From Desulfosarcinaceae bacterium (GTDB lineage Bacteria; Desulfobacterota; Desulfobacteria; Desulfobacterales; Desulfosarcinaceae), in contig JASJCL010000017.1 in assembly GCA_030066015.1 (NCBI GenBank), positions 62,001 through 126,000 of the forward strand: a stretch of 64,000 nucleotides of DNA, written 5' to 3'. A program made the translations under genes and the position numbers. The notes beneath the pieces were generated by a model. It saw nothing but the letters and a program-made list of their open reading frames with translations. It was not told the origin of the DNA and did not search any database. Numbering within the stretch: position 1 is the first letter of the stretch; each line of letters begins with the position of its first letter. Positions 1 to 64,000 of this stretch are shown in pieces.

Positions 1-562
1 TGATGAGGTCATCGCCCTGCCATCGGGCAATCAGTTCACGTGTATAGGCGAACCCCTTATCGATGGGGCCGTAGTTGGGCGAGGGAAAATCGTAGAGCAC
101 TTCGCCCACCACCGCCCGCATGGCGGCGTCACGGGCCGCCTCGGCGACCGCTCCCTCGAAGAGGTACATGTCGCAGAAGCAGGTGGTTCCCGAGCGGATC
201 ATCTCGGCACAGGCCAGAGTGGTGCCGATTCGGACCATCTCAAGATCGAGCTTGGCTTCTGCCGGAAAGATATGGTCGTTGAGCCAGGTCATCAAGGGCA
301 GATCGTCGGCCAGTCCCCGGAAAAGGGTCATGGCAGCGTGGGTATGGGTATTGATCAGGCCAGGCAGGATCAGGCCGCCCCGGGCATCGATGGCGGTGCC
401 GATCTCCCAGTCGCCAAAATCGGCCGACGGCCCGATCGCCAGGATCCGGTCGCCGCCCACGGCCACGGCCCCGTCCTTGATCTCGGTGCCCTTCCCGTCC
501 AGGGTGAGGACCCAGCCGTTGGTGACCAGCAGATCGGCCGTGTGTTCAGTCTCGCTGTGCAC
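1..562 (-). CDS. mtaD: S-adenosylhomocysteine/5'-methylthioadenosine deaminase-like amidohydrolase (3' end outside window)
   Basis: Cytosolic metal-dependent amidohydrolase expected to deaminate S-adenosylhomocysteine, methylthioadenosine or a related nucleoside. Only the first 187 codons are present. After a beta-rich N-terminal domain the sequence shows LPGLINTHTH with the metal ligands His73 and His75, then MTLFRGLADDLPLMTWL, typical of the MtaD/SAH deaminase group, and the SGTTCFCDMY block. The start is taken as GTG at 562, preceded by GAGGAGAG at a good distance; there is no in-frame ATG nearby. The start overlaps the purB stop by 17 bases, so the two are probably translationally coupled in a purine/methyl-cycle operon. 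The exact substrate cannot be told from a fragment. Confidence 0.85.
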   Translation of the reverse strand, partial: MHSETEHTADLLVTNGWVLTLDGKGTEIKDGAVAVGGDRILAIGPSADFGDWEIGTAIDARGGLILPGLINTHTHAAMTLFRGLADDLPLMTWLNDHIFPAEAKLDLEMVRIGTTLACAEMIRSGTTCFCDMYLFEGAVAEAARDAAMRAVVGEVLYDFPSPNYGPIDKGFAYTRELIARWQGDDLI

Positions 563-1931
563 GTTTCTCTCCTCTATCGAAAGTGGGCGTGATGCCGGTG
601 TAGGTCTCCGGCGTGATCCGTTTGAGTTCCACCTTGACCGCCGGCGTCACATCCAAACCATCGATGAAGTTCGCCATGGTATCGGCCGTGATGACCTCGT
701 TGGTGCGGGTCAGGTCGCGCAAGACCTCGTAGGGCTTGGGATAGCCCTCGCGGCGAAGGATGGTCTGGACCGCTTCGGCCACCACCGCCCAATTGGCGGC
801 CAGGTCGCCGGCCAGGGCGGCCTCGTTGAGGAGCAACTTGTCCAGGCCGCGCAGAAGGGAGGTGCAGGCGATGAGGGTGTGGGCCAGGGGCATGCCGAGG
901 TTGCGCAGCACCGTGGAGTCGGTCAGGTCACGCTGGAGGCGGGAGATGGGCAGCTTGGCGGCCAGGTGTTCGCAGAGGGCGTTGGCCACACCCAGGTTGC
1001 CTTCAGCATTCTCGAAATCGATGGGGTTGACCTTGTGGGGCATGGCGCTGCTGCCCACCTCGCCGGCCGTTATCTTCTGCTTGAAATACTCCATGGCGAT
1101 ATAGGTCCACACATCGCGACAAAGATCGACGAGAATGGTGTTGATCCGCTTGAGGGCGTCGCAGAAGCCGGCCAGGTGATCGTAGTGCTCGATCTGGGTG
1201 GTCACCCGCGAGCGGTGGAGGCCGAGGTTATCGTTGACCAGTCGCTCGCCGAAGGCGATCCAGTCGACCTCGGGATAGGCGATGTGATGGGCATTGAAAT
1301 TACCGGTGGCCCCGCCGAATTTGGCCGCCCAGGGAATCTGTCCCGCCTGGGCCAGCTGCTGGTCGAGGCGCTCCACGAAGACCAGGATCTCCTTGCCGAG
1401 GCGCGTGGGTGAGGCTGGCTGCCCGTGCGTGCGGGCCAGCATCGGCACCGCCGACCACTGGGCCGCCCGGTCGGCCAGCGCGTCGCGCACGGCCGTCAAG
1501 CGGGGCAGCAGGACGGAGGTCCACGCCTCCTTGAGGGCCAGTGGACAGGCCGTGTTGTTGATGTCCTGACTGGTGAGGCCGAAGTGGATGAACTCTCCGA
1601 AGCCGGTCAGTTGCAGACGATCGAAATGCTCTTTGAGGAAGTACTCCACCGCTTTGACGTCATGATTGGTCTCGCGCTCGATCGCCTTGACGCGTTGCGC
1701 GTCGGCTTCGCTGAAGTTGGCATACACCGCCCGTAAATTTGAAAAGTGTGCCTCGGGAAAGTCGGCCAGCTGCGGCAGCGGCAGCTCGCACAGGGCGATG
1801 AAGTACTCCACCTCCACCCGCACCCGATAGCGGATCAGGGCGCCTTCCGAGAAGTAATCGGCCAGGGGGGCCGTGGTGCGACGATAGCGCCCGTCCACGG
1901 GCGAGATGGCGTTCAGGCGGGTCAGGGACAT
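546..1931 (-). CDS. purB: Adenylosuccinate lyase
   Basis: Catalyses two fumarate-releasing steps of purine synthesis: SAICAR to AICAR and adenylosuccinate to AMP. The 461-aa protein has the length of the long, E. coli-type PurB. It opens with LNAISPVDGRYR, carries the catalytic-histidine block ARTHGQPASPTRLGKE near residue 170, and the fumarase/aspartase superfamily signature SSAMPHKVNPIDFENAEGN near residue 295. The ATG at 1931 is the first possible start and matches the E. coli-type N-terminus. Its last codons overlap the following deaminase gene. Identification is secure. Confidence 0.97.
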   Translation of the reverse strand: MSLTRLNAISPVDGRYRRTTAPLADYFSEGALIRYRVRVEVEYFIALCELPLPQLADFPEAHFSNLRAVYANFSEADAQRVKAIERETNHDVKAVEYFLKEHFDRLQLTGFGEFIHFGLTSQDINNTACPLALKEAWTSVLLPRLTAVRDALADRAAQWSAVPMLARTHGQPASPTRLGKEILVFVERLDQQLAQAGQIPWAAKFGGATGNFNAHHIAYPEVDWIAFGERLVNDNLGLHRSRVTTQIEHYDHLAGFCDALKRINTILVDLCRDVWTYIAMEYFKQKITAGEVGSSAMPHKVNPIDFENAEGNLGVANALCEHLAAKLPISRLQRDLTDSTVLRNLGMPLAHTLIACTSLLRGLDKLLLNEAALAGDLAANWAVVAEAVQTILRREGYPKPYEVLRDLTRTNEVITADTMANFIDGLDVTPAVKVELKRITPETYTGITPTFDRGEKRAQRD

Positions 1932-2309
1932 GGCAACCTCGCGGCATAGTCCAACTAAATAGGGGTGATGCGCCGAGGCAACTCCGTGCGCGCTGGCCTT
2001 CGACGGTAACGAACCGGTCGGGAAGTATAGAAAATGGTCGCCTCGGGTGTCAAGCCGACAGCCGGGCGGGCGGCGGTTCAGCCCGCAGCCCGCCGCAGCC
2101 CGCTCCCCACGCCGATGGGCAGTCTCCGGCCGGCAGCGGACTGGCGGGCCTCAGGCCGGCGACCGGGCCATCGGCCGCCGCAGGGTTTACAGCGACACAA
2201 AGCGTGCCTAGCATCAGTGTTATTTTCACCTCAGTCCACGTACCAACGCATCGATAGGGCTCATTGCCGACAACACCTCACGTCAGAATATAAAAGGAGG
2301 ACGCCCACC
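1932..2309. other. Divergent intergenic region between purB and the dienelactone hydrolase gene
   Basis: This 378-base gap separates two divergent genes. It is very GC-rich in the middle (around 2050-2180) with many GCCGG and GCCCGC runs, and ends with the strong ribosome binding site AAGGAGG at 2294-2300. I found no convincing sigma-70 promoter, riboswitch or RNA gene in it. Confidence 0.4.
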
Positions 2310-3059
2310 ATGAAACGCCTCTTTCCCTACTTTTTAGCGCTGTCGCTCATCCCCTGGATGGTGTCGACGGCCGCCGCCGAACGTATGCACGTCACCTATC
2401 AGGTGGACGGTAAACCGTATGAAGGTTACTACACCAGTGAGAAACGTGGTGCCCCGCTCGTGCTATTGATTCACGATTGGGATGGTCTCACGGAATATGA
2501 GGTCAAACGCGCCGACATGCTGGCTGAAATGGGCTACGCCGTCTTGGCGGCGGATCTTTTCGGCGCCGGGGTCCGTCCCACGGAGGTCAAGGACAAGCGC
2601 CAGCATACGGGTGAACTCTACAAGGACCGCGAGAAGATGCGGGCGCTGCTCTTTGGCGCTCTCCAGGCCGCCAAGGGATGGGGCGCGGACACCTCCAAGG
2701 CCGTGGCCATGGGATACTGCTTCGGTGGCGCCGCCGTGCTGGAGTTCGCCCGGGCCGGCGCACCCCTCAAAGGGTTCGTGACCTTTCACGGGGGACTCAG
2801 TACGCCCGAGGGCCAGGACTACAGCCAGGCCAAGGGGAAGGTGCTCGTGTTCCACGGGACAGCCGACGCCAATATCACCATGGACCATTTTGCGGTCCTG
2901 GCCAAGGAGCTGGAAACCGCCGGAGTGGCCCACGAAATGGTCACTTACAGCGGCGCTCCCCACGCCTTCACGGTTTTCGGCAGCGACCGTTACCGGGCGG
3001 AAGCCGACACCCAATCGTGGACGCGGTTCACCGCTTTTCTCAAAGAGACCCTAAATTAG
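2310..3059 (+). CDS. Secreted dienelactone hydrolase family protein
   Basis: Alpha/beta hydrolase of the dienelactone hydrolase (DLH) family, 249 aa. An N-terminal signal peptide (MKRLFPYFLALSL...STAAA) suggests export to the periplasm. The nucleophile is the cysteine in GYCFGG (about residue 136), followed by the acid in HGTADANI (about 186) and histidine in APHAF (about 218), giving the Cys-Asp-His triad of the family. The start at 2310 is fixed by AAGGAGG nine bases upstream; the open frame extends further but without a ribosome site. Natural substrate is unknown; most DLH paralogues act on esters or lactones. Its stop overlaps the convergent recD2 stop by nine bases. Confidence 0.88.
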   Translation: MKRLFPYFLALSLIPWMVSTAAAERMHVTYQVDGKPYEGYYTSEKRGAPLVLLIHDWDGLTEYEVKRADMLAEMGYAVLAADLFGAGVRPTEVKDKRQHTGELYKDREKMRALLFGALQAAKGWGADTSKAVAMGYCFGGAAVLEFARAGAPLKGFVTFHGGLSTPEGQDYSQAKGKVLVFHGTADANITMDHFAVLAKELETAGVAHEMVTYSGAPHAFTVFGSDRYRAEADTQSWTRFTAFLKETLN

Positions 3060-5321
3060 CGCCAGGCGCGCATCCAGACGTGTAAAACGGGCCGCCGTCT
3101 TGGCGTTGTTGACCGCCATGGCCAAGGCCCGTTTGCTGCCCACCACGACGACCAGCCGCCGCCCCCGCGTGATCGCTGTGTAGAGCAGATTGCGCTGCAG
3201 CAGAACGTAATGCTGGGTCATAAGGGCCAGGACCACGGCCGGGTATTCCGATCCCTGGGATTTGTGGACCGAGACGGCGTAGGCCAGGACCACTTCGTCG
3301 AGCTCGTGAAATTCATAGGTCAACAGGCGGTCGTCGAAGCCGATCACCACTGCCTGGGTCTCCCTATCCACATGGGCGATGCGCCCGATGTCACCGTTGA
3401 AGATCTCCTTGTCATAATTGTTGCGGATCTGCATCACCTTGTCGCCGATGCGGTAGTGGCGTTCGCCGCGCACCAGGACATCGCCCCGGGGGTTGAGGCG
3501 TTCCTGGAGCACCTGGTTGAGGTGGCCCGCACCGACCAGGCCGCGGTGCATGGGGGTGAGCACCTGGACATCGTCCACCGCATCGACACCGAAGCGCCGG
3601 GGAATCCGCTCCGCCACCAGCGTCGCGATCGTCTCGAGGGCCGACGCCGGCGTCTCCCGCTCGATGAAGAAGAAGTCGCTGTCGCCAGCGATGGGCCGCG
3701 TGATGGGCATCTGGCCGGCATTGATACGATGGGCGTTCACCACGATATGGCTGCGTTGCGCCTGGCGAAAGATCTCGGTCAGCATCACCACCGGGACGAC
3801 GCCGGAGCTGATCATATCGGCCAGCACGCTACCCGCACCGACCGACGGCAACTGGTTGGCATCACCGACGAAGATCAGCGTGGCCTCGGGCGGTACCGCT
3901 TTGAGCAGATGGTGCAGGAGGATGGTATCCATCATCGACGCTTCGTCGATGATGAACAGACCACCGTCCAGCGGCTTCGCGTCATTGCGCTGAAAGCCGC
4001 CCTTTGAAGGACTGTACTCCAGGAGTCGGTGGATGGTCTTGGCCTCCCGGCCGGTGGCCTCGCTCATCCGCTTGGCGGCGCGCCCGGTGGGGGCTGCGAG
4101 GGCGGCCTGGACGCCGAGATATTGAAACAGCTCTAGGATGGCGGTGATAATAGTGGTCTTGCCCGTCCCCGGCCCACCGGTGAGCACCATGAGCTTGCTC
4201 TCCAGAGCGCAGGTCAGGGCCTCCCGCTGACGGGGCGCCAGCTCGATGGGCAGTTGCGCCCCTACAGCGGCCAAGGCCGCTGAAGGGGCTTGGGTGAAGG
4301 TCTGCTGAGGAGTGCGCTGCAGCGCCCGCAGCCGACGGGCGATCTCGGTCTCGCAAAGGTGGTACTTGGCGAGGTATACGGCTGAATCGCTGCGCGATTC
4401 AGCTTGCGAATTGCGCCGCAATTCGGCCGAGGCAGCGGGTCCGGAAACCGCGTGGGGGCTGACGGGCATGCTGTCGGAAGGCACCGCCGGCAGCGGCTCG
4501 ACGACCACCTGGCCGGCATTGGCCAGAACGCCCAGGGCACTGCCCACCGCCGCCCCCGCCACACCGAGCAGCTCGGTGCTGCGCGTGACGAGCGCTTCGA
4601 ACGGGTAGTAAACATGCCCCTCATCGGCGAGCTGGTGCAGAAGGTAGACAATGCCCGCCTGAATGCGCATGGGCGTGTCGTCTGCGAAGCCCAGCTGGCT
4701 GGCGATGCGGTCTGCGGTGACGAAACCGATGCCGAAGATGTCCGAGGCCAGCCGGTAGGGGTTCTCCCTCATCACTTCAAGCGATGCCGACCCGTAGTGC
4801 TTGTATATCTTCACCGCGTAGGTGGTGCTGACGCCATGACCCAGGAGAAATTGCATCACCGTGCGGATCTCCCGCTGGGCGTCCCAGGCCTCACGAATCA
4901 GGGCCACGCGTTTGGGTCCGATGCCGGCCACTTCGGTCAGGCGATCGGGGTCCTCTTCGATGATCTGCAGGGCCGCCTTGCCGAAGTGGGTCACGATGCG
5001 GCCCGCCATGGTAGGACCGATGCCGCGTATGAGGCCCGAGCCCAAGTACTTGCGAATCCCCTGAACCGAGGCCGGCACGGCGGTCTCGTAATGGCCCACT
5101 TGAAACTGCTCGCCGAAGCGGGGATGCTGAATCCAGCGCCCGCGCAGGCGCAGCACCGCGCCGGCGGCAGGCGACATGAGATTGCCGACGATAGTGACCA
5201 ACTCGGGACGCCCCCGGACCTTTAGCTTGGCAACCGTGTAGCCGGTCTTCTCGCTGGTATAGGTGATCCGCTCGAGCTGGCCGCGGAGGGTCACCTCGTC
5301 GGTCTCGTCCGGCGGGGGCAT
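3051..5321 (-). CDS. recD2: RecD2-type DNA helicase with an extra palindrome-encoded linker
   Basis: 5'-3' superfamily 1B DNA helicase of the RecD2/TraA type that works without RecBC. The N-terminal part has an OB-like region (about 5-85) and tandem helix-hairpin-helix motifs (TEVAGIGPKRVALI); the helicase core has Walker A GGPGTGKTT (about 380), Walker B DEASMMD and the late motif VHKSQGSEYP. The start is set at ATG 5321 (MPPPDETDEV), because RecD2 proteins begin directly with this OB-like region and the longer frame would run into trmO. Before the segment AVYLAKYHLCE there is an unusual stretch of about 35 residues rich in Ser, Ala and Arg, encoded partly by two back-to-back inverted repeats (see 4381-4425). 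About 756 aa. Confidence 0.92.
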   Translation of the reverse strand: MPPPDETDEVTLRGQLERITYTSEKTGYTVAKLKVRGRPELVTIVGNLMSPAAGAVLRLRGRWIQHPRFGEQFQVGHYETAVPASVQGIRKYLGSGLIRGIGPTMAGRIVTHFGKAALQIIEEDPDRLTEVAGIGPKRVALIREAWDAQREIRTVMQFLLGHGVSTTYAVKIYKHYGSASLEVMRENPYRLASDIFGIGFVTADRIASQLGFADDTPMRIQAGIVYLLHQLADEGHVYYPFEALVTRSTELLGVAGAAVGSALGVLANAGQVVVEPLPAVPSDSMPVSPHAVSGPAASAELRRNSQAESRSDSAVYLAKYHLCETEIARRLRALQRTPQQTFTQAPSAALAAVGAQLPIELAPRQREALTCALESKLMVLTGGPGTGKTTIITAILELFQYLGVQAALAAPTGRAAKRMSEATGREAKTIHRLLEYSPSKGGFQRNDAKPLDGGLFIIDEASMMDTILLHHLLKAVPPEATLIFVGDANQLPSVGAGSVLADMISSGVVPVVMLTEIFRQAQRSHIVVNAHRINAGQMPITRPIAGDSDFFFIERETPASALETIATLVAERIPRRFGVDAVDDVQVLTPMHRGLVGAGHLNQVLQERLNPRGDVLVRGERHYRIGDKVMQIRNNYDKEIFNGDIGRIAHVDRETQAVVIGFDDRLLTYEFHELDEVVLAYAVSVHKSQGSEYPAVVLALMTQHYVLLQRNLLYTAITRGRRLVVVVGSKRALAMAVNNAKTAARFTRLDARLALI
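4381..4425. repeat. Pair of short palindromes inside recD2
   Basis: Two adjacent near-perfect inverted repeats lie within the recD2 reading frame. The first (4381-4403) has arms GCTGAATCG and CGATTCAGC; the second (4407-4425) has arms CGAATTGCG and CGCAATTCG separated by a single base. Together they look like a REP- or MITE-like small palindromic unit inserted in frame, coding for the linker LRRNSQAESRSDS. I did not find a second copy in the window. Confidence 0.6.
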
Positions 5322-5343
5322 GGGCCCATGCTGTTTCAAGGGG

Positions 5344-5754
5344 TCACACCCAACGGGGCAGGCGCACCTGATCGGGATCGGGCTCGCCGGGAATGAAACC
5401 TTTGATATCCAGGACAGGCGAGCCGTCCAGGGCATCGAGCCCCGCCACGGTCAGGGTCAATCCATCGACGGCCAATAGTTGGCATCGGGTCAGGGCGACA
5501 AGATTGGGCCGTACGGGGGCGTGGGTGGCAAAGACACCCGTGAGGGGGTTGCCGCGATCCCCGCGGGGATATACCTGCAGGGTGCTGCGCCCTTCAGGCG
5601 TATCGTTGTGGTGGAACCAGTAGAGGACCATTATATGGGAGTAGTCTGCCAACCCCAGAAGCGCGTCGGCGTAGGCGGCATCAATTTCGATCCGGCTGGC
5701 GGTGTCGCTGCGGTGGACCCGGCCCACTGGTCGCAGCATCAGGGCATCACGCAT
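5344..5754 (-). CDS. trmO: TrmO/TsaA-like tRNA N6-methyltransferase family protein
   Basis: SAM-dependent methyltransferase of the TsaA (VirR/UPF0066) beta-barrel family; characterised TrmO methylates t6A37 in tRNA to m6t6A. The 136-aa protein shows LRPVGRVHRS at its start, the family-conserved block FATHAPVRPNLVALTRCQLL, and VLDIKGFIP near the end. It is shorter than E. coli TrmO (about 235 aa), matching the archaeal/short form without the C-terminal extension. I chose ATG 5754 because the family similarity starts there; the open frame runs upstream to 5868. It lies 22 bases upstream of recD2 and may be cotranscribed with it. Methylation target is inferred from family only. Confidence 0.8.
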   Translation of the reverse strand: MRDALMLRPVGRVHRSDTASRIEIDAAYADALLGLADYSHIMVLYWFHHNDTPEGRSTLQVYPRGDRGNPLTGVFATHAPVRPNLVALTRCQLLAVDGLTLTVAGLDALDGSPVLDIKGFIPGEPDPDQVRLPRWV

Positions 5755-6008
5755 GGCAAGGGCACTCTCAGGAATCGGGATGGTTGTTGCGGTTGCAGTA
5801 TGCCAAAAGGCCGCTGAAAAGACAATCGGGACCCTGCGCGCCGAGGCGACCGTCCCCCTTGCATTCAACCGCCAAACCGCTTATTTTAGATCCGCAGCAA
5901 TCGAAAAGCGCCTGGCACCAGGCTGCCGCCATGGAGCGAAAAACAGACGCGCAGACGAATGGCCTGGGACCTGTCTCTGACCGCCTAACGATCGAGTGTG
6001 GATTGGCC

Positions 6009-6755
6009 ATGGGGTATGTCTTCGATTTTCATGACGCCAAAGCTTACGAGCGTTGGTGTGAGAATCGTCGCAATCGGCTGGCGGCTGAATTGGAAAGCCG
6101 GTTGATGCTCGACATGCTCAAACCCGCGTCCAATGAAACGGTTCTCGATATCGGCTGCGGCGTCGGCTCCATCCTGCAACCATTACTGGATCAGGATCTC
6201 TCTGTCACCGGTATCGACCCTTCCCCCTACATGCTCGATATCGTCTATGGCCGATTTGAAAACCAGGTGGACCTCTACCGCGGCTATGCCGAAGAGCTGC
6301 CCTTTGACGACAACAGCTTCAACCATGCCTGTTTCTTCACCAGCCTGGAGTTTGTGGAGGATCCCAAGAAGGCCCTTTCGGAAGCCTTTCGCGTGGCCAA
6401 GGACAAGGTCTTTCTCGGCGTCCTCAACCGCTATGCGCTGAAAGGTGTCCAGCGACGCGTGGTGGGGGTCTTCACCCAGACGATCTACAATCGCGCCCAA
6501 TTCTACAGCATCTGGGAGCTCAAACGGATGGTGCGCGCGCTGCTTGGCGATGTGCCCATCCGCTGGCGCACGGTTTGCCTCTTCCCGCGGCCCGAAGGCC
6601 CCATCGTCAGCAGCATTGAACGCTCCGCCCTGGTGCAGCGATGCCCCTTCGGCACCTTCGCCGGCATGGTGGTCACGCTGGTGCCTCGGTTCCGAACGCG
6701 CCCGCTGGCCCTGCGATACCAAGCCAAGCCCTCACCCGGCGCCCTGCCCACCTGA
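6009..6755 (+). CDS. Class I SAM-dependent methyltransferase
   Basis: Rossmann-fold methyltransferase of the UbiE/type 11 group, 248 aa from ATG 6009 (a start at 5931 is possible). Motif I VLDIGCGVGS (residues 45-54) and the acidic end of strand 2 (VTGIDPSPYML) bind SAM; the later ELPFDDNSFNHACFF corresponds to motif II. Substrate unknown. It ends 56 bases before amrS on the same strand, so a joint transcript with the AmmeMemoRadiSam enzyme is likely. No ribosome site strongly separates the two candidate starts. Confidence 0.8.
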   Translation: MGYVFDFHDAKAYERWCENRRNRLAAELESRLMLDMLKPASNETVLDIGCGVGSILQPLLDQDLSVTGIDPSPYMLDIVYGRFENQVDLYRGYAEELPFDDNSFNHACFFTSLEFVEDPKKALSEAFRVAKDKVFLGVLNRYALKGVQRRVVGVFTQTIYNRAQFYSIWELKRMVRALLGDVPIRWRTVCLFPRPEGPIVSSIERSALVQRCPFGTFAGMVVTLVPRFRTRPLALRYQAKPSPGALPT

Positions 6756-6811
6756 TCTCGTATGGCGGCGAGTGGAACCGATTGGCCGCGACATCGCCAG
6801 GAGGTGCACTG

Positions 6812-7849
6812 ATGGAAGCCCAGCTTTACGATCGTCTTGAAAATGACAAGGTGCACTGCCGCCTCTGTAGTCAGGACTGCGTGATCACCCCGGGGCGGCG
6901 GGGCAAATGCGGGGTCCGCGAGAACCGGGACGGCACCTTGGTGAGTCTGGTGTATGGCCGGGTAATTGCGGCCAACGTGGATCCCATCGAGAAAAAACCC
7001 CTCTACCATCTGCTACCGGGCAGTCTCAGCTTCTCCATTGCCACGGTGGGCTGCAATCTGCGGTGTCGCTTCTGCCAAAATGCCGACATCGCCCAGATGC
7101 CCAGGGATTCGGCGGGCCGAATCACGGGTCGCTCTCAGACGCCGGCGGAGATCGTGGCCGCCGCCAAGGCCCACGACTGCGCCAGCATCGCCTATACCTA
7201 CACCGAACCCACCATCTATTTCGAGTTCGCCCACGATACCGCCCGCGAAGCCCGCGCCGTCGGGCTGAAGAACGTGTGGGTTACCAATGGCGCCATGAGT
7301 GCCGACGCGCTGGCGATGGCGGCCCCATACCTGGATGCGGCCAACGTGGATCTGAAGGCCTTCAGCGACAGCTTCTACCGCCAATTGTGCGGTGCCCGGC
7401 TGGACCCGGTCCTGAGGACCCTGCGGGAAATGAAGCAGCGGGGGATCTGGGTGGAGGTGACCACGCTGCTCATCCCCGGTCTCAACGATGACGAGGACGA
7501 ACTCGCCCGCTTGGCAACCTTCATTGTCGAGGATCTGGGCCCAGACACCCCATGGCACGTGAGCCGTTTTCACCCCACCTATCAACTCACCGACCGCCCC
7601 CCCACCCCTGTGGAGACGATTCTCAACGCCCGCCGAATCGGTCTGGCGGCGGGGCTGCGCTATGTTTACTGCGGCAATATCCCGGGCCGGGGCGGGGAGG
7701 ACACCATCTGCTGGACGTGCGGCCAGCCGCTCGTTGAACGAACCGGTTTTACCATCCAACGCAATCGTGTAGCGGGAGGCCGCTGCCCCTATTGTCGCGC
7801 ATCCGTGGCGGGTGTGGGGATGGACAGCGCTTCCGGACAATCCCACTGA
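6812..7849 (+). CDS. amrS: AmmeMemoRadiSam system radical SAM enzyme
   Basis: Radical SAM protein of the AmrS family (related to pyruvate-formate-lyase activating enzymes), 345 aa. The [4Fe-4S]-SAM motif CxxxCxxC is CNLRCRFC at Cys81, Cys85 and Cys88. An additional N-terminal cysteine set (HCRLCSQDC and GKCGVREN) and a C-terminal pair (TCGQP, CPYCRA) are typical of the family. ATG 6812 follows GGAGGTG. In other genomes this enzyme is linked to Memo and AMMECR1 homologues; neither is in this window. Biochemical function of the system is unknown; the family assignment is secure. Confidence 0.9.
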   Translation: MEAQLYDRLENDKVHCRLCSQDCVITPGRRGKCGVRENRDGTLVSLVYGRVIAANVDPIEKKPLYHLLPGSLSFSIATVGCNLRCRFCQNADIAQMPRDSAGRITGRSQTPAEIVAAAKAHDCASIAYTYTEPTIYFEFAHDTAREARAVGLKNVWVTNGAMSADALAMAAPYLDAANVDLKAFSDSFYRQLCGARLDPVLRTLREMKQRGIWVEVTTLLIPGLNDDEDELARLATFIVEDLGPDTPWHVSRFHPTYQLTDRPPTPVETILNARRIGLAAGLRYVYCGNIPGRGGEDTICWTCGQPLVERTGFTIQRNRVAGGRCPYCRASVAGVGMDSASGQSH

Positions 7850-7938
7850 GGCCATTCGGCCACGACAGCCACAACGGGCCGGTGCCATCCGGTACCAGAC
7901 TCACCATAGCCGGCAACCTGCGCCGGAAAGGTAGAAAA

Positions 7939-8100
7939 ATGGGGAAATATCTTGGATATGTGATCCTGATCCTCACCCTCCTGTTCGCTCTGGAGTGGTT
8001 CCAGGTTGTCGACGTCCCGGTGCTGGAGATACCCGATTACCTGTCGGGGAAACGGGATATGGTCGAGTCCACCGAAGCGGTATTGGATCAGATGGAGTGA
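7939..8100 (+). CDS. 53-aa single-pass membrane peptide
   Basis: Small protein with one hydrophobic segment (residues about 4-22, YLGYVILILTLLFALEWF) and a charged tail ending in DMVESTEAVLDQME. GGAAAGG precedes the ATG by about nine bases, and codon use is like the neighbours, which supports a real gene. It follows amrS by 89 bases and may belong to the same transcript. No family recognised. Confidence 0.6.
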   Translation: MGKYLGYVILILTLLFALEWFQVVDVPVLEIPDYLSGKRDMVESTEAVLDQME

Positions 8101-8599
8101 GCGGCGGACGGATCGAGATCCTCCCGTCCGGTCGCGCCGCATCGCCCTCCGGTCGCACAGGGACCCGACCACCGTTTTGACACCCGTTCAAGCGTGGTGT
8201 AGAAATCGCGTATGGTTCCTTTCAGTTTCGACCGCGTTGCCCGTTCTTGGCAACGTGGGTGTACCCAATTCGCTGCTTCATCGGCCCGTTGAAACGGTTG
8301 CTGCGTCGATGCTGCGATTCTCCTGTCGATTACGTCTCCTTCGCTGAACTGGCCCAAGTGTCCAGATCGCCCTCTCTCTTTCCAACGCCGTACCGAAGTT
8401 GACCCAGGCGGTTTCCACCGATGGCGCCCCTTTCCTCGTCCGGTTGGCCGATCACCGAACGAATAACCGCGGGGTGGCGAATACAACGCGGGAATGCGTC
8501 ACCTGTTCCTCATCACGGCGGATGCGGGCGAGCGGCGGTGTCCGGTTTCCACCTACTGCCGACTGCCGGCTCCATCGACAGCGATAGGAGGAGAAGAAG
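8101..8599. other. 499-base non-coding stretch before the DUF362 gene
   Basis: No reading frame here has a plausible ribosome site or recognisable protein. The only notable element is a sigma-70-like promoter at 8177-8205, which would give a leader of about 390 bases. I see no obvious riboswitch fold. Confidence 0.35.
8177..8205 (+). promoter_or_regulatory. Candidate sigma-70 promoter for the DUF362 gene
   Basis: A perfect -35 box TTGACA (8177-8182) is followed after 17 bases by TAGAAA (8200-8205; four of six matches). It points to the DUF362 gene, but the start codon is nearly 400 bases downstream, so the assignment is tentative. Confidence 0.4.
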
Positions 8600-9709
8600 A
8601 TGAAACCCATGAACAGACGCGCTTTTCTGAAGACCATGGCCGCCGGTGGAGCGGCTATCGGCGTGGGAAACCTGGCCGCCTGCACTTCGATGAAGGGTAT
8701 CGCCGAGCCGCCGGCCCTCGCCCCCGGACCCGTGGTCAGTGTCGTGCGCATAGAGAAGGGCAAACTGGACCATGCGGTCAGCGAGGCCGTCGATCTGTTG
8801 GGGGGCGTGGAGACGGTGGCCAACGGCAAAGAGCGCATTTTGCTGAAGCCGAACCTCGTCAGTCCAGACATCCGCAACGTGACCAAGCCCGAGGTGGTCC
8901 GCTCTTTGGCGCACTTGCTGCAGAGGTCCGGTAAGGAAGTCCTCATCGGAGAGGGATCCGCTGCAGCGGCGCCCAATTATCGACCGGAAATCTTCGGCAG
9001 TGTCTGCCGGACGACAGACGTGGAGATGCTCGAAGCGATTCAGCGGGCTGTCTTCGATCGAGTGGGCTACAGCGAGCTTTCCCAATCCTTGCACATCCCG
9101 CTGATCAACCTGCATACCGGTGAAATGGTGGCGGTGTCCCTGCCCGACGGCTTTGTCTTCAAGGAGATCCTTCTGCACCGGTCACTCGTCGAGAGCGATC
9201 TCATCTGCTCGGTGCCGATGATGAAAACCCATGGGCTCGCGGGCGTCACCTTGGGGATGAAGAATCTGATTGGACTGTATCCAGGCCAGGTTTACGGCAC
9301 CGTCCGCTCTTCGGTGCACCGCCTGGCGGCAACGGTCGAAGCATCGGGCACGGCGTCGGCCATCGTCGATATGGTCCGGGCGAGCCAGGTCGGATTGGTC
9401 GTAATCGACGCCTCCATGGCGATGCAGGCACAGGGGCCAACCGTTGGCGGCGGCGGGAGGCTGGTCGCGATGGATCTGATCATCGCGGGGACCAACGCCT
9501 TGGCGACGGATATGGTCGCCGCCCACTTGATGGGCTTTCAGCCCGATGAGATCGCAACCTTCTCCTGGGCCTGGAAGGCGGGACTGCGGCCGTGCCAGCT
9601 GGATGAAATCGAGATCCGCGGAGGGGATCTACACAGGCTTGGCCGGCATTTTGAACGCCCCCGGATCACCCCCTGGGAGGCGATCGCCAACTGGGGGCCG
9701 CCCTGCTGA
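8600..9709 (+). CDS. Tat-exported DUF362 domain lipoprotein
   Basis: 369-aa DUF362 family protein. The N-terminus has a twin-arginine signal (NRRAFLKTMAAGGAAIG, Arg6-Arg7) directly followed by a lipobox LAAC with Cys28, so it is expected to fold in the cytoplasm, pass through Tat and be lipid-anchored. The mature part has the DUF362 pattern: VSVVRIEKG, ILLKPNLVSP, LICSVPMMKTHGLAGVTLGMKN and a late GTNALATDMVAAHLMG block. The start follows AGGAGGAG. Function is unknown; related proteins are often found with iron-sulfur domains, which this one lacks. Confidence 0.85.
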   Translation: MKPMNRRAFLKTMAAGGAAIGVGNLAACTSMKGIAEPPALAPGPVVSVVRIEKGKLDHAVSEAVDLLGGVETVANGKERILLKPNLVSPDIRNVTKPEVVRSLAHLLQRSGKEVLIGEGSAAAAPNYRPEIFGSVCRTTDVEMLEAIQRAVFDRVGYSELSQSLHIPLINLHTGEMVAVSLPDGFVFKEILLHRSLVESDLICSVPMMKTHGLAGVTLGMKNLIGLYPGQVYGTVRSSVHRLAATVEASGTASAIVDMVRASQVGLVVIDASMAMQAQGPTVGGGGRLVAMDLIIAGTNALATDMVAAHLMGFQPDEIATFSWAWKAGLRPCQLDEIEIRGGDLHRLGRHFERPRITPWEAIANWGPPC

Positions 9710-9774
9710 CCAGCACGCCCCTGCCAGGGACGGGAGATGAGGGCTGTGCGCGGACAGGCATGGTCGCGACCCTG

Positions 9775-10179
9775 TCAGTCGCCCTTCCAGAAGGCCGTCT
9801 GCCCCTGTAACCATTGGATCGCCTCGCTTCGCCGATAGAACAGTTTCACATCCCAAAATCTGTTCTGTGAAGTGATTTCGAGGAAGCTCACATCCTCCCG
9901 AATCAATGGCGGTGCCACAGGTGAAAGTAGCAGCGCCGCTTTATTCTGGCGGCTGAACCCCAATTGCGTCCACAGTTTGGGCTGATGGAGAATTTCCAGG
10001 GTGGTCAGTTCAGATTCTTTCGCCAACCGGAGATCGACGAGAAACCGGCTGCAACCGTCTATGGCCGCGTAGGCCTGTGCCCGTTCGGTTGCCGCTTGAA
10101 CATCTTTCTTATCAATAGACGCCGAATAGGTGATCACGACGATATCCGTTGTGGTGTCTGGGCGCACAGTAATGGCCAT
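9775..10179 (-). CDS. STAS-like/SpoIIAA-related 134-aa protein
   Basis: Small soluble protein with the alternating beta-alpha pattern of the SpoIIAA-like (STAS-like) group: a beta start (DIVVITYSASI), a central FLVDLRLAKESELTT and a C-terminal FWDVKLFYRRSEAIQWLQ that recalls the end of many STAS-like regulators. No catalytic motif. It sits 135 bases downstream of a hybrid histidine kinase on the same strand and may be an accessory of that signalling pathway. Family call is by pattern only. Confidence 0.6.
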   Translation of the reverse strand: MAITVRPDTTTDIVVITYSASIDKKDVQAATERAQAYAAIDGCSRFLVDLRLAKESELTTLEILHQPKLWTQLGFSRQNKAALLLSPVAPPLIREDVSFLEITSQNRFWDVKLFYRRSEAIQWLQGQTAFWKGD

Positions 10180-10314
10180 CGCTCCTCACAATTGGCCGCA
10201 TTGGGCCGGTCATGGTTGGTGGGATCTCCGATCCTGCCGGCCGCATGGCGGATGGCAGTCATCTGGTTTCAGATGTGGTCTCCAAACCCGATTCCTCGAG
10301 AGAAGGTGTCTGCA

Positions 10315-12579
10315 TCACCCACCCCGTGTTTCACCCCGATCCAACGCTTCACGAACTTTTTCGGCCAAGTCCACAATTGAAAACGGTTTTGCGACAAAGA
10401 TGATATCCTGACCCAAAACACCATTTCGAGCGATCACATCCGCCGGATAGCCTGACATGTAGAGAGCCTTGAGCCCAGGTCTGTCGTCGCGAAGGCGATC
10501 GGCCAATTCACGCCCATTCATCTTCGGCATCACCACATCGGTCAACACTAGATCGATGTGGCGTTGGGAGTTCTTAACGATTTGAATCGCTTCAATGGGG
10601 TCGTTGGCAACCATCACTTGGTAGCCCAATTTCTTGAGAATGGTGGTCGTTAATTCCAGCAGAATCTCGTCGTCTTCAACCAGGAGTACCGTCTCGCTCC
10701 CCGTTTGAATTGGCACTGGGTCGTCGCCGGATGCCGCACATTGCGCTTCATCCGATGCCACCGGGAAGAAAATTTTGAAGGCGGTCCCTTTGCCAAGCTC
10801 GCTGGTGGGGTAGATAAACCCATTGTTCTGTTTGACGATCCCGTAGACGGTGGCCAATCCGAGACCTGTACCCTGCCCCATCGGTTTGGTCGTAAAAAAA
10901 GGATCAAAAATCTGGGTCAGGGTGTTGGTGTCCATCCCACAGCCGGTATCACTTGCCGTCAGCCTCACATAGGTGCCGGGAATCAGGCCCGCAAACTGGC
11001 GGCAATAGGCGTCATCCACGGTCACACACTGGGTCTCCAAGGTAATGGTGCCGACATGGGCAATCGCGTCGCGGGCATTTACGCAGAGGTTGGTGATGAT
11101 CTGGTCCAGTTGAGATGGATCGATGAGGATCTTCGGGAGATGATGGCCCGGAATCCATGCCAGCTCGATCGATTCGCCGATGAGACGGTGCAGCATCTGT
11201 ATGGCTTGTGCAATGTGCTCATTTATCTGAATCAGTTCTGGCTGAACCGGTTGTTTACGGGCATAGGCGAGCAGCTGCCGCACCAGGTCCGATGATCTCA
11301 GCCCGGCCGTGTAAATGCTCTGAACCAGCGAACGGGAGGAAGCGTCCGCCGGCAGATCGTCCAAGAGCAACTCGGTGTTGCCGATGACGATGGACAGCAT
11401 ATTGTTAAAATCGTGCGCGATCCCGCCGGCCAGGTGGCCAACGGCCTCCATACGTTGGGCCTGCAACAGCTGCGCATGCAGGTGTTTATTCTCTTTTCCC
11501 GCCAGGATGTTGGCCGTGATATCTTCGACGATGCCATCGATATAGAGAACGTTGCCGGCGTCGTCTTCGATGGCGTTTGAGGTGATCGAACCCCAGATCG
11601 GAACCCCATTGCGGCCTTTCAATTGGGCCTGAAAGCCAGTTGTGCCTTTGGTATTGCGAATCTCCGCACGCATCCGACGACAATCGTCGGCGTTCAGGAA
11701 GAAGTGGTGGGTGTTGATCGCGTCCAAGGTATGGGTCGGGGCAATCCCAAGCATCTTCATCAGAGCGGGGTTGATGCTCAATAACCGACCTGCATAGGTG
11801 GAACGAAAAATACCGACAGGGATATTCTCGTTGAGGGTCCGATAGCGCTCTTCGCGGTCGCTGATCTCGCGATGCGCCGCGACAAGCGCTTGCTCCCGAG
11901 CACTGATCTCCCGCCCCATCTGCTGGAAGCGACACCAGATATCAGTGAATTCACGATAGATGGTGGTTCCACGGACCTGCTGAAAACGGCCGTCATGGAG
12001 GGCTCGAATGGCATCGCTAAAGAGCTGCAGCGGACGACGGATGAACAGCCGTACGGAACCGATGACGATGAGGCCGATGCCGGCAATCATCGCCAGAATG
12101 GTGCAGAGACCAAAGTAAATATTCTGGGTTTGCCGTTCCCGATAGACCCGGTTGGTCAGGCCCAGTTGAACGGCGCCCACGGGGGTGCCCTGAAGAGAAA
12201 CCGCCGCGCTCTTCACCAGGGTGACCATCGCCGTGAATTCGGGAGCCTGGTAGATCACCTTGCCGGCCTGATCGGTGATGGTCAGGGATGCGATCAGATC
12301 ATGGCCCAATGCTGCCGCGCCGATTTTTCGAACGGCGGAGCCATCGTAGTTCCATAAAGGGAGCTCAAGACTTTTGGTCAGAGAGCGCAGATGCGCATTC
12401 CCTCTTTGATTGAAATGGTCGCTATCCTGTTTGGTGACAATGGACACGTGAAGCAGGAGCGATATCACGGTGACCACCGTCGCAGCGGAGAGGATCGCCA
12501 AGGTGATTTCGAAGGCCAACGACCTGGCCGTCAGCGGCCATCTAAGATTGGCGATTGCTTTTTGCACCACCGACTTCAC
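10315..12579 (-). CDS. Membrane-bound PAS hybrid histidine kinase
   Basis: Sensor kinase of about 754 aa. Order: transmembrane helix (near 20-45), periplasmic region of about 110 aa, second helix (IYFGLCTILAMIAGIGLIVI), HAMP-like linker, PAS domain, HisKA with phosphoacceptor histidine in [12 protein letters not shown], HATPase with NLCVNARDA and GTGLGLATVYGIV, and a C-terminal receiver with the aspartate in VLTDVVMPKMNG and lysine in AKPF. The open frame starts with TTG at 12594; I prefer the in-frame GTG at 12579 because GGAG lies nine bases before it. It follows the binding protein gene at 12720 and may sense through it. No cognate output protein is adjacent. Confidence 0.88.
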   Translation of the reverse strand: MKSVVQKAIANLRWPLTARSLAFEITLAILSAATVVTVISLLLHVSIVTKQDSDHFNQRGNAHLRSLTKSLELPLWNYDGSAVRKIGAAALGHDLIASLTITDQAGKVIYQAPEFTAMVTLVKSAAVSLQGTPVGAVQLGLTNRVYRERQTQNIYFGLCTILAMIAGIGLIVIGSVRLFIRRPLQLFSDAIRALHDGRFQQVRGTTIYREFTDIWCRFQQMGREISAREQALVAAHREISDREERYRTLNENIPVGIFRSTYAGRLLSINPALMKMLGIAPTHTLDAINTHHFFLNADDCRRMRAEIRNTKGTTGFQAQLKGRNGVPIWGSITSNAIEDDAGNVLYIDGIVEDITANILAGKENKHLHAQLLQAQRMEAVGHLAGGIAHDFNNMLSIVIGNTELLLDDLPADASSRSLVQSIYTAGLRSSDLVRQLLAYARKQPVQPELIQINEHIAQAIQMLHRLIGESIELAWIPGHHLPKILIDPSQLDQIITNLCVNARDAIAHVGTITLETQCVTVDDAYCRQFAGLIPGTYVRLTASDTGCGMDTNTLTQIFDPFFTTKPMGQGTGLGLATVYGIVKQNNGFIYPTSELGKGTAFKIFFPVASDEAQCAASGDDPVPIQTGSETVLLVEDDEILLELTTTILKKLGYQVMVANDPIEAIQIVKNSQRHIDLVLTDVVMPKMNGRELADRLRDDRPGLKALYMSGYPADVIARNGVLGQDIIFVAKPFSIVDLAEKVREALDRGETRGG

Positions 12580-12719
12580 TATCTGAAGCTCCAATTGGGA
12601 CCGCCAGTCTGGACAAGCGGAACCGACGACATCGTTCGGTAATTCGCTTTGGACGACAGCGCGGAATTCAATCCGGCGATCAGCTCAGACCCCCAGATCG
12701 GCAGGGGAGACCGCTGATT

Positions 12720-13760
12720 CTAATGTTTTGCCAGTGGATCCAACCACAGGCCCTGCGCCCTGAGAGGCGTCTGAGACGTCAACAGCGGGTTGTTTACCCG
12801 TATAATTCTGCGCGACCGCAATCCTGCCTGACGGATCGCCGCCGAATGGTACTGCCAGAAGAGGCGATCGAAATCCCCGTCGTGGATCATGGTCAACAAG
12901 CCGGTTTCAATACGCTTTGCCAACGCGGGGTATTTGGGACTGACAAAAATGTAGATCGGTTGTGGAAGATATAAGGCCAAAGTGGGTTCGATGCGCATCT
13001 CCGGGAAGCGGTCGCTTCGGTCATTGTACTCCGTGAAGATCTCGTTGATGCCCCTTGGAAAGTAGTCGAATCGGCCGACCGCCAGCATCTCGAACAGCCC
13101 CTCGTAGTGGCTTCCCGTCACAACGGGGAATCCAAGCGACTTCATGACACGGGTGGTAACCCATTGCTGACGCAGTCCCGCGCGCAATGCCTTGAGGTCC
13201 TCGACAGACTGCACCTGGGTGAAGCGCTCCCTATTTTGCTGATGAATCAGGAACAACCGATACCCCAACACCCCTTTGGCGATGGGAATGCGGATCGGTA
13301 GGGTCTTCTCCTCCCACGCTCTCTGCGTCGGGACGATGTCCACATTGATCACCGTTCCGGAAATCAGTTCCACCAGGGCCCGATCGCGTTGTACACCGCA
13401 ATCGGCATGGTGAATCGTGAACGCCCCAAACAGAGCCCTCGTTTTTTCAAGCGCCATCTCTAGGACCGCGTTGTTGTATTCATGGCGCCGATCCAACACC
13501 GAATGGGGCCTTTCAAGACGTACCGCATCGATGGCCGCTGCGGTCGCCGGGATGGCGAGCATCACGAGGAGGAAGACCCCCCATCGCAACGTCTGGTGGG
13601 CAATGCGAACAGCCCCATACGCCCGTTCACCGCAGCCGCCATGCACAAGGTGCGCAGGATGCGCCGCCCCTTTGGTGGCGTGCCGATAGTGCAAACCGGC
13701 CGGACGGTTTCGAAGCCGGCCGTGCGCCAATGGCCCGTCGCTATAGAAGTTAGCAGTCAT
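12720..13760 (-). CDS. Periplasmic amino-acid-type substrate-binding protein (SBP_bac_3-like)
   Basis: Resembles family 3 solute-binding proteins: ...RAWEEKTLPIRIPI, GYRLFLIHQQ, the domain-crossover region SVEDLKALRAGLRQQW, and FDYFPRGINEIFTEY. A hydrophobic signal-like segment (WGVFLLVMLAIPATAAA) lies about 60 residues after ATG 13760, unusually far in; the true start may be a GTG further downstream, but none has a ribosome site. No ABC permease or ATPase gene is nearby. Position just upstream of a hybrid kinase and downstream of a chemoreceptor suggests a sensing role rather than transport. Start uncertain. Confidence 0.7.
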   Translation of the reverse strand: MTANFYSDGPLAHGRLRNRPAGLHYRHATKGAAHPAHLVHGGCGERAYGAVRIAHQTLRWGVFLLVMLAIPATAAAIDAVRLERPHSVLDRRHEYNNAVLEMALEKTRALFGAFTIHHADCGVQRDRALVELISGTVINVDIVPTQRAWEEKTLPIRIPIAKGVLGYRLFLIHQQNRERFTQVQSVEDLKALRAGLRQQWVTTRVMKSLGFPVVTGSHYEGLFEMLAVGRFDYFPRGINEIFTEYNDRSDRFPEMRIEPTLALYLPQPIYIFVSPKYPALAKRIETGLLTMIHDGDFDRLFWQYHSAAIRQAGLRSRRIIRVNNPLLTSQTPLRAQGLWLDPLAKH

Positions 13761-13830
13761 GTAGAATCGTTCTCCCGCCAGAAGGTCGCTTGCCGACCCC
13801 AATTACTTCGGATCCACCGACGGCCAGCGG

Positions 13831-15498
13831 CTATATTTTAAACTGATCGACACTCTTCTTCAGTATATCGGCCAGCTGGTTTAAGCCACCGGCACTCGTG
13901 CGAATCTGGCCACTATTATCTGACATCGTATCGGTTGCTCGGTTCACTTCCGCAATATCATGGGCAATGTGGTTGGCGACCTCAGAGCTCTGGGTCACAT
14001 TGTCCGTAACCTCCAGAATGCCAATGGCCGCCTGACTGACGTTGTCCGATATCTCTCTTGTGGTGGTTGACTGCTCTCCAACCGATGAAGCGACATCATC
14101 AACCATGTGGTTAACGTCTGTGATGGCCGTCGTGATCTGTTCAATTTCCGAGACCGTCTCCGTCGTCGAACGCTGAATATTATCGATCTTTTTGGTTATT
14201 TCCAGCGTTGCCTCGGCGGTTTGCTGGGCGAGATTCTTGATTTCAGCGGCGACGACTGAAAACCCCTTCCCGGCCTCTCCGGCACGGGCTGCCTCGATGG
14301 TGGCATTTAGGGCCAACAGATTGGTTTGCTCCGATATCTCATTGATGGTTTCAACGACATTTCCAATATCTTGCGCGGACTGGCTCAGAAGACGGATGCG
14401 CTGCGCTGCTGTTTCGGTTCGGGTTACCGTTTGGTGGCTTGTACAGCGCGTCTTCTCCGTATTTTCTGCAATTTCATTGATGGTTGCGGTCATCTCTTCA
14501 GCGGCAGTAGAGACCGTGCCGATATGGGTTGAAAATTGCGCAACCGCAGTGGCAACAGACGCCATGTTGGTGCTCATCTCCTCGGCAGCCGCAGCCACCG
14601 AATCTGATTTGGCCGACATTTGGTGCGCCCCATCAGACATCTTTTCAGAAATATTGAGCAGGTCGCCTGAGGACGTGTTCAGGGAGCTAGAATTAGTGGA
14701 GATATTCCGGATGACTTCCTGAAGTTTGTCCACAAAAAGGTTGAACCACTTGGCCAGACTGGCAATTTCATCTTTGCCGCTCATCTCCAGGCGCTTGGTT
14801 AAATCTCCCTCTCCCGAGGCGATATCCCTCATGGAGTCGACAACATGATTTAATGAACGCACGATTGCGTTGACCATTATCAGCGCAACTCCCAATACCG
14901 CCAAAATGGCCAGCGCACATGTAACGACAATCAGGAAGCTCTTTTTACGGCTTATTTCTGCGCTGGTCGCTATATTCTCTATGAGGCTTTGCTTAATCTC
15001 GGCGAGCTCATTTAATGAGAAGACAACTTGCAATCGGCCCAGTTTGTCGCCCTGATCCTCAAATACCTTGGAATAGATAAGGGTATGATCGGCGATAGCG
15101 AAGATTGGCTGATCGATCGGCAGGGCAAGCTTCTCATTTTCAGGGAGCGGTTTTCCGAGCAGGACGTTCCCGTCCTCGCCGTTCGCCAGCACCCGCTCCT
15201 CCGCGTCTAAAAAGAAGGCGGCGGTAACCGCTGTATATCGCTTTATCCGCTTCAGAATCTCATTTAACGCCTCCGGCTCAGGACCATAGAGCGGATCCAG
15301 CGCGCTGGCTTCGATAAAGGCCATTAAGTTGAAGATCGCATCCTTGTAAACGGCCTGGGTTGCTTTGGACGAACTGATGATTTCCCGACTTAATCGATCG
15401 ATGGTGACATGACTCTCCTTAAGAAAAAAAACAAAGGTCATCACCGACACAAAGCCCAGTATCATTAATGGCGATATTACTTTTTTGCGAATAGACAT
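13831..15498 (-). CDS. Methyl-accepting chemotaxis protein
   Basis: 555-aa chemoreceptor. N-terminal helix (about 8-26), periplasmic sensing region to about residue 190, second helix ([20 protein letters not shown]), HAMP ([23 protein letters not shown]) and a long cytoplasmic coiled-coil with the hairpin tip [20 protein letters not shown]. The C-terminus lacks a CheR-tethering pentapeptide. AAGGA precedes the ATG. It lies 40 bases downstream of the PhnD-like binding protein gene, so both are probably cotranscribed, the binding protein presenting a ligand to this receptor. Confidence 0.93.
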
Positions 15499-15538
15499 AG
15501 CTATCTCGATCCTTAGGTCTTATGAGCTCCGAAGGCGA

Positions 15539-16408
15539 TTACAGACCAAGCGCTTTCCTGACGCTACCGTTCATGACGGCAATGGGGTCGCCATCGAATT
15601 CAGAAAAACCCGATGGTGTTTTTATGGCGCTCAGCGCTGCGGAAGCTGCCGGATCATTTTGGGCGTCAAGCAGTAGGGATTTCAGCCGGTCAAAAGATAC
15701 GCCCTTGCGAACCAGGAGGACATGTCTGGGAACATATGCGGACTCGGGCGTCAGTATTCTGAACTCCGGATTACCGTCGACCGCACTTTTCTTGATACCG
15801 CCGGCGTCCGCTTTTTTACCCGCCCGCACCTGGGCAACGGTATTGTCGTCATCTTTACTGAAATAGTAGGCCACCTGGCCCGGAACGGGTTGGGAAGATT
15901 CGCTCAAGGTAAGACCGGCACCAACCAGAATGCTTTTCGGGAGCAAAAAAGATGATGTGGAATCCGGCTCTTCAAACGCAATCACTTTGCCGTTCAGATC
16001 GGACAGGGTCCGGATGGGGGAGTCTTTGGGCACAAAGACAACCGAATTATACTGCTTGAGGCCCTTTTTTTCCCGAATCAGAACCGGGACGGCACCTGTC
16101 GCATCCATCATCTGAACTACCCCATATGGACTTTCGAAAATAAAATCGACTTCTTCGTTTTTTATCTTGACAATCATCTCTGAGACCGTTTTCGTCACCA
16201 CAACCTTACCGGTGGGAAGGCCTTTCGCGCTGAGATAATGCAATAGTGGTTTAAATTGCTTGATGGTTTTACTCGGGCTGCTTCCGATTATGCCCAGGTT
16301 CAACTTTTCAGATGCCATGGCCGCTAACGGTGTTCCCAGAACGCAAAGCATAAGGATGGACATCATCGTGGCCTTGCACAGTGAATTCGCGAATCTTTTG
16401 AAAATCAT
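15539..16408 (-). CDS. PhnD-like phosphate/phosphonate family substrate-binding protein
   Basis: 289-aa periplasmic protein with a signal peptide (MMSILMLCVLGTPLAAMA) and the PhnD/PF12974 layout: LNLGIIGSSPSKTIKQFKPL, then EVDFIFESPYGVVQMM, RTLSDLNGKVIAFEEPDSTS and VRAGKKADAGGIKKSAV. AGGAGG precedes the ATG. No phosphonate ABC permease or ATPase is nearby; instead a chemoreceptor follows 40 bases downstream. I infer that it is a ligand receptor for chemotaxis rather than an uptake protein. Ligand unknown: the family also binds phosphite, phosphate esters and other oxyanions. Confidence 0.87.
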   Translation of the reverse strand: MIFKRFANSLCKATMMSILMLCVLGTPLAAMASEKLNLGIIGSSPSKTIKQFKPLLHYLSAKGLPTGKVVVTKTVSEMIVKIKNEEVDFIFESPYGVVQMMDATGAVPVLIREKKGLKQYNSVVFVPKDSPIRTLSDLNGKVIAFEEPDSTSSFLLPKSILVGAGLTLSESSQPVPGQVAYYFSKDDDNTVAQVRAGKKADAGGIKKSAVDGNPEFRILTPESAYVPRHVLLVRKGVSFDRLKSLLLDAQNDPAASAALSAIKTPSGFSEFDGDPIAVMNGSVRKALGL

Positions 16409-16449
16409 GGAGCCTCCTGCTTTTGGTGTAAGGTGTTGGGGTAGAATAT

Positions 16450-18501
16450 CTACCGCGGTTCGGGTTCCCTTATCGGCGTCTGGGGTAGGTTGCCCGGATC
16501 CACGGCACGGTCCAGGGCCTGCCGCACTTCCATGGACAGACGGTGGATGGTGAACGGCTTCTCGATGATCCCGCAGATCCCCAGCCGCGTAATCTTGGTG
16601 AGGTCGATGGCGTTGACGTAACCCGAGCAGATCAGCACAGGGACCTCTGGCTGGCGGTGCAGAATCGCCTCGGCCAGACGCACCCCCGTCATCCCCGGCA
16701 TGTTCATATCCGTGATCACCAGCTGATATGCGTTCGGTTTTTGTCTGAAGGCCGCCAGGGCTTCCAACGGGCAGGTTTTGGCATCGACCCGATAGCCGAG
16801 CTCGGTCAGCATCTCTTCAACCAAATCGACCAGGGCAGTTTCATCATCCACGAAGAGAACCTGTTCTGAGCCGGCGCGCAGCTTTGGCGCCTCGGGGACT
16901 GTCGGTTCTTCCGGGAGGGTGTGGCAGGGGAATAAGATCTGGAAAGTAGTACCGCTGCCCGGCGCGCTTTGTACCCGCATGACGCCGCCATGATCCTCCA
17001 CGATGCCCATCACGGTCGGCAAACCGAGACCGGTGCCTTGACCCGCCGCTTTGGTCGTGAAGTAGGGTTCGAAGATATGGGGCTGTATATCGGCATCCAT
17101 GCCACAGCCGTCATCGGACACGGTCAGGCGCAGATAGGATCCGGGCGTGAGCCCCTCATCGCCAATATTGGACGGCGTCAGCTCTTCGGCCGTTACAGCG
17201 ATCTCGATATGCCCGCTATCGCCGTCCAACGCATGGAAGGCGTTGGTAGCAAGGTTCATCAGCACCTGATGGATCTGAGTGCGATCTCCCAGAATGGTCC
17301 GTCCCTGGGAGGCGAACTTCTGGCGGATTTCGATGGTCGACGGGAGGGTGGTTCGCAACAATTCGTAGGCCTCCTTGGCCACACTTGCGATATCGATGGG
17401 TTGCTTCGAGGCGTTACGGGGGCGGCTGAAGGCGAGGATCTGGTCCACAAGTCGCTTGGCGCGGTGGCCGGCGGCACGGATGTGGTGAAGATAATCCTGG
17501 GCTTTGTGCGCTTTCGGCAGCGCCATTTGCGCCAATTGTGTGTTGCCAAAAATAGCGCTCAAGGTGTTGTTGAAGTCGTGGGCGACCCCGCAGGTCAACG
17601 CACCGATCACTTCCATCTTCTGGGCTTGCATCAGACGCGCGTTCAAGTGGTTCACCTCGCTGACCAAAGCATTCTCCCGGGCCAGGGAGCGGCAGAGAAC
17701 CCAGTGTCCCAGGAGGGGGCCGGCATCGCTTCCATCCGCGCTGATGGCGGCCGTCGTTACGGCGAAACTGGCCGTTTCCGTCTGTCCGCCAGACACGGAC
17801 GTGGACGGATCCTCAACCATCGGTTTCCCGCGAAACCGTATCGTCACCGAGTGGCTGGCGACACGACCGGCGGTGTCCGGTCCGAGGCGTTCCACCAGCT
17901 TCGGTCGGTCCTGGGGATGGAGAAATTCGGCCAGCAGTTGCCCCCGCATCTCCTCGGACGTCCATCCGCAGCCCGGCAAGGCACGGTTGAGGTGACGGAT
18001 CGCTCCCGAGAGATCCACGTGAAACACGGTATCGGCGGCGGCGCTGAGCAGGGCGGCCACTTCCGGTGCGCCTGGGCGGCGGCCACCCAGGGAGTGCTGG
18101 CGGGAAGAAACCCTCTGCACAATGAGCTGAATCGTGCCGGAGGAGCGGTCCAGCAGGCAGGCGCTGATCTCAACCGTGAGGATGCGCTCATTGGCGGTGT
18201 GCAGATCGGTCGTCAAGCGGCACTGCTCGGATGCCAGCAGGCGGTCACGGAGCTGTGCATCTTCGAATTGGGGAAGAATGGCGGTGAGCGGCCGTTGAAA
18301 GAGGGTCGTGGGATCGACCCCCAGCAATGCGATGGCGTTCTTGTTGGCATCGATGATGGCGCCATCCAGTCGACAGAGCAAGATGGCGTCATTGGATTGC
18401 TCAAAAAGGCGGCGATAGCGACGTTCGCTGTGCGCCAGCGCCTTCTCGCTAGGGCACCCTTCGTCGGATGGGGCGTCAAGATAGATCAGTTCTGCGGCCA
18501 T
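16450..18501 (-). CDS. Soluble PAS hybrid histidine kinase with receiver domain
   Basis: 683 aa with no transmembrane segment, so cytosolic. Two PAS-type domains (about 22-130 and 145-270) precede HisKA with histidine in GVAHDFNNTLSAIFG, HATPase with NLATNAFHAL, DDGCGMD and GTGLGLPTVMGIV, and a C-terminal receiver with aspartate in VITDMNMPGMTG and lysine in IEKPFT. Start ATG 18501, with only a weak ribosome site. It lies between a chemoreceptor gene upstream and the PhnD-like gene downstream, all on one strand. Confidence 0.9.
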   Translation of the reverse strand: MAAELIYLDAPSDEGCPSEKALAHSERRYRRLFEQSNDAILLCRLDGAIIDANKNAIALLGVDPTTLFQRPLTAILPQFEDAQLRDRLLASEQCRLTTDLHTANERILTVEISACLLDRSSGTIQLIVQRVSSRQHSLGGRRPGAPEVAALLSAAADTVFHVDLSGAIRHLNRALPGCGWTSEEMRGQLLAEFLHPQDRPKLVERLGPDTAGRVASHSVTIRFRGKPMVEDPSTSVSGGQTETASFAVTTAAISADGSDAGPLLGHWVLCRSLARENALVSEVNHLNARLMQAQKMEVIGALTCGVAHDFNNTLSAIFGNTQLAQMALPKAHKAQDYLHHIRAAGHRAKRLVDQILAFSRPRNASKQPIDIASVAKEAYELLRTTLPSTIEIRQKFASQGRTILGDRTQIHQVLMNLATNAFHALDGDSGHIEIAVTAEELTPSNIGDEGLTPGSYLRLTVSDDGCGMDADIQPHIFEPYFTTKAAGQGTGLGLPTVMGIVEDHGGVMRVQSAPGSGTTFQILFPCHTLPEEPTVPEAPKLRAGSEQVLFVDDETALVDLVEEMLTELGYRVDAKTCPLEALAAFRQKPNAYQLVITDMNMPGMTGVRLAEAILHRQPEVPVLICSGYVNAIDLTKITRLGICGIIEKPFTIHRLSMEVRQALDRAVDPGNLPQTPIREPEPR

Positions 18502-18607
18502 TGGGTGTATGTTCGGTTCCCGAAGGATCGGTTGCTAAATTAGGGATCGTGCGCGGACGATCCGGTACGTGTGGTAAAGCGCGAAGCGGCCTCGGCATCG
18601 CCACGCG

Positions 18608-20311
18608 TCAACCGCATCTGAACTGCGCCACCAGTTGATTGAGTTCCTCGGCCAGTTGGGAGAGATTGGCTGAACTTTGCTTCACGGTCTGACTGCTCTT
18701 GACGATCTGTTGGGTGGATTGATCGACCTCGCCGATGTCCGCCGCAATGGTGCTCGACACGTCCGAGCTCTGGCTGACATTCTCGTTGACCTCCTGAATC
18801 CCCTCCGACGCTTGGGAGATGTTGGTGGTGATCTCGCGGGTGGCGCCGGACTGCTGCTCTACAGCGCTGGCCATGCCGTTGATAATATCGTTGATCTCGG
18901 CAATGACGGTGGAGACGGCGTCAATTTGGCTGATGGTCTGATCGGTCGTCGTCTGCACATCATCGATCTTGGCCTTGATATCCAGGGTCGCCTTGGCCGT
19001 CTGCTGGGCCAGCTCTTTGATCTCATTGGCCACCACCGCAAATCCCTTCCCGGCCTCCCCCGCCCGGGCCGCTTCGATGGTGGCGTTCAGGGCCAGGAGA
19101 TTGGTCTGTTCCGATATCTCCGTGATGGTTTCGGTCACGTGGCTGATCTCCTTGGCCGCGCGGCCCAGGCTGGCCATGGAGGCCGAGGCACCCGAGGCCT
19201 GCTGAACAGCCTCTCCGCTGATGGTGCGCGCCTGATTCGCATTGCCGGCGATTTCGGAGATGGTGGTTGACAGCTCTTCGGTGGCCGACGCCACCATGGT
19301 GGCGCTGGTGGCCGATTGCTCCATGGCGGCAGCGACGGCTTGGAGGTTGGCCGTCATCTCCTCGGCCGCTGAGGCCACCGAGACGGATCGGCCGGAGGTG
19401 TCCTCGGCATCCTCGGTCAGATTCTGGGAGATGGTGGCAAGCTCGGTCGCGGACTCCGTGAGAGTTGCGATGCCGGCCACCACTTGCTGGATGGTTTGGC
19501 GGAGCTGATGGGCCATCTCGTTGAGGGACTGGATGAACTGGCCCATCTCATCGGTGCGGTCGGTGGTCAGCGATTGGCGAAAATCGCCCCTGGACATCTG
19601 TTGGGCAAACCCCACCGCTTGGACGATGGGCCGGGTGATGGCCAGACTGATGACGAGACCCAGCAGGATACTGACCGCCAGACCCGTGACCAGAAAGAGC
19701 GCGATAATGATGGTCGCCCTGTGGCCGTTGGTGACGAGGTCGCTTGTGGTAGCGGCAATCATCTTCTCAGCGCCGACGGCCAGCAGCTGCACGCCGGTTT
19801 CAAATTGATAGATATCGTTTTTGATCGGCTTCATCAGTTGGTTGGCGGCCTGGGGCGTCAGGGTTTGATCGCCCAGAATGCGATCGGCGAGCTTCGTGAA
19901 TCCCGCCACATAGTTCCCATAGGCGTCCCGGCTGGTGGCGATGGCGGTTTGAAGCTCCTCTGGGAGACGGTCCTCCGCTGCAGCTGCGGCTACGGTGCGG
20001 TCCAGTGTTTCGACCGTTTTTTGGGAGACCGCCTGGAACTTTTTCAGGTACCCTTTCTGCTTCTCCAGGTTTCCGATGTTCAGGAAAAAATCCTTTTCGT
20101 AGCGGCGATGACTGAGGGCCAGCACCTGCAGGTGTTCGGCGGAGACCAGCAGCGCCATATCCTCGGCGGCGAGGGTCTCGAGGGCATCCGCCGTGTGGGA
20201 GATGGTCATCAGCCCCTTGCCGCCGACGACAAGGGTGATGAGGGCGGTGAGCAGAAAACCGCCGATAAGCTTTTGCTTGATGGACAATTGGGACAATTTC
20301 ACCCCTTGCAT
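18608..20311 (-). CDS. Methyl-accepting chemotaxis protein, probable sigma-54-controlled gene
   Basis: 567-aa chemoreceptor: N-terminal helix ([16 protein letters not shown]), a periplasmic helical-bundle sensor with the [18 protein letters not shown] pattern seen in bimodular helical-bundle (HBM) receptors, second helix ([20 protein letters not shown]), HAMP, and the signalling hairpin [27 protein letters not shown] precedes the ATG. The upstream region carries a close sigma-54 promoter match (20427-20441), and the next gene encodes a sigma-54 activator. HBM-type sensors often bind organic acids; ligand here is unknown. Confidence 0.93.
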
Positions 20312-20426
20312 GGGCCCTCCTTAGGTGATGATGCGATACGATTGGGCGCTGGACCGCCCAGCCGCTGTCTACCTGGCGCGGGTTCCGCGTGCGGGTTCCG
20401 CAGCGAACCGGTTGAGGGAGGCTTCT

Positions 20427-20441
20427 TCAAACACCGTGCCA
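20427..20441 (-). promoter_or_regulatory. Candidate sigma-54 promoter upstream of the chemoreceptor
   Basis: Read on the minus strand the site is TGGCACG-N4-TTGA, matching the -24/-12 consensus TGGCACG-N4-TTGC at all core positions but the final C. It would give a leader of about 105 bases to the ATG at 20311. A sigma-54-dependent regulator is encoded immediately upstream, supporting the call. Confidence 0.45.
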
Positions 20442-20455
20442 GTAATCCTTGAAAA

Positions 20456-20483
20456 ATTAAATTGTTTATTTACAGATAGTTAA
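20456..20483 (-). promoter_or_regulatory. Weak alternative sigma-70 promoter
   Basis: On the minus strand TTAACT (20483-20478), 16 bases, then TTTAAT (20461-20456). The region is AT-rich compared with its surroundings. It overlaps the approach to the sigma-54 candidate and is less convincing than that site. Confidence 0.25.
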
Positions 20484-20566
20484 AAGAGGTAACGCTGGTG
20501 GGGAGAGCGCTTCTGGGCGGTGATGTTCGGCGGGAGTGAACGGGGTGTTTGGAAAGAGCGAACCGG

Positions 20567-22006
20567 TTATTCGGGAGCGGACCCGGCAATACGGAGCCCG
20601 TGCTTTTTAAATAGCTCCCAGAGTCGGGTACGGGCCAGACCTGCGATGCGCTGGGCGGTCCGCTGGTTGCCCTTGGCCCGCTCGATCAACATCAGGAGGT
20701 AGTCGCGCTCCGCGCGCTCCACCTGCTGGTCGCGGTACTCGCGAAAGGTGGGCAGCGGTTGCCCGTCCGGCGGCGGCGTGTCCCCACGGCGGTCCGCTGC
20801 GGATGTGGCGAGGGGCTGGCGGCTTTGCCGGACGGCGGCCTTGATCCCTTTGGCCCGCATCTCGACCGGCAGGTGCTTGGCGAACAAGATCGGTTCGGCA
20901 AAGGCCTGGGCCAGCACCAGCTCCATCGTATTGGACAATTCGCGCACATTGCCCGGCCAGTCGTAGGCTTCCAGCATCTGGAAGAAATCCTGGGAGAACC
21001 CCTTTTCCGGGATCTGGGCGCGACGGCAGCCCTGGTTGGCGAAGTGGATGGCGAGGGCCTTGATATCCTCGTGGCGCTGTCGCAGGGGAGGCAGTTGAAT
21101 GCCGATGGTGTTCAGGCGATAGAGCAGATCTTGACGGAAGGCGCCGGTCGCCACCATCGATGCCAGATCCCGGTTGGTGGCGGCCAGGAGCCGGAAGTCG
21201 CTGTGCTGCTCACGAATATCGCCCACCGGGCGATAGCGACGCTCCTGGAGCACGCGCAACAGGTTTTTTTGGAGGGCGAAGGGCAGCTCGCCCACCTCAT
21301 CCAGAAACAGGGTTCCCCGGTGGGCCTGGCGGAGCAGTCCGGGTTGGGAGCGGTCGGCACCGGTGAAGGCCCCCCGTTTGTGACCGAAGAGGATGCTCTC
21401 GGCCAGTTTGTCCGGCAGGCTGGCGCAGTCGACGATAATGAAGGGCATCTGCTTGCGGGAGCTGTTGCGGTGGATCAGATGGGCGAACAGCTCCTTGCCG
21501 GTTCCCGTCTCCCCCGAGATCAGCACATTGGCGTGCGTCGGTGCACAGGTGGCCACCTGCGCCAGACAGGCCTTCAGACGGGGGCTGCGGCCCACCACCC
21601 CATCGTCGTCCATCACCCGCACGCGATGGGTCTGGCGGGCCTGTTCCCGGAAGCGGATCGCCCGCTGGAGGGTGAGGGCGATGTGGTCGATGGAAACCGG
21701 CTTCTGGAGGTAGTCCCAGGCACCGTTTTTAACCGCCAATTCGGCGCCATCGGGGTCTCCGAAAGCGGTCATGATGATGATCTCGGGTGATCCGGCGCTG
21801 GCGCGCAGCTCGGGAAGGGCCTTCAGGCCGCTGCCGTCGGGCAGTCGGATGTCGAGAAAGATCACATCGAAGGCGGTGACGCTGCTGTGTGAGAGCGCTC
21901 CCCCAATGGTGGCACTGGTTTCGACCCGATGGTCGAGGGCCGTGAACTCCGCCTCGAGCAGGTCGCGAATGTCCTGTTCATCATCGACAATGAGGATGGA
22001 CGCCAT
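20567..22006 (-). CDS. Sigma-54-dependent NtrC-family response regulator
   Basis: 479 aa. Receiver domain (1-115) with phospho-acceptor Asp52 in [14 protein letters not shown]+ domain with Walker [10 protein letters not shown], the sigma-54-contacting GAFTGAD loop and [18 protein letters not shown]-terminal Fis-type helix-turn-helix ([20 protein letters not shown]). It starts only five bases after the stop of the large sensor kinase gene upstream, so the two form a coupled two-component system. It may act on the sigma-54-like promoter just downstream, in front of the chemoreceptor. Confidence 0.95.
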
Positions 22007-22011
22007 GGTGT

Positions 22012-25000
22012 CTACCCATCTCCAGCGGCGTCAGCCCGCTGATGCCCATCGATTCCATGGGCGCGGTCCAGCACCCGACGGACGGTGTTGGCCATCATCG
22101 CCACCGCTGCCGGCTTCATCATAATCGCTTGAATGCCCATCTCAGCGGCGTTCTCAGGCCCCACCTTTTCACTATAGCCCGTGCAGAGAATGACGGGCAT
22201 GTCGGGCCGCAGGGACCTGATCTCCCGGGCCAGCAGATCGCCCGTCATTACTGGCATGGTCAAATCGGTAATGAGAAGATCGAACCGATGGGGTGCCGCC
22301 TGAAACATCGTCAAGGCCTCATCGCTGCGGGTGGTGCCCACGACGCCGTAGCCCAGCGGCTCGAGGACCGCCTTGGCGAGACTGACCTGTGCCTCCTCAT
22401 CGTCCACGAAGAGGATCCGTTCGCTACCGCCGGGCAATGGGCTTGCCGCGACGCGCTGCCTGACCGGTTCGCCGGCGATGGCGGGAAAATACAGCTCGAA
22501 GGTGGATCCCTTGCCGGGTTCGCTCTCCAGGGTGATCCACCCCCCGCAATCTTCGACGATACCGTGGACCACGGAAAGTCCAAGGCCGGTTCCCTTGCCC
22601 TGTGCCTTGGTCGTGAAGAAGGGGTCGAACAGACGATCCTGGATATCCGTCGGTATGCCGCTGCCGGAGTCCCGCACGCTCAGCCGGACGAGGGGCCCCT
22701 GGGTCGGCTGCCCGCCCGGTCGCTCAGCGCCATCCAGATCCGACAGGCGCACTTCGATGACGCCGACCTCGTCTGGTAGGGCGTGGGCGGCGTTGGTGCA
22801 TAAGTTCATCACGATCTGGTGCACCTGGGTTGGATCGGCCTGGATGAACCGCTCGCTGTGCATCTGCTGACGGATCTCGATGGTGGTCGGCAGGGAGGCC
22901 CTCAACAGGCGAAGGGCTTCTTTGGCAATGGGCTTGATCTGCAGCGGCTGGGCCGTTTTTTGGCTCTGGCGACTGAAGGTCAGGATCTGTTTGACGAGAT
23001 CCCCCGCCCGGTTAGCGGCGTTGAGGACCCGTTGAAGATTTGAGGCCAACTTGGAACCGTCGGTCACCCCGCGCAGCGAGACCTCCGTGAAGCCGATGAT
23101 GGCGGCGAGGATATTGTTGAAGTCATGGGCGATCCCGCCAGCGAGGGTCCCAATGGCCTCCATCTTCTGGGCCTGGTACAATTGGGCCTCCAGCCGCTTT
23201 CGCTCCGCTTCGGCCTGTTTGCGCTCGGTGATGTCGCGCACGATGGCCTGAATGTGGGGGCCGTTTCTCAGCATCACCATGTTCAAGTTGACCCGAACCT
23301 CGAAAAAACTGCCGTCCAAGCGCTTGTGCAGCCATTCGAACTCCTGGGGGTCGCCCTGCCTGGCGGCTCGGGTCGTGGCCAACAGCTTCTCCATCGAAGG
23401 CGTGCCGTCCGGCTGCAGGCGGGGCGAGAATTTGGACGGCAGGTGGCCGATGATGTCTTCCCGCGAGCAGCGGAAGATCTCCAGGGTCTTTTCGTTGCAC
23501 TCCACAATGGTCTGGTCTTTGATGATAAAGATGGCGTCGTTGGCCGAATGGAAAAGGGTGCGGTAGCGCTCTTCGCTCTCCCGCAGGGCATCGTGGGCGA
23601 GCTTGCGGTCGGTGATATCGCGGATCACTTCGATGGCGCCGACCACTTCGCCATCGGAGTTGTGCAACTTACGGGCGCTGTTCCAAAACAGGGAGGGCTT
23701 GGGCCGGAAGTGCGGGTTGACGGTTTCCGAGACGAGGATCTCCCCGTGTCGTTGGAGGTTGTCATATGACCGGGCGGCCGCTTCATCCCATCGGAGGGCG
23801 AGGTCGATCATGCAGGGTCGCCGTTCGCCGTAGAAGGGCACCGCGTAGGCATAGTCGCCCCGGCCAACCATCTCTGCCGCCGAGACGCCGCTGAGGGCCT
23901 CGATGGCGCGGTTCCAGGCCACCACCTTCCCATCGGTGTCGATGACGAAGGTGGCATCGGGCAGGAAATTGATGATATCGGCCAGGCGGCGCTCGGAGTT
24001 GCGCAGGGAGGTCTCCATGCGCAGGCGCTCGGTGAGGTCGATGCCGATGCCCAGTGCATAGCGGCCGCTCTCCAGGGTCAGCCGCGCGCCGGTGAAAAAA
24101 TAGGGCGTTTTGCTGCCGTCCTCGTTGATGATCTGCGCCTCGAGTGAAGTTTGCCCCTGCGTGAACACCTGGTCGATGCCGTGCCGGACTTTCTCCAGAT
24201 CCTGCCCGTCGAAGAAGTCATCCAGCGACAGGTGACGCAATTGCACGTCGGTGTACGCCGCTCCGATGTTGCGGGCCTGATTCCACCGCACGAGCCGGTA
24301 CTCATCGTCATACATGTAGAAGATACCGGGCAGGCTATCGAGGATCGCCTCGCTGAACCGCTTCTCCCGCAGCAGCTGCGCTTCGGCCTGTTTTCGCTCG
24401 GTGATATCCTGGATGATACCGTCGATGACCTCCTTGTCGCCCTCGGTAGCCGACACGCGGGTGGCACTCAGTGCGCCCCAAAACAGGGCCCCATCCCTGC
24501 GTTTGAACTGGATCTCGAACTCCCTGAGTTCCCCGTCGGCGGCCAAGGCGGCGAGCGCCTCTTTGCGACGCAGTGGATTGAGATAAAGATCTGTCGGGGT
24601 GTATCCTGCCGCGTCGGTGGTGCTATCCAATCCAAACATGGCCAGCGCCGCTGGGTTGAGCGATACCAGTCGCCCGCCTTGGGTGCGGTAGATCCCCACG
24701 GGGATGTTGTCGTGCAGGGTGCGGTAGCGGGCCTCGCTCGCGCTGAGTGCGCGTTTGATGCGCCGCACCCGCACGAGGTTGGCGACCAGGAGGAGGATCA
24801 AGAGGGCCTGCACCAACAACACGCCGAGGCCGACCATGATCTGGCGCTTATAGGCGGTCCACACAGATGGCTGCGAATTAATAATGCGGCTTCCTTCCGG
24901 GAGTCTGGCCTGAGGGATCTGCCACCGTTTCAGCGCTGTGGCGTCAAACCCGAAATTTGGGCCCTGCACCGGGACGGGAACATCCTCGGGCGGCCCCTGC

Positions 25001-25917
25001 TTGAGTTCCGCCAAGGCGGTTAAGGCGGTCGCCCGGGCAAGATCATCCGCGCGGGTCAGGCAACCGCCCACAATACCGGTGCCGAGCAGCGTGTCGACAA
25101 ATCCGAATACGGGGGCGTTGGCCCTGGCCGTCAGTTGCTGGACGACGTCGGCCGTGTGATGTTTGCGACCCAGTCGGTCCCGGTCATAGGTGGTAAAGAG
25201 AATCGCACTGTGGACGGGAAGGGCCGTCACCTGGGACCAGAGGGTGTCCAAGGGCGTGCCGATCAGGTAGTGCACCGCCATGGTTGGCGCCACCGTCTCG
25301 ATCGCCGCTTCGGCGCTCCCCAGAAACTGGTGGTCCAGGTCGCCGCCACCGGCCACGACGACGAGGGTGGCGGTCTCTGGAAGAAGGGTGTGAATGGCGG
25401 CCAGCGTTTTTTCGAGGGCCATCCGCCCGCCATCCGAGGAGATCACAGAGGCCCCGATCGCCGTCAAGTCTCTCATGTCTCGGCCGTCGGGCAGAACCGC
25501 GATCAGGGGCACTCCCGGAAAGAGGCTTGGACCATGGATGTGCAGGAAACGACCGGCACTTGGCAGCACCGATATCACCAGATCCACGGGATTGGTCGAC
25601 ACCCGTTCCTGCAGCGCCTCGATGGTCGCATAGGGATAGCCCCCTTGCGGGTATTCATCCAAGCCCAGGTAGACGTGGTTGATCCCCACCGACAGGTCTT
25701 GGTCGGCGAGAAAAAGACGGTGAAGGGTGGCGTTGAAGGGGATCTCCCAGGTGCGAATGCGCCACAGGCCATGGAGAACCAGCACCTGCTTTTTTGGGGG
25801 CCCTGTCGGCGTGGTCGTGGTCGCCGCAATCTCCATTGAGATGAGGAGCCACGTGAAGAGGCAATATAGAATGATCCGTGCGATCCTGTACCCTGTTGAC
25901 AGATGATCGAGCCTCAT
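22012..25917 (-). CDS. Large multi-PAS hybrid histidine kinase with periplasmic ABC-binding-like sensor
   Basis: 1301 aa from ATG 25917 (AGGTG upstream; the frame also extends to 25965). A signal/anchor helix is followed by a periplasmic region of about 310 aa of the ABC_sub_bind type ([38 protein letters not shown], ...HTADVVQQL), then a transmembrane helix ([22 protein letters not shown]), four PAS domains with PAC segments, HisKA with histidine in [19 protein letters not shown], HATPase ([23 protein letters not shown]) and a receiver ([18 protein letters not shown]). The first gene of the pair with the sigma-54 regulator. The N-terminal sensor suggests detection of a small extracellular molecule. 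Confidence 0.9.
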
Positions 25918-26243
25918 GCGGACACCTGACGATCCGTAAGGGTGAGCCAGCCCGCAGGCGGGCACATCGGCGACTGAATGGCGGCGGTGATGACCGAAGA
26001 GGCGCTCGTATCGTCAGGGGCGCGGGCAGCGGGGAAGGATGGAGGCATCTTGGCCGCACGGAATGGCGGAACCTTCCCTCTGATTTAAGCGCGGTCCCTG
26101 TTCCGGCGTCAAGTCTGAATCGCCGGTCGGCGTCAAAGCGCGCCTTGGCGGTGGGCCCTTGATGCCGCACCAATGCGGTGATGGCCTGGGAAACGAGCGG
26201 TTGCGATCCGACCGGTGGAAGAGATGTGCAACGCCGCGACACT

Positions 26244-26277
26244 CCCCGGCGGCCCGATGACCCACGGGCCGCCGGGG
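26244..26277 (-). terminator. GC-rich hairpin after the pyruvate dehydrogenase operon
   Basis: Perfect 13-base arms CCCCGGCGGCCCG and CGGGCCGCCGGGG around an 8-base loop, 29 bases beyond the lpdA stop. No U-tract follows on the minus strand, so it could be a terminator of the U-less kind or an mRNA 3'-end stabiliser. The rest of the 388-base gap (25918-26305) shows no gene. Confidence 0.5.
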
Positions 26278-26305
26278 ATGGGGGCGAGACGGCAGGGGGG
26301 AACCG

Positions 26306-27739
26306 CTATCCCCGTTTTTTCGGTGGCCGGTAGATGTGGGTGGCGGTGCCGAAGATGGCGTCGGCGGCCTCCATGAGGGTCTCGCTGAGGGTGGGATGGG
26401 GGTGGATGGTAAGGCCCAGATCCATGGCGTTGGCCCCCATCTCAATGGCCAACGCCCCTTCGGCAATCATCTCACCGGCGCCCGGTCCGGCCAGACCGAC
26501 GCCGAGGATACGCTGGTTTTCTGGATCGACGACAAGTTTCGTGACCCCCTCGTTGCGTCCCAGGGTCAAGGCCCGTCCCGACGCCCCCCAGGGAAACTTG
26601 CTGATGGTAACCTTGCGCCCCTGGGCCTTGGCCTCGCTTTCGGTGAGCCCCACCCAGGCGATCTCCGGATCGGTGAAGACCACCGCCGGTATGGCGGCGG
26701 GATCGTAGACCACCCGGTGGCCGGCGGCCACTTCGGCCGCCACCCGCCCCTCGTGGCTGGCCTTGTGGGCCAGCATGGGTTCGCCGGCCACGTCCCCGAT
26801 GGCCAGGATGTGGGGTTCGGCCGTGCGCCGCTGGGCATCCACCTGGATGAAGCCCTTATCGTCAACCACCACGGCAGTGTTCGTCAGCCCCAAGCCGGCG
26901 GTGCGCGGCCGGCGGCCCACCGCCACCAAAACGGCGTCGAACAATTTGGCGGGAATTTTCTCCCCCTTGGTCGCCTGCAACGCAACCCGCAATCCGTTTT
27001 TCTGTGCCTTGATGGCGGTGACGGTGGTGTCGGTGAGCATGGCGTCCAACTGCCCCTTGAGCCGCCGCTGAAGGGGGCGCACCAGGTCGCGATCGGCGCC
27101 GGGCAGGAGGTCGGGCGTCATCTCCACCACCGTTACCCGGCTGCCCAGAGCGGCGTAGACGCTGCCCAGCTCCAGGCCGATATAACCGCCCCCCACCACG
27201 AGAAGCTTGCCGGGGACGGTCTCCAGCTTGAGGGCGGCGGTGGAATCCCAGAGGCGGGGATCGTCCACGCTCAGGGCGGGGATGGCCATGGGCAGGGAGC
27301 CGGTAGCGATGATGGCCGTCTCGAATCCCAGTGGCTGGGGGTCGTCCCCGGGCCCGGTGATCTCCAGGTGGCGGTTGTCGGTAAAACGGGCCCGGCCCTG
27401 GAGATAGGTGATCTTGCGCCGTTTGACCAGCTGGCCCAGGCCGCCGGTGAGCTGGCCGACGATGCCGTCCTTCCACTGCTGCAGTTTCCGCCGATCCACC
27501 TCGACCGAGCCCACCTGAAGCCCCCAATCGGCGCCCGCCGCGATCTCGTCGATGACCCGGGCAGCATGCAACAGGGTCTTGGAAGGGATGCAGCCCCGGT
27601 AGAGACAGACCCCACCGGGATTTTCGGCAGGATCCACTAAGGTCACCTGCAGGCCCAGGTCGGCCGCCATAAAGGCGGCGGCGTAGCCCCCCGGCCCGGC
27701 CCCGATGACGACGAGTTGTGTGGTTTGCGGTGTGGTCAT
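26306..27739 (-). CDS. lpdA: Dihydrolipoyl dehydrogenase (E3)
   Basis: Flavoprotein that reoxidises dihydrolipoamide and reduces NAD+, 477 aa. FAD-binding VVIGAGPGGYAAA at the start, redox-active disulfide Cys45/Cys50 in GGVCLYRGCIPSKTL, NAD-binding VVGGGYIGLELGSVYA and the C-terminal catalytic TIHPHPTLSETL. Last gene of aceE-aceF-lpdA, 54 bases after aceF, so most likely dedicated to the pyruvate dehydrogenase complex. Confidence 0.96.
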   Translation of the reverse strand: MTTPQTTQLVVIGAGPGGYAAAFMAADLGLQVTLVDPAENPGGVCLYRGCIPSKTLLHAARVIDEIAAGADWGLQVGSVEVDRRKLQQWKDGIVGQLTGGLGQLVKRRKITYLQGRARFTDNRHLEITGPGDDPQPLGFETAIIATGSLPMAIPALSVDDPRLWDSTAALKLETVPGKLLVVGGGYIGLELGSVYAALGSRVTVVEMTPDLLPGADRDLVRPLQRRLKGQLDAMLTDTTVTAIKAQKNGLRVALQATKGEKIPAKLFDAVLVAVGRRPRTAGLGLTNTAVVVDDKGFIQVDAQRRTAEPHILAIGDVAGEPMLAHKASHEGRVAAEVAAGHRVVYDPAAIPAVVFTDPEIAWVGLTESEAKAQGRKVTISKFPWGASGRALTLGRNEGVTKLVVDPENQRILGVGLAGPGAGEMIAEGALAIEMGANAMDLGLTIHPHPTLSETLMEAADAIFGTATHIYRPPKKRG

Positions 27740-27793
27740 AAATTGTCTCCCCTCTGTGCGGTCGTCCGCGGGCGGTGCCTGCGGTCGGTAAGT

Positions 27794-29221
27794 TCACTCC
27801 GATTCAAGGACGAGGTTGAGCGGCGCCGCCAGGGTCTCACACACCCAGTGCAAGAATGCGGCGGCATCGGCGCCGTCTATGAGGCGGTGGTCGTAGCTGA
27901 GGGCCAACGGCAGGATCCGCCGGGCGACAAAGTGACCCTCTGCATCTGACGGCCGCTGGCGCAGGGCCGTTCGGCTGACCCCCAGAATGGCCACCTGGGG
28001 CCAGTTGACGATGGGAGTGAAGGCCGTTCCGCCGATACCGCCCTGATTGGAGATGGTGAAGCTGCCCCCCTCCATCTCCTTGGGCTGGATCTTGCGGCGA
28101 CGTGCCTTTCCGGCCAGCTCGACCACCTCGACGGCGATCTCGGTAATGCTCTTGCGGTCGGCATCGCGCACCACGGGCACCATTAGGCCGTGCTCGGTGG
28201 CGACGGCCACCCCGATATGAACATACTTTTTGAGGAGGACTTGACCACCGGCGGTGTCGATGCTGGCGTTGAAATAGGGATAGCGCCGCAGGGCAGCCGC
28301 AATCACTTTGATCAAAACGGCCGTCAGGGTCAACTTGCCGCCGGCCTTTGCCACCTGGGCCGCCTTGCGGCGCAGGTAGCGCTCCACCTCGGTGACGTCG
28401 GCCTCGTCGAATTGGGTCACGTGGGGAACGGTCTGCCAGGCGGTGGCCATGTTGGCGGCCGTGATTTTACGGATCCCGGCCAGGGGCAGCTGCTCCACCG
28501 GGCCGAAAGCGGTGGCGTCGGGCATGGGTGGTTGGAGACCGGCCCCGGCGGCCGTCGTGGCCGCGGGCTGACCACCGCGGGCGTGGGCTTTGACGTCAGC
28601 GGCGGTGAGATGCCCGCTGGGGCCGGTGGCCGTCACCCGGCTCAGATCGACCCCCAGCTCGCGCGCCAGGCGCCGCACCGAGGGCGCGGCGGGAGCGGAT
28701 GGCGCCGCGGCATCCGGCGCTGGTACTTCGGCCAGGGCCGGCGCCTCGGCCGATGCGGCACCCTTTGCAGTAGTGACAGCCTCGGCCGAGCCGGCGGCAT
28801 CGTCGCCCGCCGGGGCGGTCTCCGGCGCCACTGGTGGTTGAGCCGTCGTTGGCGGTGTGGCTGCCGGGGCTGCCGGCGCAGGCGCTGCCGCGACCTGAGC
28901 TGATTCGGCTGCCGCTGGGGTCTCGTCCGGGGCAGCAGCTGCACCGCTATCTGCCGCCGGGGCAGCCGCTGCTTCCGCGCTTGCGGCCGTGTCGATGCGG
29001 GCGATCACGGCGCCCACCTGCTTCTCGTCGCCGTCGGCCACCAGCAGCTCCTTGATCACGCCGGCGACGGTGGAGGGGATCTCCACCACGGCCTTGTCGG
29101 TTTCCAGTTCGATGAGGACATCGTCCACCTTGACGGTGTCGCCGACGCTGACATGAATGGCAACGACGACGCCGCTGGTCACATTTTCACTGATCTCGGG
29201 AATCTTGACATCCACTAACAT
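27794..29221 (-). CDS. aceF: Pyruvate dehydrogenase E2, dihydrolipoyllysine acetyltransferase
   Basis: 475 aa. One N-terminal lipoyl domain with lipoyl-lysine Lys43 in ELETDKAVVEIPS, a long Ala/Pro-rich swinging linker (about 80-170), an E3/E1-binding domain (SVRRLARELGVDLSRVTATG) and the acetyltransferase core ending in SYDHRLIDGADAAAF with catalytic His and Asp. E. coli AceF has three lipoyl domains; one is common elsewhere. Lies between aceE and lpdA with short gaps. Confidence 0.95.
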   Translation of the reverse strand: MLVDVKIPEISENVTSGVVVAIHVSVGDTVKVDDVLIELETDKAVVEIPSTVAGVIKELLVADGDEKQVGAVIARIDTAASAEAAAAPAADSGAAAAPDETPAAAESAQVAAAPAPAAPAATPPTTAQPPVAPETAPAGDDAAGSAEAVTTAKGAASAEAPALAEVPAPDAAAPSAPAAPSVRRLARELGVDLSRVTATGPSGHLTAADVKAHARGGQPAATTAAGAGLQPPMPDATAFGPVEQLPLAGIRKITAANMATAWQTVPHVTQFDEADVTEVERYLRRKAAQVAKAGGKLTLTAVLIKVIAAALRRYPYFNASIDTAGGQVLLKKYVHIGVAVATEHGLMVPVVRDADRKSITEIAVEVVELAGKARRRKIQPKEMEGGSFTISNQGGIGGTAFTPIVNWPQVAILGVSRTALRQRPSDAEGHFVARRILPLALSYDHRLIDGADAAAFLHWVCETLAAPLNLVLESE

Positions 29222-29264
29222 GGTCGCTCCTTGGGTAGGGGGTCATGGTCAAGGGTGGCAGGAT

Positions 29265-31961
29265 TCAGGGTCCGGGCCTGAGCGCGAAGGGGTGATGCTT
29301 GTCCGGATCGATCTCCAGTTCGCCGCGGGCGCGCTCAACGACGGCGGGTTTGAGCTTGCCGGCGCGCAGCATCCCGGCCAGGGCGGCGAAGGCGATGTGG
29401 CGGGCGTCCACTTCGAAGTGGTCTCGCAACGCTTCGCGGGTCTCGCTGAGACCGTAACCATCGGTGCCCAGGACGGTCAGTGGGCCGGGCAGATACTTGG
29501 CGATGGCGGCCGGCAGGGTCTTGACGTAATCGCTGGCGGCCACGTAAATCCCCTTGGCACCCTTGAGCTGACGCGCGAGAAAGCAGTCTCGGGGCGCCTC
29601 CCCGGGGTGCAGCCAATTCCACCGCTCGGTGGCCGTGGCGTCCTCGTACAACGCCTTGTAGCTGGTGACGCTCCACACCTCGGCGGCCACGCCGTAGTTG
29701 TTTTCCAGCAGCGCCTGCGCCTTGAGGACCTCGTTGAGAATAGCCCCGCTTCCCAACAGGTGGGCCTTGAAAGGGGCGCGCTTTTTTGTGGCCGAGCGGA
29801 ATCGGTAGATGCCCTTGAGGATACCCTCGTCGACACCGTCCGGCTTGGGCGGCATGGGATAGACCTCGTTGGTGATGGTCAGATAGTAGATCAGATTGTG
29901 GCCATGCTCGAGCATCTGCCGGAGGCCCTCCTGAACGATCACGGCGAGCTCGTAGGCGAAGGCGGGGTCGTAGGCCCGCACCGAGGGGTTGGGGAAGGCG
30001 AGGAGGTGACTGTGGCCGTCCTGGTGCTGCAACCCTTCGCCGGCCAGGGTGGTGCGCCCAGCCGTGGCCCCCATGAGAAAGCCACGCGCCTGGGCGTCTC
30101 CGGCGGCCCAGATGAGGTCCCCGATCCGCTGGAAACCGAACATGGAGTAAAACAGGAAGATGGGCACCATGTTGATGCCCAGCGAACTATAGGCCGTGCC
30201 GGCGGCGATGAAGGAGCTCATGGCGCCCGCTTCGGTGATGCCCTCCTCGAGGATCTGGCCGTTTTCGGCCTCTCGGTAGTAGAGCAAGCTCTCCTTGTCC
30301 ACCGGCTCGTAAATCTGCCCCTTGTGGGAGTAAATGCCCACCTGACGGAAGAGGGACTCCATGCCGAAGGTGCGCGCCTCATCGGGCACGATGGGGACGA
30401 TGGTGCCGCCCAGGTGTCTGTCTTTGAGCAGTTTGGCCAGCAGCCCCACCGCCACCATGGTGGTGGCCACGGCACGCTCCTTGGAGCCTTCGTAGTATTC
30501 CCGGTAAAGGGCCTCTCCCGGCGGCCGAAAAAGGGGCACGGAATCGCTGCGCGCGGGCAGCTGGCCGCCCAAATTGCGCCGTCGGGCCTTGAGATAGGAA
30601 ATCTCCTCGCTGTCCGCGGCAGGACGGTAGAAAGGCGCCTCGGCGATGGTGTCATCGGGGATGGGGATGCCGAAACGGCTGCGAAATTGGCGCAGTTCCT
30701 TCTCGTTGAGCTTCTTCTGCTGATGGGTGACGTTCCGGCCCTCGCCCGCCTCGCCCAGTCCATAGCCCTTGATGGTCTTGGCCAGGATCACCGTGGGGCC
30801 GCCAGCGTGCGCGACGGCGGCGGCATACGCGGCGTAGACCTTGGCGGGATCGTGGCCGCCGCGCCCCAGACGCATCAGCTGTTCATCGGCGTAGGCGTCC
30901 ACCAGGGCCTTTAGTTCGGGCGTTTTACCGAAAAAGTCGTTGCGTATATAGTGGCCGCCGGCCACCGAGTACATCTGGTACTGGCCGTCCACCACCTCGC
31001 CCATGCGCTCTACGAGCTGGCCGTCGCTGTCTTGGGCCAGCAGGGGGTCCCAGTCCGACCCCCAAATCACCTTGATGACGTTCCAGCCCGCCCCCCGGAA
31101 GGCCGCCTCCAGTTCCTGGATGATCTTGCCATTGCCCCGCACCGGACCATCAAGGCGCTGGAGGTTGCAATTCACCACGAAGATCAAGTTGTCGAGCCCC
31201 TCCCGGGCCGCCAAGGTGATGGCGCCCAGAGATTCGGGCTCGTCCAATTCGCCGTCCCCCAGAAAGGCCCAGACCTTTTGGTCGCTGGGGGTTACCAGAC
31301 CCCGATCCTCGGCGTAGCGGATGAAGCGGGCCTGATAGATGGCCATCAAGGGGGCGAGCCCCATACTGACGGTGGGAAACTGCCAGAAATGGGGCATCAA
31401 ATAGGGGTGCGGATAGGAGGAGAGCCCGCCCCCATCGGCCAATTCGCGCCGGAAATTCTTGAGATGGTGCTCCTCCAGGCGGCCCTCGAGGAAGGCACGG
31501 GCATAGATGCCGGGGGCCGAATGTCCCTGGAAGTAGACGAGATCGCCAGGATGAGCGGCGGATTTGGCCCGGAAAAAATGGTTGAACCCGACCTCATAGA
31601 GGGTGGCGCAGGAGGCGAAGGTGGAGATGTGCCCGCCGATGCCGGCGCTCTCCCGGTTGGCGCGAACGACCATGGCCATGGCGTTCCAGCGGATGAGGCT
31701 CTTGATGCGCCGCTCAATCTCGCGGCTGCCGGGATAAACGGGCTGCTCGGTGGCCGGAATGGTGTTGATATAGGGCGTATTGGCCGCATGGGGCAGCTGC
31801 ACCCCCAACTGCTGGGCGCGCTCCCGGAGGTGCGCCAGCAACCCCTGGACGCGTTCGGCGCCCTGGCGTTGATGGACGTCGTCCAGCGAGATCCGCCATT
31901 CGCTGTTCTCGAACTGAATCTCGGCGCCGTCGACGGGCTGTTCATCGGGTGAAGTTGACAT
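29265..31961 (-). CDS. aceE: Pyruvate dehydrogenase E1, homodimeric type
   Basis: Thiamine-diphosphate-dependent decarboxylase, 898 aa, matching the single-chain AceE family (about 890 aa). Thiamine/Mg motif GDGELDEPES followed by NCNLQRLDGPVRGN; HDTAHA-equivalent region GGHISTFASCATLYEVG; and ADEARTFGME-like PDEARTFGMESLFRQVG. The start is ATG 31961, preceded by AAGGGGAAC; the frame extends eight codons further without a ribosome site. First gene of the operon. A pyruvate dehydrogenase in this probably anaerobic lineage is notable, as pyruvate:ferredoxin oxidoreductase is more usual. Confidence 0.96.
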   Translation of the reverse strand: MSTSPDEQPVDGAEIQFENSEWRISLDDVHQRQGAERVQGLLAHLRERAQQLGVQLPHAANTPYINTIPATEQPVYPGSREIERRIKSLIRWNAMAMVVRANRESAGIGGHISTFASCATLYEVGFNHFFRAKSAAHPGDLVYFQGHSAPGIYARAFLEGRLEEHHLKNFRRELADGGGLSSYPHPYLMPHFWQFPTVSMGLAPLMAIYQARFIRYAEDRGLVTPSDQKVWAFLGDGELDEPESLGAITLAAREGLDNLIFVVNCNLQRLDGPVRGNGKIIQELEAAFRGAGWNVIKVIWGSDWDPLLAQDSDGQLVERMGEVVDGQYQMYSVAGGHYIRNDFFGKTPELKALVDAYADEQLMRLGRGGHDPAKVYAAYAAAVAHAGGPTVILAKTIKGYGLGEAGEGRNVTHQQKKLNEKELRQFRSRFGIPIPDDTIAEAPFYRPAADSEEISYLKARRRNLGGQLPARSDSVPLFRPPGEALYREYYEGSKERAVATTMVAVGLLAKLLKDRHLGGTIVPIVPDEARTFGMESLFRQVGIYSHKGQIYEPVDKESLLYYREAENGQILEEGITEAGAMSSFIAAGTAYSSLGINMVPIFLFYSMFGFQRIGDLIWAAGDAQARGFLMGATAGRTTLAGEGLQHQDGHSHLLAFPNPSVRAYDPAFAYELAVIVQEGLRQMLEHGHNLIYYLTITNEVYPMPPKPDGVDEGILKGIYRFRSATKKRAPFKAHLLGSGAILNEVLKAQALLENNYGVAAEVWSVTSYKALYEDATATERWNWLHPGEAPRDCFLARQLKGAKGIYVAASDYVKTLPAAIAKYLPGPLTVLGTDGYGLSETREALRDHFEVDARHIAFAALAGMLRAGKLKPAVVERARGELEIDPDKHHPFALRPGP

Positions 31962-32127
31962 GGGCGTTCCCCTTTCAGTTTCCAATGGTAAGCACGCTGA
32001 TGCGAAGCGGCGACCCCTTCGGATCCAGTTTCGAAGACGGCTCCGTTGGGGTGGCGATGGGTAACGCTGGGCGGCATTCCGACACGGCCCCGCCCTCCGC
32101 CGCCGCGGGGGGAGCCGGCATGACGGC

Positions 32128-32158
32128 TTGACACCTCCCCCGGCTTCCGATAATTCTA
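32128..32158. promoter_or_regulatory. Overlapping divergent promoter elements upstream of aceE
   Basis: On the plus strand TTGACA (32128-32133), 17 bases, then TAATTC (32151-32156) forms a good sigma-70 promoter reading toward the membrane protein at 32318. On the minus strand TAGAAT (32158-32153) is a five-of-six -10 box reading toward aceE, without a good -35, which suggests an activator-dependent promoter. The rest of the 356-base gap shows no gene. Confidence 0.5.
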
Positions 32159-32163
32159 GTGTC

Positions 32164-32177
32164 TTAGGTTCACCTAA
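32164..32177. promoter_or_regulatory. Palindromic operator-like site
   Basis: TTAGGT-TC-ACCTAA is a perfect 6+6 inverted repeat. It covers the predicted start of the plus-strand transcript and lies in the -35/-10 spacer of the minus-strand aceE promoter, a good position for a regulator of both. Half-sites resemble those of DtxR/IdeR-type sites, but the spacing is shorter. Confidence 0.45.
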
Positions 32178-32317
32178 CCGCCATGATGTTGCCGGGGGTT
32201 AACGGCGTTCGCCAAGGGCCATCACTCCCGGGTTTGCACGGCCACTTTTCCCAAGTGGCACTGCGGCGACCACGTATTCGCCGCGCATCTCTATCAGCTA
32301 GGCAATAAAGACGAATC

Positions 32318-33058
32318 ATGAACAATCGCCAAAAAGAATCCTATATCGGTCTCGCCAGCCTCTTCGACGCGGCCCAATTGCGCAGCTACTTCCTCAACTA
32401 CCTCTACTTTATCATTGGCGTCGAAATCCTGGTCTTCCTGGTCACATTTCTCGGGCATCTGGGCCCCGATAAAGGCCCTTTCCCCTGGAAGTTCTATTTC
32501 TACGTCTCCTTCGTGGTGCCCATTGCCATCACCTTCCTGCTGGGGGTTTTCATCATCGCCTTCAACCGCTACATCTTCGGCAACAGTCCCACTGCCGAAG
32601 CGCCCGCTGCGGCCGCCGACGATGAGGACCCCAAGGCCCGCATTTTCAAAATCAACAGCATTTTGCGCAGCATGGGCAGCGTCCCCTTCCTGCCGGCCCT
32701 GTTTGCCCTGGTGGCCGGCTCCATGCTGGTCTACAAGTTGGACGACATCTTTCTCTTCATCCTCAATGCCGGGGAGAAAGCGGTCTCCTATATTCTCATC
32801 AGCGGTGCGGTCGTCCTGGGTGCGGGAATTCTCATCGGCCTCATCTGGGTGGTCACCAACTACAAGCTCAGCAAGAAGCACATGGAGCATGAGTACCGCT
32901 ACCGCAAGGATGTGATGCAAACGATGGGATTTCTCATTCTGGACGACCACACGGTGATCAACAAGGAGGGCCAGGTGGTCTCCCAGAAGGAGACGCCCCT
33001 GCTGGAGAGCGAGCAGCCGGTGCGCGAAAACCTCAAGATTCTGCCCCCGGCTCCCTGA
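32318..33058 (+). CDS. Membrane protein of unknown function
   Basis: 246 aa with four predicted helices: LYFIIGVEILVFLVTFLG, FYFYVSFVVPIAITFLLGVF, FLPALFALVAGSMLVYKL and ILISGAVVLGAGILIGLIWV. Acidic/Ala loop around residue 95 and a charged C-terminal tail of about 60 aa (HEYRYRKDVMQTMGF...). No family recognised. It shares its transcript with the next gene (14-base gap) and is divergent from the pyruvate dehydrogenase operon. Confidence 0.75.
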   Translation: MNNRQKESYIGLASLFDAAQLRSYFLNYLYFIIGVEILVFLVTFLGHLGPDKGPFPWKFYFYVSFVVPIAITFLLGVFIIAFNRYIFGNSPTAEAPAAAADDEDPKARIFKINSILRSMGSVPFLPALFALVAGSMLVYKLDDIFLFILNAGEKAVSYILISGAVVLGAGILIGLIWVVTNYKLSKKHMEHEYRYRKDVMQTMGFLILDDHTVINKEGQVVSQKETPLLESEQPVRENLKILPPAP

Positions 33059-33072
33059 CCGATCGCTGCACA

Positions 33073-34020
33073 ATGAGGCCCCACGCGAACCGTCCGCGAC
33101 ACCCCCACGATACCCCGCAGATACCGCTCAAGGGAAGCCCAGGCGCCACCCTCAGCCCTGTAATGGCGGCGATCTTCGTCGGCCTTGTTCTGACGATCCT
33201 GGTATTTACGGGCATCGCCCATCGACTGGGCGATAGCGCCTTTCTTTCCTGGGCCTATGCCGGGGCCGCGGTGGCCATCGGCCTAGCGCTGTTGGGGGTC
33301 TATCGGCTACTGCGCTTGATTCAAAAACGCCGCGTCGCCGCCGGCAGACGAGATCCCCTGCTACTGCGGCGACTCATGGAGGCGGAACTCGAGGCCACGA
33401 GCGCCCCGTTGCGAAAACGTCTGGACAACCCCGACCTGACGGTGGAGGCGGTTTTCGATCAATTGCTTCAGGATCAGATCGAGGCGTTGTTTACCACCGA
33501 CGTCCTGCGATTTACGGAGCTGCGCCGCAAGTTCGAAAAGAGCGGTATCGATAAGCAAACCGGCAGCGGGTTTCGACGCTTTTTCGGATCGCCCGAGACC
33601 GACCCGGAAACCGAACTGCCGGAAGCCCTGCAGCTCATGGAGCGTGCAGTCGCCAAGCGCCACGACGAGGGATTGGCCGAGGGATTGGTGCGCCTGAAGG
33701 CAGCCCATCAAACCCTGCACACCTTCATGGGGGATTACCTGAACCTGCTTCCCTGTGCACCGGACGAGATCGTCAAACTCCAGAAGCGCTACCCCTTTCG
33801 CCCGCCGGATGACCGCCTGGCCAGAGAGATGCTCTTCGCCGGCAGATTTCTAAACCACCTGCTTCGCAAACGTGCCGGCGAGAATGGACCGCGTGCCGTG
33901 CCGGATACGGCCGCCCTCGCGGCGGCAGCCAAGGAACGGGTTCCGGGGTTGTCGGCCGCCCTGGCCGCCTATGAGACCACCTGGCGGGAACTCCTCGACC
34001 TCTACGATCAACGCTATTAA
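33073..34020 (+). CDS. Two-helix membrane protein of unknown function
   Basis: 315 aa. A short basic N-terminus is followed by two helices (VMAAIFVGLVLTILVFTGIA and WAYAGAAVAIGLALLGVYRL) and a soluble, mostly helical domain of about 220 aa, rich in charged residues, with no recognised motif. It starts 14 bases after the stop of the previous gene, so the two probably act together. Confidence 0.75.
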   Translation: MRPHANRPRHPHDTPQIPLKGSPGATLSPVMAAIFVGLVLTILVFTGIAHRLGDSAFLSWAYAGAAVAIGLALLGVYRLLRLIQKRRVAAGRRDPLLLRRLMEAELEATSAPLRKRLDNPDLTVEAVFDQLLQDQIEALFTTDVLRFTELRRKFEKSGIDKQTGSGFRRFFGSPETDPETELPEALQLMERAVAKRHDEGLAEGLVRLKAAHQTLHTFMGDYLNLLPCAPDEIVKLQKRYPFRPPDDRLAREMLFAGRFLNHLLRKRAGENGPRAVPDTAALAAAAKERVPGLSAALAAYETTWRELLDLYDQRY

Positions 34021-34521
34021 GGCAGGCGTCAGTGCCGCCGGCGTGGCATCATTGGGGAACGGGCTGGACCCGCACGAACACCTCCCCCTCTCCTCTTTCG
34101 ATCGGGACACCACAGCGAGATCGGGTGTCATGGGTGGGCGCCTGCCGCCCCCCGCCTACCGAGACCTGGGGCGATTGACTCTCCAGATTCCGCACCGCCA
34201 CGGCGCTGGGCTTTGCGCACCGCGTAAGGGTAGACGTTGTCGAATTTGAAGACGTCCGCCGCAAGCGCCACTGCATCAGCGCCGCTGCGCCAAACCCTGC
34301 CGCAGCTGAGCCGAATCAGGGGGATTCAGCTCCCGGCACTTCTGGATTCACCCGACCGCCCCTCCCAATTGGCTGAGCGGGAGCCCGCCGGCACCAACGA
34401 TCGGCCGGGTGGCGACCGGTCCGCTAAACCATGGGGCGAAGGCCTTTATCTGCCGGGCGGCGGGAGAGACGACGAAACTAGCCCCCCGATGGGGACCAAG
34501 ATGATGGCCGGGCAGCGGTGC
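34021..34521. other. Intergenic region between convergent genes
   Basis: About 500 bases between the membrane protein operon and the convergent TAXI binding protein gene. I see no protein with a ribosome site, no RNA gene and no clear terminator hairpin with a U-tract. Confidence 0.35.
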
Positions 34522-35502
34522 TCATTTCAACCCGGCCTCCTTGTAGTACTTCATGGCACCGGCGTGGATGGGTGCTGACAGGCCGTCCATCATGGCCTTC
34601 TTGGTCAGCAAGGCGTAGGCCGGGTGCAGCGTTTTGAAGCTCTCGAAATTCTCGAAGACCTCTTTGGTGACGGCATAGACCACTTTGGGCGGCACATTGG
34701 CATTTGTCACCAAGGTGGCCTTGACGCCGAAGGTCGCTACGTCTCTGTCGTTCTGGGCGCCGGGGTAGAGCTTCACCGGTACGGCGGACTTGGCATAGTA
34801 GGGGTATTTGGCCAGAAGGCCGTCGATGCCGGTGATGGTGACGAACTTCACCCTACGGGCGCCGGCAGTCGCCTCCTTGATAGCCCCGTTGGGATGTCCC
34901 ACCGTGTAAAAGAAGGCGTCTATGTAGCCGTCCTGAAGCAGGCCCGGTGCCTCGGCGGCCCGGATCTGCTCGGCCCGCATGTCGGTCTCGAAATTCAGCC
35001 CTGCGGCGCCCAGCGCATCGATGGAGTTCTGGCGCTGGCCGGATCCGGGGTTGCCGATGTTGACCCGTTTGCCCTGGAGGTCCATGATGTCATTGATCCC
35101 AGCGTCCACAGCGGCGACCAGGGTTACAGACTCGGGATGGATGCTGAAAACGGCGCGCAGGTTTTTCTGGGGGCCCTTGACCTCCCATTCGGCCAGGCCT
35201 TCAATGGCCTGGTATTGGCGGTCGGACTGGACCACCCCGAACTCCAGATCGCCGGCCATCACCGCGTTGACGTTGAACACACTGCCGCGAGTGGATTCCA
35301 CCGCACAGCGGATGCCGTACTCATTGCGCTTTTGGTTGACGATTTTGGCGATGGCGCCCCCCGTAGGATAGTAAACCCCGGTGATGTCGCCGGTACCGAT
35401 CGTCACGAAGCTGGTCTTGGCCCGAACATCGACGGTACCCATTCCCACGACGCATACAAGTGCGAAAGCGACGGCAATGGTGATGCGGATATGCTTCTTC
35501 AT
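34522..35502 (-). CDS. TAXI-family TRAP solute-binding protein (divergent copy)
   Basis: 326-aa periplasmic binding protein of the TRAP-associated extracytoplasmic immunogenic (TAXI) family. Signal peptide (IRITIAVAFALVCVVGMGTVDVRA), then [46 protein letters not shown] and VGHPNGAIKEAT, all conserved with the copy at 36392. Start ATG 35502 with weak ribosome site. It is transcribed away from the permease; a promoter candidate lies at 35777-35806. Possibly an alternative receptor for the same permease. Confidence 0.9.
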   Translation of the reverse strand: MKKHIRITIAVAFALVCVVGMGTVDVRAKTSFVTIGTGDITGVYYPTGGAIAKIVNQKRNEYGIRCAVESTRGSVFNVNAVMAGDLEFGVVQSDRQYQAIEGLAEWEVKGPQKNLRAVFSIHPESVTLVAAVDAGINDIMDLQGKRVNIGNPGSGQRQNSIDALGAAGLNFETDMRAEQIRAAEAPGLLQDGYIDAFFYTVGHPNGAIKEATAGARRVKFVTITGIDGLLAKYPYYAKSAVPVKLYPGAQNDRDVATFGVKATLVTNANVPPKVVYAVTKEVFENFESFKTLHPAYALLTKKAMMDGLSAPIHAGAMKYYKEAGLK

Positions 35503-35776
35503 TGCAAGCCTTATTTGAATGAAACGATCGTGATGGTGAGGTTCTGAAAGCATCGGTGGCTCGCCGACACTCCTCTGCTGGCGCCCTTCCAGGTCCCGGA
35601 GCGATTCCCACAGATTCAATTTAGCATACATGATTATCCGCGATGGCCGCAACCGCTCAATGGGCCGAATGCAACAATGCCGGCAGTCGATGCCGCAGGC
35701 ATGTCCCAGCGGTGGGTCTTTCATCCGCCCACCGGCGTGCGCCCAAGCGCTCCGGCTGGCGGCAAGTCAAAACCCA

Positions 35777-35806
35777 AATATACTAAAATGTTCATAATAT
35801 GTTCAA
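35777..35806 (-). promoter_or_regulatory. Candidate promoter and palindrome for the divergent TAXI gene
   Basis: On the minus strand TTGAAC (35806-35801), 18 bases, then TATATT (35782-35777). The -35 overlaps the palindrome ATGTT-C-AACAT (35799-35809), and a second ATGTTCAT copy lies at 35788-35795. The repeated ATGTTCA units may be an operator. The leader would be about 270 bases. Confidence 0.4.
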
Positions 35807-36047
35807 CATGTGCTATGGTAAATTTAGAAATTAAAATGAATTCAGCGGTCGTCATAGCGGCCGCCAAGCACGCATTAAAGACCGCCGCTCCAGACCATTT
35901 CAAGCGAAATAGTGTTGCCCGCTTAGCTTCGCTCCTGTGGATGCCCCGCAACCTTCGGGGGGTTCTTTGCGAACAGCGCGTCGGCTGCAGTATTGCGGAA
36001 TTGTCGGGCGGCTTGCGTTTCCCCTTGATAGTGCCCGAAAAGGTGCC

Positions 36048-36081
36048 GTAAAAATGACCTGGTTGTTGGGTCGTTTTTTAC
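36048..36081. terminator. Bidirectional hairpin in the TAXI intergenic region
   Basis: Arm GTAAAAATGACC (36048-36059) pairs with GGTCGTTTTTTAC (36069-36081) with one bulge. The arms supply A- and T-tracts in both directions, as in bidirectional intrinsic terminators. No sure gene ends here; it may mark the end of a decayed gene. Confidence 0.4.
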
Positions 36082-36391
36082 GTGCAATAGGGTGACAGCA
36101 ATGGCGCTGCCAGGGGTACTGCACAGCTGCCGGACGTCGGGCAATTCGCGGTTGGCCGGTGGCCTGTCGTCAAAGCGTTCCTAAGTGCGCCAATTCACTT
36201 GGCCAGCAGCCTTGGCGCGATTTTCTGCCCGCTCTTGATGGATACCGACTGTTTTTTCTACTGCGGTACTGAAAGGAGCCATTATTAACTTCCAATCGAT
36301 GATGGAAAGGAGGGGTGAAAAGGCCAGCAAATATATTTCTCTTTCCGTTCTAAGTTATTTCGATTTTTACGAGAGGCATAGGAGGCAAAAG

Positions 36392-37369
36392 ATGAAAAGA
36401 ATGGTACTTGTAGGCGTTGCGCTAATTTTCGGCATTGGACTTTTCATGCAGACCGCCCCCGTTCAAGCTGAAACGACCTTCGTGACCATCGGCACCGGCG
36501 GCGTAACCGGTGTCTACTACCCTACGGGCGGCGCCATTGCCCGTCTGGTCAACAAAGGTAGAAAGGCGCATGGTATCCGCTGCAGCGTAGAAAGCACCGG
36601 TGGCTCGGTTTACAACCTCAACGCCATTGCTGCCGGCGAACTGGACATGGGCGTGGCGCAGTCTGATTGGCAGTACCATGCCTACAATGGCACCAGCAAG
36701 TTCAAGGACAAGGGTGCCAACAAAGAGCTACGGGCCGTATTTTCGGTGCATCCTGAGCCCTTTACCGTGGTCGCGCGCAAGGATTCCGGGGTCACTGATT
36801 TCATGCAGCTCAAGGGCAAACGGGTCAACATCGGCAATCCCGGTTCCGGCCAGCGCGGCACCATGGAAGTGTTGATGGGTGCACTGGGGTGGTCAAAGGG
36901 CGATTTCAAACTGGCTTCCGAGCTGAAGGCCGCCGAGCAGTCCAGTGCCCTGTGCGACAACAAGATCGACGCCATGGTCTATACCGTCGGCCATCCCAAC
37001 GGGTCCATCAAAGAGGCCACGACTTCCTGTGATGCCGTTATCGTCAGCGTCACCGGCGCTGAAGTCGAAAAGCTGGTCGGCGACAACGATTACTACCGCA
37101 TGGCCACCATCCCCGGTGGCATGTATCGCGGTACCGATACCGATACCATGACCTTTGGCGTGGGAGCGACATTTGTCTCCTCCACCCAGGTCCCCGAGAA
37201 AGTCATCTACGAAATCGTCAAGGCCGTATTCGAGAACTTCGATGATTTCAAGAAACTCCATCCGGCGTTTGGTGTTCTCAAAAAAGAAGAGATGATCAAA
37301 GACGGTCTCTCCGCACCCCTGCATGACGGCGCTAAAAAGTATTACAAAGAAGTCGGCTTGTTGAAATAG
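36392..37369 (+). CDS. TAXI-family TRAP solute-binding protein (permease-linked)
   Basis: 325-aa periplasmic receptor for a TAXI-TRAP secondary transporter. Signal peptide ([22 protein letters not shown]), [33 protein letters not shown] and [16 protein letters not shown] 36392 follows GGAGGC. The permease gene follows 171 bases downstream with a hairpin between them. Ligand not predictable; characterised TAXI proteins bind dicarboxylates, glutamate or sugar acids. Confidence 0.92.
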
Positions 37370-37380
37370 CCCTTCTCTAT

Positions 37381-37430
37381 GACTGTGTGCGCGGCCCTTG
37401 CGGTGGCGCACGCAGTCTCATCTTATCTTT
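37381..37430 (+). terminator. Intercistronic hairpin between binding protein and permease genes
   Basis: Arms GACTGTGTGCGC (37381-37392) and GCGCACGCAGTC (37406-37417) pair with one mismatch, followed by TCATCTTATCTTT. It lies 12 bases after the binding protein stop. It probably causes partial termination or protects the upstream mRNA, giving more binding protein than permease. Confidence 0.55.
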
Positions 37431-37540
37431 GCAGCGAGGTGGTCTGCGCAGGCGTCGAGGTGGTCTCCTAATTCTTATCCTCCGGCAGCAAGTTCCAACA
37501 TAAGCGGAACCCCATCGCTCTCCAAGGAGGACCCGTACCC

Positions 37541-40168
37541 ATGGCCGAATCGAATAACAATACGGCGCCACCAAGCAACGCGGCGTCATCAAGCAACGCG
37601 ACGTCATCGATCGATCCCGATGCTTTGGTCACCGAAACTGAATCGGGGGCGCGCAATCCGACCGGCGCGATCTCCAAGAATGTCCTCTTCTATGTCCCTT
37701 TGATCTGGACGCTGTTTCAATTATGGTACGCGTCGCCGCTGCCCTTCATTTTCAATATTTTCGTGCTGAACGACACGGAAGCCCGCGCCATCCATCTGGC
37801 CTTCGCCATCTTCCTCTCCTACACCGCCTATCCGACGTTCAAATCCTCGCCGCGCAGCTTCATCCCGATTCAGGACTGGATCGTGGCTTTCGTGGCCGCT
37901 TTCTGTGCATCCTACTTGTTCTGGTTTTACTCGGCCCTGGCGGACCGGCCGGGCGACCCCACCACCATGGACCTGGTGGTGGCCATCACGGGCTTGGTCC
38001 TGCTGCTGGAGGCCACCCGCAGGGCACTAGGACCGCCGCTGATGGTGGTGGCCACCGTCTTCATCATCTACACCTTCGCCGGCCCCCACATGCCCGAGGT
38101 CATTGCGCATAAAGGGGCCAGCCTGGCCAAGGGGATGTCCCACTACTGGCTGACCACCGAAGGTGTCTACGGTGTTGCTTTGGGGGTGTCCACCGGCATG
38201 GTGTTCATGTTCGTTCTCTTCGGCGCATTGTTGGAATCGGCCGGTGCCGGCAACTACTTCATCCGCACCGCCTTCGCCGGGCTGGGGCACCTGCGCGGCG
38301 GTCCGGCCAAGGCGGCCGTGGTGTCGTCCGGCCTGACGGGTCTGGTATCCGGTTCCTCCATCGCCAACGTGGTCACCACCGGGACCTTCACTATCCCGCT
38401 GATGAAAAAGGTCGGCTTCCAGCCGGAAAAGGCCGGCGCCGTGGAGGTGGCCTGCTCCACCAACGGCCAGCTGATGCCGCCGGTCATGGGCGCGGCGGCC
38501 TTTCTGATGGTCGAATATGTGGGCATCTCCTACGTGGAGGTGATCAAACACGCCTTTCTGCCGGCCATCATCTCCTACATCGCCCTGGTCTACATCGTTC
38601 ACCTGGAGGCCTGCAAACTGGGCCTCAAGGGCATGAAAAAGCCGGTCACCAAGAGCTTCCAGCAAAAAGTGCTCGCGGCGGTCTTCACCTTCCTGTTCAT
38701 CATCATTATGGGCGGGGTGACCTACTACGGACTGGGCTGGATTAAGGGCGTCGCCGGTAAGGCGACCTTTCCCATCGTCTGTGTGTTACTGCTGGTTGCC
38801 TATCTGGCACTGGTCAACCTGGCCTGCAAAGTGCCGGAGCTGGACACCAGCAAGGAGATCAAGGAACTGCCGCTGCTGGGTCCCACAGCCCAGGCCGGCT
38901 ACTATTTTCTGCTGCCCATCGTGGTGCTCATGTGGTGTTTGGTGGTGGAGCGGCTCTCGCCGGCCCTGTCGGCCTACTGGGCCACGGTGCTGCTGATTTT
39001 CATCGTCCTCACCCAGCGGCCTCTGAAGGGTTTTTTCCGCAAGGCCAAGGGCGACGATTTCGCCTTCAAGACCGGTTTCAATGACATGGTCACCGGGTTT
39101 GTCAACGGGGCCCGCAACATGGTGGGGATCGGTGTGGCCACGTCTGCGGCCGGTATCGTCGTGGGCACCGTCACCTTGACCGGCATCGGCCTGGTGATGA
39201 CCGAATTCGTCGAATTCATCTCCGGCGGCAACCTGATGTTGATCCTGCTGTTCACCGCCGTGATCAGCCTGATTCTGGGCATGGGGCTGCCCACGACGGC
39301 CAACTACATCGTCGTCTCCACCCTGATGGCGCCGGTGATCGTCGACCTGGGGGCCCAAAACGGCCTCATCGTGCCCCTCATCGCCGTGCATCTGTTCGTC
39401 TTCTACTTCGGCATTCTGGCCGACGACACCCCACCGGTGGGCTTGGCCGCCTTTGCGGCTGCGGGCATCTCCGGGGGCGATCCCATCCGCACCGGCATCC
39501 AGGGGTTCACCTACGATATCCGTACGGCGGTGCTGCCCTTCATGTTCATCTTCAACACCCAGCTGCTGATCATCGGCGTGGCCAACTGGCTGCATCTGCT
39601 CGTTGTCATCGGCGCCGCCGTCGTGGCCATGCTGGCATTCGCCGCGGGGACCCAGGGGTATTTCCTCACCAAGAACCGCATCTGGGAAACAGTGGCCTTG
39701 CTGATGGTGGCCTTTACCCTGTTCCGTCCCGGCTTCTGGTGGGATAAATTCTTTCCGCCCCTGCTCGAAGAACCCGCAACCAAAATCGAGGAGATGGTGG
39801 CGGGTATGGAACCCGGTTCCCAATTGAGAATTGCCGTCAAAGGAGAGGACCTGGACGGCAATGAATACATGAAGACGCTGATGCTCAAGGTGGGGGACGA
39901 GGCTACCGGCAAGGAGCGGCTGGAGGGGATCGGTATCGAGACCCGTGACGAGGAGGGCAAGATCCTGGTGGACAACGTCGTTTTTTCCAGTGCCGCCGAG
40001 AAAGCGGGAATCGATTTCGACCAGGAGATCCTGAATGTCCAAGTGCCCAGCAAGCGTCTGCCCAAGCAGCTCATGTTCATTCCGGCCGTGCTGTTATACG
40101 CGCTGATTTGGTTCTTACAACGCGGGCGGAGCAGAAAATTTGAGCCCGCAGCTGCCGTTGCAACCTGA
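37541..40168 (+). CDS. TRAP transporter 4TM/12TM fused permease
   Basis: 875-aa inner-membrane permease with DctQ-like (4 TM) and DctM-like (12 TM) parts fused, as usual for TAXI systems. The cytoplasmic N-terminus carries a Ser/Asn/Ala repeat. DctM features include GLVSGSSIANVVTTGTFTIP, ILGMGLPTTANYIVVSTLMAP and FYFGILADDTPPVGLAAFAA. After the last DctM helices comes a soluble segment (about 745-840) of the DUF3394 type with a PDZ-like part (FSSAAEKAGIDFDQEI), then a final helix. AAGGAGG precedes the ATG. Driven by an ion gradient; substrate unknown. Confidence 0.93.
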   Translation: MAESNNNTAPPSNAASSSNATSSIDPDALVTETESGARNPTGAISKNVLFYVPLIWTLFQLWYASPLPFIFNIFVLNDTEARAIHLAFAIFLSYTAYPTFKSSPRSFIPIQDWIVAFVAAFCASYLFWFYSALADRPGDPTTMDLVVAITGLVLLLEATRRALGPPLMVVATVFIIYTFAGPHMPEVIAHKGASLAKGMSHYWLTTEGVYGVALGVSTGMVFMFVLFGALLESAGAGNYFIRTAFAGLGHLRGGPAKAAVVSSGLTGLVSGSSIANVVTTGTFTIPLMKKVGFQPEKAGAVEVACSTNGQLMPPVMGAAAFLMVEYVGISYVEVIKHAFLPAIISYIALVYIVHLEACKLGLKGMKKPVTKSFQQKVLAAVFTFLFIIIMGGVTYYGLGWIKGVAGKATFPIVCVLLLVAYLALVNLACKVPELDTSKEIKELPLLGPTAQAGYYFLLPIVVLMWCLVVERLSPALSAYWATVLLIFIVLTQRPLKGFFRKAKGDDFAFKTGFNDMVTGFVNGARNMVGIGVATSAAGIVVGTVTLTGIGLVMTEFVEFISGGNLMLILLFTAVISLILGMGLPTTANYIVVSTLMAPVIVDLGAQNGLIVPLIAVHLFVFYFGILADDTPPVGLAAFAAAGISGGDPIRTGIQGFTYDIRTAVLPFMFIFNTQLLIIGVANWLHLLVVIGAAVVAMLAFAAGTQGYFLTKNRIWETVALLMVAFTLFRPGFWWDKFFPPLLEEPATKIEEMVAGMEPGSQLRIAVKGEDLDGNEYMKTLMLKVGDEATGKERLEGIGIETRDEEGKILVDNVVFSSAAEKAGIDFDQEILNVQVPSKRLPKQLMFIPAVLLYALIWFLQRGRSRKFEPAAAVAT
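37572..37607 (+). repeat. 18-bp tandem repeat in the permease N-terminus
   Basis: Two direct copies of CAAGCAACGCGGCGTCAT (second copy differs at one base) encode the repeated peptide SNA(A/T)S-S. In-frame multiples of 18 keep the reading frame, so copy number could vary without inactivating the gene. Confidence 0.75.
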
Positions 40169-40260
40169 CAGGCGCGATGTGATCGCTCATGCCCGCCACC
40201 GGCACACGGGGCAACGACCGGTGGCGGGTAGAGATCCATCCGATTATGGAAGGGGAGCCC

Positions 40261-40695
40261 ATGTTTAAAAAAATCTTGGTGCCTGTGGAACTCGATTATC
40301 CCAAAACAGCCGCCTTGGTCTACCAGAGAGCTGCCGACCATGCCAGACTCAGCGGTGCTGAAATACACTTGGTGACGGTGATGCCGGGGTTTTCCATGCC
40401 CATCGTCGCATCTGTGGTTCCCGATGATGTGGTCCGAGAAGCTGAGAAGCACGTCAAGACCTTGATGGAGGATTTTGTCGCCGAGAACTGCGATGACACG
40501 GTGACCTACAAAATTCGGACGGGAAAGAACTGGGAAGAGATCATCAAGGAAGCCGAGCGTTGGGGGGCGGATTTGATCATCGTCTACCACAATCATCGCC
40601 GTGAAATAAATGAAGTGTTCAGCCGTTCCTGTTCACAGCGCGTCGCCGACCATGCCAAGTGCTCGGTTCTGCGCTTGCGTAACATTCGGCCCTAA
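40261..40695 (+). CDS. Universal stress protein (UspA family)
   Basis: 144-aa cytosolic Usp-fold protein: KKILVPVELDYPKTAALVY at the start, ADLIIVYHNH and CSVLRLRN at the end. The ATP-binding signature G-x2-G-x9-G-S/T is not present (the region reads HNHRREINEVFSRSCSQ), so it probably does not bind ATP. ATG 40261 follows GGAAGGGGAG, 92 bases after the permease stop. In Halomonas the Usp protein TeaD regulates a TRAP transporter, suggesting a similar role here. Confidence 0.88.
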   Translation: MFKKILVPVELDYPKTAALVYQRAADHARLSGAEIHLVTVMPGFSMPIVASVVPDDVVREAEKHVKTLMEDFVAENCDDTVTYKIRTGKNWEEIIKEAERWGADLIIVYHNHRREINEVFSRSCSQRVADHAKCSVLRLRNIRP

Positions 40696-40753
40696 GCTTT
40701 GCCCTTAAGCCTGAAGCTTTGCCCTTAAGCCCTAAACTTTGCCTTTAAGACCG
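40694..40753. repeat. Three tandem 20-bp repeats after the usp gene
   Basis: Three head-to-tail 20-base units starting at 40694, 40714 and 40734. The first two share AAGCTTTGCCCTTAAGCC; the third is degenerate. Each contains the palindromes AAGCTT and CTTAAG. The array begins within the usp stop codon. The following bases to 40984 show no gene. Confidence 0.85.
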
Positions 40754-40984
40754 CATTTCATCCGCACCCATTGAAGCGAACCTGACGCGACCCGTAACCC
40801 GGCACTATCGGCGGAGTGATCGAGGGCCTTCCGACGGTCAATACCCAGTCGTCGGCGTGTTGGCGATGGGCCACCGCAGCCACTGGTGGTCCGCCAGCGC
40901 CAGCGATCGCTAGACCGTCAGAGCACCAGCCACAGAGGGTTTGGATTTGGTCCTTTATTCATATAATGACCGGGAGGAACGATC

Positions 40985-41977
40985 ATGGCCCCCACGCAGC
41001 GATCCTTGATCCCATATTCTCGATACACGAGATCGGCGTTGGCCCTCGCCATTGTTCTGTCCATAACGCTGTTTCCCATGAGAACGCCCGCATCGGAGAT
41101 TCTCCTGGGAACGGATGCGGTGGGAACTTTTTCCCATTTCGCCGGCAGGGCGATCAGCCGCGTCATCGCTCAGCATGCGGACGGCCAGCAGTGCCGGGCG
41201 GTGCCAGCGCCGGACCGCATTCATAACCTCACCAACCTACAGGGCGGATCCATCGACCTCGCCCTGATTGACATCAGCCGGCTGCACGACGCCGTCCGCA
41301 AAAAAGGCGATTTCACCTTCCTGGATATTCAGTATGACAATCTGGCCCTTGTGGCACCCGTCTACAAGCGCACCATTCTGTTGATCGCCCGCGCGGATGC
41401 CGGCATCGATGCGCTCGACGACCTGAAGGGCAAGAAGATCAATGCCGGTCCCCCACGGTCGCAGACCGACCAGGAGGTGAAACGGATTATGGGCGCCAAG
41501 GGATGGACGCAGGCCGATTTTACGGCCGTGGATGCGTTGCCACCAACGCTCTCCCAGGATACGATGGCCTTCTGCCACGGCACCGTACAGGCCATGCTGC
41601 ACATCGGGGTGCATCCGGATTCGGCGCTGCAGAAACTGGTCGAGCTTTGCAATGCCCTGCCGGTGGATATGGCCGACGCCGACACCACCCGGATGATCCA
41701 GGACCACCCGGGCTATTTGCCGGTTCAGATACCCGAGAATGTCTATCCGGCCTTCGGGCGATCCATCACCACCATCGGCGTCACTGTCGCCCTGGTGGCT
41801 TCGGGCAGCCTGGATGATGCGACCATGGGTGAGATCATGGCAGCGCTGGACCAGCACCGACAGACACTGCAGAACACACACCCGGCCATGCAGACCTTTA
41901 TGGTGGATGTCACCATGCCCGAAATCGGAATCGCCCGCCATCCCGGTGCGGCCGCCTACTTCGAACAGCGCCGCTAG
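40985..41977 (+). CDS. Divergent TAXI-like binding protein
   Basis: 330 aa with a signal peptide (ALALAIVLSITLFPMRTPAS). The TAXI fold is recognisable (LLGTDAVGTFSHFAGRAISRV, IDLALIDISRL, LDDLKGKKINAGPP, MLHIGVHPDSALQKLVELC), but the motifs conserved in the other two copies are altered: GVYYPTGG becomes GTFSHFAG, and [10 protein letters not shown] becomes NAGPPRSQTD. GGGAGGAA precedes the ATG. It may bind a different ligand or serve a regulatory or sensing role. It lies on the same strand after the usp gene. Confidence 0.78.
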   Translation: MAPTQRSLIPYSRYTRSALALAIVLSITLFPMRTPASEILLGTDAVGTFSHFAGRAISRVIAQHADGQQCRAVPAPDRIHNLTNLQGGSIDLALIDISRLHDAVRKKGDFTFLDIQYDNLALVAPVYKRTILLIARADAGIDALDDLKGKKINAGPPRSQTDQEVKRIMGAKGWTQADFTAVDALPPTLSQDTMAFCHGTVQAMLHIGVHPDSALQKLVELCNALPVDMADADTTRMIQDHPGYLPVQIPENVYPAFGRSITTIGVTVALVASGSLDDATMGEIMAALDQHRQTLQNTHPAMQTFMVDVTMPEIGIARHPGAAAYFEQRR

Positions 41978-42011
41978 TTCTTCGATAGAACTGCTGAGAG
42001 AATAATGTCTT

Positions 42012-42056
42012 CCGGATTAGGGCTGCCCGGATTAGGGCTGCAATGATTAGGGTCGC
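42012..42056. repeat. 15-bp tandem repeat, three copies
   Basis: Two perfect copies of CCGGATTAGGGCTGC (42012-42026 and 42027-42041) and one degenerate copy (42042-42056), 34 bases after the TAXI-like gene. Otherwise the gap 41978-42314 holds nothing I can support. Confidence 0.8.
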
Positions 42057-42314
42057 ACATTAGAGAACCGTTGCTAAAACCTCCCTGCTAATGGTTGATC
42101 AGACGGTCAAGGCGGGTCAAATCACCGCGTCCGGGAGGTGGACGGTGATGACCCGCGATCCCATGATGGCTGCGGAGGTCTCGGAGGCCCCGGCGGGCGT
42201 TATCGCGCTCCCCTGTGGATAGGCTGGCAGCCAATTCGGCAGCATCGAAGATCAGCGCCACGGCGCGGACCGCGACAGCATCAACCGCAAACCATCGGTT
42301 CTTTCCGATCCAAG

Positions 42315-43196
42315 GTGAACAGCGTCAAACGTGAGCGCCATACCCCCCTGTCCCCGCCACCGCTGGTGAGCGCCATCATCCCCACTCACAATCGTGCCTG
42401 GTGCCTGGCAAGAGCGGTCGATTCGGTATTGGACCAGACCTTCACCGACGTCGAGCTCATCGTGGTGGATGATGGGTCCACCGATGACACAGCCCCTCTT
42501 TTGGCGAACTATGGAGACCGATTGAAGGTGATCGATCAACCCAACCGCGGCGTCAGCGCGGCCCGCAACACCGGCGTGCGTGCCGCCCGGGGGCGTTGGA
42601 TCGCCCTCCTGGACAGCGACGATCACTGGTTGCCGAACAAGCTGCGGACGCAGCTCGACTGGCTGGATGCCCACCCGGACTACCGGATCTGTCAAACGGA
42701 AGAGCTATGGATCAGAGACGGCCGGCGGGTGAACCCCAGAAAGCGCCACCGGAAATTTGGCGGGTTTATCTTCGAGCGTTGTCTGCCCTTGTGCCTGGTG
42801 AGTCCCTCGGCGGTAATAATCGAACGCCGGCTGCTGGAAACGGTTGGCGGCTTCGATGAGGCGCTGCCGGCCTGCGAAGACTACGACCTCTGGCTGCGCA
42901 TCAGTTGCCGTCATCCCATCGGGCTGGTGGATCAGCCCCTCCTGGTCAAGACCGGCGGGCACGCCGACCAGCTCTCCCGAACACCGGAATTGGACAAGTA
43001 CCGCATCTTAGCGTTGGCCAAAATCCTGCGAAGCGGTGTGCTGTCACCCGACCAGTCCGCGGCAGCCCTGGAGATGCTGACCAACAAGATCGGGGTTTAC
43101 GCCGGGGGCTGTCGTAAACGGGGACGTGAAGCGCAAGCACTTGCCTACGAAGGGTTACTGGCGGCGTTGCAGCAGACGCCGCGCCAGCCGCGGTAA
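42315..43196 (+). CDS. Family 2 glycosyltransferase
   Basis: GT-A fold glycosyltransferase, 293 aa from GTG 42315 (start uncertain; a GTG at 42366 just before the fold is another choice, and the open frame reaches 42138). VSAIIPTHNRAWCLARAVDS begins the nucleotide-sugar fold; ELIVVDDGSTDDT, GVSAARNTGVRAARG, and the metal-binding ALLDSDDHW are clear, as is the acceptor-side CEDYDLWLRI. No signal or membrane segment. Acceptor unknown, likely an envelope polysaccharide or lipid. No other envelope-polymer genes adjoin it. Confidence 0.88.
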   Translation: MNSVKRERHTPLSPPPLVSAIIPTHNRAWCLARAVDSVLDQTFTDVELIVVDDGSTDDTAPLLANYGDRLKVIDQPNRGVSAARNTGVRAARGRWIALLDSDDHWLPNKLRTQLDWLDAHPDYRICQTEELWIRDGRRVNPRKRHRKFGGFIFERCLPLCLVSPSAVIIERRLLETVGGFDEALPACEDYDLWLRISCRHPIGLVDQPLLVKTGGHADQLSRTPELDKYRILALAKILRSGVLSPDQSAAALEMLTNKIGVYAGGCRKRGREAQALAYEGLLAALQQTPRQPR

Positions 43197-43209
43197 CGCA
43201 AGACTGGGT

Positions 43210-43626
43210 TCATCTTCCCACGGGGAGAACAAACCCTTGACGTCTCAGGTTCCGAAGGGGAAGAAATAGGGGCGCCGGGAGGGCGTTCCAATGGTACCAC
43301 GCCCAGCGGCGGCATTTATCAGGCTCCTTCACGGTGGGCTCCCCGCGCCAACCCTCACCCAGAACGAAGAGGGTGACATAGTGTTTGCCCGCATCGGTGA
43401 AGATATCGTTGCTGAAGGCAATCTGCCGCACCCCGCTGACCAGGAGGCCGGTCTCCTCCCGCACTTCCCGCCGCGCGCACGCTTCGATCGATTCTCCGAA
43501 TTCCAAATGGCCGCCGGGCAGGGCCCAGGTGCCGGCGCCGTGGGACCCGCGGCGCTCGCCGAGCAGAACACGCCCATCTCGGATTAAGAACACGCCCACT
43601 CCGACACGTACCGCTTTGCGATCCAT
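43210..43626 (-). CDS. Nudix hydrolase
   Basis: 138-aa MutT-like protein. The Nudix box G-x5-E-x7-REVxEETG-L is complete: GGHLEFGESIEACARREVRE then ETGLLV. Probable (deoxy)nucleoside triphosphate or nucleotide-sugar pyrophosphatase; the residue pattern does not settle the substrate. It starts 22 bases after the hrpA stop and is likely cotranscribed with it. Confidence 0.88.
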   Translation of the reverse strand: MDRKAVRVGVGVFLIRDGRVLLGERRGSHGAGTWALPGGHLEFGESIEACARREVREETGLLVSGVRQIAFSNDIFTDAGKHYVTLFVLGEGWRGEPTVKEPDKCRRWAWYHWNALPAPLFLPLRNLRRQGFVLPVGR

Positions 43627-43648
43627 GGTTGGTTGCAGCCTCCTCTGG

Positions 43649-46600
43649 TCAGACCATCATTTCGATGGCCGCGATCTGCTGTTTCAGCCGCTTGGGAGAG
43701 ACAGAAAACGCGGTTCGTATCTCCTGCGCAAAGACCGAGATCCTGTACTCCTCGATCATCCAGAGGAGATCCTCCACGGCCTGCCGTTTCTCGGCGCTGG
43801 CGTGATCATCCAGACCGGCCACGATATCGCCGAGTTTCTCGCTAAAGGGCTTCACCTGGTCCGCACGGGCCCGGTCCTTGGGCAGGTCGACCACCCCCCG
43901 CTCGGCTCGGATGGTGAGGGCCTGGAGGTAGCGTACCAGGGCAGCGAGGCGATTTGCGTCGTAAAGGTCGATGAAATTGGGCGGTATGAGTTGGTCGAGG
44001 GACCGGCGCAAATCGGCAAGCAAATCGCTCAAGGGCCCCTTGGGATGGGCGCTCTCCAGGCGGTGGAGGGTGGTGCGGCACTCGTGGTAGGCGGCCAGCA
44101 GGGCGGCGACGGCAGCGGTCAGCGCCTGTCCCTGCTGTTGGATGCCGCTGCGGCCGATCTCCGCCACCGCCGATGCGAAGTCGCTTTGGGTGCGAAGGTT
44201 CCGGTGGAAGCGGTCTCGACAAACGGCCGCCAACAACTGGCGCTCGAGGCGCTTCTGGCCGCCGAAATAGCCGGTGTAGTTGCTCGCCGGGGCCGAAAGG
44301 CGTAGGCTCTGGCGCAGGTGTTTGAGCTCTCTCTTGAAGTGATTCATGAGCAGCACCTGGACCCCTTTGGGGTGGGCGGCCTCGGCGGCATGGCGGTCGG
44401 TGAAAAGCGTGAGGCTCGCAACCTGTCCCTCCGCCGCGGCCACCAGCGCGAGGTAGGCCCGCTGGGGGCCCTTGCCCGGCACCGCCGCCGTGACCGAGTC
44501 GGGTAGATCGCCCAGGTCCCAGGCGGCGATCCCGGAACGCTCCCACCGGCGACGCAGGGTATCCAGGGCATCCGCATCCACGGCCTGGACGGGCCCCTCC
44601 TGCAGCAGGTCCGCATCCCTGCCGCTCTTAACCACCCGCCCCTGCCCATCCATCAGGGCGATGCGCATCCGCAGATGGTCGGGCAGCACGATGGCCGTCC
44701 AGACGGCGGCCGGGATGGTGAGGCCGAAGCGGGCCTTGAGGTGAGCGCTGAGGGCGGGGATCAGGGCGCCTTGGTCCATCCTCAGCTCCCGGCAGATCTG
44801 GTGCGCTGTCTCCCCCACCGGGGCCAGGCGACGGCGGTACGGCTTGGGCAGACCCTTGAGAAGGGCCGTGATCTTCTCCTGGAGTAGGCCGGGTACCAAC
44901 CACTCCATCTCCTCCGCCGGCACCTGCTGGGCGTCGACCAGCGGGATCTTGACCGTCACCCCATCGTCCGCCGACTCGGGCGAGAAGCGGTAGCCCACCC
45001 GGTAGCGGCCCTCTCCCAGTCGCAGGCGACGGGGGAAGCGATCCAGCTCAATCTGGTCAGGGTCGTAGTTGAGAAGCTGGTCGCGGGAGAGCCGCAGGAA
45101 ATCATCCCCGCCCTGCTGACGGATCCGGTGCTTAAGGGCCCTCAGATCGGAAACCCCCTCCAAATGACGGCCGTAATGGTCGGCTAGAACACGATCATCC
45201 ACCAGGAGGTCCCTTCGCCGCAGACGGTCCTCCAGGCCCCGGATCTCCGCTGCCAGCTTGTGGTTGTGGGTGAGGAAAGCGGGCCAGTCATGCTGGCGCA
45301 GGTCTCCCTCGATGAGGGCGCTCTGAATGAAAATCGCGGTGGCCTGAGCGGGGTCGATGGAATGGAGCGCTGTGGGCCGCCCGGGTTCGATGACCAGACC
45401 GAAGAGACTCACCTGTTCGGTGACCACCACCTGGCCGCGCTTGCGCTCCCAGCGGGGATCCCGGTAGCTGCGGCGGCAGAGGTCCCCGGCAAGGGGCTCC
45501 AGCCAGCGGGGGTCGATGCGGGCCACGGTGCGGGCGTAGAGGCGGCTGGTGACCACCATTTCGGCCGCCACGATCCACTCCCCGGGGGTTTTGAACAGGC
45601 CGGAGCCCGGAAAGACCATCACCGCCCTATCCTTGGCGGCACGGAAGAAGAATTTCTCCTTCTGCTGGGCGATATTGGAGAGAAATCCGCTGAGGATCGC
45701 CCGGTGAATGGCGCAGTAGCGCGGGGTGAAGATGATCTCCGGCGCTGTCCCGGGTTTTTCCTTATGCGACCGCTGACCACCGGCAGACCTGCCATTTGCC
45801 GGTACCGCAGCCGGCGTCGCCACGGCCCCCGCCTCTGCCCGCAGCCGGCTTTCGGCCAGCAGCCCGCGGATCTGGCCATGAATGTCGGCCCACTCGCGCA
45901 TGCGGCGGAAGTTGAGAAAGTGCTGCCGGCAGTACCGGCGCACGTCGGCCCAGGACTTTCGGTTCTGAACCCGCTTCTGATAGCCCTCCCAGAGGTTGAG
46001 GAGGGTGACGAAGTCAGAGGCCGGGTCCCGGAAGCGGGCATGGGCCTGATCGGCGGCGGCCTGCTGCTCTAGTGGGCGCTCGCGGGGGTCCATGACACTG
46101 AGGGCGGCGGCGATGACCGTCACCTCGGGCAGGACATGCTGGTCGTGGGCCTCGATGAGCATGCGGGACAGGCGCGGATCCAATGGCAGCCGGGCCATGA
46201 GGCGGCCCCTTGGGGTGAGCCGATAGGGCCCCGCGGCCGCCCGCCCCCGCCGCCGGCGCCGACCCGCCTTGTCACGGTGACGTTGGGCCCCGTTTGGGGC
46301 GATGGCGCCCAGTTCGGCCAATAGCTGGTAACCGGCCTGGATGTTTTTCTCCGCAGGGCGATCGATAAAGGGGAAGGTGACGACATCCCCCAAGCCCAGG
46401 GCAATCATGCGCAGAATCACTTCGGCCAGGTTGGCCCGGAGAATTTCGGGCTGGGTGAAACGCGGTCGGTCGTTGTAATCCGCCTCGCTGTATAGGCGGA
46501 TGCAGATCCCGCCCGCCACGCGTCCGCAGCGCCCCTGGCGCTGGTCGGCGCTGGAGCGGGAGATGGACACGACGGGCAGGGCCGTCGTACGGGTACGGGC

Positions 46601-47737
46601 CTGGTACTGGCTGATGCGGGCCAGTCCGGTGTCGACCACATAGCGGATCCCGGGGATGGTGATACTGGTCTCGGCCACATTGGTGGCCACGATAATTTTG
46701 CGCCCCACCGGTCGACTGAAGACCCGCAGCTGCTCGGCGGCCGAGAGGCGGGCGAAGAGGGGCAGAACGGTGGTGTCGCGGTAGTGGCGTCCCTCGACGA
46801 TGTCACAGGTCTCGCGGATATCCTGCTCGGTGGGCATGAAGACCAGCACATCGCCGCGTCCGCCGTCCTGGACGATGCGGTCCACGGCGCGGATCGCGGC
46901 GGCCACGACGGTGGGGTCCTCCTTGTCGTGTTCGGCGGTCGCCATCGGGCGGTAGCGGGTCTCGACAGGATACATACGGCCGGAAACCTCGATCACGGGG
47001 GCGTCATCGAAGGCGGCCGAGAACTTCTCCGTATCGATGGTGGCAGAGGTGATAAGCAGTTTAAGATCGCGCCGGCATTTGACGAGGCCACGCAGGATCC
47101 CCAGCAGGAAGTCGATGTTGAGGCTGCGCTCATGGGCCTCGTCCACGATGAGGGTGTCGTAGGCGTTGAGGTAGGGATCCCCCTGGGTTTCGGCAAGCAG
47201 AATGCCGTCGGTCATCACCTTGATGCGGGCATCGGGACGGGTCTTGTCCTGAAAGCGGATCTTATAGCCAACCGTCTCTCCCAGGGACTCGCCCAACTCC
47301 TCGGCGATGCGCCGGCTCACCGTAGATGCGGCGATGCGTCGCGGCTGGGTGCAGCCGATCCATCCCTCCATGCCGCGGCCGGCGGCCAGACAGAACTTGG
47401 GGAGTTGGGTGGTCTTGCCCGAGCCGGTTTCGCCCGCCACGATGATGACCGGATGGTCCGTGATGGCGCTGATGATCTCCTCCCGGGCGGCGGTGATGGG
47501 CAGCTGCTCATCAAAGCTCAGCTCGGGCTGGCGCGCCAGCCGGCGCGCTTTGGTGGCGACGGAGCGGCGCAGACGATCGGTGAGGCCGGCGTAGATCTTT
47601 TCCCGCCCTGCGGGGGAGATGGGCCGGCGATGGTCGATGCGTCGCAGCTCGCGTTGCACCGCGATGCGGTCCAGGTGGAGGGCGCGGGGCAGCAGGTCTC
47701 GGATCACGCTCGGGATATGGGGTGCAGATCGGGTCAT
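43649..47737 (-). CDS. hrpA: ATP-dependent RNA helicase HrpA
   Basis: 1362-aa DEAH-box helicase, close to E. coli HrpA in size (1300 aa). Walker [25 protein letters not shown], the arginine-finger motif [12 protein letters not shown], then helicase-associated domains and the long HrpA-specific C-terminal region (DUF3418 type). A basic insertion near residue 500 ([11 protein letters not shown]) is present. In enteric bacteria HrpA acts on stalled ribosomes and mRNA processing. Divergent from the flavoprotein gene at 47896. Confidence 0.95.
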
Positions 47738-47895
47738 GGGGATACAAGGGCGTTATTGCGCCTTAGGGGCCATACCCCAGCCGGATGCCGAGGTCAACGG
47801 CTTTGCGGCGCGTGGCGTATTGACAAGTCCGGGCCATCGGAGGAATATCGCGCAATGCGATGGACTTGCCAACCCTCCCGTCAAAGGAGTCTCAC

Positions 47896-49263
47896 ATGCA
47901 GTTCCTCATCATTGGTGGTGACGCCGCCGGCATGAGTGCCGCCAGTCGGGCCAAGCGGCTCCGGCCCGACCTCCAGGTCACGGTCCTCGAACAGACCCAG
48001 GACGTCTCCTATAGCGCCTGCGGCATGCCCTACAACATCGCCGACCCGGAGCGGCCCATCGACGATCTCGTGGTGCGGGAGGCCGAGGTGTTTCGCCGCC
48101 AGCAGGGGATCGACCTGCGCCTGGGCCATACCGCCACCGCCATCGATCTGGCCGCACGCCTCGTCCATGCCACCACTCCCCATGGTCTGCAGGCCAAGCT
48201 GCCCTATGACCGCCTCCTCATCGCCACCGGCGCCCGTCCCCTGCAGCCGGAAATTCCCGGCGTCGACCTGCCCGGCATCTTTGCACTCAAATCTCTGGCC
48301 GATGGCCGACGGATCAAGGCGTATCTGAAGGGCCAGGAGGTCTCCAAAGTGGCCATCATCGGCATGGGCTATATCGCCCTGGAGATGTGCGAAGCCCTCA
48401 TTCAGCGGGACATCAAAGTGGACCTGATCAAGCCGCGGCCGCGGCTGCTGCCGTGGATGCCGGAGGCCCTGGCCAGCACGGTGCAGGCCACCTGCGAGGC
48501 GGCAGGTGCCCACCTATTTCCCGGAACCGCCATCCAGCGCATCGAACGGTCTGGCGACCATCTGATGATCATGGGGGACGGCATCCTGCTGAGGGCCGAC
48601 ATGATCCTGGTGGCCACCGGCATCACCCCCAACAGTGAGTTGGCCAGCGAAGCGGGTCTTCAGCTGGGGCCGGCCCGCGCCATCGCCGTCAATCGTCGCT
48701 TGCAGACCTCCGATCCCGCGGTCTATGCCGCCGGTGACTGTGCCGACGCCCACCATCTGGTTACCGGCCGATCCGCCTGGATCCCCCTGGCCCTGCGGGC
48801 CAATCGGGCCGGCTGGGCAGTGGCCGACAATGTCTGTGGGGTGCCCACCGAGTTGGACGGCATCGTGGGTACGGCGGTCTTCAGGGTGCTCGATCTCGAA
48901 GTGGCCCGCACCGGTCTATCCCAGACGGAAGCCGAGGGAGCGGGATTCAGCCCAGTGGCGGTGACCATCCAGACCCGCTCCCGTGCCCATGCCCACAAGG
49001 GCGCCGTTCCCATTCAGGTTCACTTGGTGGGCGATACGGTCAGCGGCCGCCTGCTGGGGGCGCAGATGGTGGGCGGCGAGGGGGTGGCCCACCGGATCAA
49101 CGCCGCTGCAGTGGCCCTGCAGAACCGAATGAAGGTGGCCGATTTCAGCCAGGCCGATCTGGCCTACGCCCCCCCTTTCGGACCGGTCTGGGACCCCCTC
49201 TTGACGGCGGCCAACCAATTGAAAAAAAAACTATTGCCCCCTAAGGAGAGTGAGCGACCATGA
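47896..49263 (+). CDS. FAD-dependent CoA-disulfide reductase-like oxidoreductase
   Basis: 455-aa pyridine nucleotide-disulfide oxidoreductase of the single-cysteine group (CoA-disulfide reductase, NADH oxidase/peroxidase, Npsr). FAD motif [13 protein letters not shown], catalytic Cys42 in [16 protein letters not shown](P) motif [17 protein letters not shown], and [14 protein letters not shown] 47896 follows AAAGGAG. The stop overlaps yjbQ by four bases (ATGA), so they are coupled. Likely reduces CoA-disulfide, polysulfide or oxygen; sulfur compounds fit a sulfate reducer, but this is inference. Confidence 0.88.
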
Positions 49264-49676
49264 AAAGCTACCGCAAAGAACTCTGGTTCGACGTCCCCAC
49301 CCGACGGGCCTTTATCAACATCACCCCCGACGTGAACCAATGCCTCCGCCAGAGCGGTATCACCGAGGGGCTGGTGCTGGTCAACGCCATGCACATCACC
49401 GCTTCGGTATTCATCAACGACGATGAATCGGGTCTACATCACGACTATGACAAGTGGTTGGAGCGCTTGGCGCCCCACGCCCCGACGAATCAGTATCGGC
49501 ACAATGTGGGCGAGGATAACGCGGACGCTCATATGAAGCGCCAGATCATGGGCCGCGAAGTGGTGGTGGCCGTCACGGAGGGGCAGCTGGACTTTGGGAC
49601 CTGGGAGCAGATCTTCTACGGCGAGTTCGATGGACGACGGCGCAAACGGGTTCTGGTGAAAATCATCGGCGTGTGA
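49260..49676 (+). CDS. yjbQ: YjbQ/UPF0047 family protein
   Basis: 138-aa protein with the family's conserved blocks: [38 protein letters not shown] and [19 protein letters not shown]. The conserved histidines and Glu suggest a metal site. Some members have weak thiamine-phosphate synthase activity, but the physiological role is unknown. Translationally coupled to the flavoprotein upstream through an ATGA overlap. Confidence 0.9.
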
Positions 49677-49689
49677 CCAATAGCCTCGT

Positions 49690-49727
49690 AAAAAAAAGCA
49701 TCTCAGTCCAACTGCGGCTGAGATGCT
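49690..49727 (-). terminator. Intrinsic terminator of the cold-shock gene
   Basis: Perfect 10-base arms AGCATCTCAG (49697-49706) and CTGAGATGCT (49718-49727) around an 11-base loop; an A-run at 49690-49697 gives a U-tract on the minus-strand transcript. It may also stop yjbQ transcription from the other side, though the plus-strand tail is weaker. Confidence 0.9.
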
Positions 49728-49772
49728 CTTTCCATGCGGCTCTGATGCAGGGGATCGATCAGGAACTAGACC

Positions 49773-49976
49773 TTAGACCACCCGCACGACATTCTTTGCT
49801 TCAGGCCCCCGGTCACTCTCTTCAACTTCGAAGTTGACCTCTTCGCCCTCTGTCAATGTTTTGAATCCCGGCATTTCAATGGATGAAAAATGGACGAAGA
49901 TATCGCGTCCGGATTCCTCATTGATAAAGCCATACCCTTTCCTGTCGTTGAACCACTTCACTGTACCGGTTGCCAA
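49773..49976 (-). CDS. Cold-shock domain protein
   Basis: 67-aa CspA-type RNA/DNA chaperone. RNA-binding motifs KGYGFI (RNP1) and IFVHF (RNP2) are intact. Translation begins with TTG at 49976 preceded by GGAGGG; no in-frame ATG lies nearby. A leader of about 120 bases follows the putative promoter at 50105-50133, as is common for cold-shock mRNAs, and an intrinsic terminator lies downstream. Confidence 0.95.
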
Positions 49977-50104
49977 AGCTTACCCTCCTGTACCTTTGAA
50001 ATTACCCCAAAACATTGTCGTTCTGAGCAAATGCCCTTGGCCGATAGCGCCAAATGCGGTTGGTCGTCATCGCCAGTTGACCACCAAATATTCGCCCAAA
50101 TACT

Positions 50105-50133
50105 AAATATGTCTAGAATTAAATCCAGGTCAA
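50105..50133 (-). promoter_or_regulatory. Candidate promoter for the cold-shock gene
   Basis: On the minus strand TTGACC (50133-50128), 16 bases, then CATATT (50111-50106), or 17 bases and ATATTT. The segment is clearly AT-rich compared with the flanks. The rest of the gap to 50265 is unremarkable. Confidence 0.45.
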
Positions 50134-50265
50134 GAAAAAAAATAGACTTAATTCCAGTGTATTGGAAGGCTCGGGAGGGTGGTTGCAATCGTCACCGGCA
50201 CGAACCGGGATCAACCCGCAGATTCAAGCGGCATCAGAGGGGCAGCGGCACCAGAATTGAGGGGA

Positions 50266-51258
50266 TCACTTCAGAAGGCGTTCGATAGTGGCCGCTTCCC
50301 GCAAGGCGCGGATATAGCGGCGCGTTGCCTTTTGCTGTTGCTCGGTCCGCAACATTTTTTGAAGCCCCTCGCGCACCAACAGAAAGGACAACTGCCGCGC
50401 CGGGCGACGGTCTGAAACCAGCAGCAGGTGATAGCCTGCCGGGCTTTCGACGATTCGGCTAACCTGGCCTGGTACCAAGGCGAAAGCGGCCTGGGCCAGG
50501 GTCGGATAGAGGTGTTCCCGGGTGAGGTAGCCCAGGTCTCCACCGCGGGCACTGCTGGGGCATTGGGAGGCATCGATGGCCAGCGTAGCAAAGTCGGCGC
50601 CCTCGGCCAACTGCTGCGCGAGCGCCTGCATCCGCAGATAGGCTTTCTGGCGCTCCTCCATGGACACCTTGGGGGGCAGCTGGATCAAAATGTGGCGCAG
50701 GTGGACCTCTTCCGGATGAATGAAGCGAGATCTGTTTTCGTCGAAGTAAGCCCGGGCGTTTTTTTCGGTGACGGCGCCGATCTGCGGCAACTCCTTCTCC
50801 AAGAGTCTTTCGATCAGCATCCCCTCCTGGACGTAGCGAAAGAAGGCGTCGTCTCCAGCGGCGGCGTCGCCGTTGGTCACCGTCTCCTGACCCGGCCGGG
50901 TTTGCAACTTTTCCGGCAGGCGCTCGATCCGTCGCAGCACCCGGGCAGTGCTGATGGTAAGACCCTGCCGATGGGCCTCCTGGAGGAGCAGCTCACGATC
51001 AATAAGGTTTTCCAGCAACTTCTGACGGACCGCTTGGGGATCCTCGGCGACGCTGGCATCCGGCGCTTCGCCCGAGGGATCGTAGAAAAGTTTCAGGGCA
51101 GCGTCCAGTTCATTCTGGTAGATGATGGCGCCGTTGACCAGGGCCACCATCTTCGGTGACTCTTGAGCGGCGAGGGAGGGGGCGCTCGCCAGACACAGGA
51201 GAACCAGCCAAGCGATGCGGCGGCGCCAGCGGCCTCTGTCTGCTCTTAAACCGTACAT
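50266..51258 (-). CDS. Periplasmic parvulin-type peptidyl-prolyl isomerase
   Basis: 330 aa with a signal peptide (IAWLVLLCLASAPSLAA), a SurA-like N-terminal chaperone region (about 35-165) and a PpiC/rotamase domain: EVHLRHILIQLPP, AEGADFATLAIDASQCPSSA, RGGDLGYLTRE, LVPGQVSRIVESPAGYHLLL. Likely assists folding of exported proteins. It precedes none of the outer-membrane assembly genes here. Confidence 0.9.
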   Translation of the reverse strand: MYGLRADRGRWRRRIAWLVLLCLASAPSLAAQESPKMVALVNGAIIYQNELDAALKLFYDPSGEAPDASVAEDPQAVRQKLLENLIDRELLLQEAHRQGLTISTARVLRRIERLPEKLQTRPGQETVTNGDAAAGDDAFFRYVQEGMLIERLLEKELPQIGAVTEKNARAYFDENRSRFIHPEEVHLRHILIQLPPKVSMEERQKAYLRMQALAQQLAEGADFATLAIDASQCPSSARGGDLGYLTREHLYPTLAQAAFALVPGQVSRIVESPAGYHLLLVSDRRPARQLSFLLVREGLQKMLRTEQQQKATRRYIRALREAATIERLLK

Positions 51259-51330
51259 GGGGTCTCCTGGTGAGTTCGTGTCGTTTGGTGAGGTCGAGAT
51301 GTGGGCGTGATGCGCTCCGGTGGCGGGGTG

Positions 51331-51975
51331 CTAGAACCCGAGTCGCTGGTGGATCAGCACCACGGTGATATCGGTCAAAAACGGCTTGCGATGCAGAATG
51401 GCGGTCACACGACAGATCCGCTGGGGGCTCTGACAATCCTCGCAGACGCCGGACGTGACGCAGGGTGTCTGACGATTCAGGCTTCGGGCGCGCATGGGGG
51501 CGGCCACCTCACGGACCCGCTGCAATGCCGCTTCGAGGCTGGTGGCGACCTTGTTCATGCCCGCCACGATGAACACTTTGCGGGGTCCGAAGGTCATGGC
51601 GTTGGTACGATTGCCGATACCGTCCACGTTGACGATCTCGCCGTTGGTAGAAATGGCGTTGGCACTGCAGAAAAAGCAGTCGCAGCGCCCCTGATCCAGT
51701 CGCAGCTGCAGCTCCTCCTCAGGGCTCAGGTCATCTCGCCAGTGGTCGTAAAGGATCTTGCCCTGTTCCCTCAGCGCCTCGATCAGCCCCAATTGACGGA
51801 GGGTGACCGAACCGCCGAAGCCGAAACTCGTGCATTCCTCGCAGCGCTTCAATAGCAGGTCGCGGGCCGCGTCGACATCGGCCACCGCCTCCGCCCGAAA
51901 GCCGTTTTTCGTCAGAGCGGCCAAACAGCGCTCCGCCCGCCGCTGCCAGCGCCATTGATGGTGGTCGGTCCTCAT
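51331..51975 (-). CDS. LUD domain (LutC/YkgG-like) protein
   Basis: 214 aa. Conserved LUD pattern: SFGFGGSVTLRQLGLIEALR, DCFFCSANAISTNGEIVNVD and GNRTNAMTFGPRKVFIVAG. The cysteine pair CFFC and a C-terminal CVTSGVCEDCQSPQRIC cluster are notable. The ATG at 51975 lies one base after the stop of the DUF3108 gene (TGAGATG), so the start is set by coupling. LutC relatives take part in lactate oxidation; no lutA/lutB is near, so function stays open. Confidence 0.85.
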   Translation of the reverse strand: MRTDHHQWRWQRRAERCLAALTKNGFRAEAVADVDAARDLLLKRCEECTSFGFGGSVTLRQLGLIEALREQGKILYDHWRDDLSPEEELQLRLDQGRCDCFFCSANAISTNGEIVNVDGIGNRTNAMTFGPRKVFIVAGMNKVATSLEAALQRVREVAAPMRARSLNRQTPCVTSGVCEDCQSPQRICRVTAILHRKPFLTDITVVLIHQRLGF

Positions 51976-51976
51976 C

Positions 51977-52888
51977 TCAGAGATCGCTTTCATTCGCATG
52001 GATCGCGGGAGTGCTGGAGGAGGTGGCGCTGGCCACGGGCGCTGGGCGGTGTCCCGCCGCGGCCGTCAGACCCTGAGCAGAGACCAACTCTCCGGTGAAA
52101 CTGCCAATCACCACCGCACTCTTGATCTTTACCGGTATGCGGCGACGGTCGGCCGTCACCCACAGCTGCAGTTTGGCGTCCTTCGATTTCTCGAACACAC
52201 CGCCCACATGGCTGAGGTCGGGTTCCAAGAGATAGGTATCGTAGGTGTCACCGCTGGCCAGCTTAATGGTCTCACGGCGCACGACATGCGCTTTGCCGAT
52301 GACCCAGCGTTTACCGTCCGAAACCGGCTTCTGAATGACGCTGTTCTCCTTGAGTTTCAAGGAACGGGAGTAGTAGAAGGCCGACAGGGGGTCGAAGGTA
52401 CCCACGGAGATGGGCAGCTCCTTGCGAATTTTGCCCGATTTGTAGTAGCGCGCCTGATTGCTGGCCGTATCGAACACCACCATCACATCCTTGCGAACGG
52501 ACCCCTCACGCTGCTTCTTCTTGTACAGCATGGAGCCCTTCATCTCGGTATCGACAAAGCCTTCGATGCGGTCGCGCACCTTGTAAATGCGGTCGATGAA
52601 GGGCGTCGACTTGGCTGTGAGCATGAAATGGTAGGCCGGCACCCCGTTGATGGTGGTCAAAGGGCGCACCTCCAGGACCGCCTCCCCGGCGGGGATAATG
52701 GTCCATTTCAACGCGTAGGTCAGCCGCTCGCCGGGCTGGAAGGGCAGCGGGTTGTCGGCGGCGCGGGCGTGTCGCGTGCCGAGAATGGGAAGCAACACCA
52801 CCAGCAGTAGGGCGAAGGCGCGCCCCAACGCTGCGCGGCGTCGGCAACCCGCGGCTGGGCGGTTTGGATGAGATCTTATTGCACACAT
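51977..52888 (-). CDS. DUF3108 domain periplasmic protein
   Basis: 303 aa from ATG 52888. Basic N-terminus and signal helix (AFALLLVVLLPILGTRHARA), then the DUF3108 pattern FQPGERLTYALKWTIIPAGE, TPFIDRIYKVRDRIEGFVD and LQLWVTADRRRIPVKIKS. Proteins of this family are beta-rich and exported; function unknown. A Ser/Ala/Thr-rich tail ends it. Coupled with the LUD gene downstream. A start at 52936 is also open. Confidence 0.82.
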   Translation of the reverse strand: MCAIRSHPNRPAAGCRRRAALGRAFALLLVVLLPILGTRHARAADNPLPFQPGERLTYALKWTIIPAGEAVLEVRPLTTINGVPAYHFMLTAKSTPFIDRIYKVRDRIEGFVDTEMKGSMLYKKKQREGSVRKDVMVVFDTASNQARYYKSGKIRKELPISVGTFDPLSAFYYSRSLKLKENSVIQKPVSDGKRWVIGKAHVVRRETIKLASGDTYDTYLLEPDLSHVGGVFEKSKDAKLQLWVTADRRRIPVKIKSAVVIGSFTGELVSAQGLTAAAGHRPAPVASATSSSTPAIHANESDL

Positions 52889-52985
52889 ATAACGGGACAC
52901 CGTTATGAGGTCGAACCTACGGTGACGCAAGCGCACCGGTATTCCGGCTTTGTGCCATAAAACGCTGCATTAGGCAAACGGGGCC

Positions 52986-53765
52986 TCAAGGATCCGCGAT
53001 GGCCGGGGGCCCATCCGCAGCGCGGCTGCTGTTGCGGCGGCGCCAGCAGGTGTGTCGCAGTTGACAGAAGCCGCAAACCGATCCCACCCTGCGAGACCGG
53101 TAGGCTGCGCCCAATCCAATGAGACCAGTGGCCGATTTGTGGGGCGTCAAAACGCCGTTTTCGCCAAGCGTGATCCCGATGGCCGCAGCACCAGCGGGAC
53201 CATCGCTCTCCAGAAAACCCCACAAGCCGCGCTGGCCGGTCAAGGGCCAGCCGTCCAGGGTTCCCGGACCCAGGGAGGGACTGACGCCCCAGTTGCGGCG
53301 GGAGGCCTCGGCCTCGGCCTGCTCCCGCACGGCGCGGCCCACTTCGGACAGGGCGACGACGCCGGCGCTGTCCAGCAGATAGGCCTGCAGGAGTTCGCCC
53401 TTGTGGTTAAGCTCCCGCACGGCTGCGTCGAGATCGTCACCGATGGTACCCACACTGATCAGTGCGATGACGGCGGCCGCCATGAGATCGGCATGGGGCC
53501 CGATATTCAATGAAACCGCATGGCGGGATCCGGCTTCCATCGAATCGAGCGTCACCGTTTCGGCCGTCACCGATGTCACCCGCACCCAGGCCATGGCCGC
53601 CGCCGGGCGTATCAGGCGGCGGGCGGTCGTCACGGCCGCCGCCATGTCGGCGTTCAATCGATCGATGCGTCGACCGCGATTGAGGGTCAGTAGGACCGCT
53701 GCGGGATCGATCGCGATGGACACATCGGTGAGGAGTTGTTGTCGCGGTGAGGGTAAAGGGGCCAT
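52986..53765 (-). CDS. Stand-alone B12-dependent methionine synthase activation-domain-like protein
   Basis: 259 aa. The central and C-terminal parts match the MetH reactivation domain: NWGVSPSLGPGTLDGWPLTG, GITLGENGVLTPHKSATGLI. A cysteine-rich tail VGSVCGFCQLRHTCWRRR follows, which the MetH domain lacks. The domain binds SAM for reductive reactivation of cob(II)alamin. Such detached domains may serve a separate methionine synthase core or corrinoid methyltransferases; none is encoded in this window. Confidence 0.7.
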   Translation of the reverse strand: MAPLPSPRQQLLTDVSIAIDPAAVLLTLNRGRRIDRLNADMAAAVTTARRLIRPAAAMAWVRVTSVTAETVTLDSMEAGSRHAVSLNIGPHADLMAAAVIALISVGTIGDDLDAAVRELNHKGELLQAYLLDSAGVVALSEVGRAVREQAEAEASRRNWGVSPSLGPGTLDGWPLTGQRGLWGFLESDGPAGAAAIGITLGENGVLTPHKSATGLIGLGAAYRSRRVGSVCGFCQLRHTCWRRRNSSRAADGPPAIADP

Positions 53766-53835
53766 CAGCCAATATCCAATTCCGAAGGAATCGTGATCCC
53801 CCCAACTTCAATTGGGTTCCGGCGGGGGCAGACCA

Positions 53836-55128
53836 TCAGTGCACACCATAGCGACAGTCGAGACAATCATCGATAAGCACCTTCAGCTTGCGGCGCAACA
53901 CCTTGTAGGAAAAATTCCGCAGAGAGACCTCAAAGTTGTGATCCACAATCTGACGGCAATAGTCGGGATCGCGCAGCACCTTCTTGGCCATTTGAACCGC
54001 CTCGGAGGTCACATAGCCATCAAATTCGATCACCTTGAACCCCTTGGGTCTGATGTCGGTCGCGTAGATGGAGTAGTTGTTCACCACGATGGGCTTGCGA
54101 AAGTAGATCGCCTCGAGAAAGGCATTGCCAAAGCCTTCGTAGGTGGAGGGATAGGTTACCAGATCGGCGTGGGGGTAAATGTCCTCCAGCGTGTAGATTT
54201 TCCGTCCATCTTCGGTCCTGCCGCGGTGATCGTCGATGATGTCCGAGACGAAGAGCGTGTCCACCTTCATGAGGCGTGAATACTCCTGAACGCGGTGTTC
54301 GTAATCATAGCCTTCGTCGCCGGAGGCGTGGGAGATGACCAGTTTGGCGCGGGCACCGAGACGATGGACGAACTCGATGGCATGTTCGATCCCCTTGCGT
54401 TTGACCACCCGGGTGGGCTGAAGAATCAGCAGCTCATAGTTCTTCAGCCCCAGGGCCTCCCGCACGTCGGCGGCATAGTCGTCCAGGGGCTTGGGGGGAT
54501 TTTCGAAATCCATCACGTTGGGCACTACCGTGGCCGATATGCCGGTGCGCAGACTGAGCTGGCTATCGGCCGATGTATTGATCACCACATGTTTGATGGA
54601 TGGCAAGTTGGGCGGAAAGGCCATGTTGAGGAATTCCCAGCAGGCATTGAGCGTGAACTGCTGGCGTTCCCAGTAAAAATCATGGTGATGGGCGATGGTG
54701 CTCATACCGGTCTCAGAGATCACCTCGGTGATCGCCATCCCCAGGGGCATGTTCATGGGGATGGTGAGTGCGTTCTGGGGTACCAGGAGATCGATCTTGA
54801 ATTTGGCGATGAAGCGATGGAGGTGGTCCTTGATCTTGCGCTTTAGGGCATAGGTTTGCTGGGTAACCTCGCGGGGGCGGGTGGTGACGCCGAAGCATTT
54901 ATCATTGATCTCGCGGATGGCCGGATGGGTGAAATGCGCTTCCGGGAGAAGATAGGAGCGGTCTTCGGGGCGGTCCAACTCACCGGCGAAGTAGTAGCAA
55001 GTGAGTCCCTCCTTTTCAAAGACCCTGGCCCACTTCTCTGTTTCCAGAGATACCCCATCGGTACCCGCGAAACGGGTGGAGACAAAGCCGACATTGTGTT
55101 CCTTGCGACAATACTCACAATAGGCCAT
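53836..55128 (-). CDS. Family 4 glycosyltransferase with terminal CxxC pairs
   Basis: 430-aa GT-B fold glycosyltransferase. VGFVSTRFAGTDGVSLETEK begins the N-terminal Rossmann domain; ILQPTRVVKRKGIEHAIE and VTYPSTYEGFGNAFLEAIYF are the nucleotide-sugar-binding part. N-terminal CEYC (Cys4, Cys7) and C-terminal CLDC (Cys422, Cys425) may jointly bind zinc. ATG 55128 follows GGGGAGAG. Similar sequences include enzymes for compatible solutes such as mannosylglucosylglycerate, but I cannot prove that here. Confidence 0.82.
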   Translation of the reverse strand: MAYCEYCRKEHNVGFVSTRFAGTDGVSLETEKWARVFEKEGLTCYYFAGELDRPEDRSYLLPEAHFTHPAIREINDKCFGVTTRPREVTQQTYALKRKIKDHLHRFIAKFKIDLLVPQNALTIPMNMPLGMAITEVISETGMSTIAHHHDFYWERQQFTLNACWEFLNMAFPPNLPSIKHVVINTSADSQLSLRTGISATVVPNVMDFENPPKPLDDYAADVREALGLKNYELLILQPTRVVKRKGIEHAIEFVHRLGARAKLVISHASGDEGYDYEHRVQEYSRLMKVDTLFVSDIIDDHRGRTEDGRKIYTLEDIYPHADLVTYPSTYEGFGNAFLEAIYFRKPIVVNNYSIYATDIRPKGFKVIEFDGYVTSEAVQMAKKVLRDPDYCRQIVDHNFEVSLRNFSYKVLRRKLKVLIDDCLDCRYGVH

Positions 55129-55264
55129 GAGAAACTCTCCCCGTGGTAATTTCGGTGTTGCGGTCCCCCCCGGTGTCCTTGCCACCCGCCGCGGCGCACG
55201 CATACCAGCGCTCAGGCGATCAGACCGCGGCGGTCGGTGACCGATCCCGGACCTCGGCCTGCAC

Positions 55265-55870
55265 CTAACGTCCGGTCGGATCCGTCGCCATGGCGGCCAC
55301 CTCCGCATGGCGGAAACAGCCGCACAGATGATCGTTCACCAACCCGGCGGCCTGCATGAAGGCATAGCAGATGGTGGGCCCCACAAAACGGAAACCGCGC
55401 GCCTTGAGATCACGGCTCATCGCCTGCGATTCGGCGCTCACGGCCGGCACCTGAGCGTCAGCGGTCCACCGGTTCTGGATGGGCCCTCCTCGGACAAACT
55501 GCCAGATGTAGCGGTCGAAGCTGCCCTGATCGGCCTGAAGTTCGCGAAAGGCCCGGGCGTTGTCGATCGTGGCGAGGATCTTCTGACGGTTCCGCACGAT
55601 CCCGGCGTCTTGCATCAGCCTGCGGACGTCGGCATCGGTGTAGGCAGCGATTGCGGAGGCCTCGAAGCGGTGGAATGCGCGCCGGAAGTGCTCCCGTTTG
55701 CGGAGGATGGTCAACCAGCTCAGGCCTGCCTGAAATCCGTCCAGAACGAGGAATTCGAACAGCCGTTGATCATCGTGAAGGGGCACCCCCCATTCGTGGT
55801 CGTGATAGGCGATGGAGAGGGGATCATCACCTGGCCAGGTGCAGCGTTGGGCGTCTCGCATACTCTGCAT
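55265..55870 (-). CDS. tag: DNA-3-methyladenine glycosylase I
   Basis: 201 aa, typical Tag length. Removes 3-methyladenine from alkylated DNA. RCTWPGDDPLSIAYHDHEWG at the start contains the zinc-snap Cys10 and His23, which pair with the late LVNDHLCGCFRH; the base-pocket region LDGFQAGLSWLTILRKRE and GFRFVGPTICYAFMQAAG are conserved. ATG 55870 (ATG 55861 also possible). Confidence 0.93.
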   Translation of the reverse strand: MQSMRDAQRCTWPGDDPLSIAYHDHEWGVPLHDDQRLFEFLVLDGFQAGLSWLTILRKREHFRRAFHRFEASAIAAYTDADVRRLMQDAGIVRNRQKILATIDNARAFRELQADQGSFDRYIWQFVRGGPIQNRWTADAQVPAVSAESQAMSRDLKARGFRFVGPTICYAFMQAAGLVNDHLCGCFRHAEVAAMATDPTGR

Positions 55871-55948
55871 TTCCTGAACCGGCCGACAGCGATGGCGGCG
55901 AACGTGGGTGGGGCGGGCGGGTCGGACCGCCGGGGCAGATAACGACGG

Positions 55949-56425
55949 TTATTTTAGCAGGTAGAACCCCAGACTGGGGTCATCCCCCTCCCGCTCCTTG
56001 AAGGCCACGCCCACGTGGGTGTCGGTCACATTTTTAACGACGACGACTTTCTCGATGAGGGTATGCTGGGGATCGTCCAGGTTGAACTCTACCTTGAGGT
56101 TGTCACCGATGTTGAAGGTGCGCCCCACGTTCAGCTTGAGCTTCATGCCCGAACTGGAGATATCCTCCACCCGCATGATGCCCTTGTCCGTGGAGCCATC
56201 CGGGCGCTCGTAGCTGTAGGTGCCCGGCAAGCGGGTATGCTTGCGGTAGCGCCGGCGCTTCTCCAAAACCGCTCGGAACGCCTGCCCACAACGGCATTTG
56301 ATGTTGACGCGCACGGTCTTGTCCATCTTGGCGTAACGCGTGACATCCGCGGTGGTGGTGTTTTCGCAATTGGGGCAAACAAAAGTGGCCGTGTTGTTTT
56401 TCGTGATGTAGACTCTTACGTCCAT
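55949..56425 (-). CDS. PilZ domain protein with N-terminal zinc-ribbon-like region
   Basis: 158 aa. The PilZ c-di-GMP-binding signature is present: R61xxxR65 (RKHTR) and D88xSxxG93 (DISSSG). Before it come Cys17-x2-Cys20 and Cys44-x-Cys46, suggesting a small zinc ribbon. Likely a c-di-GMP effector, though its partner is unknown; no diguanylate cyclase is in the window. Confidence 0.87.
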   Translation of the reverse strand: MDVRVYITKNNTATFVCPNCENTTTADVTRYAKMDKTVRVNIKCRCGQAFRAVLEKRRRYRKHTRLPGTYSYERPDGSTDKGIMRVEDISSSGMKLKLNVGRTFNIGDNLKVEFNLDDPQHTLIEKVVVVKNVTDTHVGVAFKEREGDDPSLGFYLLK

Positions 56426-56579
56426 CTGCCCTCCAGGCGGATCGCATCAGATATTGGTATCGCGGTATCACCGTCTCAAGATTGGCACTATGTTATGCGG
56501 CGGAGCGCCCGCCTGTCAATGCGTCGGCGTCATCGGGGCCCCGCAGCGCTCCCCGGGGCCATCGCGCTGGACCTGAGCA

Positions 56580-57026
56580 TCAGGCCGTCTTGGCAATCCG
56601 CACGATCTGCGGTTTGTAGGCGCGTTTGCTGGACAGTCTGTTCCCACGCAAGCGGATGAAGAAGAAGGAGATCCCCAGTGCGATCAAGGAGACGACGGCG
56701 GAGAGCCCCGACGGGTCCCAGCCGCGTGCGAGGGCATAGCGGTGGCCCAAAGCGGCGCCGATGATCATGCAGAGGATGGGCACGACATACAGCAAAAAGG
56801 TGGCCTTTAGCAGGGGGCCGGTATCCAAGCTGAGAACGATCTCATCCCCCACCTGCGCACCGACCACATTGAGGGCCTCCACCTCCATATCCTTGCCCCG
56901 CTCGCTAGGATTGCAGCTGTGGCGGGATGAACAGGATTTGCAGGCACTCGACCGCTGGGTCAGAACCCATGCAATGCCAGACTCCGGCTCCCCCAGACGG
57001 ATTACGATGCCTTTTTCAGTAGCCAT
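56580..57026 (-). CDS. rseC: RseC/MucC-family membrane protein
   Basis: 148 aa from ATG 57026 (GAGGG upstream). Cysteine motif ACKSCSSRHSC, a beta-rich domain (VGAQVGDEIVLSL) and two helices (FLLYVVPILCMIIGAALG; LSAVVSLIALGISFFFI). The family includes RseC, part of the SoxR-reducing system with Rnf-like complexes, and is often found with rnf genes. Here it lies downstream of the RnfB-GltD gene but is separated from it by an intrinsic terminator. Confidence 0.88.
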   Translation of the reverse strand: MATEKGIVIRLGEPESGIAWVLTQRSSACKSCSSRHSCNPSERGKDMEVEALNVVGAQVGDEIVLSLDTGPLLKATFLLYVVPILCMIIGAALGHRYALARGWDPSGLSAVVSLIALGISFFFIRLRGNRLSSKRAYKPQIVRIAKTA

Positions 57027-57098
57027 GGCGTCCCTCTCGAATCCATTGGAGAGTGCCCCTCGAGGGCACCATCCTGGGAACGGTGCGTCCTTCAGGGC

Positions 57099-57125
57099 CA
57101 AAAAATCCGCCGCAGGCTGCGGCGG
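57099..57125 (-). terminator. Intrinsic terminator closing the RnfB-GltD operon
   Basis: Arms CCGCCGCA and TGCGGCGG (57107-57125) with a three-base loop; six A's at 57100-57105 give a U-tract on the minus-strand transcript. Located 112 bases after the RnfB-GltD stop, so the operon ends before rseC. Confidence 0.85.
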
Positions 57126-57236
57126 TTCGCGCAGGCAACCACACGGCGGATGTAACCGGCCTAAACCGAAATTGATACTTGCTTACACGACCTTACGGAA
57201 CTCATGCCTGAATGGTAAGGACGTCGAAGGGCTTTG

Positions 57237-59360
57237 TCAGCCGGGAACCGTCTCCTCTATCTGTACCCCTGGCGCATCGGTGGACACATCGTGGCGATAG
57301 CAGATCAGACCACAGCGCAGGCAGCGCCCCGCTTCGGCACGCGCCGTATGCTCATCGAACCCCTTTTCCAGCTCGCTGCCGGCGGCCAGCTCCCGGCTGT
57401 CGGCGACAGGCATGATGCGGCGGGGATAGGCCCGCACCTCCTCCACATGGTCCACATTCTGGACATACACCTCAGGGGTCAGGACACCTTCCGGCATGTC
57501 GAGATCGATGCCGTATAGGCTGCGATGGATCGAGGCCGCCGCTCTTCTCCCGCCGCCGATCGCCTTGATGGCGCCGGAGTAGTCGGTCAGCTGATCTCCC
57601 TTGGCATGTATGCCGGTCTCAGCGCTGTATGCCGGATCCTTGTAGGGTGGATAGGCCGCCCAGGCCAAATCGTCTCCCGTAGCCGATGCCGCTGCACTGT
57701 CCGCCGCCGCGTCGGCATCCGTGTCGGCATCCTCGGTGGTGGGCATCGGCACGAAGATCATTTCGGGAAAACGGCCGGCGGAGAGCACGAGGGTTTCGAC
57801 CGCCAGGGAGGTACGCTCGGCGGGGTTCGCCAGGTCGGTCAGCTCGATGCCCGCGAGGGTGGTGCCGCTGCCCCAGAGACGGGTCAGACCGGTGGCGAAC
57901 CGCAGGGTCACGCCTTCCAAGCCGGCTTCGGCCAGCGCGGCAGCATCGATGGCGGCGGCGGCTTCCGATTCCCGCTGAATCACGGTGATCGCCGTGGCCC
58001 CATCGGCCTTGGCCTTCTGGGCGGCGGTGAGGGCCAGTTTGCCGCCCCCCACGATGGCGACGGACCGTCCCACCTGAACCCCGGCTTCGTCCGCTTGGCG
58101 CGGCCGGATCAGATCCAAGAGCAGATAGGTGCCCGGAATGGGTGTTTCCAGCTCCCGCGCTCCAGGACTTCGGGTCAGGCGGCTGTCCCAGCCGCCCGCC
58201 GCCAGGAAGACGGCGTTGTAGCCATCGGCGAGGAGTTCGGCAACCGTGAGATCGCGACCGAGTTGGACACCCGTTTCAGCGCTGACACCCATCTCCATGA
58301 CCCCCTGGATGTCCCAGTCGAGAATCGCTTCGGGCAGCCGCTCTTTGGCGATGGCGGAACGCAGCAGTCCACCCAGTTTGTCGGTGGCTTCGAAGACCTT
58401 GGTTGTGTGACCCAGGCGGGCGGTGAAAAAAGCGGTGGACAGCCCTTCGACACCGCCGCCCACAACGGCGACCCGTCGGCCGGTGGCAGGCGCCTTGTAT
58501 GGCAGGTCCCGCTTGCCGCTCTCCATCTCCACATCGGCCGCATAGCGCTTGAGGAAGTTGATCGCCACCGGCTCATCCACGTATTGTCGCCGGCACTCCT
58601 CTTCACAGGGGCGAGGGCAGATCCGTCCGATGGTGGTGGGGAAGGGATTGCGCTCTTTAATGACCAGCACGGCGTCCCTGTAATTGCCTTGGCTGATGTG
58701 GCCGATGTAAGCGCTGATGTTGATCCCCGCCGGACAGCGGCGCTGACAAGGGGTGGTGCAATCGGCGACGGTGTACTCCTTGAGGATGCGCCGGGTGACC
58801 GAGCTGAGGGTGATGATGTCCTTGGGGCATACCCGTTCGCAGGTGCCGCAACCGGTGCAGCGCTCTTCGATCACCGCCGGCAGTTCATCGGCGCCCATGG
58901 TGATGGCATCGAAGGGGCATGCCCGGGCACAGGTGCCAAATCCCAGGCAGCCGATCTCACACACTTTCATTCCGCCGGAGAGCAGGGCCGCGGCGCGGCA
59001 GTCGTTGATGCCGTTGTAGGCGTACTTTGTGTCGGCCTTGGCGACGCCATAGGTACAACCCGGCAAGGCGATATCCGGTTCAGTGGCCTCCACGCTGACA
59101 CCCATCAGCGCGGCGATGGCCTCGGCCACGTCACTGCCGGCGGCCACGCAGGAGTCAGGGCCCGACTTGCCGGCGACAATGGCTTCGGCGTTGGGGGTGC
59201 AGCCGGGATACCCGCAGCCGCCGCAATTGGCCCCGGGCAGGACGTCATCGATGGACAGTACCAGAGGGTCTACGTAGACGTAAAAGACCTTCGAGGCCAG
59301 CGCCAGCCCGATGCCGACGATGAGTCCCAAGCTTCCCATGATGATTACGGCTGTGGTCAT
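57237..59360 (-). CDS. RnfB-like ferredoxin fused to GltD/NfnB-type NAD(P)-flavoprotein
   Basis: 707 aa. An N-terminal membrane helix (VIIMGSLGLIVGIGLALAS) and the RnfB Fe-S domain (Cys46, Cys49, Cys54, Cys71) are followed by two [4Fe-4S] ferredoxin motifs (Cys134/138/144/148 and CTGCGTCERVCP at 168-178). From about residue 200 comes a GltD-like module: the Cys201/205/209 and 248/252/256 Fe-S ligands, FAD motif VAVVGGGVEGLSTAF and a second Rossmann motif VAIVGGGKLALTAAQ. A late Asp/Ala-rich linker and a C-terminal CLRCGLIC site end it. Probable membrane-tethered electron-transfer hub between NAD(P)H, ferredoxin and the upstream NuoE/NuoF-like subunits. The usual rnfCDGEA genes are absent. Confidence 0.9.
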   Translation of the reverse strand: MTTAVIIMGSLGLIVGIGLALASKVFYVYVDPLVLSIDDVLPGANCGGCGYPGCTPNAEAIVAGKSGPDSCVAAGSDVAEAIAALMGVSVEATEPDIALPGCTYGVAKADTKYAYNGINDCRAAALLSGGMKVCEIGCLGFGTCARACPFDAITMGADELPAVIEERCTGCGTCERVCPKDIITLSSVTRRILKEYTVADCTTPCQRRCPAGINISAYIGHISQGNYRDAVLVIKERNPFPTTIGRICPRPCEEECRRQYVDEPVAINFLKRYAADVEMESGKRDLPYKAPATGRRVAVVGGGVEGLSTAFFTARLGHTTKVFEATDKLGGLLRSAIAKERLPEAILDWDIQGVMEMGVSAETGVQLGRDLTVAELLADGYNAVFLAAGGWDSRLTRSPGARELETPIPGTYLLLDLIRPRQADEAGVQVGRSVAIVGGGKLALTAAQKAKADGATAITVIQRESEAAAAIDAAALAEAGLEGVTLRFATGLTRLWGSGTTLAGIELTDLANPAERTSLAVETLVLSAGRFPEMIFVPMPTTEDADTDADAAADSAAASATGDDLAWAAYPPYKDPAYSAETGIHAKGDQLTDYSGAIKAIGGGRRAAASIHRSLYGIDLDMPEGVLTPEVYVQNVDHVEEVRAYPRRIMPVADSRELAAGSELEKGFDEHTARAEAGRCLRCGLICYRHDVSTDAPGVQIEETVPG

Positions 59361-59423
59361 GCGATACTCCTCTTAACCCGTTAGCCCAAATGATTGATCT
59401 CACAACCGGCCGTCGCCAACCGC

Positions 59424-61271
59424 TTAGTAGATGGCGTCAAACCGGCATTTGTCGAAACACGTCATGCACTGGATGCATTTTTCCAGGTCGATGCGGGCCA
59501 GCTCCTTCTTCTTCCACTCAACCGCGTCCACCGGGCAGGCGCGGTAGCAGGCGCCGCATTTGGTGCATTTCTCGGTATCCACCTCGAAGCTCAGTAGGGA
59601 CACGCATCGTTTGGCAGGGCAGCGTTTTTCGTGGATGTGGGCCTCGAACTCGTCCCGGAAGTAGCGCAGGGTGGAGAGCACCGGATTGGGGCCAGTCTGT
59701 CCCAAACCGCAGAGAGCGGTTTCACGGATAGTGTCGGAGAGCGCCTCTAAGGTGTCGATGTCGCCCGGTTCGCCATCGCCGTTGCAGATCTTCTCCAGGA
59801 TCTGGAGCTGACGCCGGGTGCCTTCGCGGCAGGGGGTGCATTTGCCGCAGGACTCCTCCTGGATAAAGTCCATGAAGAAGCGCGCCATGTCCACCATGCA
59901 GGTGTTTTCGTCCATGACGATGACACCGCCAGAGCCCATGATGGCGCCCACCTTGGCGATCGCTTCGAAATCCACCGGCGTGTCCAGGTGGGCCTCGGGC
60001 ACGCAGCCCCCGGAAGGTCCGCCCAGTTGGACCGCCTTGAACTTGCGTTTCTTGGGGATGCCCCCGCCGATGTCGTAAATGATCGACCGCAGGCTGGTGC
60101 CCATGGGCACCTCCACCAGGCCGATGTTGTTGACATCCCCGCTGATGGCGAACACCTTGGTGCCCTTGGAGGTGTCGGTCCCCACACTGGCGTACCAGGC
60201 CCCGCCCTTGCGGACGATCTGGGGCACGTTGGCGAAGGTCTCCACATTGTTGAGGATGGTGGGTTTCTCCCAGAGCCCCTTATGGGCCGGAAAGGGCGGC
60301 CTGGGCCTGGGCATGCCGCGGCGGCCCTCGATGGAGCGCATCAGAGCGGTCTCCTCCCCGCACACGAAGGCCCCGGCCCCCTGGTAGATCTCGATCTCGA
60401 AGCCGAATCCCGATCCGAAGATATCCTCGCCCAGCAGGCCGTACTCGGTGGCCTGGCGGATGGCGAGATCCAATCGCTTGATGGCCAGGGGATATTCGGT
60501 GCGGGCGTAGATGTAGCCCTTGTGGGCGTCGATGGCCTTGGCCGCGATCACCATCCCTTCCAGCACGGCGTGGGGATCGGCCTCGAGGATGCTGCGGTCC
60601 ATGAAGGCGCCGGGATCGCCCTCGTCGGCGTTGCAAAGCACATATTTTAGATCGCTCGGGCTGGCCTTGGCGAAGGCCCACTTCATGCCGGTGGGAAAAC
60701 CGGCCCCGCCGCGCCCGCGCATGCCGCTGATTTTCATCTCTTCGATGATATCGTCCGGGCCCAGTTCCAGAAGCGCCCGAGCGGCCCCACGATATCCGTC
60801 GCGGGCGATGTAGTCGTCTATCTGTTCGGGATCGATGATGCCCTTGTTGCGCAGGGCCCGCGGCATCTGGTGGGCGAAAAAGGGAATGTCGCTCTGGACC
60901 GGAATTCTTTTTTTGGCAGCGGGATCCTTGTAGAGCAGCCGCTCCACGGGTTTACCCTCCACCAGGTGGCTCTGGACCACCTCGGCCATGTCCTTGACCT
61001 TGAGCTTTTGATAGAAGATGTCGCCGGGATGCACCACCAGGATGGGTCCCATGGCGCAGAAACCGTTACAGCCGGTTTCAATCACGTCGACGGTCGCTCC
61101 CAACTCGGCCTGCTCGAGCGCGTCGAGGAGCGCATCCTTGACCTTCAGGCTGCCGGTGGCGTGACACCCCGTCCCGCCGCAGAGCAGCAAATAGGTCTTG
61201 TCCGTGAAGGCCATTCTTTCTGCATGTTCCGTCTTGATTCTTTCGAGTTCAGCGACGGTCATCCGCCCCAT
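59424..61271 (-). CDS. NuoF/HydB-like NADH-binding iron-sulfur flavoprotein
   Basis: 615 aa, of the HydB/HndC type. N-terminal thioredoxin-like [2Fe-2S] domain (Cys31, Cys36, Cys68, Cys72), NADH site GRGGAGFPTGMKW, FMN site NADEGDPGAFMDRSILE, [4Fe-4S] motif CGKCTPCREG and a C-terminal double ferredoxin domain (CTKCGACYRACP; CIQCMTCFDKC). Start ATG 61271 follows AAGGAG. In bifurcating hydrogenases this subunit holds the flavin that couples NADH and ferredoxin; no hydrogenase subunit follows here. Confidence 0.93.
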   Translation of the reverse strand: MGRMTVAELERIKTEHAERMAFTDKTYLLLCGGTGCHATGSLKVKDALLDALEQAELGATVDVIETGCNGFCAMGPILVVHPGDIFYQKLKVKDMAEVVQSHLVEGKPVERLLYKDPAAKKRIPVQSDIPFFAHQMPRALRNKGIIDPEQIDDYIARDGYRGAARALLELGPDDIIEEMKISGMRGRGGAGFPTGMKWAFAKASPSDLKYVLCNADEGDPGAFMDRSILEADPHAVLEGMVIAAKAIDAHKGYIYARTEYPLAIKRLDLAIRQATEYGLLGEDIFGSGFGFEIEIYQGAGAFVCGEETALMRSIEGRRGMPRPRPPFPAHKGLWEKPTILNNVETFANVPQIVRKGGAWYASVGTDTSKGTKVFAISGDVNNIGLVEVPMGTSLRSIIYDIGGGIPKKRKFKAVQLGGPSGGCVPEAHLDTPVDFEAIAKVGAIMGSGGVIVMDENTCMVDMARFFMDFIQEESCGKCTPCREGTRRQLQILEKICNGDGEPGDIDTLEALSDTIRETALCGLGQTGPNPVLSTLRYFRDEFEAHIHEKRCPAKRCVSLLSFEVDTEKCTKCGACYRACPVDAVEWKKKELARIDLEKCIQCMTCFDKCRFDAIY

Positions 61272-61334
61272 AGTCGTTCTCCTTACGCGGTTTGGCGAAT
61301 GCGCCTGAGAGGGCGCCGCCTGCAACAGGCACCG

Positions 61335-61688
61335 TTACCAGGAACCGTCCAGCCCACGGATGCCATTCATGTAGAGCCGCCCACAGGCGACGAAAAGCGA
61401 ATATCGGCTCAACAGCAGGGGGATCTCGTGGGTTTTGGCCATCTCCACGAATGTGTCGGGCGGCTGCTTGCCGCGGACGATAACGATGGCGCCCACACCG
61501 ACGATCTTGGCGGTTCGGACCACATGATCGGTAGTGACGCCGGTGAGCAGAACGCAGCCCTTGGCCGCCGTGGCGAGAACGTCGTCCATGAGGTCGGCCG
61601 CGCCGCCGGCGGTCACCACACCGTCGAGTTTGTCCTCACCGTAGAGCACTTCTGCATCCAATATCTCTTTGATCTCCGCTATCTTCAT
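61335..61688 (-). CDS. DRTGG domain protein
   Basis: 117 aa, small soluble protein with the DRTGG fold (KGCVLLTGVTTDHVVRTAKI and GVGAIVIVRGKQPPDTFVEM). This domain is common in operons of HydABC-type bifurcating hydrogenases and probably has a regulatory or assembly role. It lies between the NuoE- and NuoF-like genes with gaps of about 160 and 63 bases. Confidence 0.85.
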   Translation of the reverse strand: MKIAEIKEILDAEVLYGEDKLDGVVTAGGAADLMDDVLATAAKGCVLLTGVTTDHVVRTAKIVGVGAIVIVRGKQPPDTFVEMAKTHEIPLLLSRYSLFVACGRLYMNGIRGLDGSW

Positions 61689-61847
61689 CGCTTCGCACTA
61701 TCTGTCGCTAGTGGGTTTGAGTGGTTTAACCTGAACGGGCTCCCGGAGCGTCCGGAGCGCAGCGGCGGGTGGCGAACCGTCTGGACCAGCGCCTCCGGGA
61801 GACATCTGCAACGGCGACCAGCGGCGGGGCACCGTCCTGCAATGGGT

Positions 61848-62342
61848 CTATTCGTATGGATCGAGGAGATCGATCACCTTGTCGGAAGTAACGTCACCGT
61901 AGGTGTCCTCACCCACCACCATCACCGGCGCCAGCCCGCAGGCGCCCAGGCAACGCACGGCCTCCAGGGAGAAGCGTCGGTCCTCGCTGGTACCGCCCTC
62001 GGGCACCTGGTACTGGTTCTCGATGCGGGTCATCACCTCCTTTATTCCCTTCACGTAGCAGGCTGTTCCCAAGCAGAGTCGAATGGTATGGCGGCCCTTG
62101 GGCACCATGGAGAAGAGGGAATAGAAGGAGGCCACCCCATAGACATCACTGGAGGGCAGATTGAGACCGCGACTGATGTAATCCAGCAGTTCGACGGGCA
62201 GGTAACCGACGACGTTCTGACACTCGCGCAGCACCGTGATCACGGCGCCGGCCACCTGTTTATGGGCGTTGATGACGGCGTCGATGCGGGGCCACATTTC
62301 AGGCGTGATGTCGGGGTGGTGCGGTTGGGCAACTGCGCTCAT
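61848..62342 (-). CDS. NuoE/HydC-like [2Fe-2S] subunit
   Basis: 164 aa from ATG 62342 (GGAG about ten bases upstream). Thioredoxin-like ferredoxin with ligands Cys90 and Cys95 (CLGTAC) and Cys131 and Cys135 (CLGAC). First gene of the four-gene operon. Pairs with the NuoF-like subunit, as in NADH dehydrogenase and bifurcating hydrogenases. Confidence 0.93.
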   Translation of the reverse strand: MSAVAQPHHPDITPEMWPRIDAVINAHKQVAGAVITVLRECQNVVGYLPVELLDYISRGLNLPSSDVYGVASFYSLFSMVPKGRHTIRLCLGTACYVKGIKEVMTRIENQYQVPEGGTSEDRRFSLEAVRCLGACGLAPVMVVGEDTYGDVTSDKVIDLLDPYE

Positions 62343-62749
62343 CTGATGGGTTCTCCGGTCCAAATTGATGGGTCATTATGGCAATCGGGGGCCGCAAGGT
62401 GCACCGCATGGCACGGGTCAGGAGCCCCAGCTGGGTGTCGTCCTCCCGGCGCCAGACCGTCCCGGTGGGGCCCATCATCGCCGACCATACGCCGGTGACC
62501 GCCTGGTGGAGGGAGATCGCGTGGATATAGAAATCCGCCCGCAAGATGGCATAAAGGTATGCGAAAGTCAATCTGCCAAAGGTGTGCGAAGACGGCGGCG
62601 GCGTACCTTCAGAGCACCATCGGCGATGGGCCAGGAATGTGCTTGTGAGTTGACGCCGGAATCCGATTTTGCGAATATCTTTCAGGGTCTGCCACAGGCC
62701 AGCAGCGAACACGGTTTTCCAATGACAATTGCCGAGGGAGATGATGGCG
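62343..62749. other. Divergent intergenic region between nuoE-like and PNP genes
   Basis: About 400 bases containing the promoters of two divergent units. I found only partial boxes (a minus-strand TTGACT near 62560; a plus-strand TTGACG near 62650) without well-spaced -10 partners. The ribosome site GAGGGAG precedes the PNP gene. No gene seen. Confidence 0.35.
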
Positions 62750-63589
62750 ATGAACACCACCTGGTCCGACGCCGTCGCAAGCGCGGCGGAATTTCTTCGT
62801 CCACGGCTGACCGCATCAACCCGCGTCGGACTGCTCACCGGTACCGGCCTGGGCGATCTGGCCGGAAGCCTCGCGGCGGCGCGCGAGATCCCGTACAGCG
62901 ACATCCCGCACTTCCCCGCCGCCACCGTGCAGAGCCACAAGGGGATTCTCGTGAGCGGCGAACTGGCGGCGGTTCCCATGGTAGTTTGCCAGGGTCGCTT
63001 CCACCTGTATGAAGGCTATTCGCCGCAGGCGGTCACCTTCTCCATCCGCGTCCTGCAGGCCCTGGGGGTGGATCACCTCATCGTGACCAACGCCGCTGGC
63101 GGGCTGGACCTGGATTATGCCGCCGGAGACCTGATGCTGATCGCGGACCACATCAACCTCACCGGTGCCAATCCGCTGGTGGGTCCCAATGATGCGAACT
63201 GGGGGGTGCGCTTCCCCGACATGATCGGTGCCTACGATCCCCGCTGGCGACAGGCGGTCGCTGATGGGGCCGCCGCGGCAGGCCTTCGACTCCACACGGG
63301 AATCTACGCCGGCCTCAGGGGCCCCTCCCTCGAAACGCCCGCTGAAACCCGCTATCTGCGGACAATCGGCGCCGACGCGGTGGGCTTCTCCACCATCATG
63401 GAGGTGATCACCGCCGTGCACGCCGGTATGCGGGTGCTGGGGATCTCCACCATCACCAACATCAATGATCCAGACGCCCCCCAACCCGCCACCCTGGAGG
63501 AGATCATCGCGGTGGCCGAAGGGGCGGCACCCTCCTTGGAAAAGGTGGTGCGCATCGCCGTTGAGGCGTTGTCATTACCCAGCCTCTGA
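62750..63589 (+). CDS. Purine nucleoside phosphorylase
   Basis: 279 aa. Phosphorolysis of purine nucleosides to base and ribose-1-phosphate. Trimeric PNP/MTAP features: GLLTGTGLGDLAG, FPAATVQSHKG, GRFHLYEGY, VTNAAGGLDLDYAAGDLMLI, LRGPSLETPAETRYL and GADAVGFSTIMEV. The start at 62750 is set by GAGGGAG; three in-frame ATGs lie together. With mtaD and purB at the other end of the window it may salvage purines, though the loci are far apart. Confidence 0.92.
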   Translation: MNTTWSDAVASAAEFLRPRLTASTRVGLLTGTGLGDLAGSLAAAREIPYSDIPHFPAATVQSHKGILVSGELAAVPMVVCQGRFHLYEGYSPQAVTFSIRVLQALGVDHLIVTNAAGGLDLDYAAGDLMLIADHINLTGANPLVGPNDANWGVRFPDMIGAYDPRWRQAVADGAAAAGLRLHTGIYAGLRGPSLETPAETRYLRTIGADAVGFSTIMEVITAVHAGMRVLGISTITNINDPDAPQPATLEEIIAVAEGAAPSLEKVVRIAVEALSLPSL

Positions 63590-63639
63590 TGGATCGTCGA
63601 CCTGGCGGACCGCTTACCCAAGGATCTGAAGGATACCAA

Positions 63640-64000
63640 GTGCGCAGCATGCACAACCACCGAGGCAACATGATCAAGTCCCAAGCGCTCCAAGTCAACA
63701 TCGCCGACCACCACGTGGATGTGGACATCGATGACCGCTACACTCCCCTGCAGGTGGTGATGTCCAAATACTTCGGACTGATGGAGGGGGTCAGCGTTTT
63801 CCTCAAGGAGCTATCCCACCCCTATAAGAACTGGCAGTTCATCGTCAGCGAAGCGCGCATCTATGCGCTGGACTACTTCCATCTGGCCCGGGCGCACGAG
63901 CAGGGTGTTGCGGCAGTGGGGATCCTGGTGGATCTGTTTCTGGAAGCGATCGAGGCCGACACCCCCCGCCGGGTAAAGGCCGAGGCGGCCGACAACCTCC
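63640..64000 (+). CDS. Unrecognised protein, 5' part only
   Basis: Open frame from GTG 63640 (GAAGGA upstream; ATG 63649 and 63670 are alternatives) to the window end, about 120 codons. It has MSKYFGLMEGVSVFLKELSH and WQFIVSEARIYALDYFHLAR; mostly helical and soluble. I do not recognise the family. It starts 50 bases after the PNP stop on the same strand. Confidence 0.6.
   Translation, partial: MRSMHNHRGNMIKSQALQVNIADHHVDVDIDDRYTPLQVVMSKYFGLMEGVSVFLKELSHPYKNWQFIVSEARIYALDYFHLARAHEQGVAAVGILVDLFLEAIEADTPRRVKAEAADNL

Follow-up and report, generated by a model that had tools for sequence, protein, structure and literature searches.

A PhnD-like binding protein and an adjoining Cache chemoreceptor as a probable bipartite chemoreceptor in a Desulfosarcinaceae bacterium

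The 64,000-nucleotide stretch of Desulfosarcinaceae DNA analysed here (the window) carries on its minus strand a gene for a PhnD-like periplasmic binding protein (SBP; 15539-16408, 289 aa, ATG start) with an N-terminal signal peptide, followed by a gene for a chemoreceptor (MCP; 13831-15498, 555 aa, ATG start) that is composed of a periplasmic sensor, a HAMP domain and an MCP signalling domain. The two genes are separated by 40 bases (15499-15538, minus strand), the order and spacing described in an earlier sequence-only reading of this DNA, and RBS-like stretches are found ahead of both starts (AGGAGG for the SBP and AAGGA for the MCP). Pfam searches assigned the SBP to PF12974 (E value of 1.3e-38) and identified MCPsignal (PF00015; 3.8e-34) and HAMP (PF00672; 4.8e-12) in the MCP. 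Located 41 bases upstream of the SBP gene, also on the minus strand, is a gene for a hybrid histidine kinase with PAS, HisKA, HATPase and receiver domains (16450-18501), for which no transmembrane (TM) segments were predicted. A binding-protein-like ORF (12720-13802) and then a second hybrid kinase gene (10315-12594) lie downstream of the MCP gene. A promoter and terminator scan of 12500-22100 gave counts no higher than those of shuffled sequence and was uninformative.

These genes are part of a minus-strand signalling run (window 10315-25965) that includes three hybrid kinases, two MCPs and one NtrC-type regulator. By eye, the ORF at 12720-13802 resembles a type-2 binding protein, and its product had no matches in searches against Pfam, NCBIfam and the PDB; the hybrid kinase that comes next has two TM segments. 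The two genes perhaps form a further SBP-receptor pair, arranged in tandem with the SBP-MCP pair.

The SBP gene had also been noted to lack an ABC partner, and our searches agree. A motif test, which is not exhaustive, found no ORFs with ABC ATPase motifs in the 64-kb window. A phnCE-like transporter under common control with the SBP, which that reading had named as the finding that would speak against it, was looked for across the genome (5.73 Mb in 155 contigs) and was not seen, because phnC and phnE matches that pass the curated cut-off occur only on another contig, in a phnD-C-E-E set with its own PhnD; none of the matches listed fell in the window. Seven PF12974 proteins were found in the genome, two of which adjoin ABC genes. 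The other five directly precede a receptor, the receptors being the window MCP, one other MCP (contig C127) and three kinases.

The structure model of the SBP (mean pLDDT 94.5) has as its best solved fold match XAC2383 from Xanthomonas citri (Z of 27.2 and rmsd of 2.9 for 254 aligned residues), with which it shares about 28-30% sequence identity. When a profile of 38 relatives was compared with solved structures, XAC2383 was again the top match (E of 1.6e-78), with PtxB next (1.4e-29); the fold matches to AioX/ArrX gave Z scores of 18-22. The structure models in this work drew on alignments of 32 and 38 rows, consisting of the window and the pattern-scan loci described below. In the XAC2383 context, two PDB titles name chloride and ATP as bound ligands. 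The closest relatives of the SBP are encoded in G221 (locus L036; 58-60% identity) and in an uncultured Desulfobulbaceae (locus L056; 55-57%), and each of these loci also encodes an MCP whose sensor is of the same type. In a tree of 42 SBPs, a subset of those available, the window, L036 and L056 proteins form a clade (support of 99/99), and this MCP-linked trio is separate from 34 kinase/cyclase/phosphatase-linked rows (98/96) in the tree, which was built without XAC2383. Matches to the SBP at an E value of 1e-40 or better were present in 2 of 389 genomes in a sample of the same order, its own genome counted.

One study (PMC5700983) describes how PtxB and PhnD grip ligand oxygens via a Ser-Thr-Ser motif, Tyr residues and a His, and how the cap position sets the choice of ligand, with Tyr favouring phosphite and Asp favouring 2-aminoethylphosphonate (2AEP). 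In our alignments the SBP retains the oxyanion-binding motif, as Ser150-Thr151-Ser152 (15953-15961, minus strand), and the hinge Tyr120. In the profile alignment, Asp187 (15848-15850, minus strand) is found at the place of the anion-binding His160 of PtxB, and the second residue of Arg228-His229 (15722-15727, minus strand) takes the place of the capping Tyr208 of PtxB and Asp205 of E. coli PhnD. Of the 38 aligned rows, 37 have an acidic residue at position 187 and 36 have Arg228. The pocket His is kept in the transport PhnD of the same genome and in two paralogues that the genome also encodes. The mature SBP contains no Cys residues.

Because the Ser-Thr-Ser motif is kept and the protein resembles XAC2383, the SBP ligand is likely to be anionic and phosphate-like. 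The fold by itself does not secure an oxyanion ligand, because BstB, a member of the PhnD-fold family, is reported as a sterol binder in PMC10942540. The ligand put forward in the sequence-only reading, an oxyanion such as phosphonate or phosphite, finds partial support, as the Ser-Thr-Ser motif and hinge Tyr are retained but the determinants for phosphite, 2AEP and arsenite are missing. Specificity for phosphite is unsupported, as Asp187 replaces the His and His229 the capping Tyr, and specificity for 2AEP is likewise unsupported, with His229 at the position of the PhnD cap Asp. A sensor for arsenite of the AioX kind can be rejected, as the mature SBP is without Cys; PMC7533571 states that AioX of A. 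tumefaciens requires Cys108 for arsenite. Together, the pocket residues and the lack of Cys argue against recognition of phosphite, 2AEP or arsenite by known mechanisms.

The MCP has two TM segments, at about residues 7 and 189, and its sensor domain (about residues 28-188; 14935-15417, minus strand) is predicted to lie in the periplasm between them. MCP residues 1-262 were modelled with a pLDDT of 89.2 as a long helix followed by five strands, another long helix and the HAMP domain. The sensor model matches the WalK sensor (Z of 13.9 and rmsd of 2.6 for 131 aligned residues), and CitA, PctD and dCache chemoreceptor sensors are further matches among those listed. Because its structural matches are the WalK, CitA and dCache chemoreceptor sensors, we read the modelled sensor as a single Cache domain. 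Pfam reported only HAMP, and no sensor family, for the sensor part of the window MCP, and matched sCache_3_2 in 12 of 32 partner receptors. The MCP sensor is homologous to the sensors of kinase-linked relatives (E values of 1e-5 to 1e-3).

A co-occurrence analysis, which had been suggested as a check on the pairing, was run on two sets of loci and bears the pairing out. The first, of 43 loci in named genomes, was found with a scan pattern derived from an alignment of receptor-linked SBPs; the set therefore favours receptor-linked loci, and its members are not independent cases because several are near relatives (e.g. five Leisingera). A receptor-like ORF directly follows the SBP on the same strand in 40 of these 43 loci. 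Short motifs classed the outputs of the 40 as 23 kinases, 11 GGDEF/EAL proteins, a single SpoIIE phosphatase and a single MCP, leaving four without a class, with Pfam backing for six of the 40 (L056, L066, L080, L084, L086 and L095); L048 was Pfam-checked as well but is outside the 43-locus set. The loci lacking a receptor-like ORF are L060 and L097, which are at contig ends, and L094, while the receptor of L079 is cut after the first TM segment and that of L082 has unusual TM spacing. The second set, which overlaps the first such that some entries are the same place, consists of 35 slices chosen solely for their resemblance to the window SBP, with the slice of the window itself included. Here a two-TM ORF lies directly downstream of the SBP on the same strand in 30 of the 35, the exceptions being L008 (MCP upstream), L022 (ABC-type neighbours), L026 (a two-TM protein upstream, in the L054 view), L033 (cut after one TM) and L034 (none, close to a contig end). 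As to the two closest relatives, the MCP gene of L056 begins 105 bases after the SBP gene, and L036 has its SBP and MCP genes in the opposite order, about 1.04 kb apart. No HAMP domain was matched in the L036 MCP (L036:9705-11438), which terminates with a PilZ domain that may connect it to c-di-GMP.

The two halves of the window MCP have different affinities. These were compared in 14 of the 15 MCPs of the genome, the window MCP counted and one on contig C146 missed by the motif, together with the L036 and L056 MCPs. For residues 1-208, just two of the 15 other MCPs in the comparison gave matches, those of L036 (45%) and L056 (37%). By contrast, for residues 209-555 the identity to the other 13 MCPs of the genome is 27-52%, reaching at least 43% in 11 of them, and the identity to the L036 and L056 MCPs is 30-35%. 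On these identities, the sensor half goes with the SBP and the signalling half with the host. SBP and sensor identities are also correlated, with an r of 0.73 for 31 pairs (31 of 32 receptors, one having been dropped as it had no SBP row) whereas 5000 permutations gave no value above 0.35. With the set thinned to 25 rows, r was 0.65, a value that none of 5000 permutations reached. This correlation backs a lasting pair rather than contact, because co-inherited neighbours would correlate too. The GC content at third codon positions (GC3) sets both genes apart from their surroundings. It is 0.57-0.59 in the SBP and MCP genes, with both MCP halves alike, versus 0.74-0.81 in three upstream genes (0.74 in the hybrid kinase at 16450-18501), 0.67-0.70 in two downstream genes and 0.79-0.85 in three other MCP genes of the genome. 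Because the pair has a lower GC3 than its neighbours and the other MCPs, the simplest reading is that the two genes would have arrived jointly from a related, lower-GC bacterium.

PMC9602780 presents SBP binding to receptors as a general and widespread mechanism. For the window pair, a relay from binding protein to chemoreceptor is well supported at the level of sequence, because the neighbourhood is conserved, the Cache sensors are homologous, the divergence of SBP and sensor is correlated and the SBP lacks transporter genes of its own. We therefore favour, as probable, a bipartite chemoreceptor in which the SBP, with an anionic ligand, signals via the Cache domain of the MCP to produce a chemotaxis output, and the SBP is very probably a detachable sensor of the MCP rather than a feeder of a transporter. 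The secreted SBP would hold in its cleft a solute that is anionic and most likely bears a phosphate-like group, and would most likely close on it. Loaded or empty, it would then dock on the Cache domain of the adjoining two-TM receptor, and docking would shift the signalling state of the receptor, which would be passed via HAMP to the MCP tip and CheA and thereby alter swimming bias. In this scheme, we infer the contact between SBP and receptor, the identity of the ligand and the sign of the response. The genome contains two CheA, 15 MCP and two flagellin matches.

Two caveats to the bipartite reading are the opposite gene order with a wide gap in L036 and the ability of Cache domains to bind ligands unaided. 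The MCP might then sense a ligand of its own, and the neighbouring SBP feed another receptor or none. The structure matches of the MCP sensor include the direct binders CitA and PctD and, according to PMC7533571, A. tumefaciens GW4 has an mcp gene beside aioXSR whose sensing domain binds arsenite unaided. We nevertheless regard direct sensing as unlikely, since the pairing of the SBP with this Cache type persists whether the output is a kinase, a cyclase, a phosphatase or an MCP, and the sensor tracks the SBP, not the output. The compositional island and the patchy distribution of the SBP (the 2 of 389 genomes noted above, its own included) would also fit an acquired remnant, in which SBP and MCP came together horizontally and the MCP, standing outside the host arrays, is functionless. 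Against this, both reading frames are intact, the pocket signature is retained and the MCP signalling half is up to 52% identical to host receptors, making a remnant quite improbable.

The remaining alternatives assign the SBP to a different partner. That it is a transport protein for the distant PhnC-E transporter, or serves transporter and receptor both, as MBP does, would be in keeping with its PF12974 fold and with the presence of a phnC-E-E set in the genome. However, that set already has a phnD directly before phnC, and the SBP falls short of the curated thresholds for TIGR01098 (92.4 vs 112.05 bits) and TIGR03431 (69.8 vs 261.1 bits); a transport role is thus very unlikely, though sequence leaves some room for sharing with a distant transporter. 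The histidine kinase encoded 41 bases upstream has a short gap and a shared strand to recommend it as the partner, but this kinase is absent beside the SBP in L036 and L056 and its GC3 differs from that of the pair. As it has no predicted TM segment, and therefore no periplasmic part, we rejected it as the primary SBP receptor, and its being the partner in any form is scarcely credible.

Among known systems, the bipartite chemoreceptor that we favour comes closest to the XAC2383-XAC2382 pair of Xanthomonas citri, reportedly described by Teixeira et al. in 2018, in which XAC2382 is said to be a diguanylate cyclase receptor. We take XAC2383 to be the periplasmic component of a two-part receptor in which a conserved Cache domain is joined to varied outputs. 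In both pairs, the gene for a PhnD-fold SBP lies beside that for a two-TM receptor with a periplasmic Cache domain, and the window SBP has the Ser-Thr-Ser motif and the Arg at position 228 in common with XAC2383. Unlike in the Xanthomonas pair, the output of the window receptor is an MCP rather than a diguanylate cyclase, and the place of the pocket His is occupied by Asp in the window SBP and Lys in XAC2383. PhnD, PtxB and HtxB, which function in phosphonate, phosphite and hypophosphite uptake, resemble the window SBP in fold, Ser-Thr-Ser motif and hinge Tyr, but the window SBP lacks adjacent transporter genes and has changed His and cap residues. The likeness to MBP-Tar drawn in the sequence-only reading holds for the relay from an SBP to a chemoreceptor, which the conserved pairing backs. 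It does not extend to the parts, as there are no adjacent ABC transporter genes and the sensor of the window receptor is a Cache domain, whereas that of Tar is a four-helix bundle. ArrX, an arsenic-sensing protein, has a partner kinase. AioX, of the AioX-AioS system, as its role is described in PMC7533571, is like the window SBP in being a PhnD-fold SBP for signalling, not transport; the window SBP differs from AioX and ArrX in having no mature Cys and in a sequence profile far more distant from them than from XAC2383. A literature search of limited depth returned no recognised description of such a PhnD-like SBP and MCP pair, and we do not claim that the pair is unpublished.

On sequence grounds the window SBP and MCP are filed as a chemotaxis-coupled member of the known XAC2382/XAC2383 kind, a system of an ordinary type whose details are useful. 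An annotation as PhnD-like need not mean a nutrient importer and can instead denote a detachable sensor, as the five of seven PF12974 proteins that precede a receptor in this genome indicate. The pair is also compact, which suits it for probing how binding proteins signal through Cache domains to the chemotaxis array and for asking which pocket residues set the ligand in this SBP group. The window, L036 and L056 SBPs share a trio-specific motif, GGIKKS. It is conceivable, if doubtful, that the trio represents a dedicated chemotaxis lineage outside the kinase/cyclase clade, marked by the acidic pocket residue and this motif, with a ligand new for the PhnD fold and carried as a mobile cassette. 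If so, the bacteria concerned would gain taxis from a sensor cassette that needs no transporter, passes from genome to genome and is coupled to varying MCP signalling domains.

Other PhnD-like SBP genes lie ahead of MCP genes. On contig C127 of the same genome, one such gene (L117:1411-2322) is followed after 73 bases by that for a 666-aa MCP (L124:9725 onward) with a longer periplasmic part and TM segments near residues 20 and 299; this SBP keeps the pocket His and has lost the Ser-Thr-Ser motif. At L046:5445-8718 and L047:5160-8536, PhnD-like SBPs precede MCPs with a zinc-binding CZB domain and a sensor region roughly 300 residues long, the L046 sensor matching dCache_1. The L046/L047 and L117 SBPs branch away from the trio, L117 on a long branch that makes its placement unsure, and by sequence L046/L047 are a separate pairing of a PhnD-like SBP with an MCP. 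Tandem PhnD-like SBP genes are found at L049, L060 and L078, where both members of the L078 pair lie ahead of one kinase receptor.
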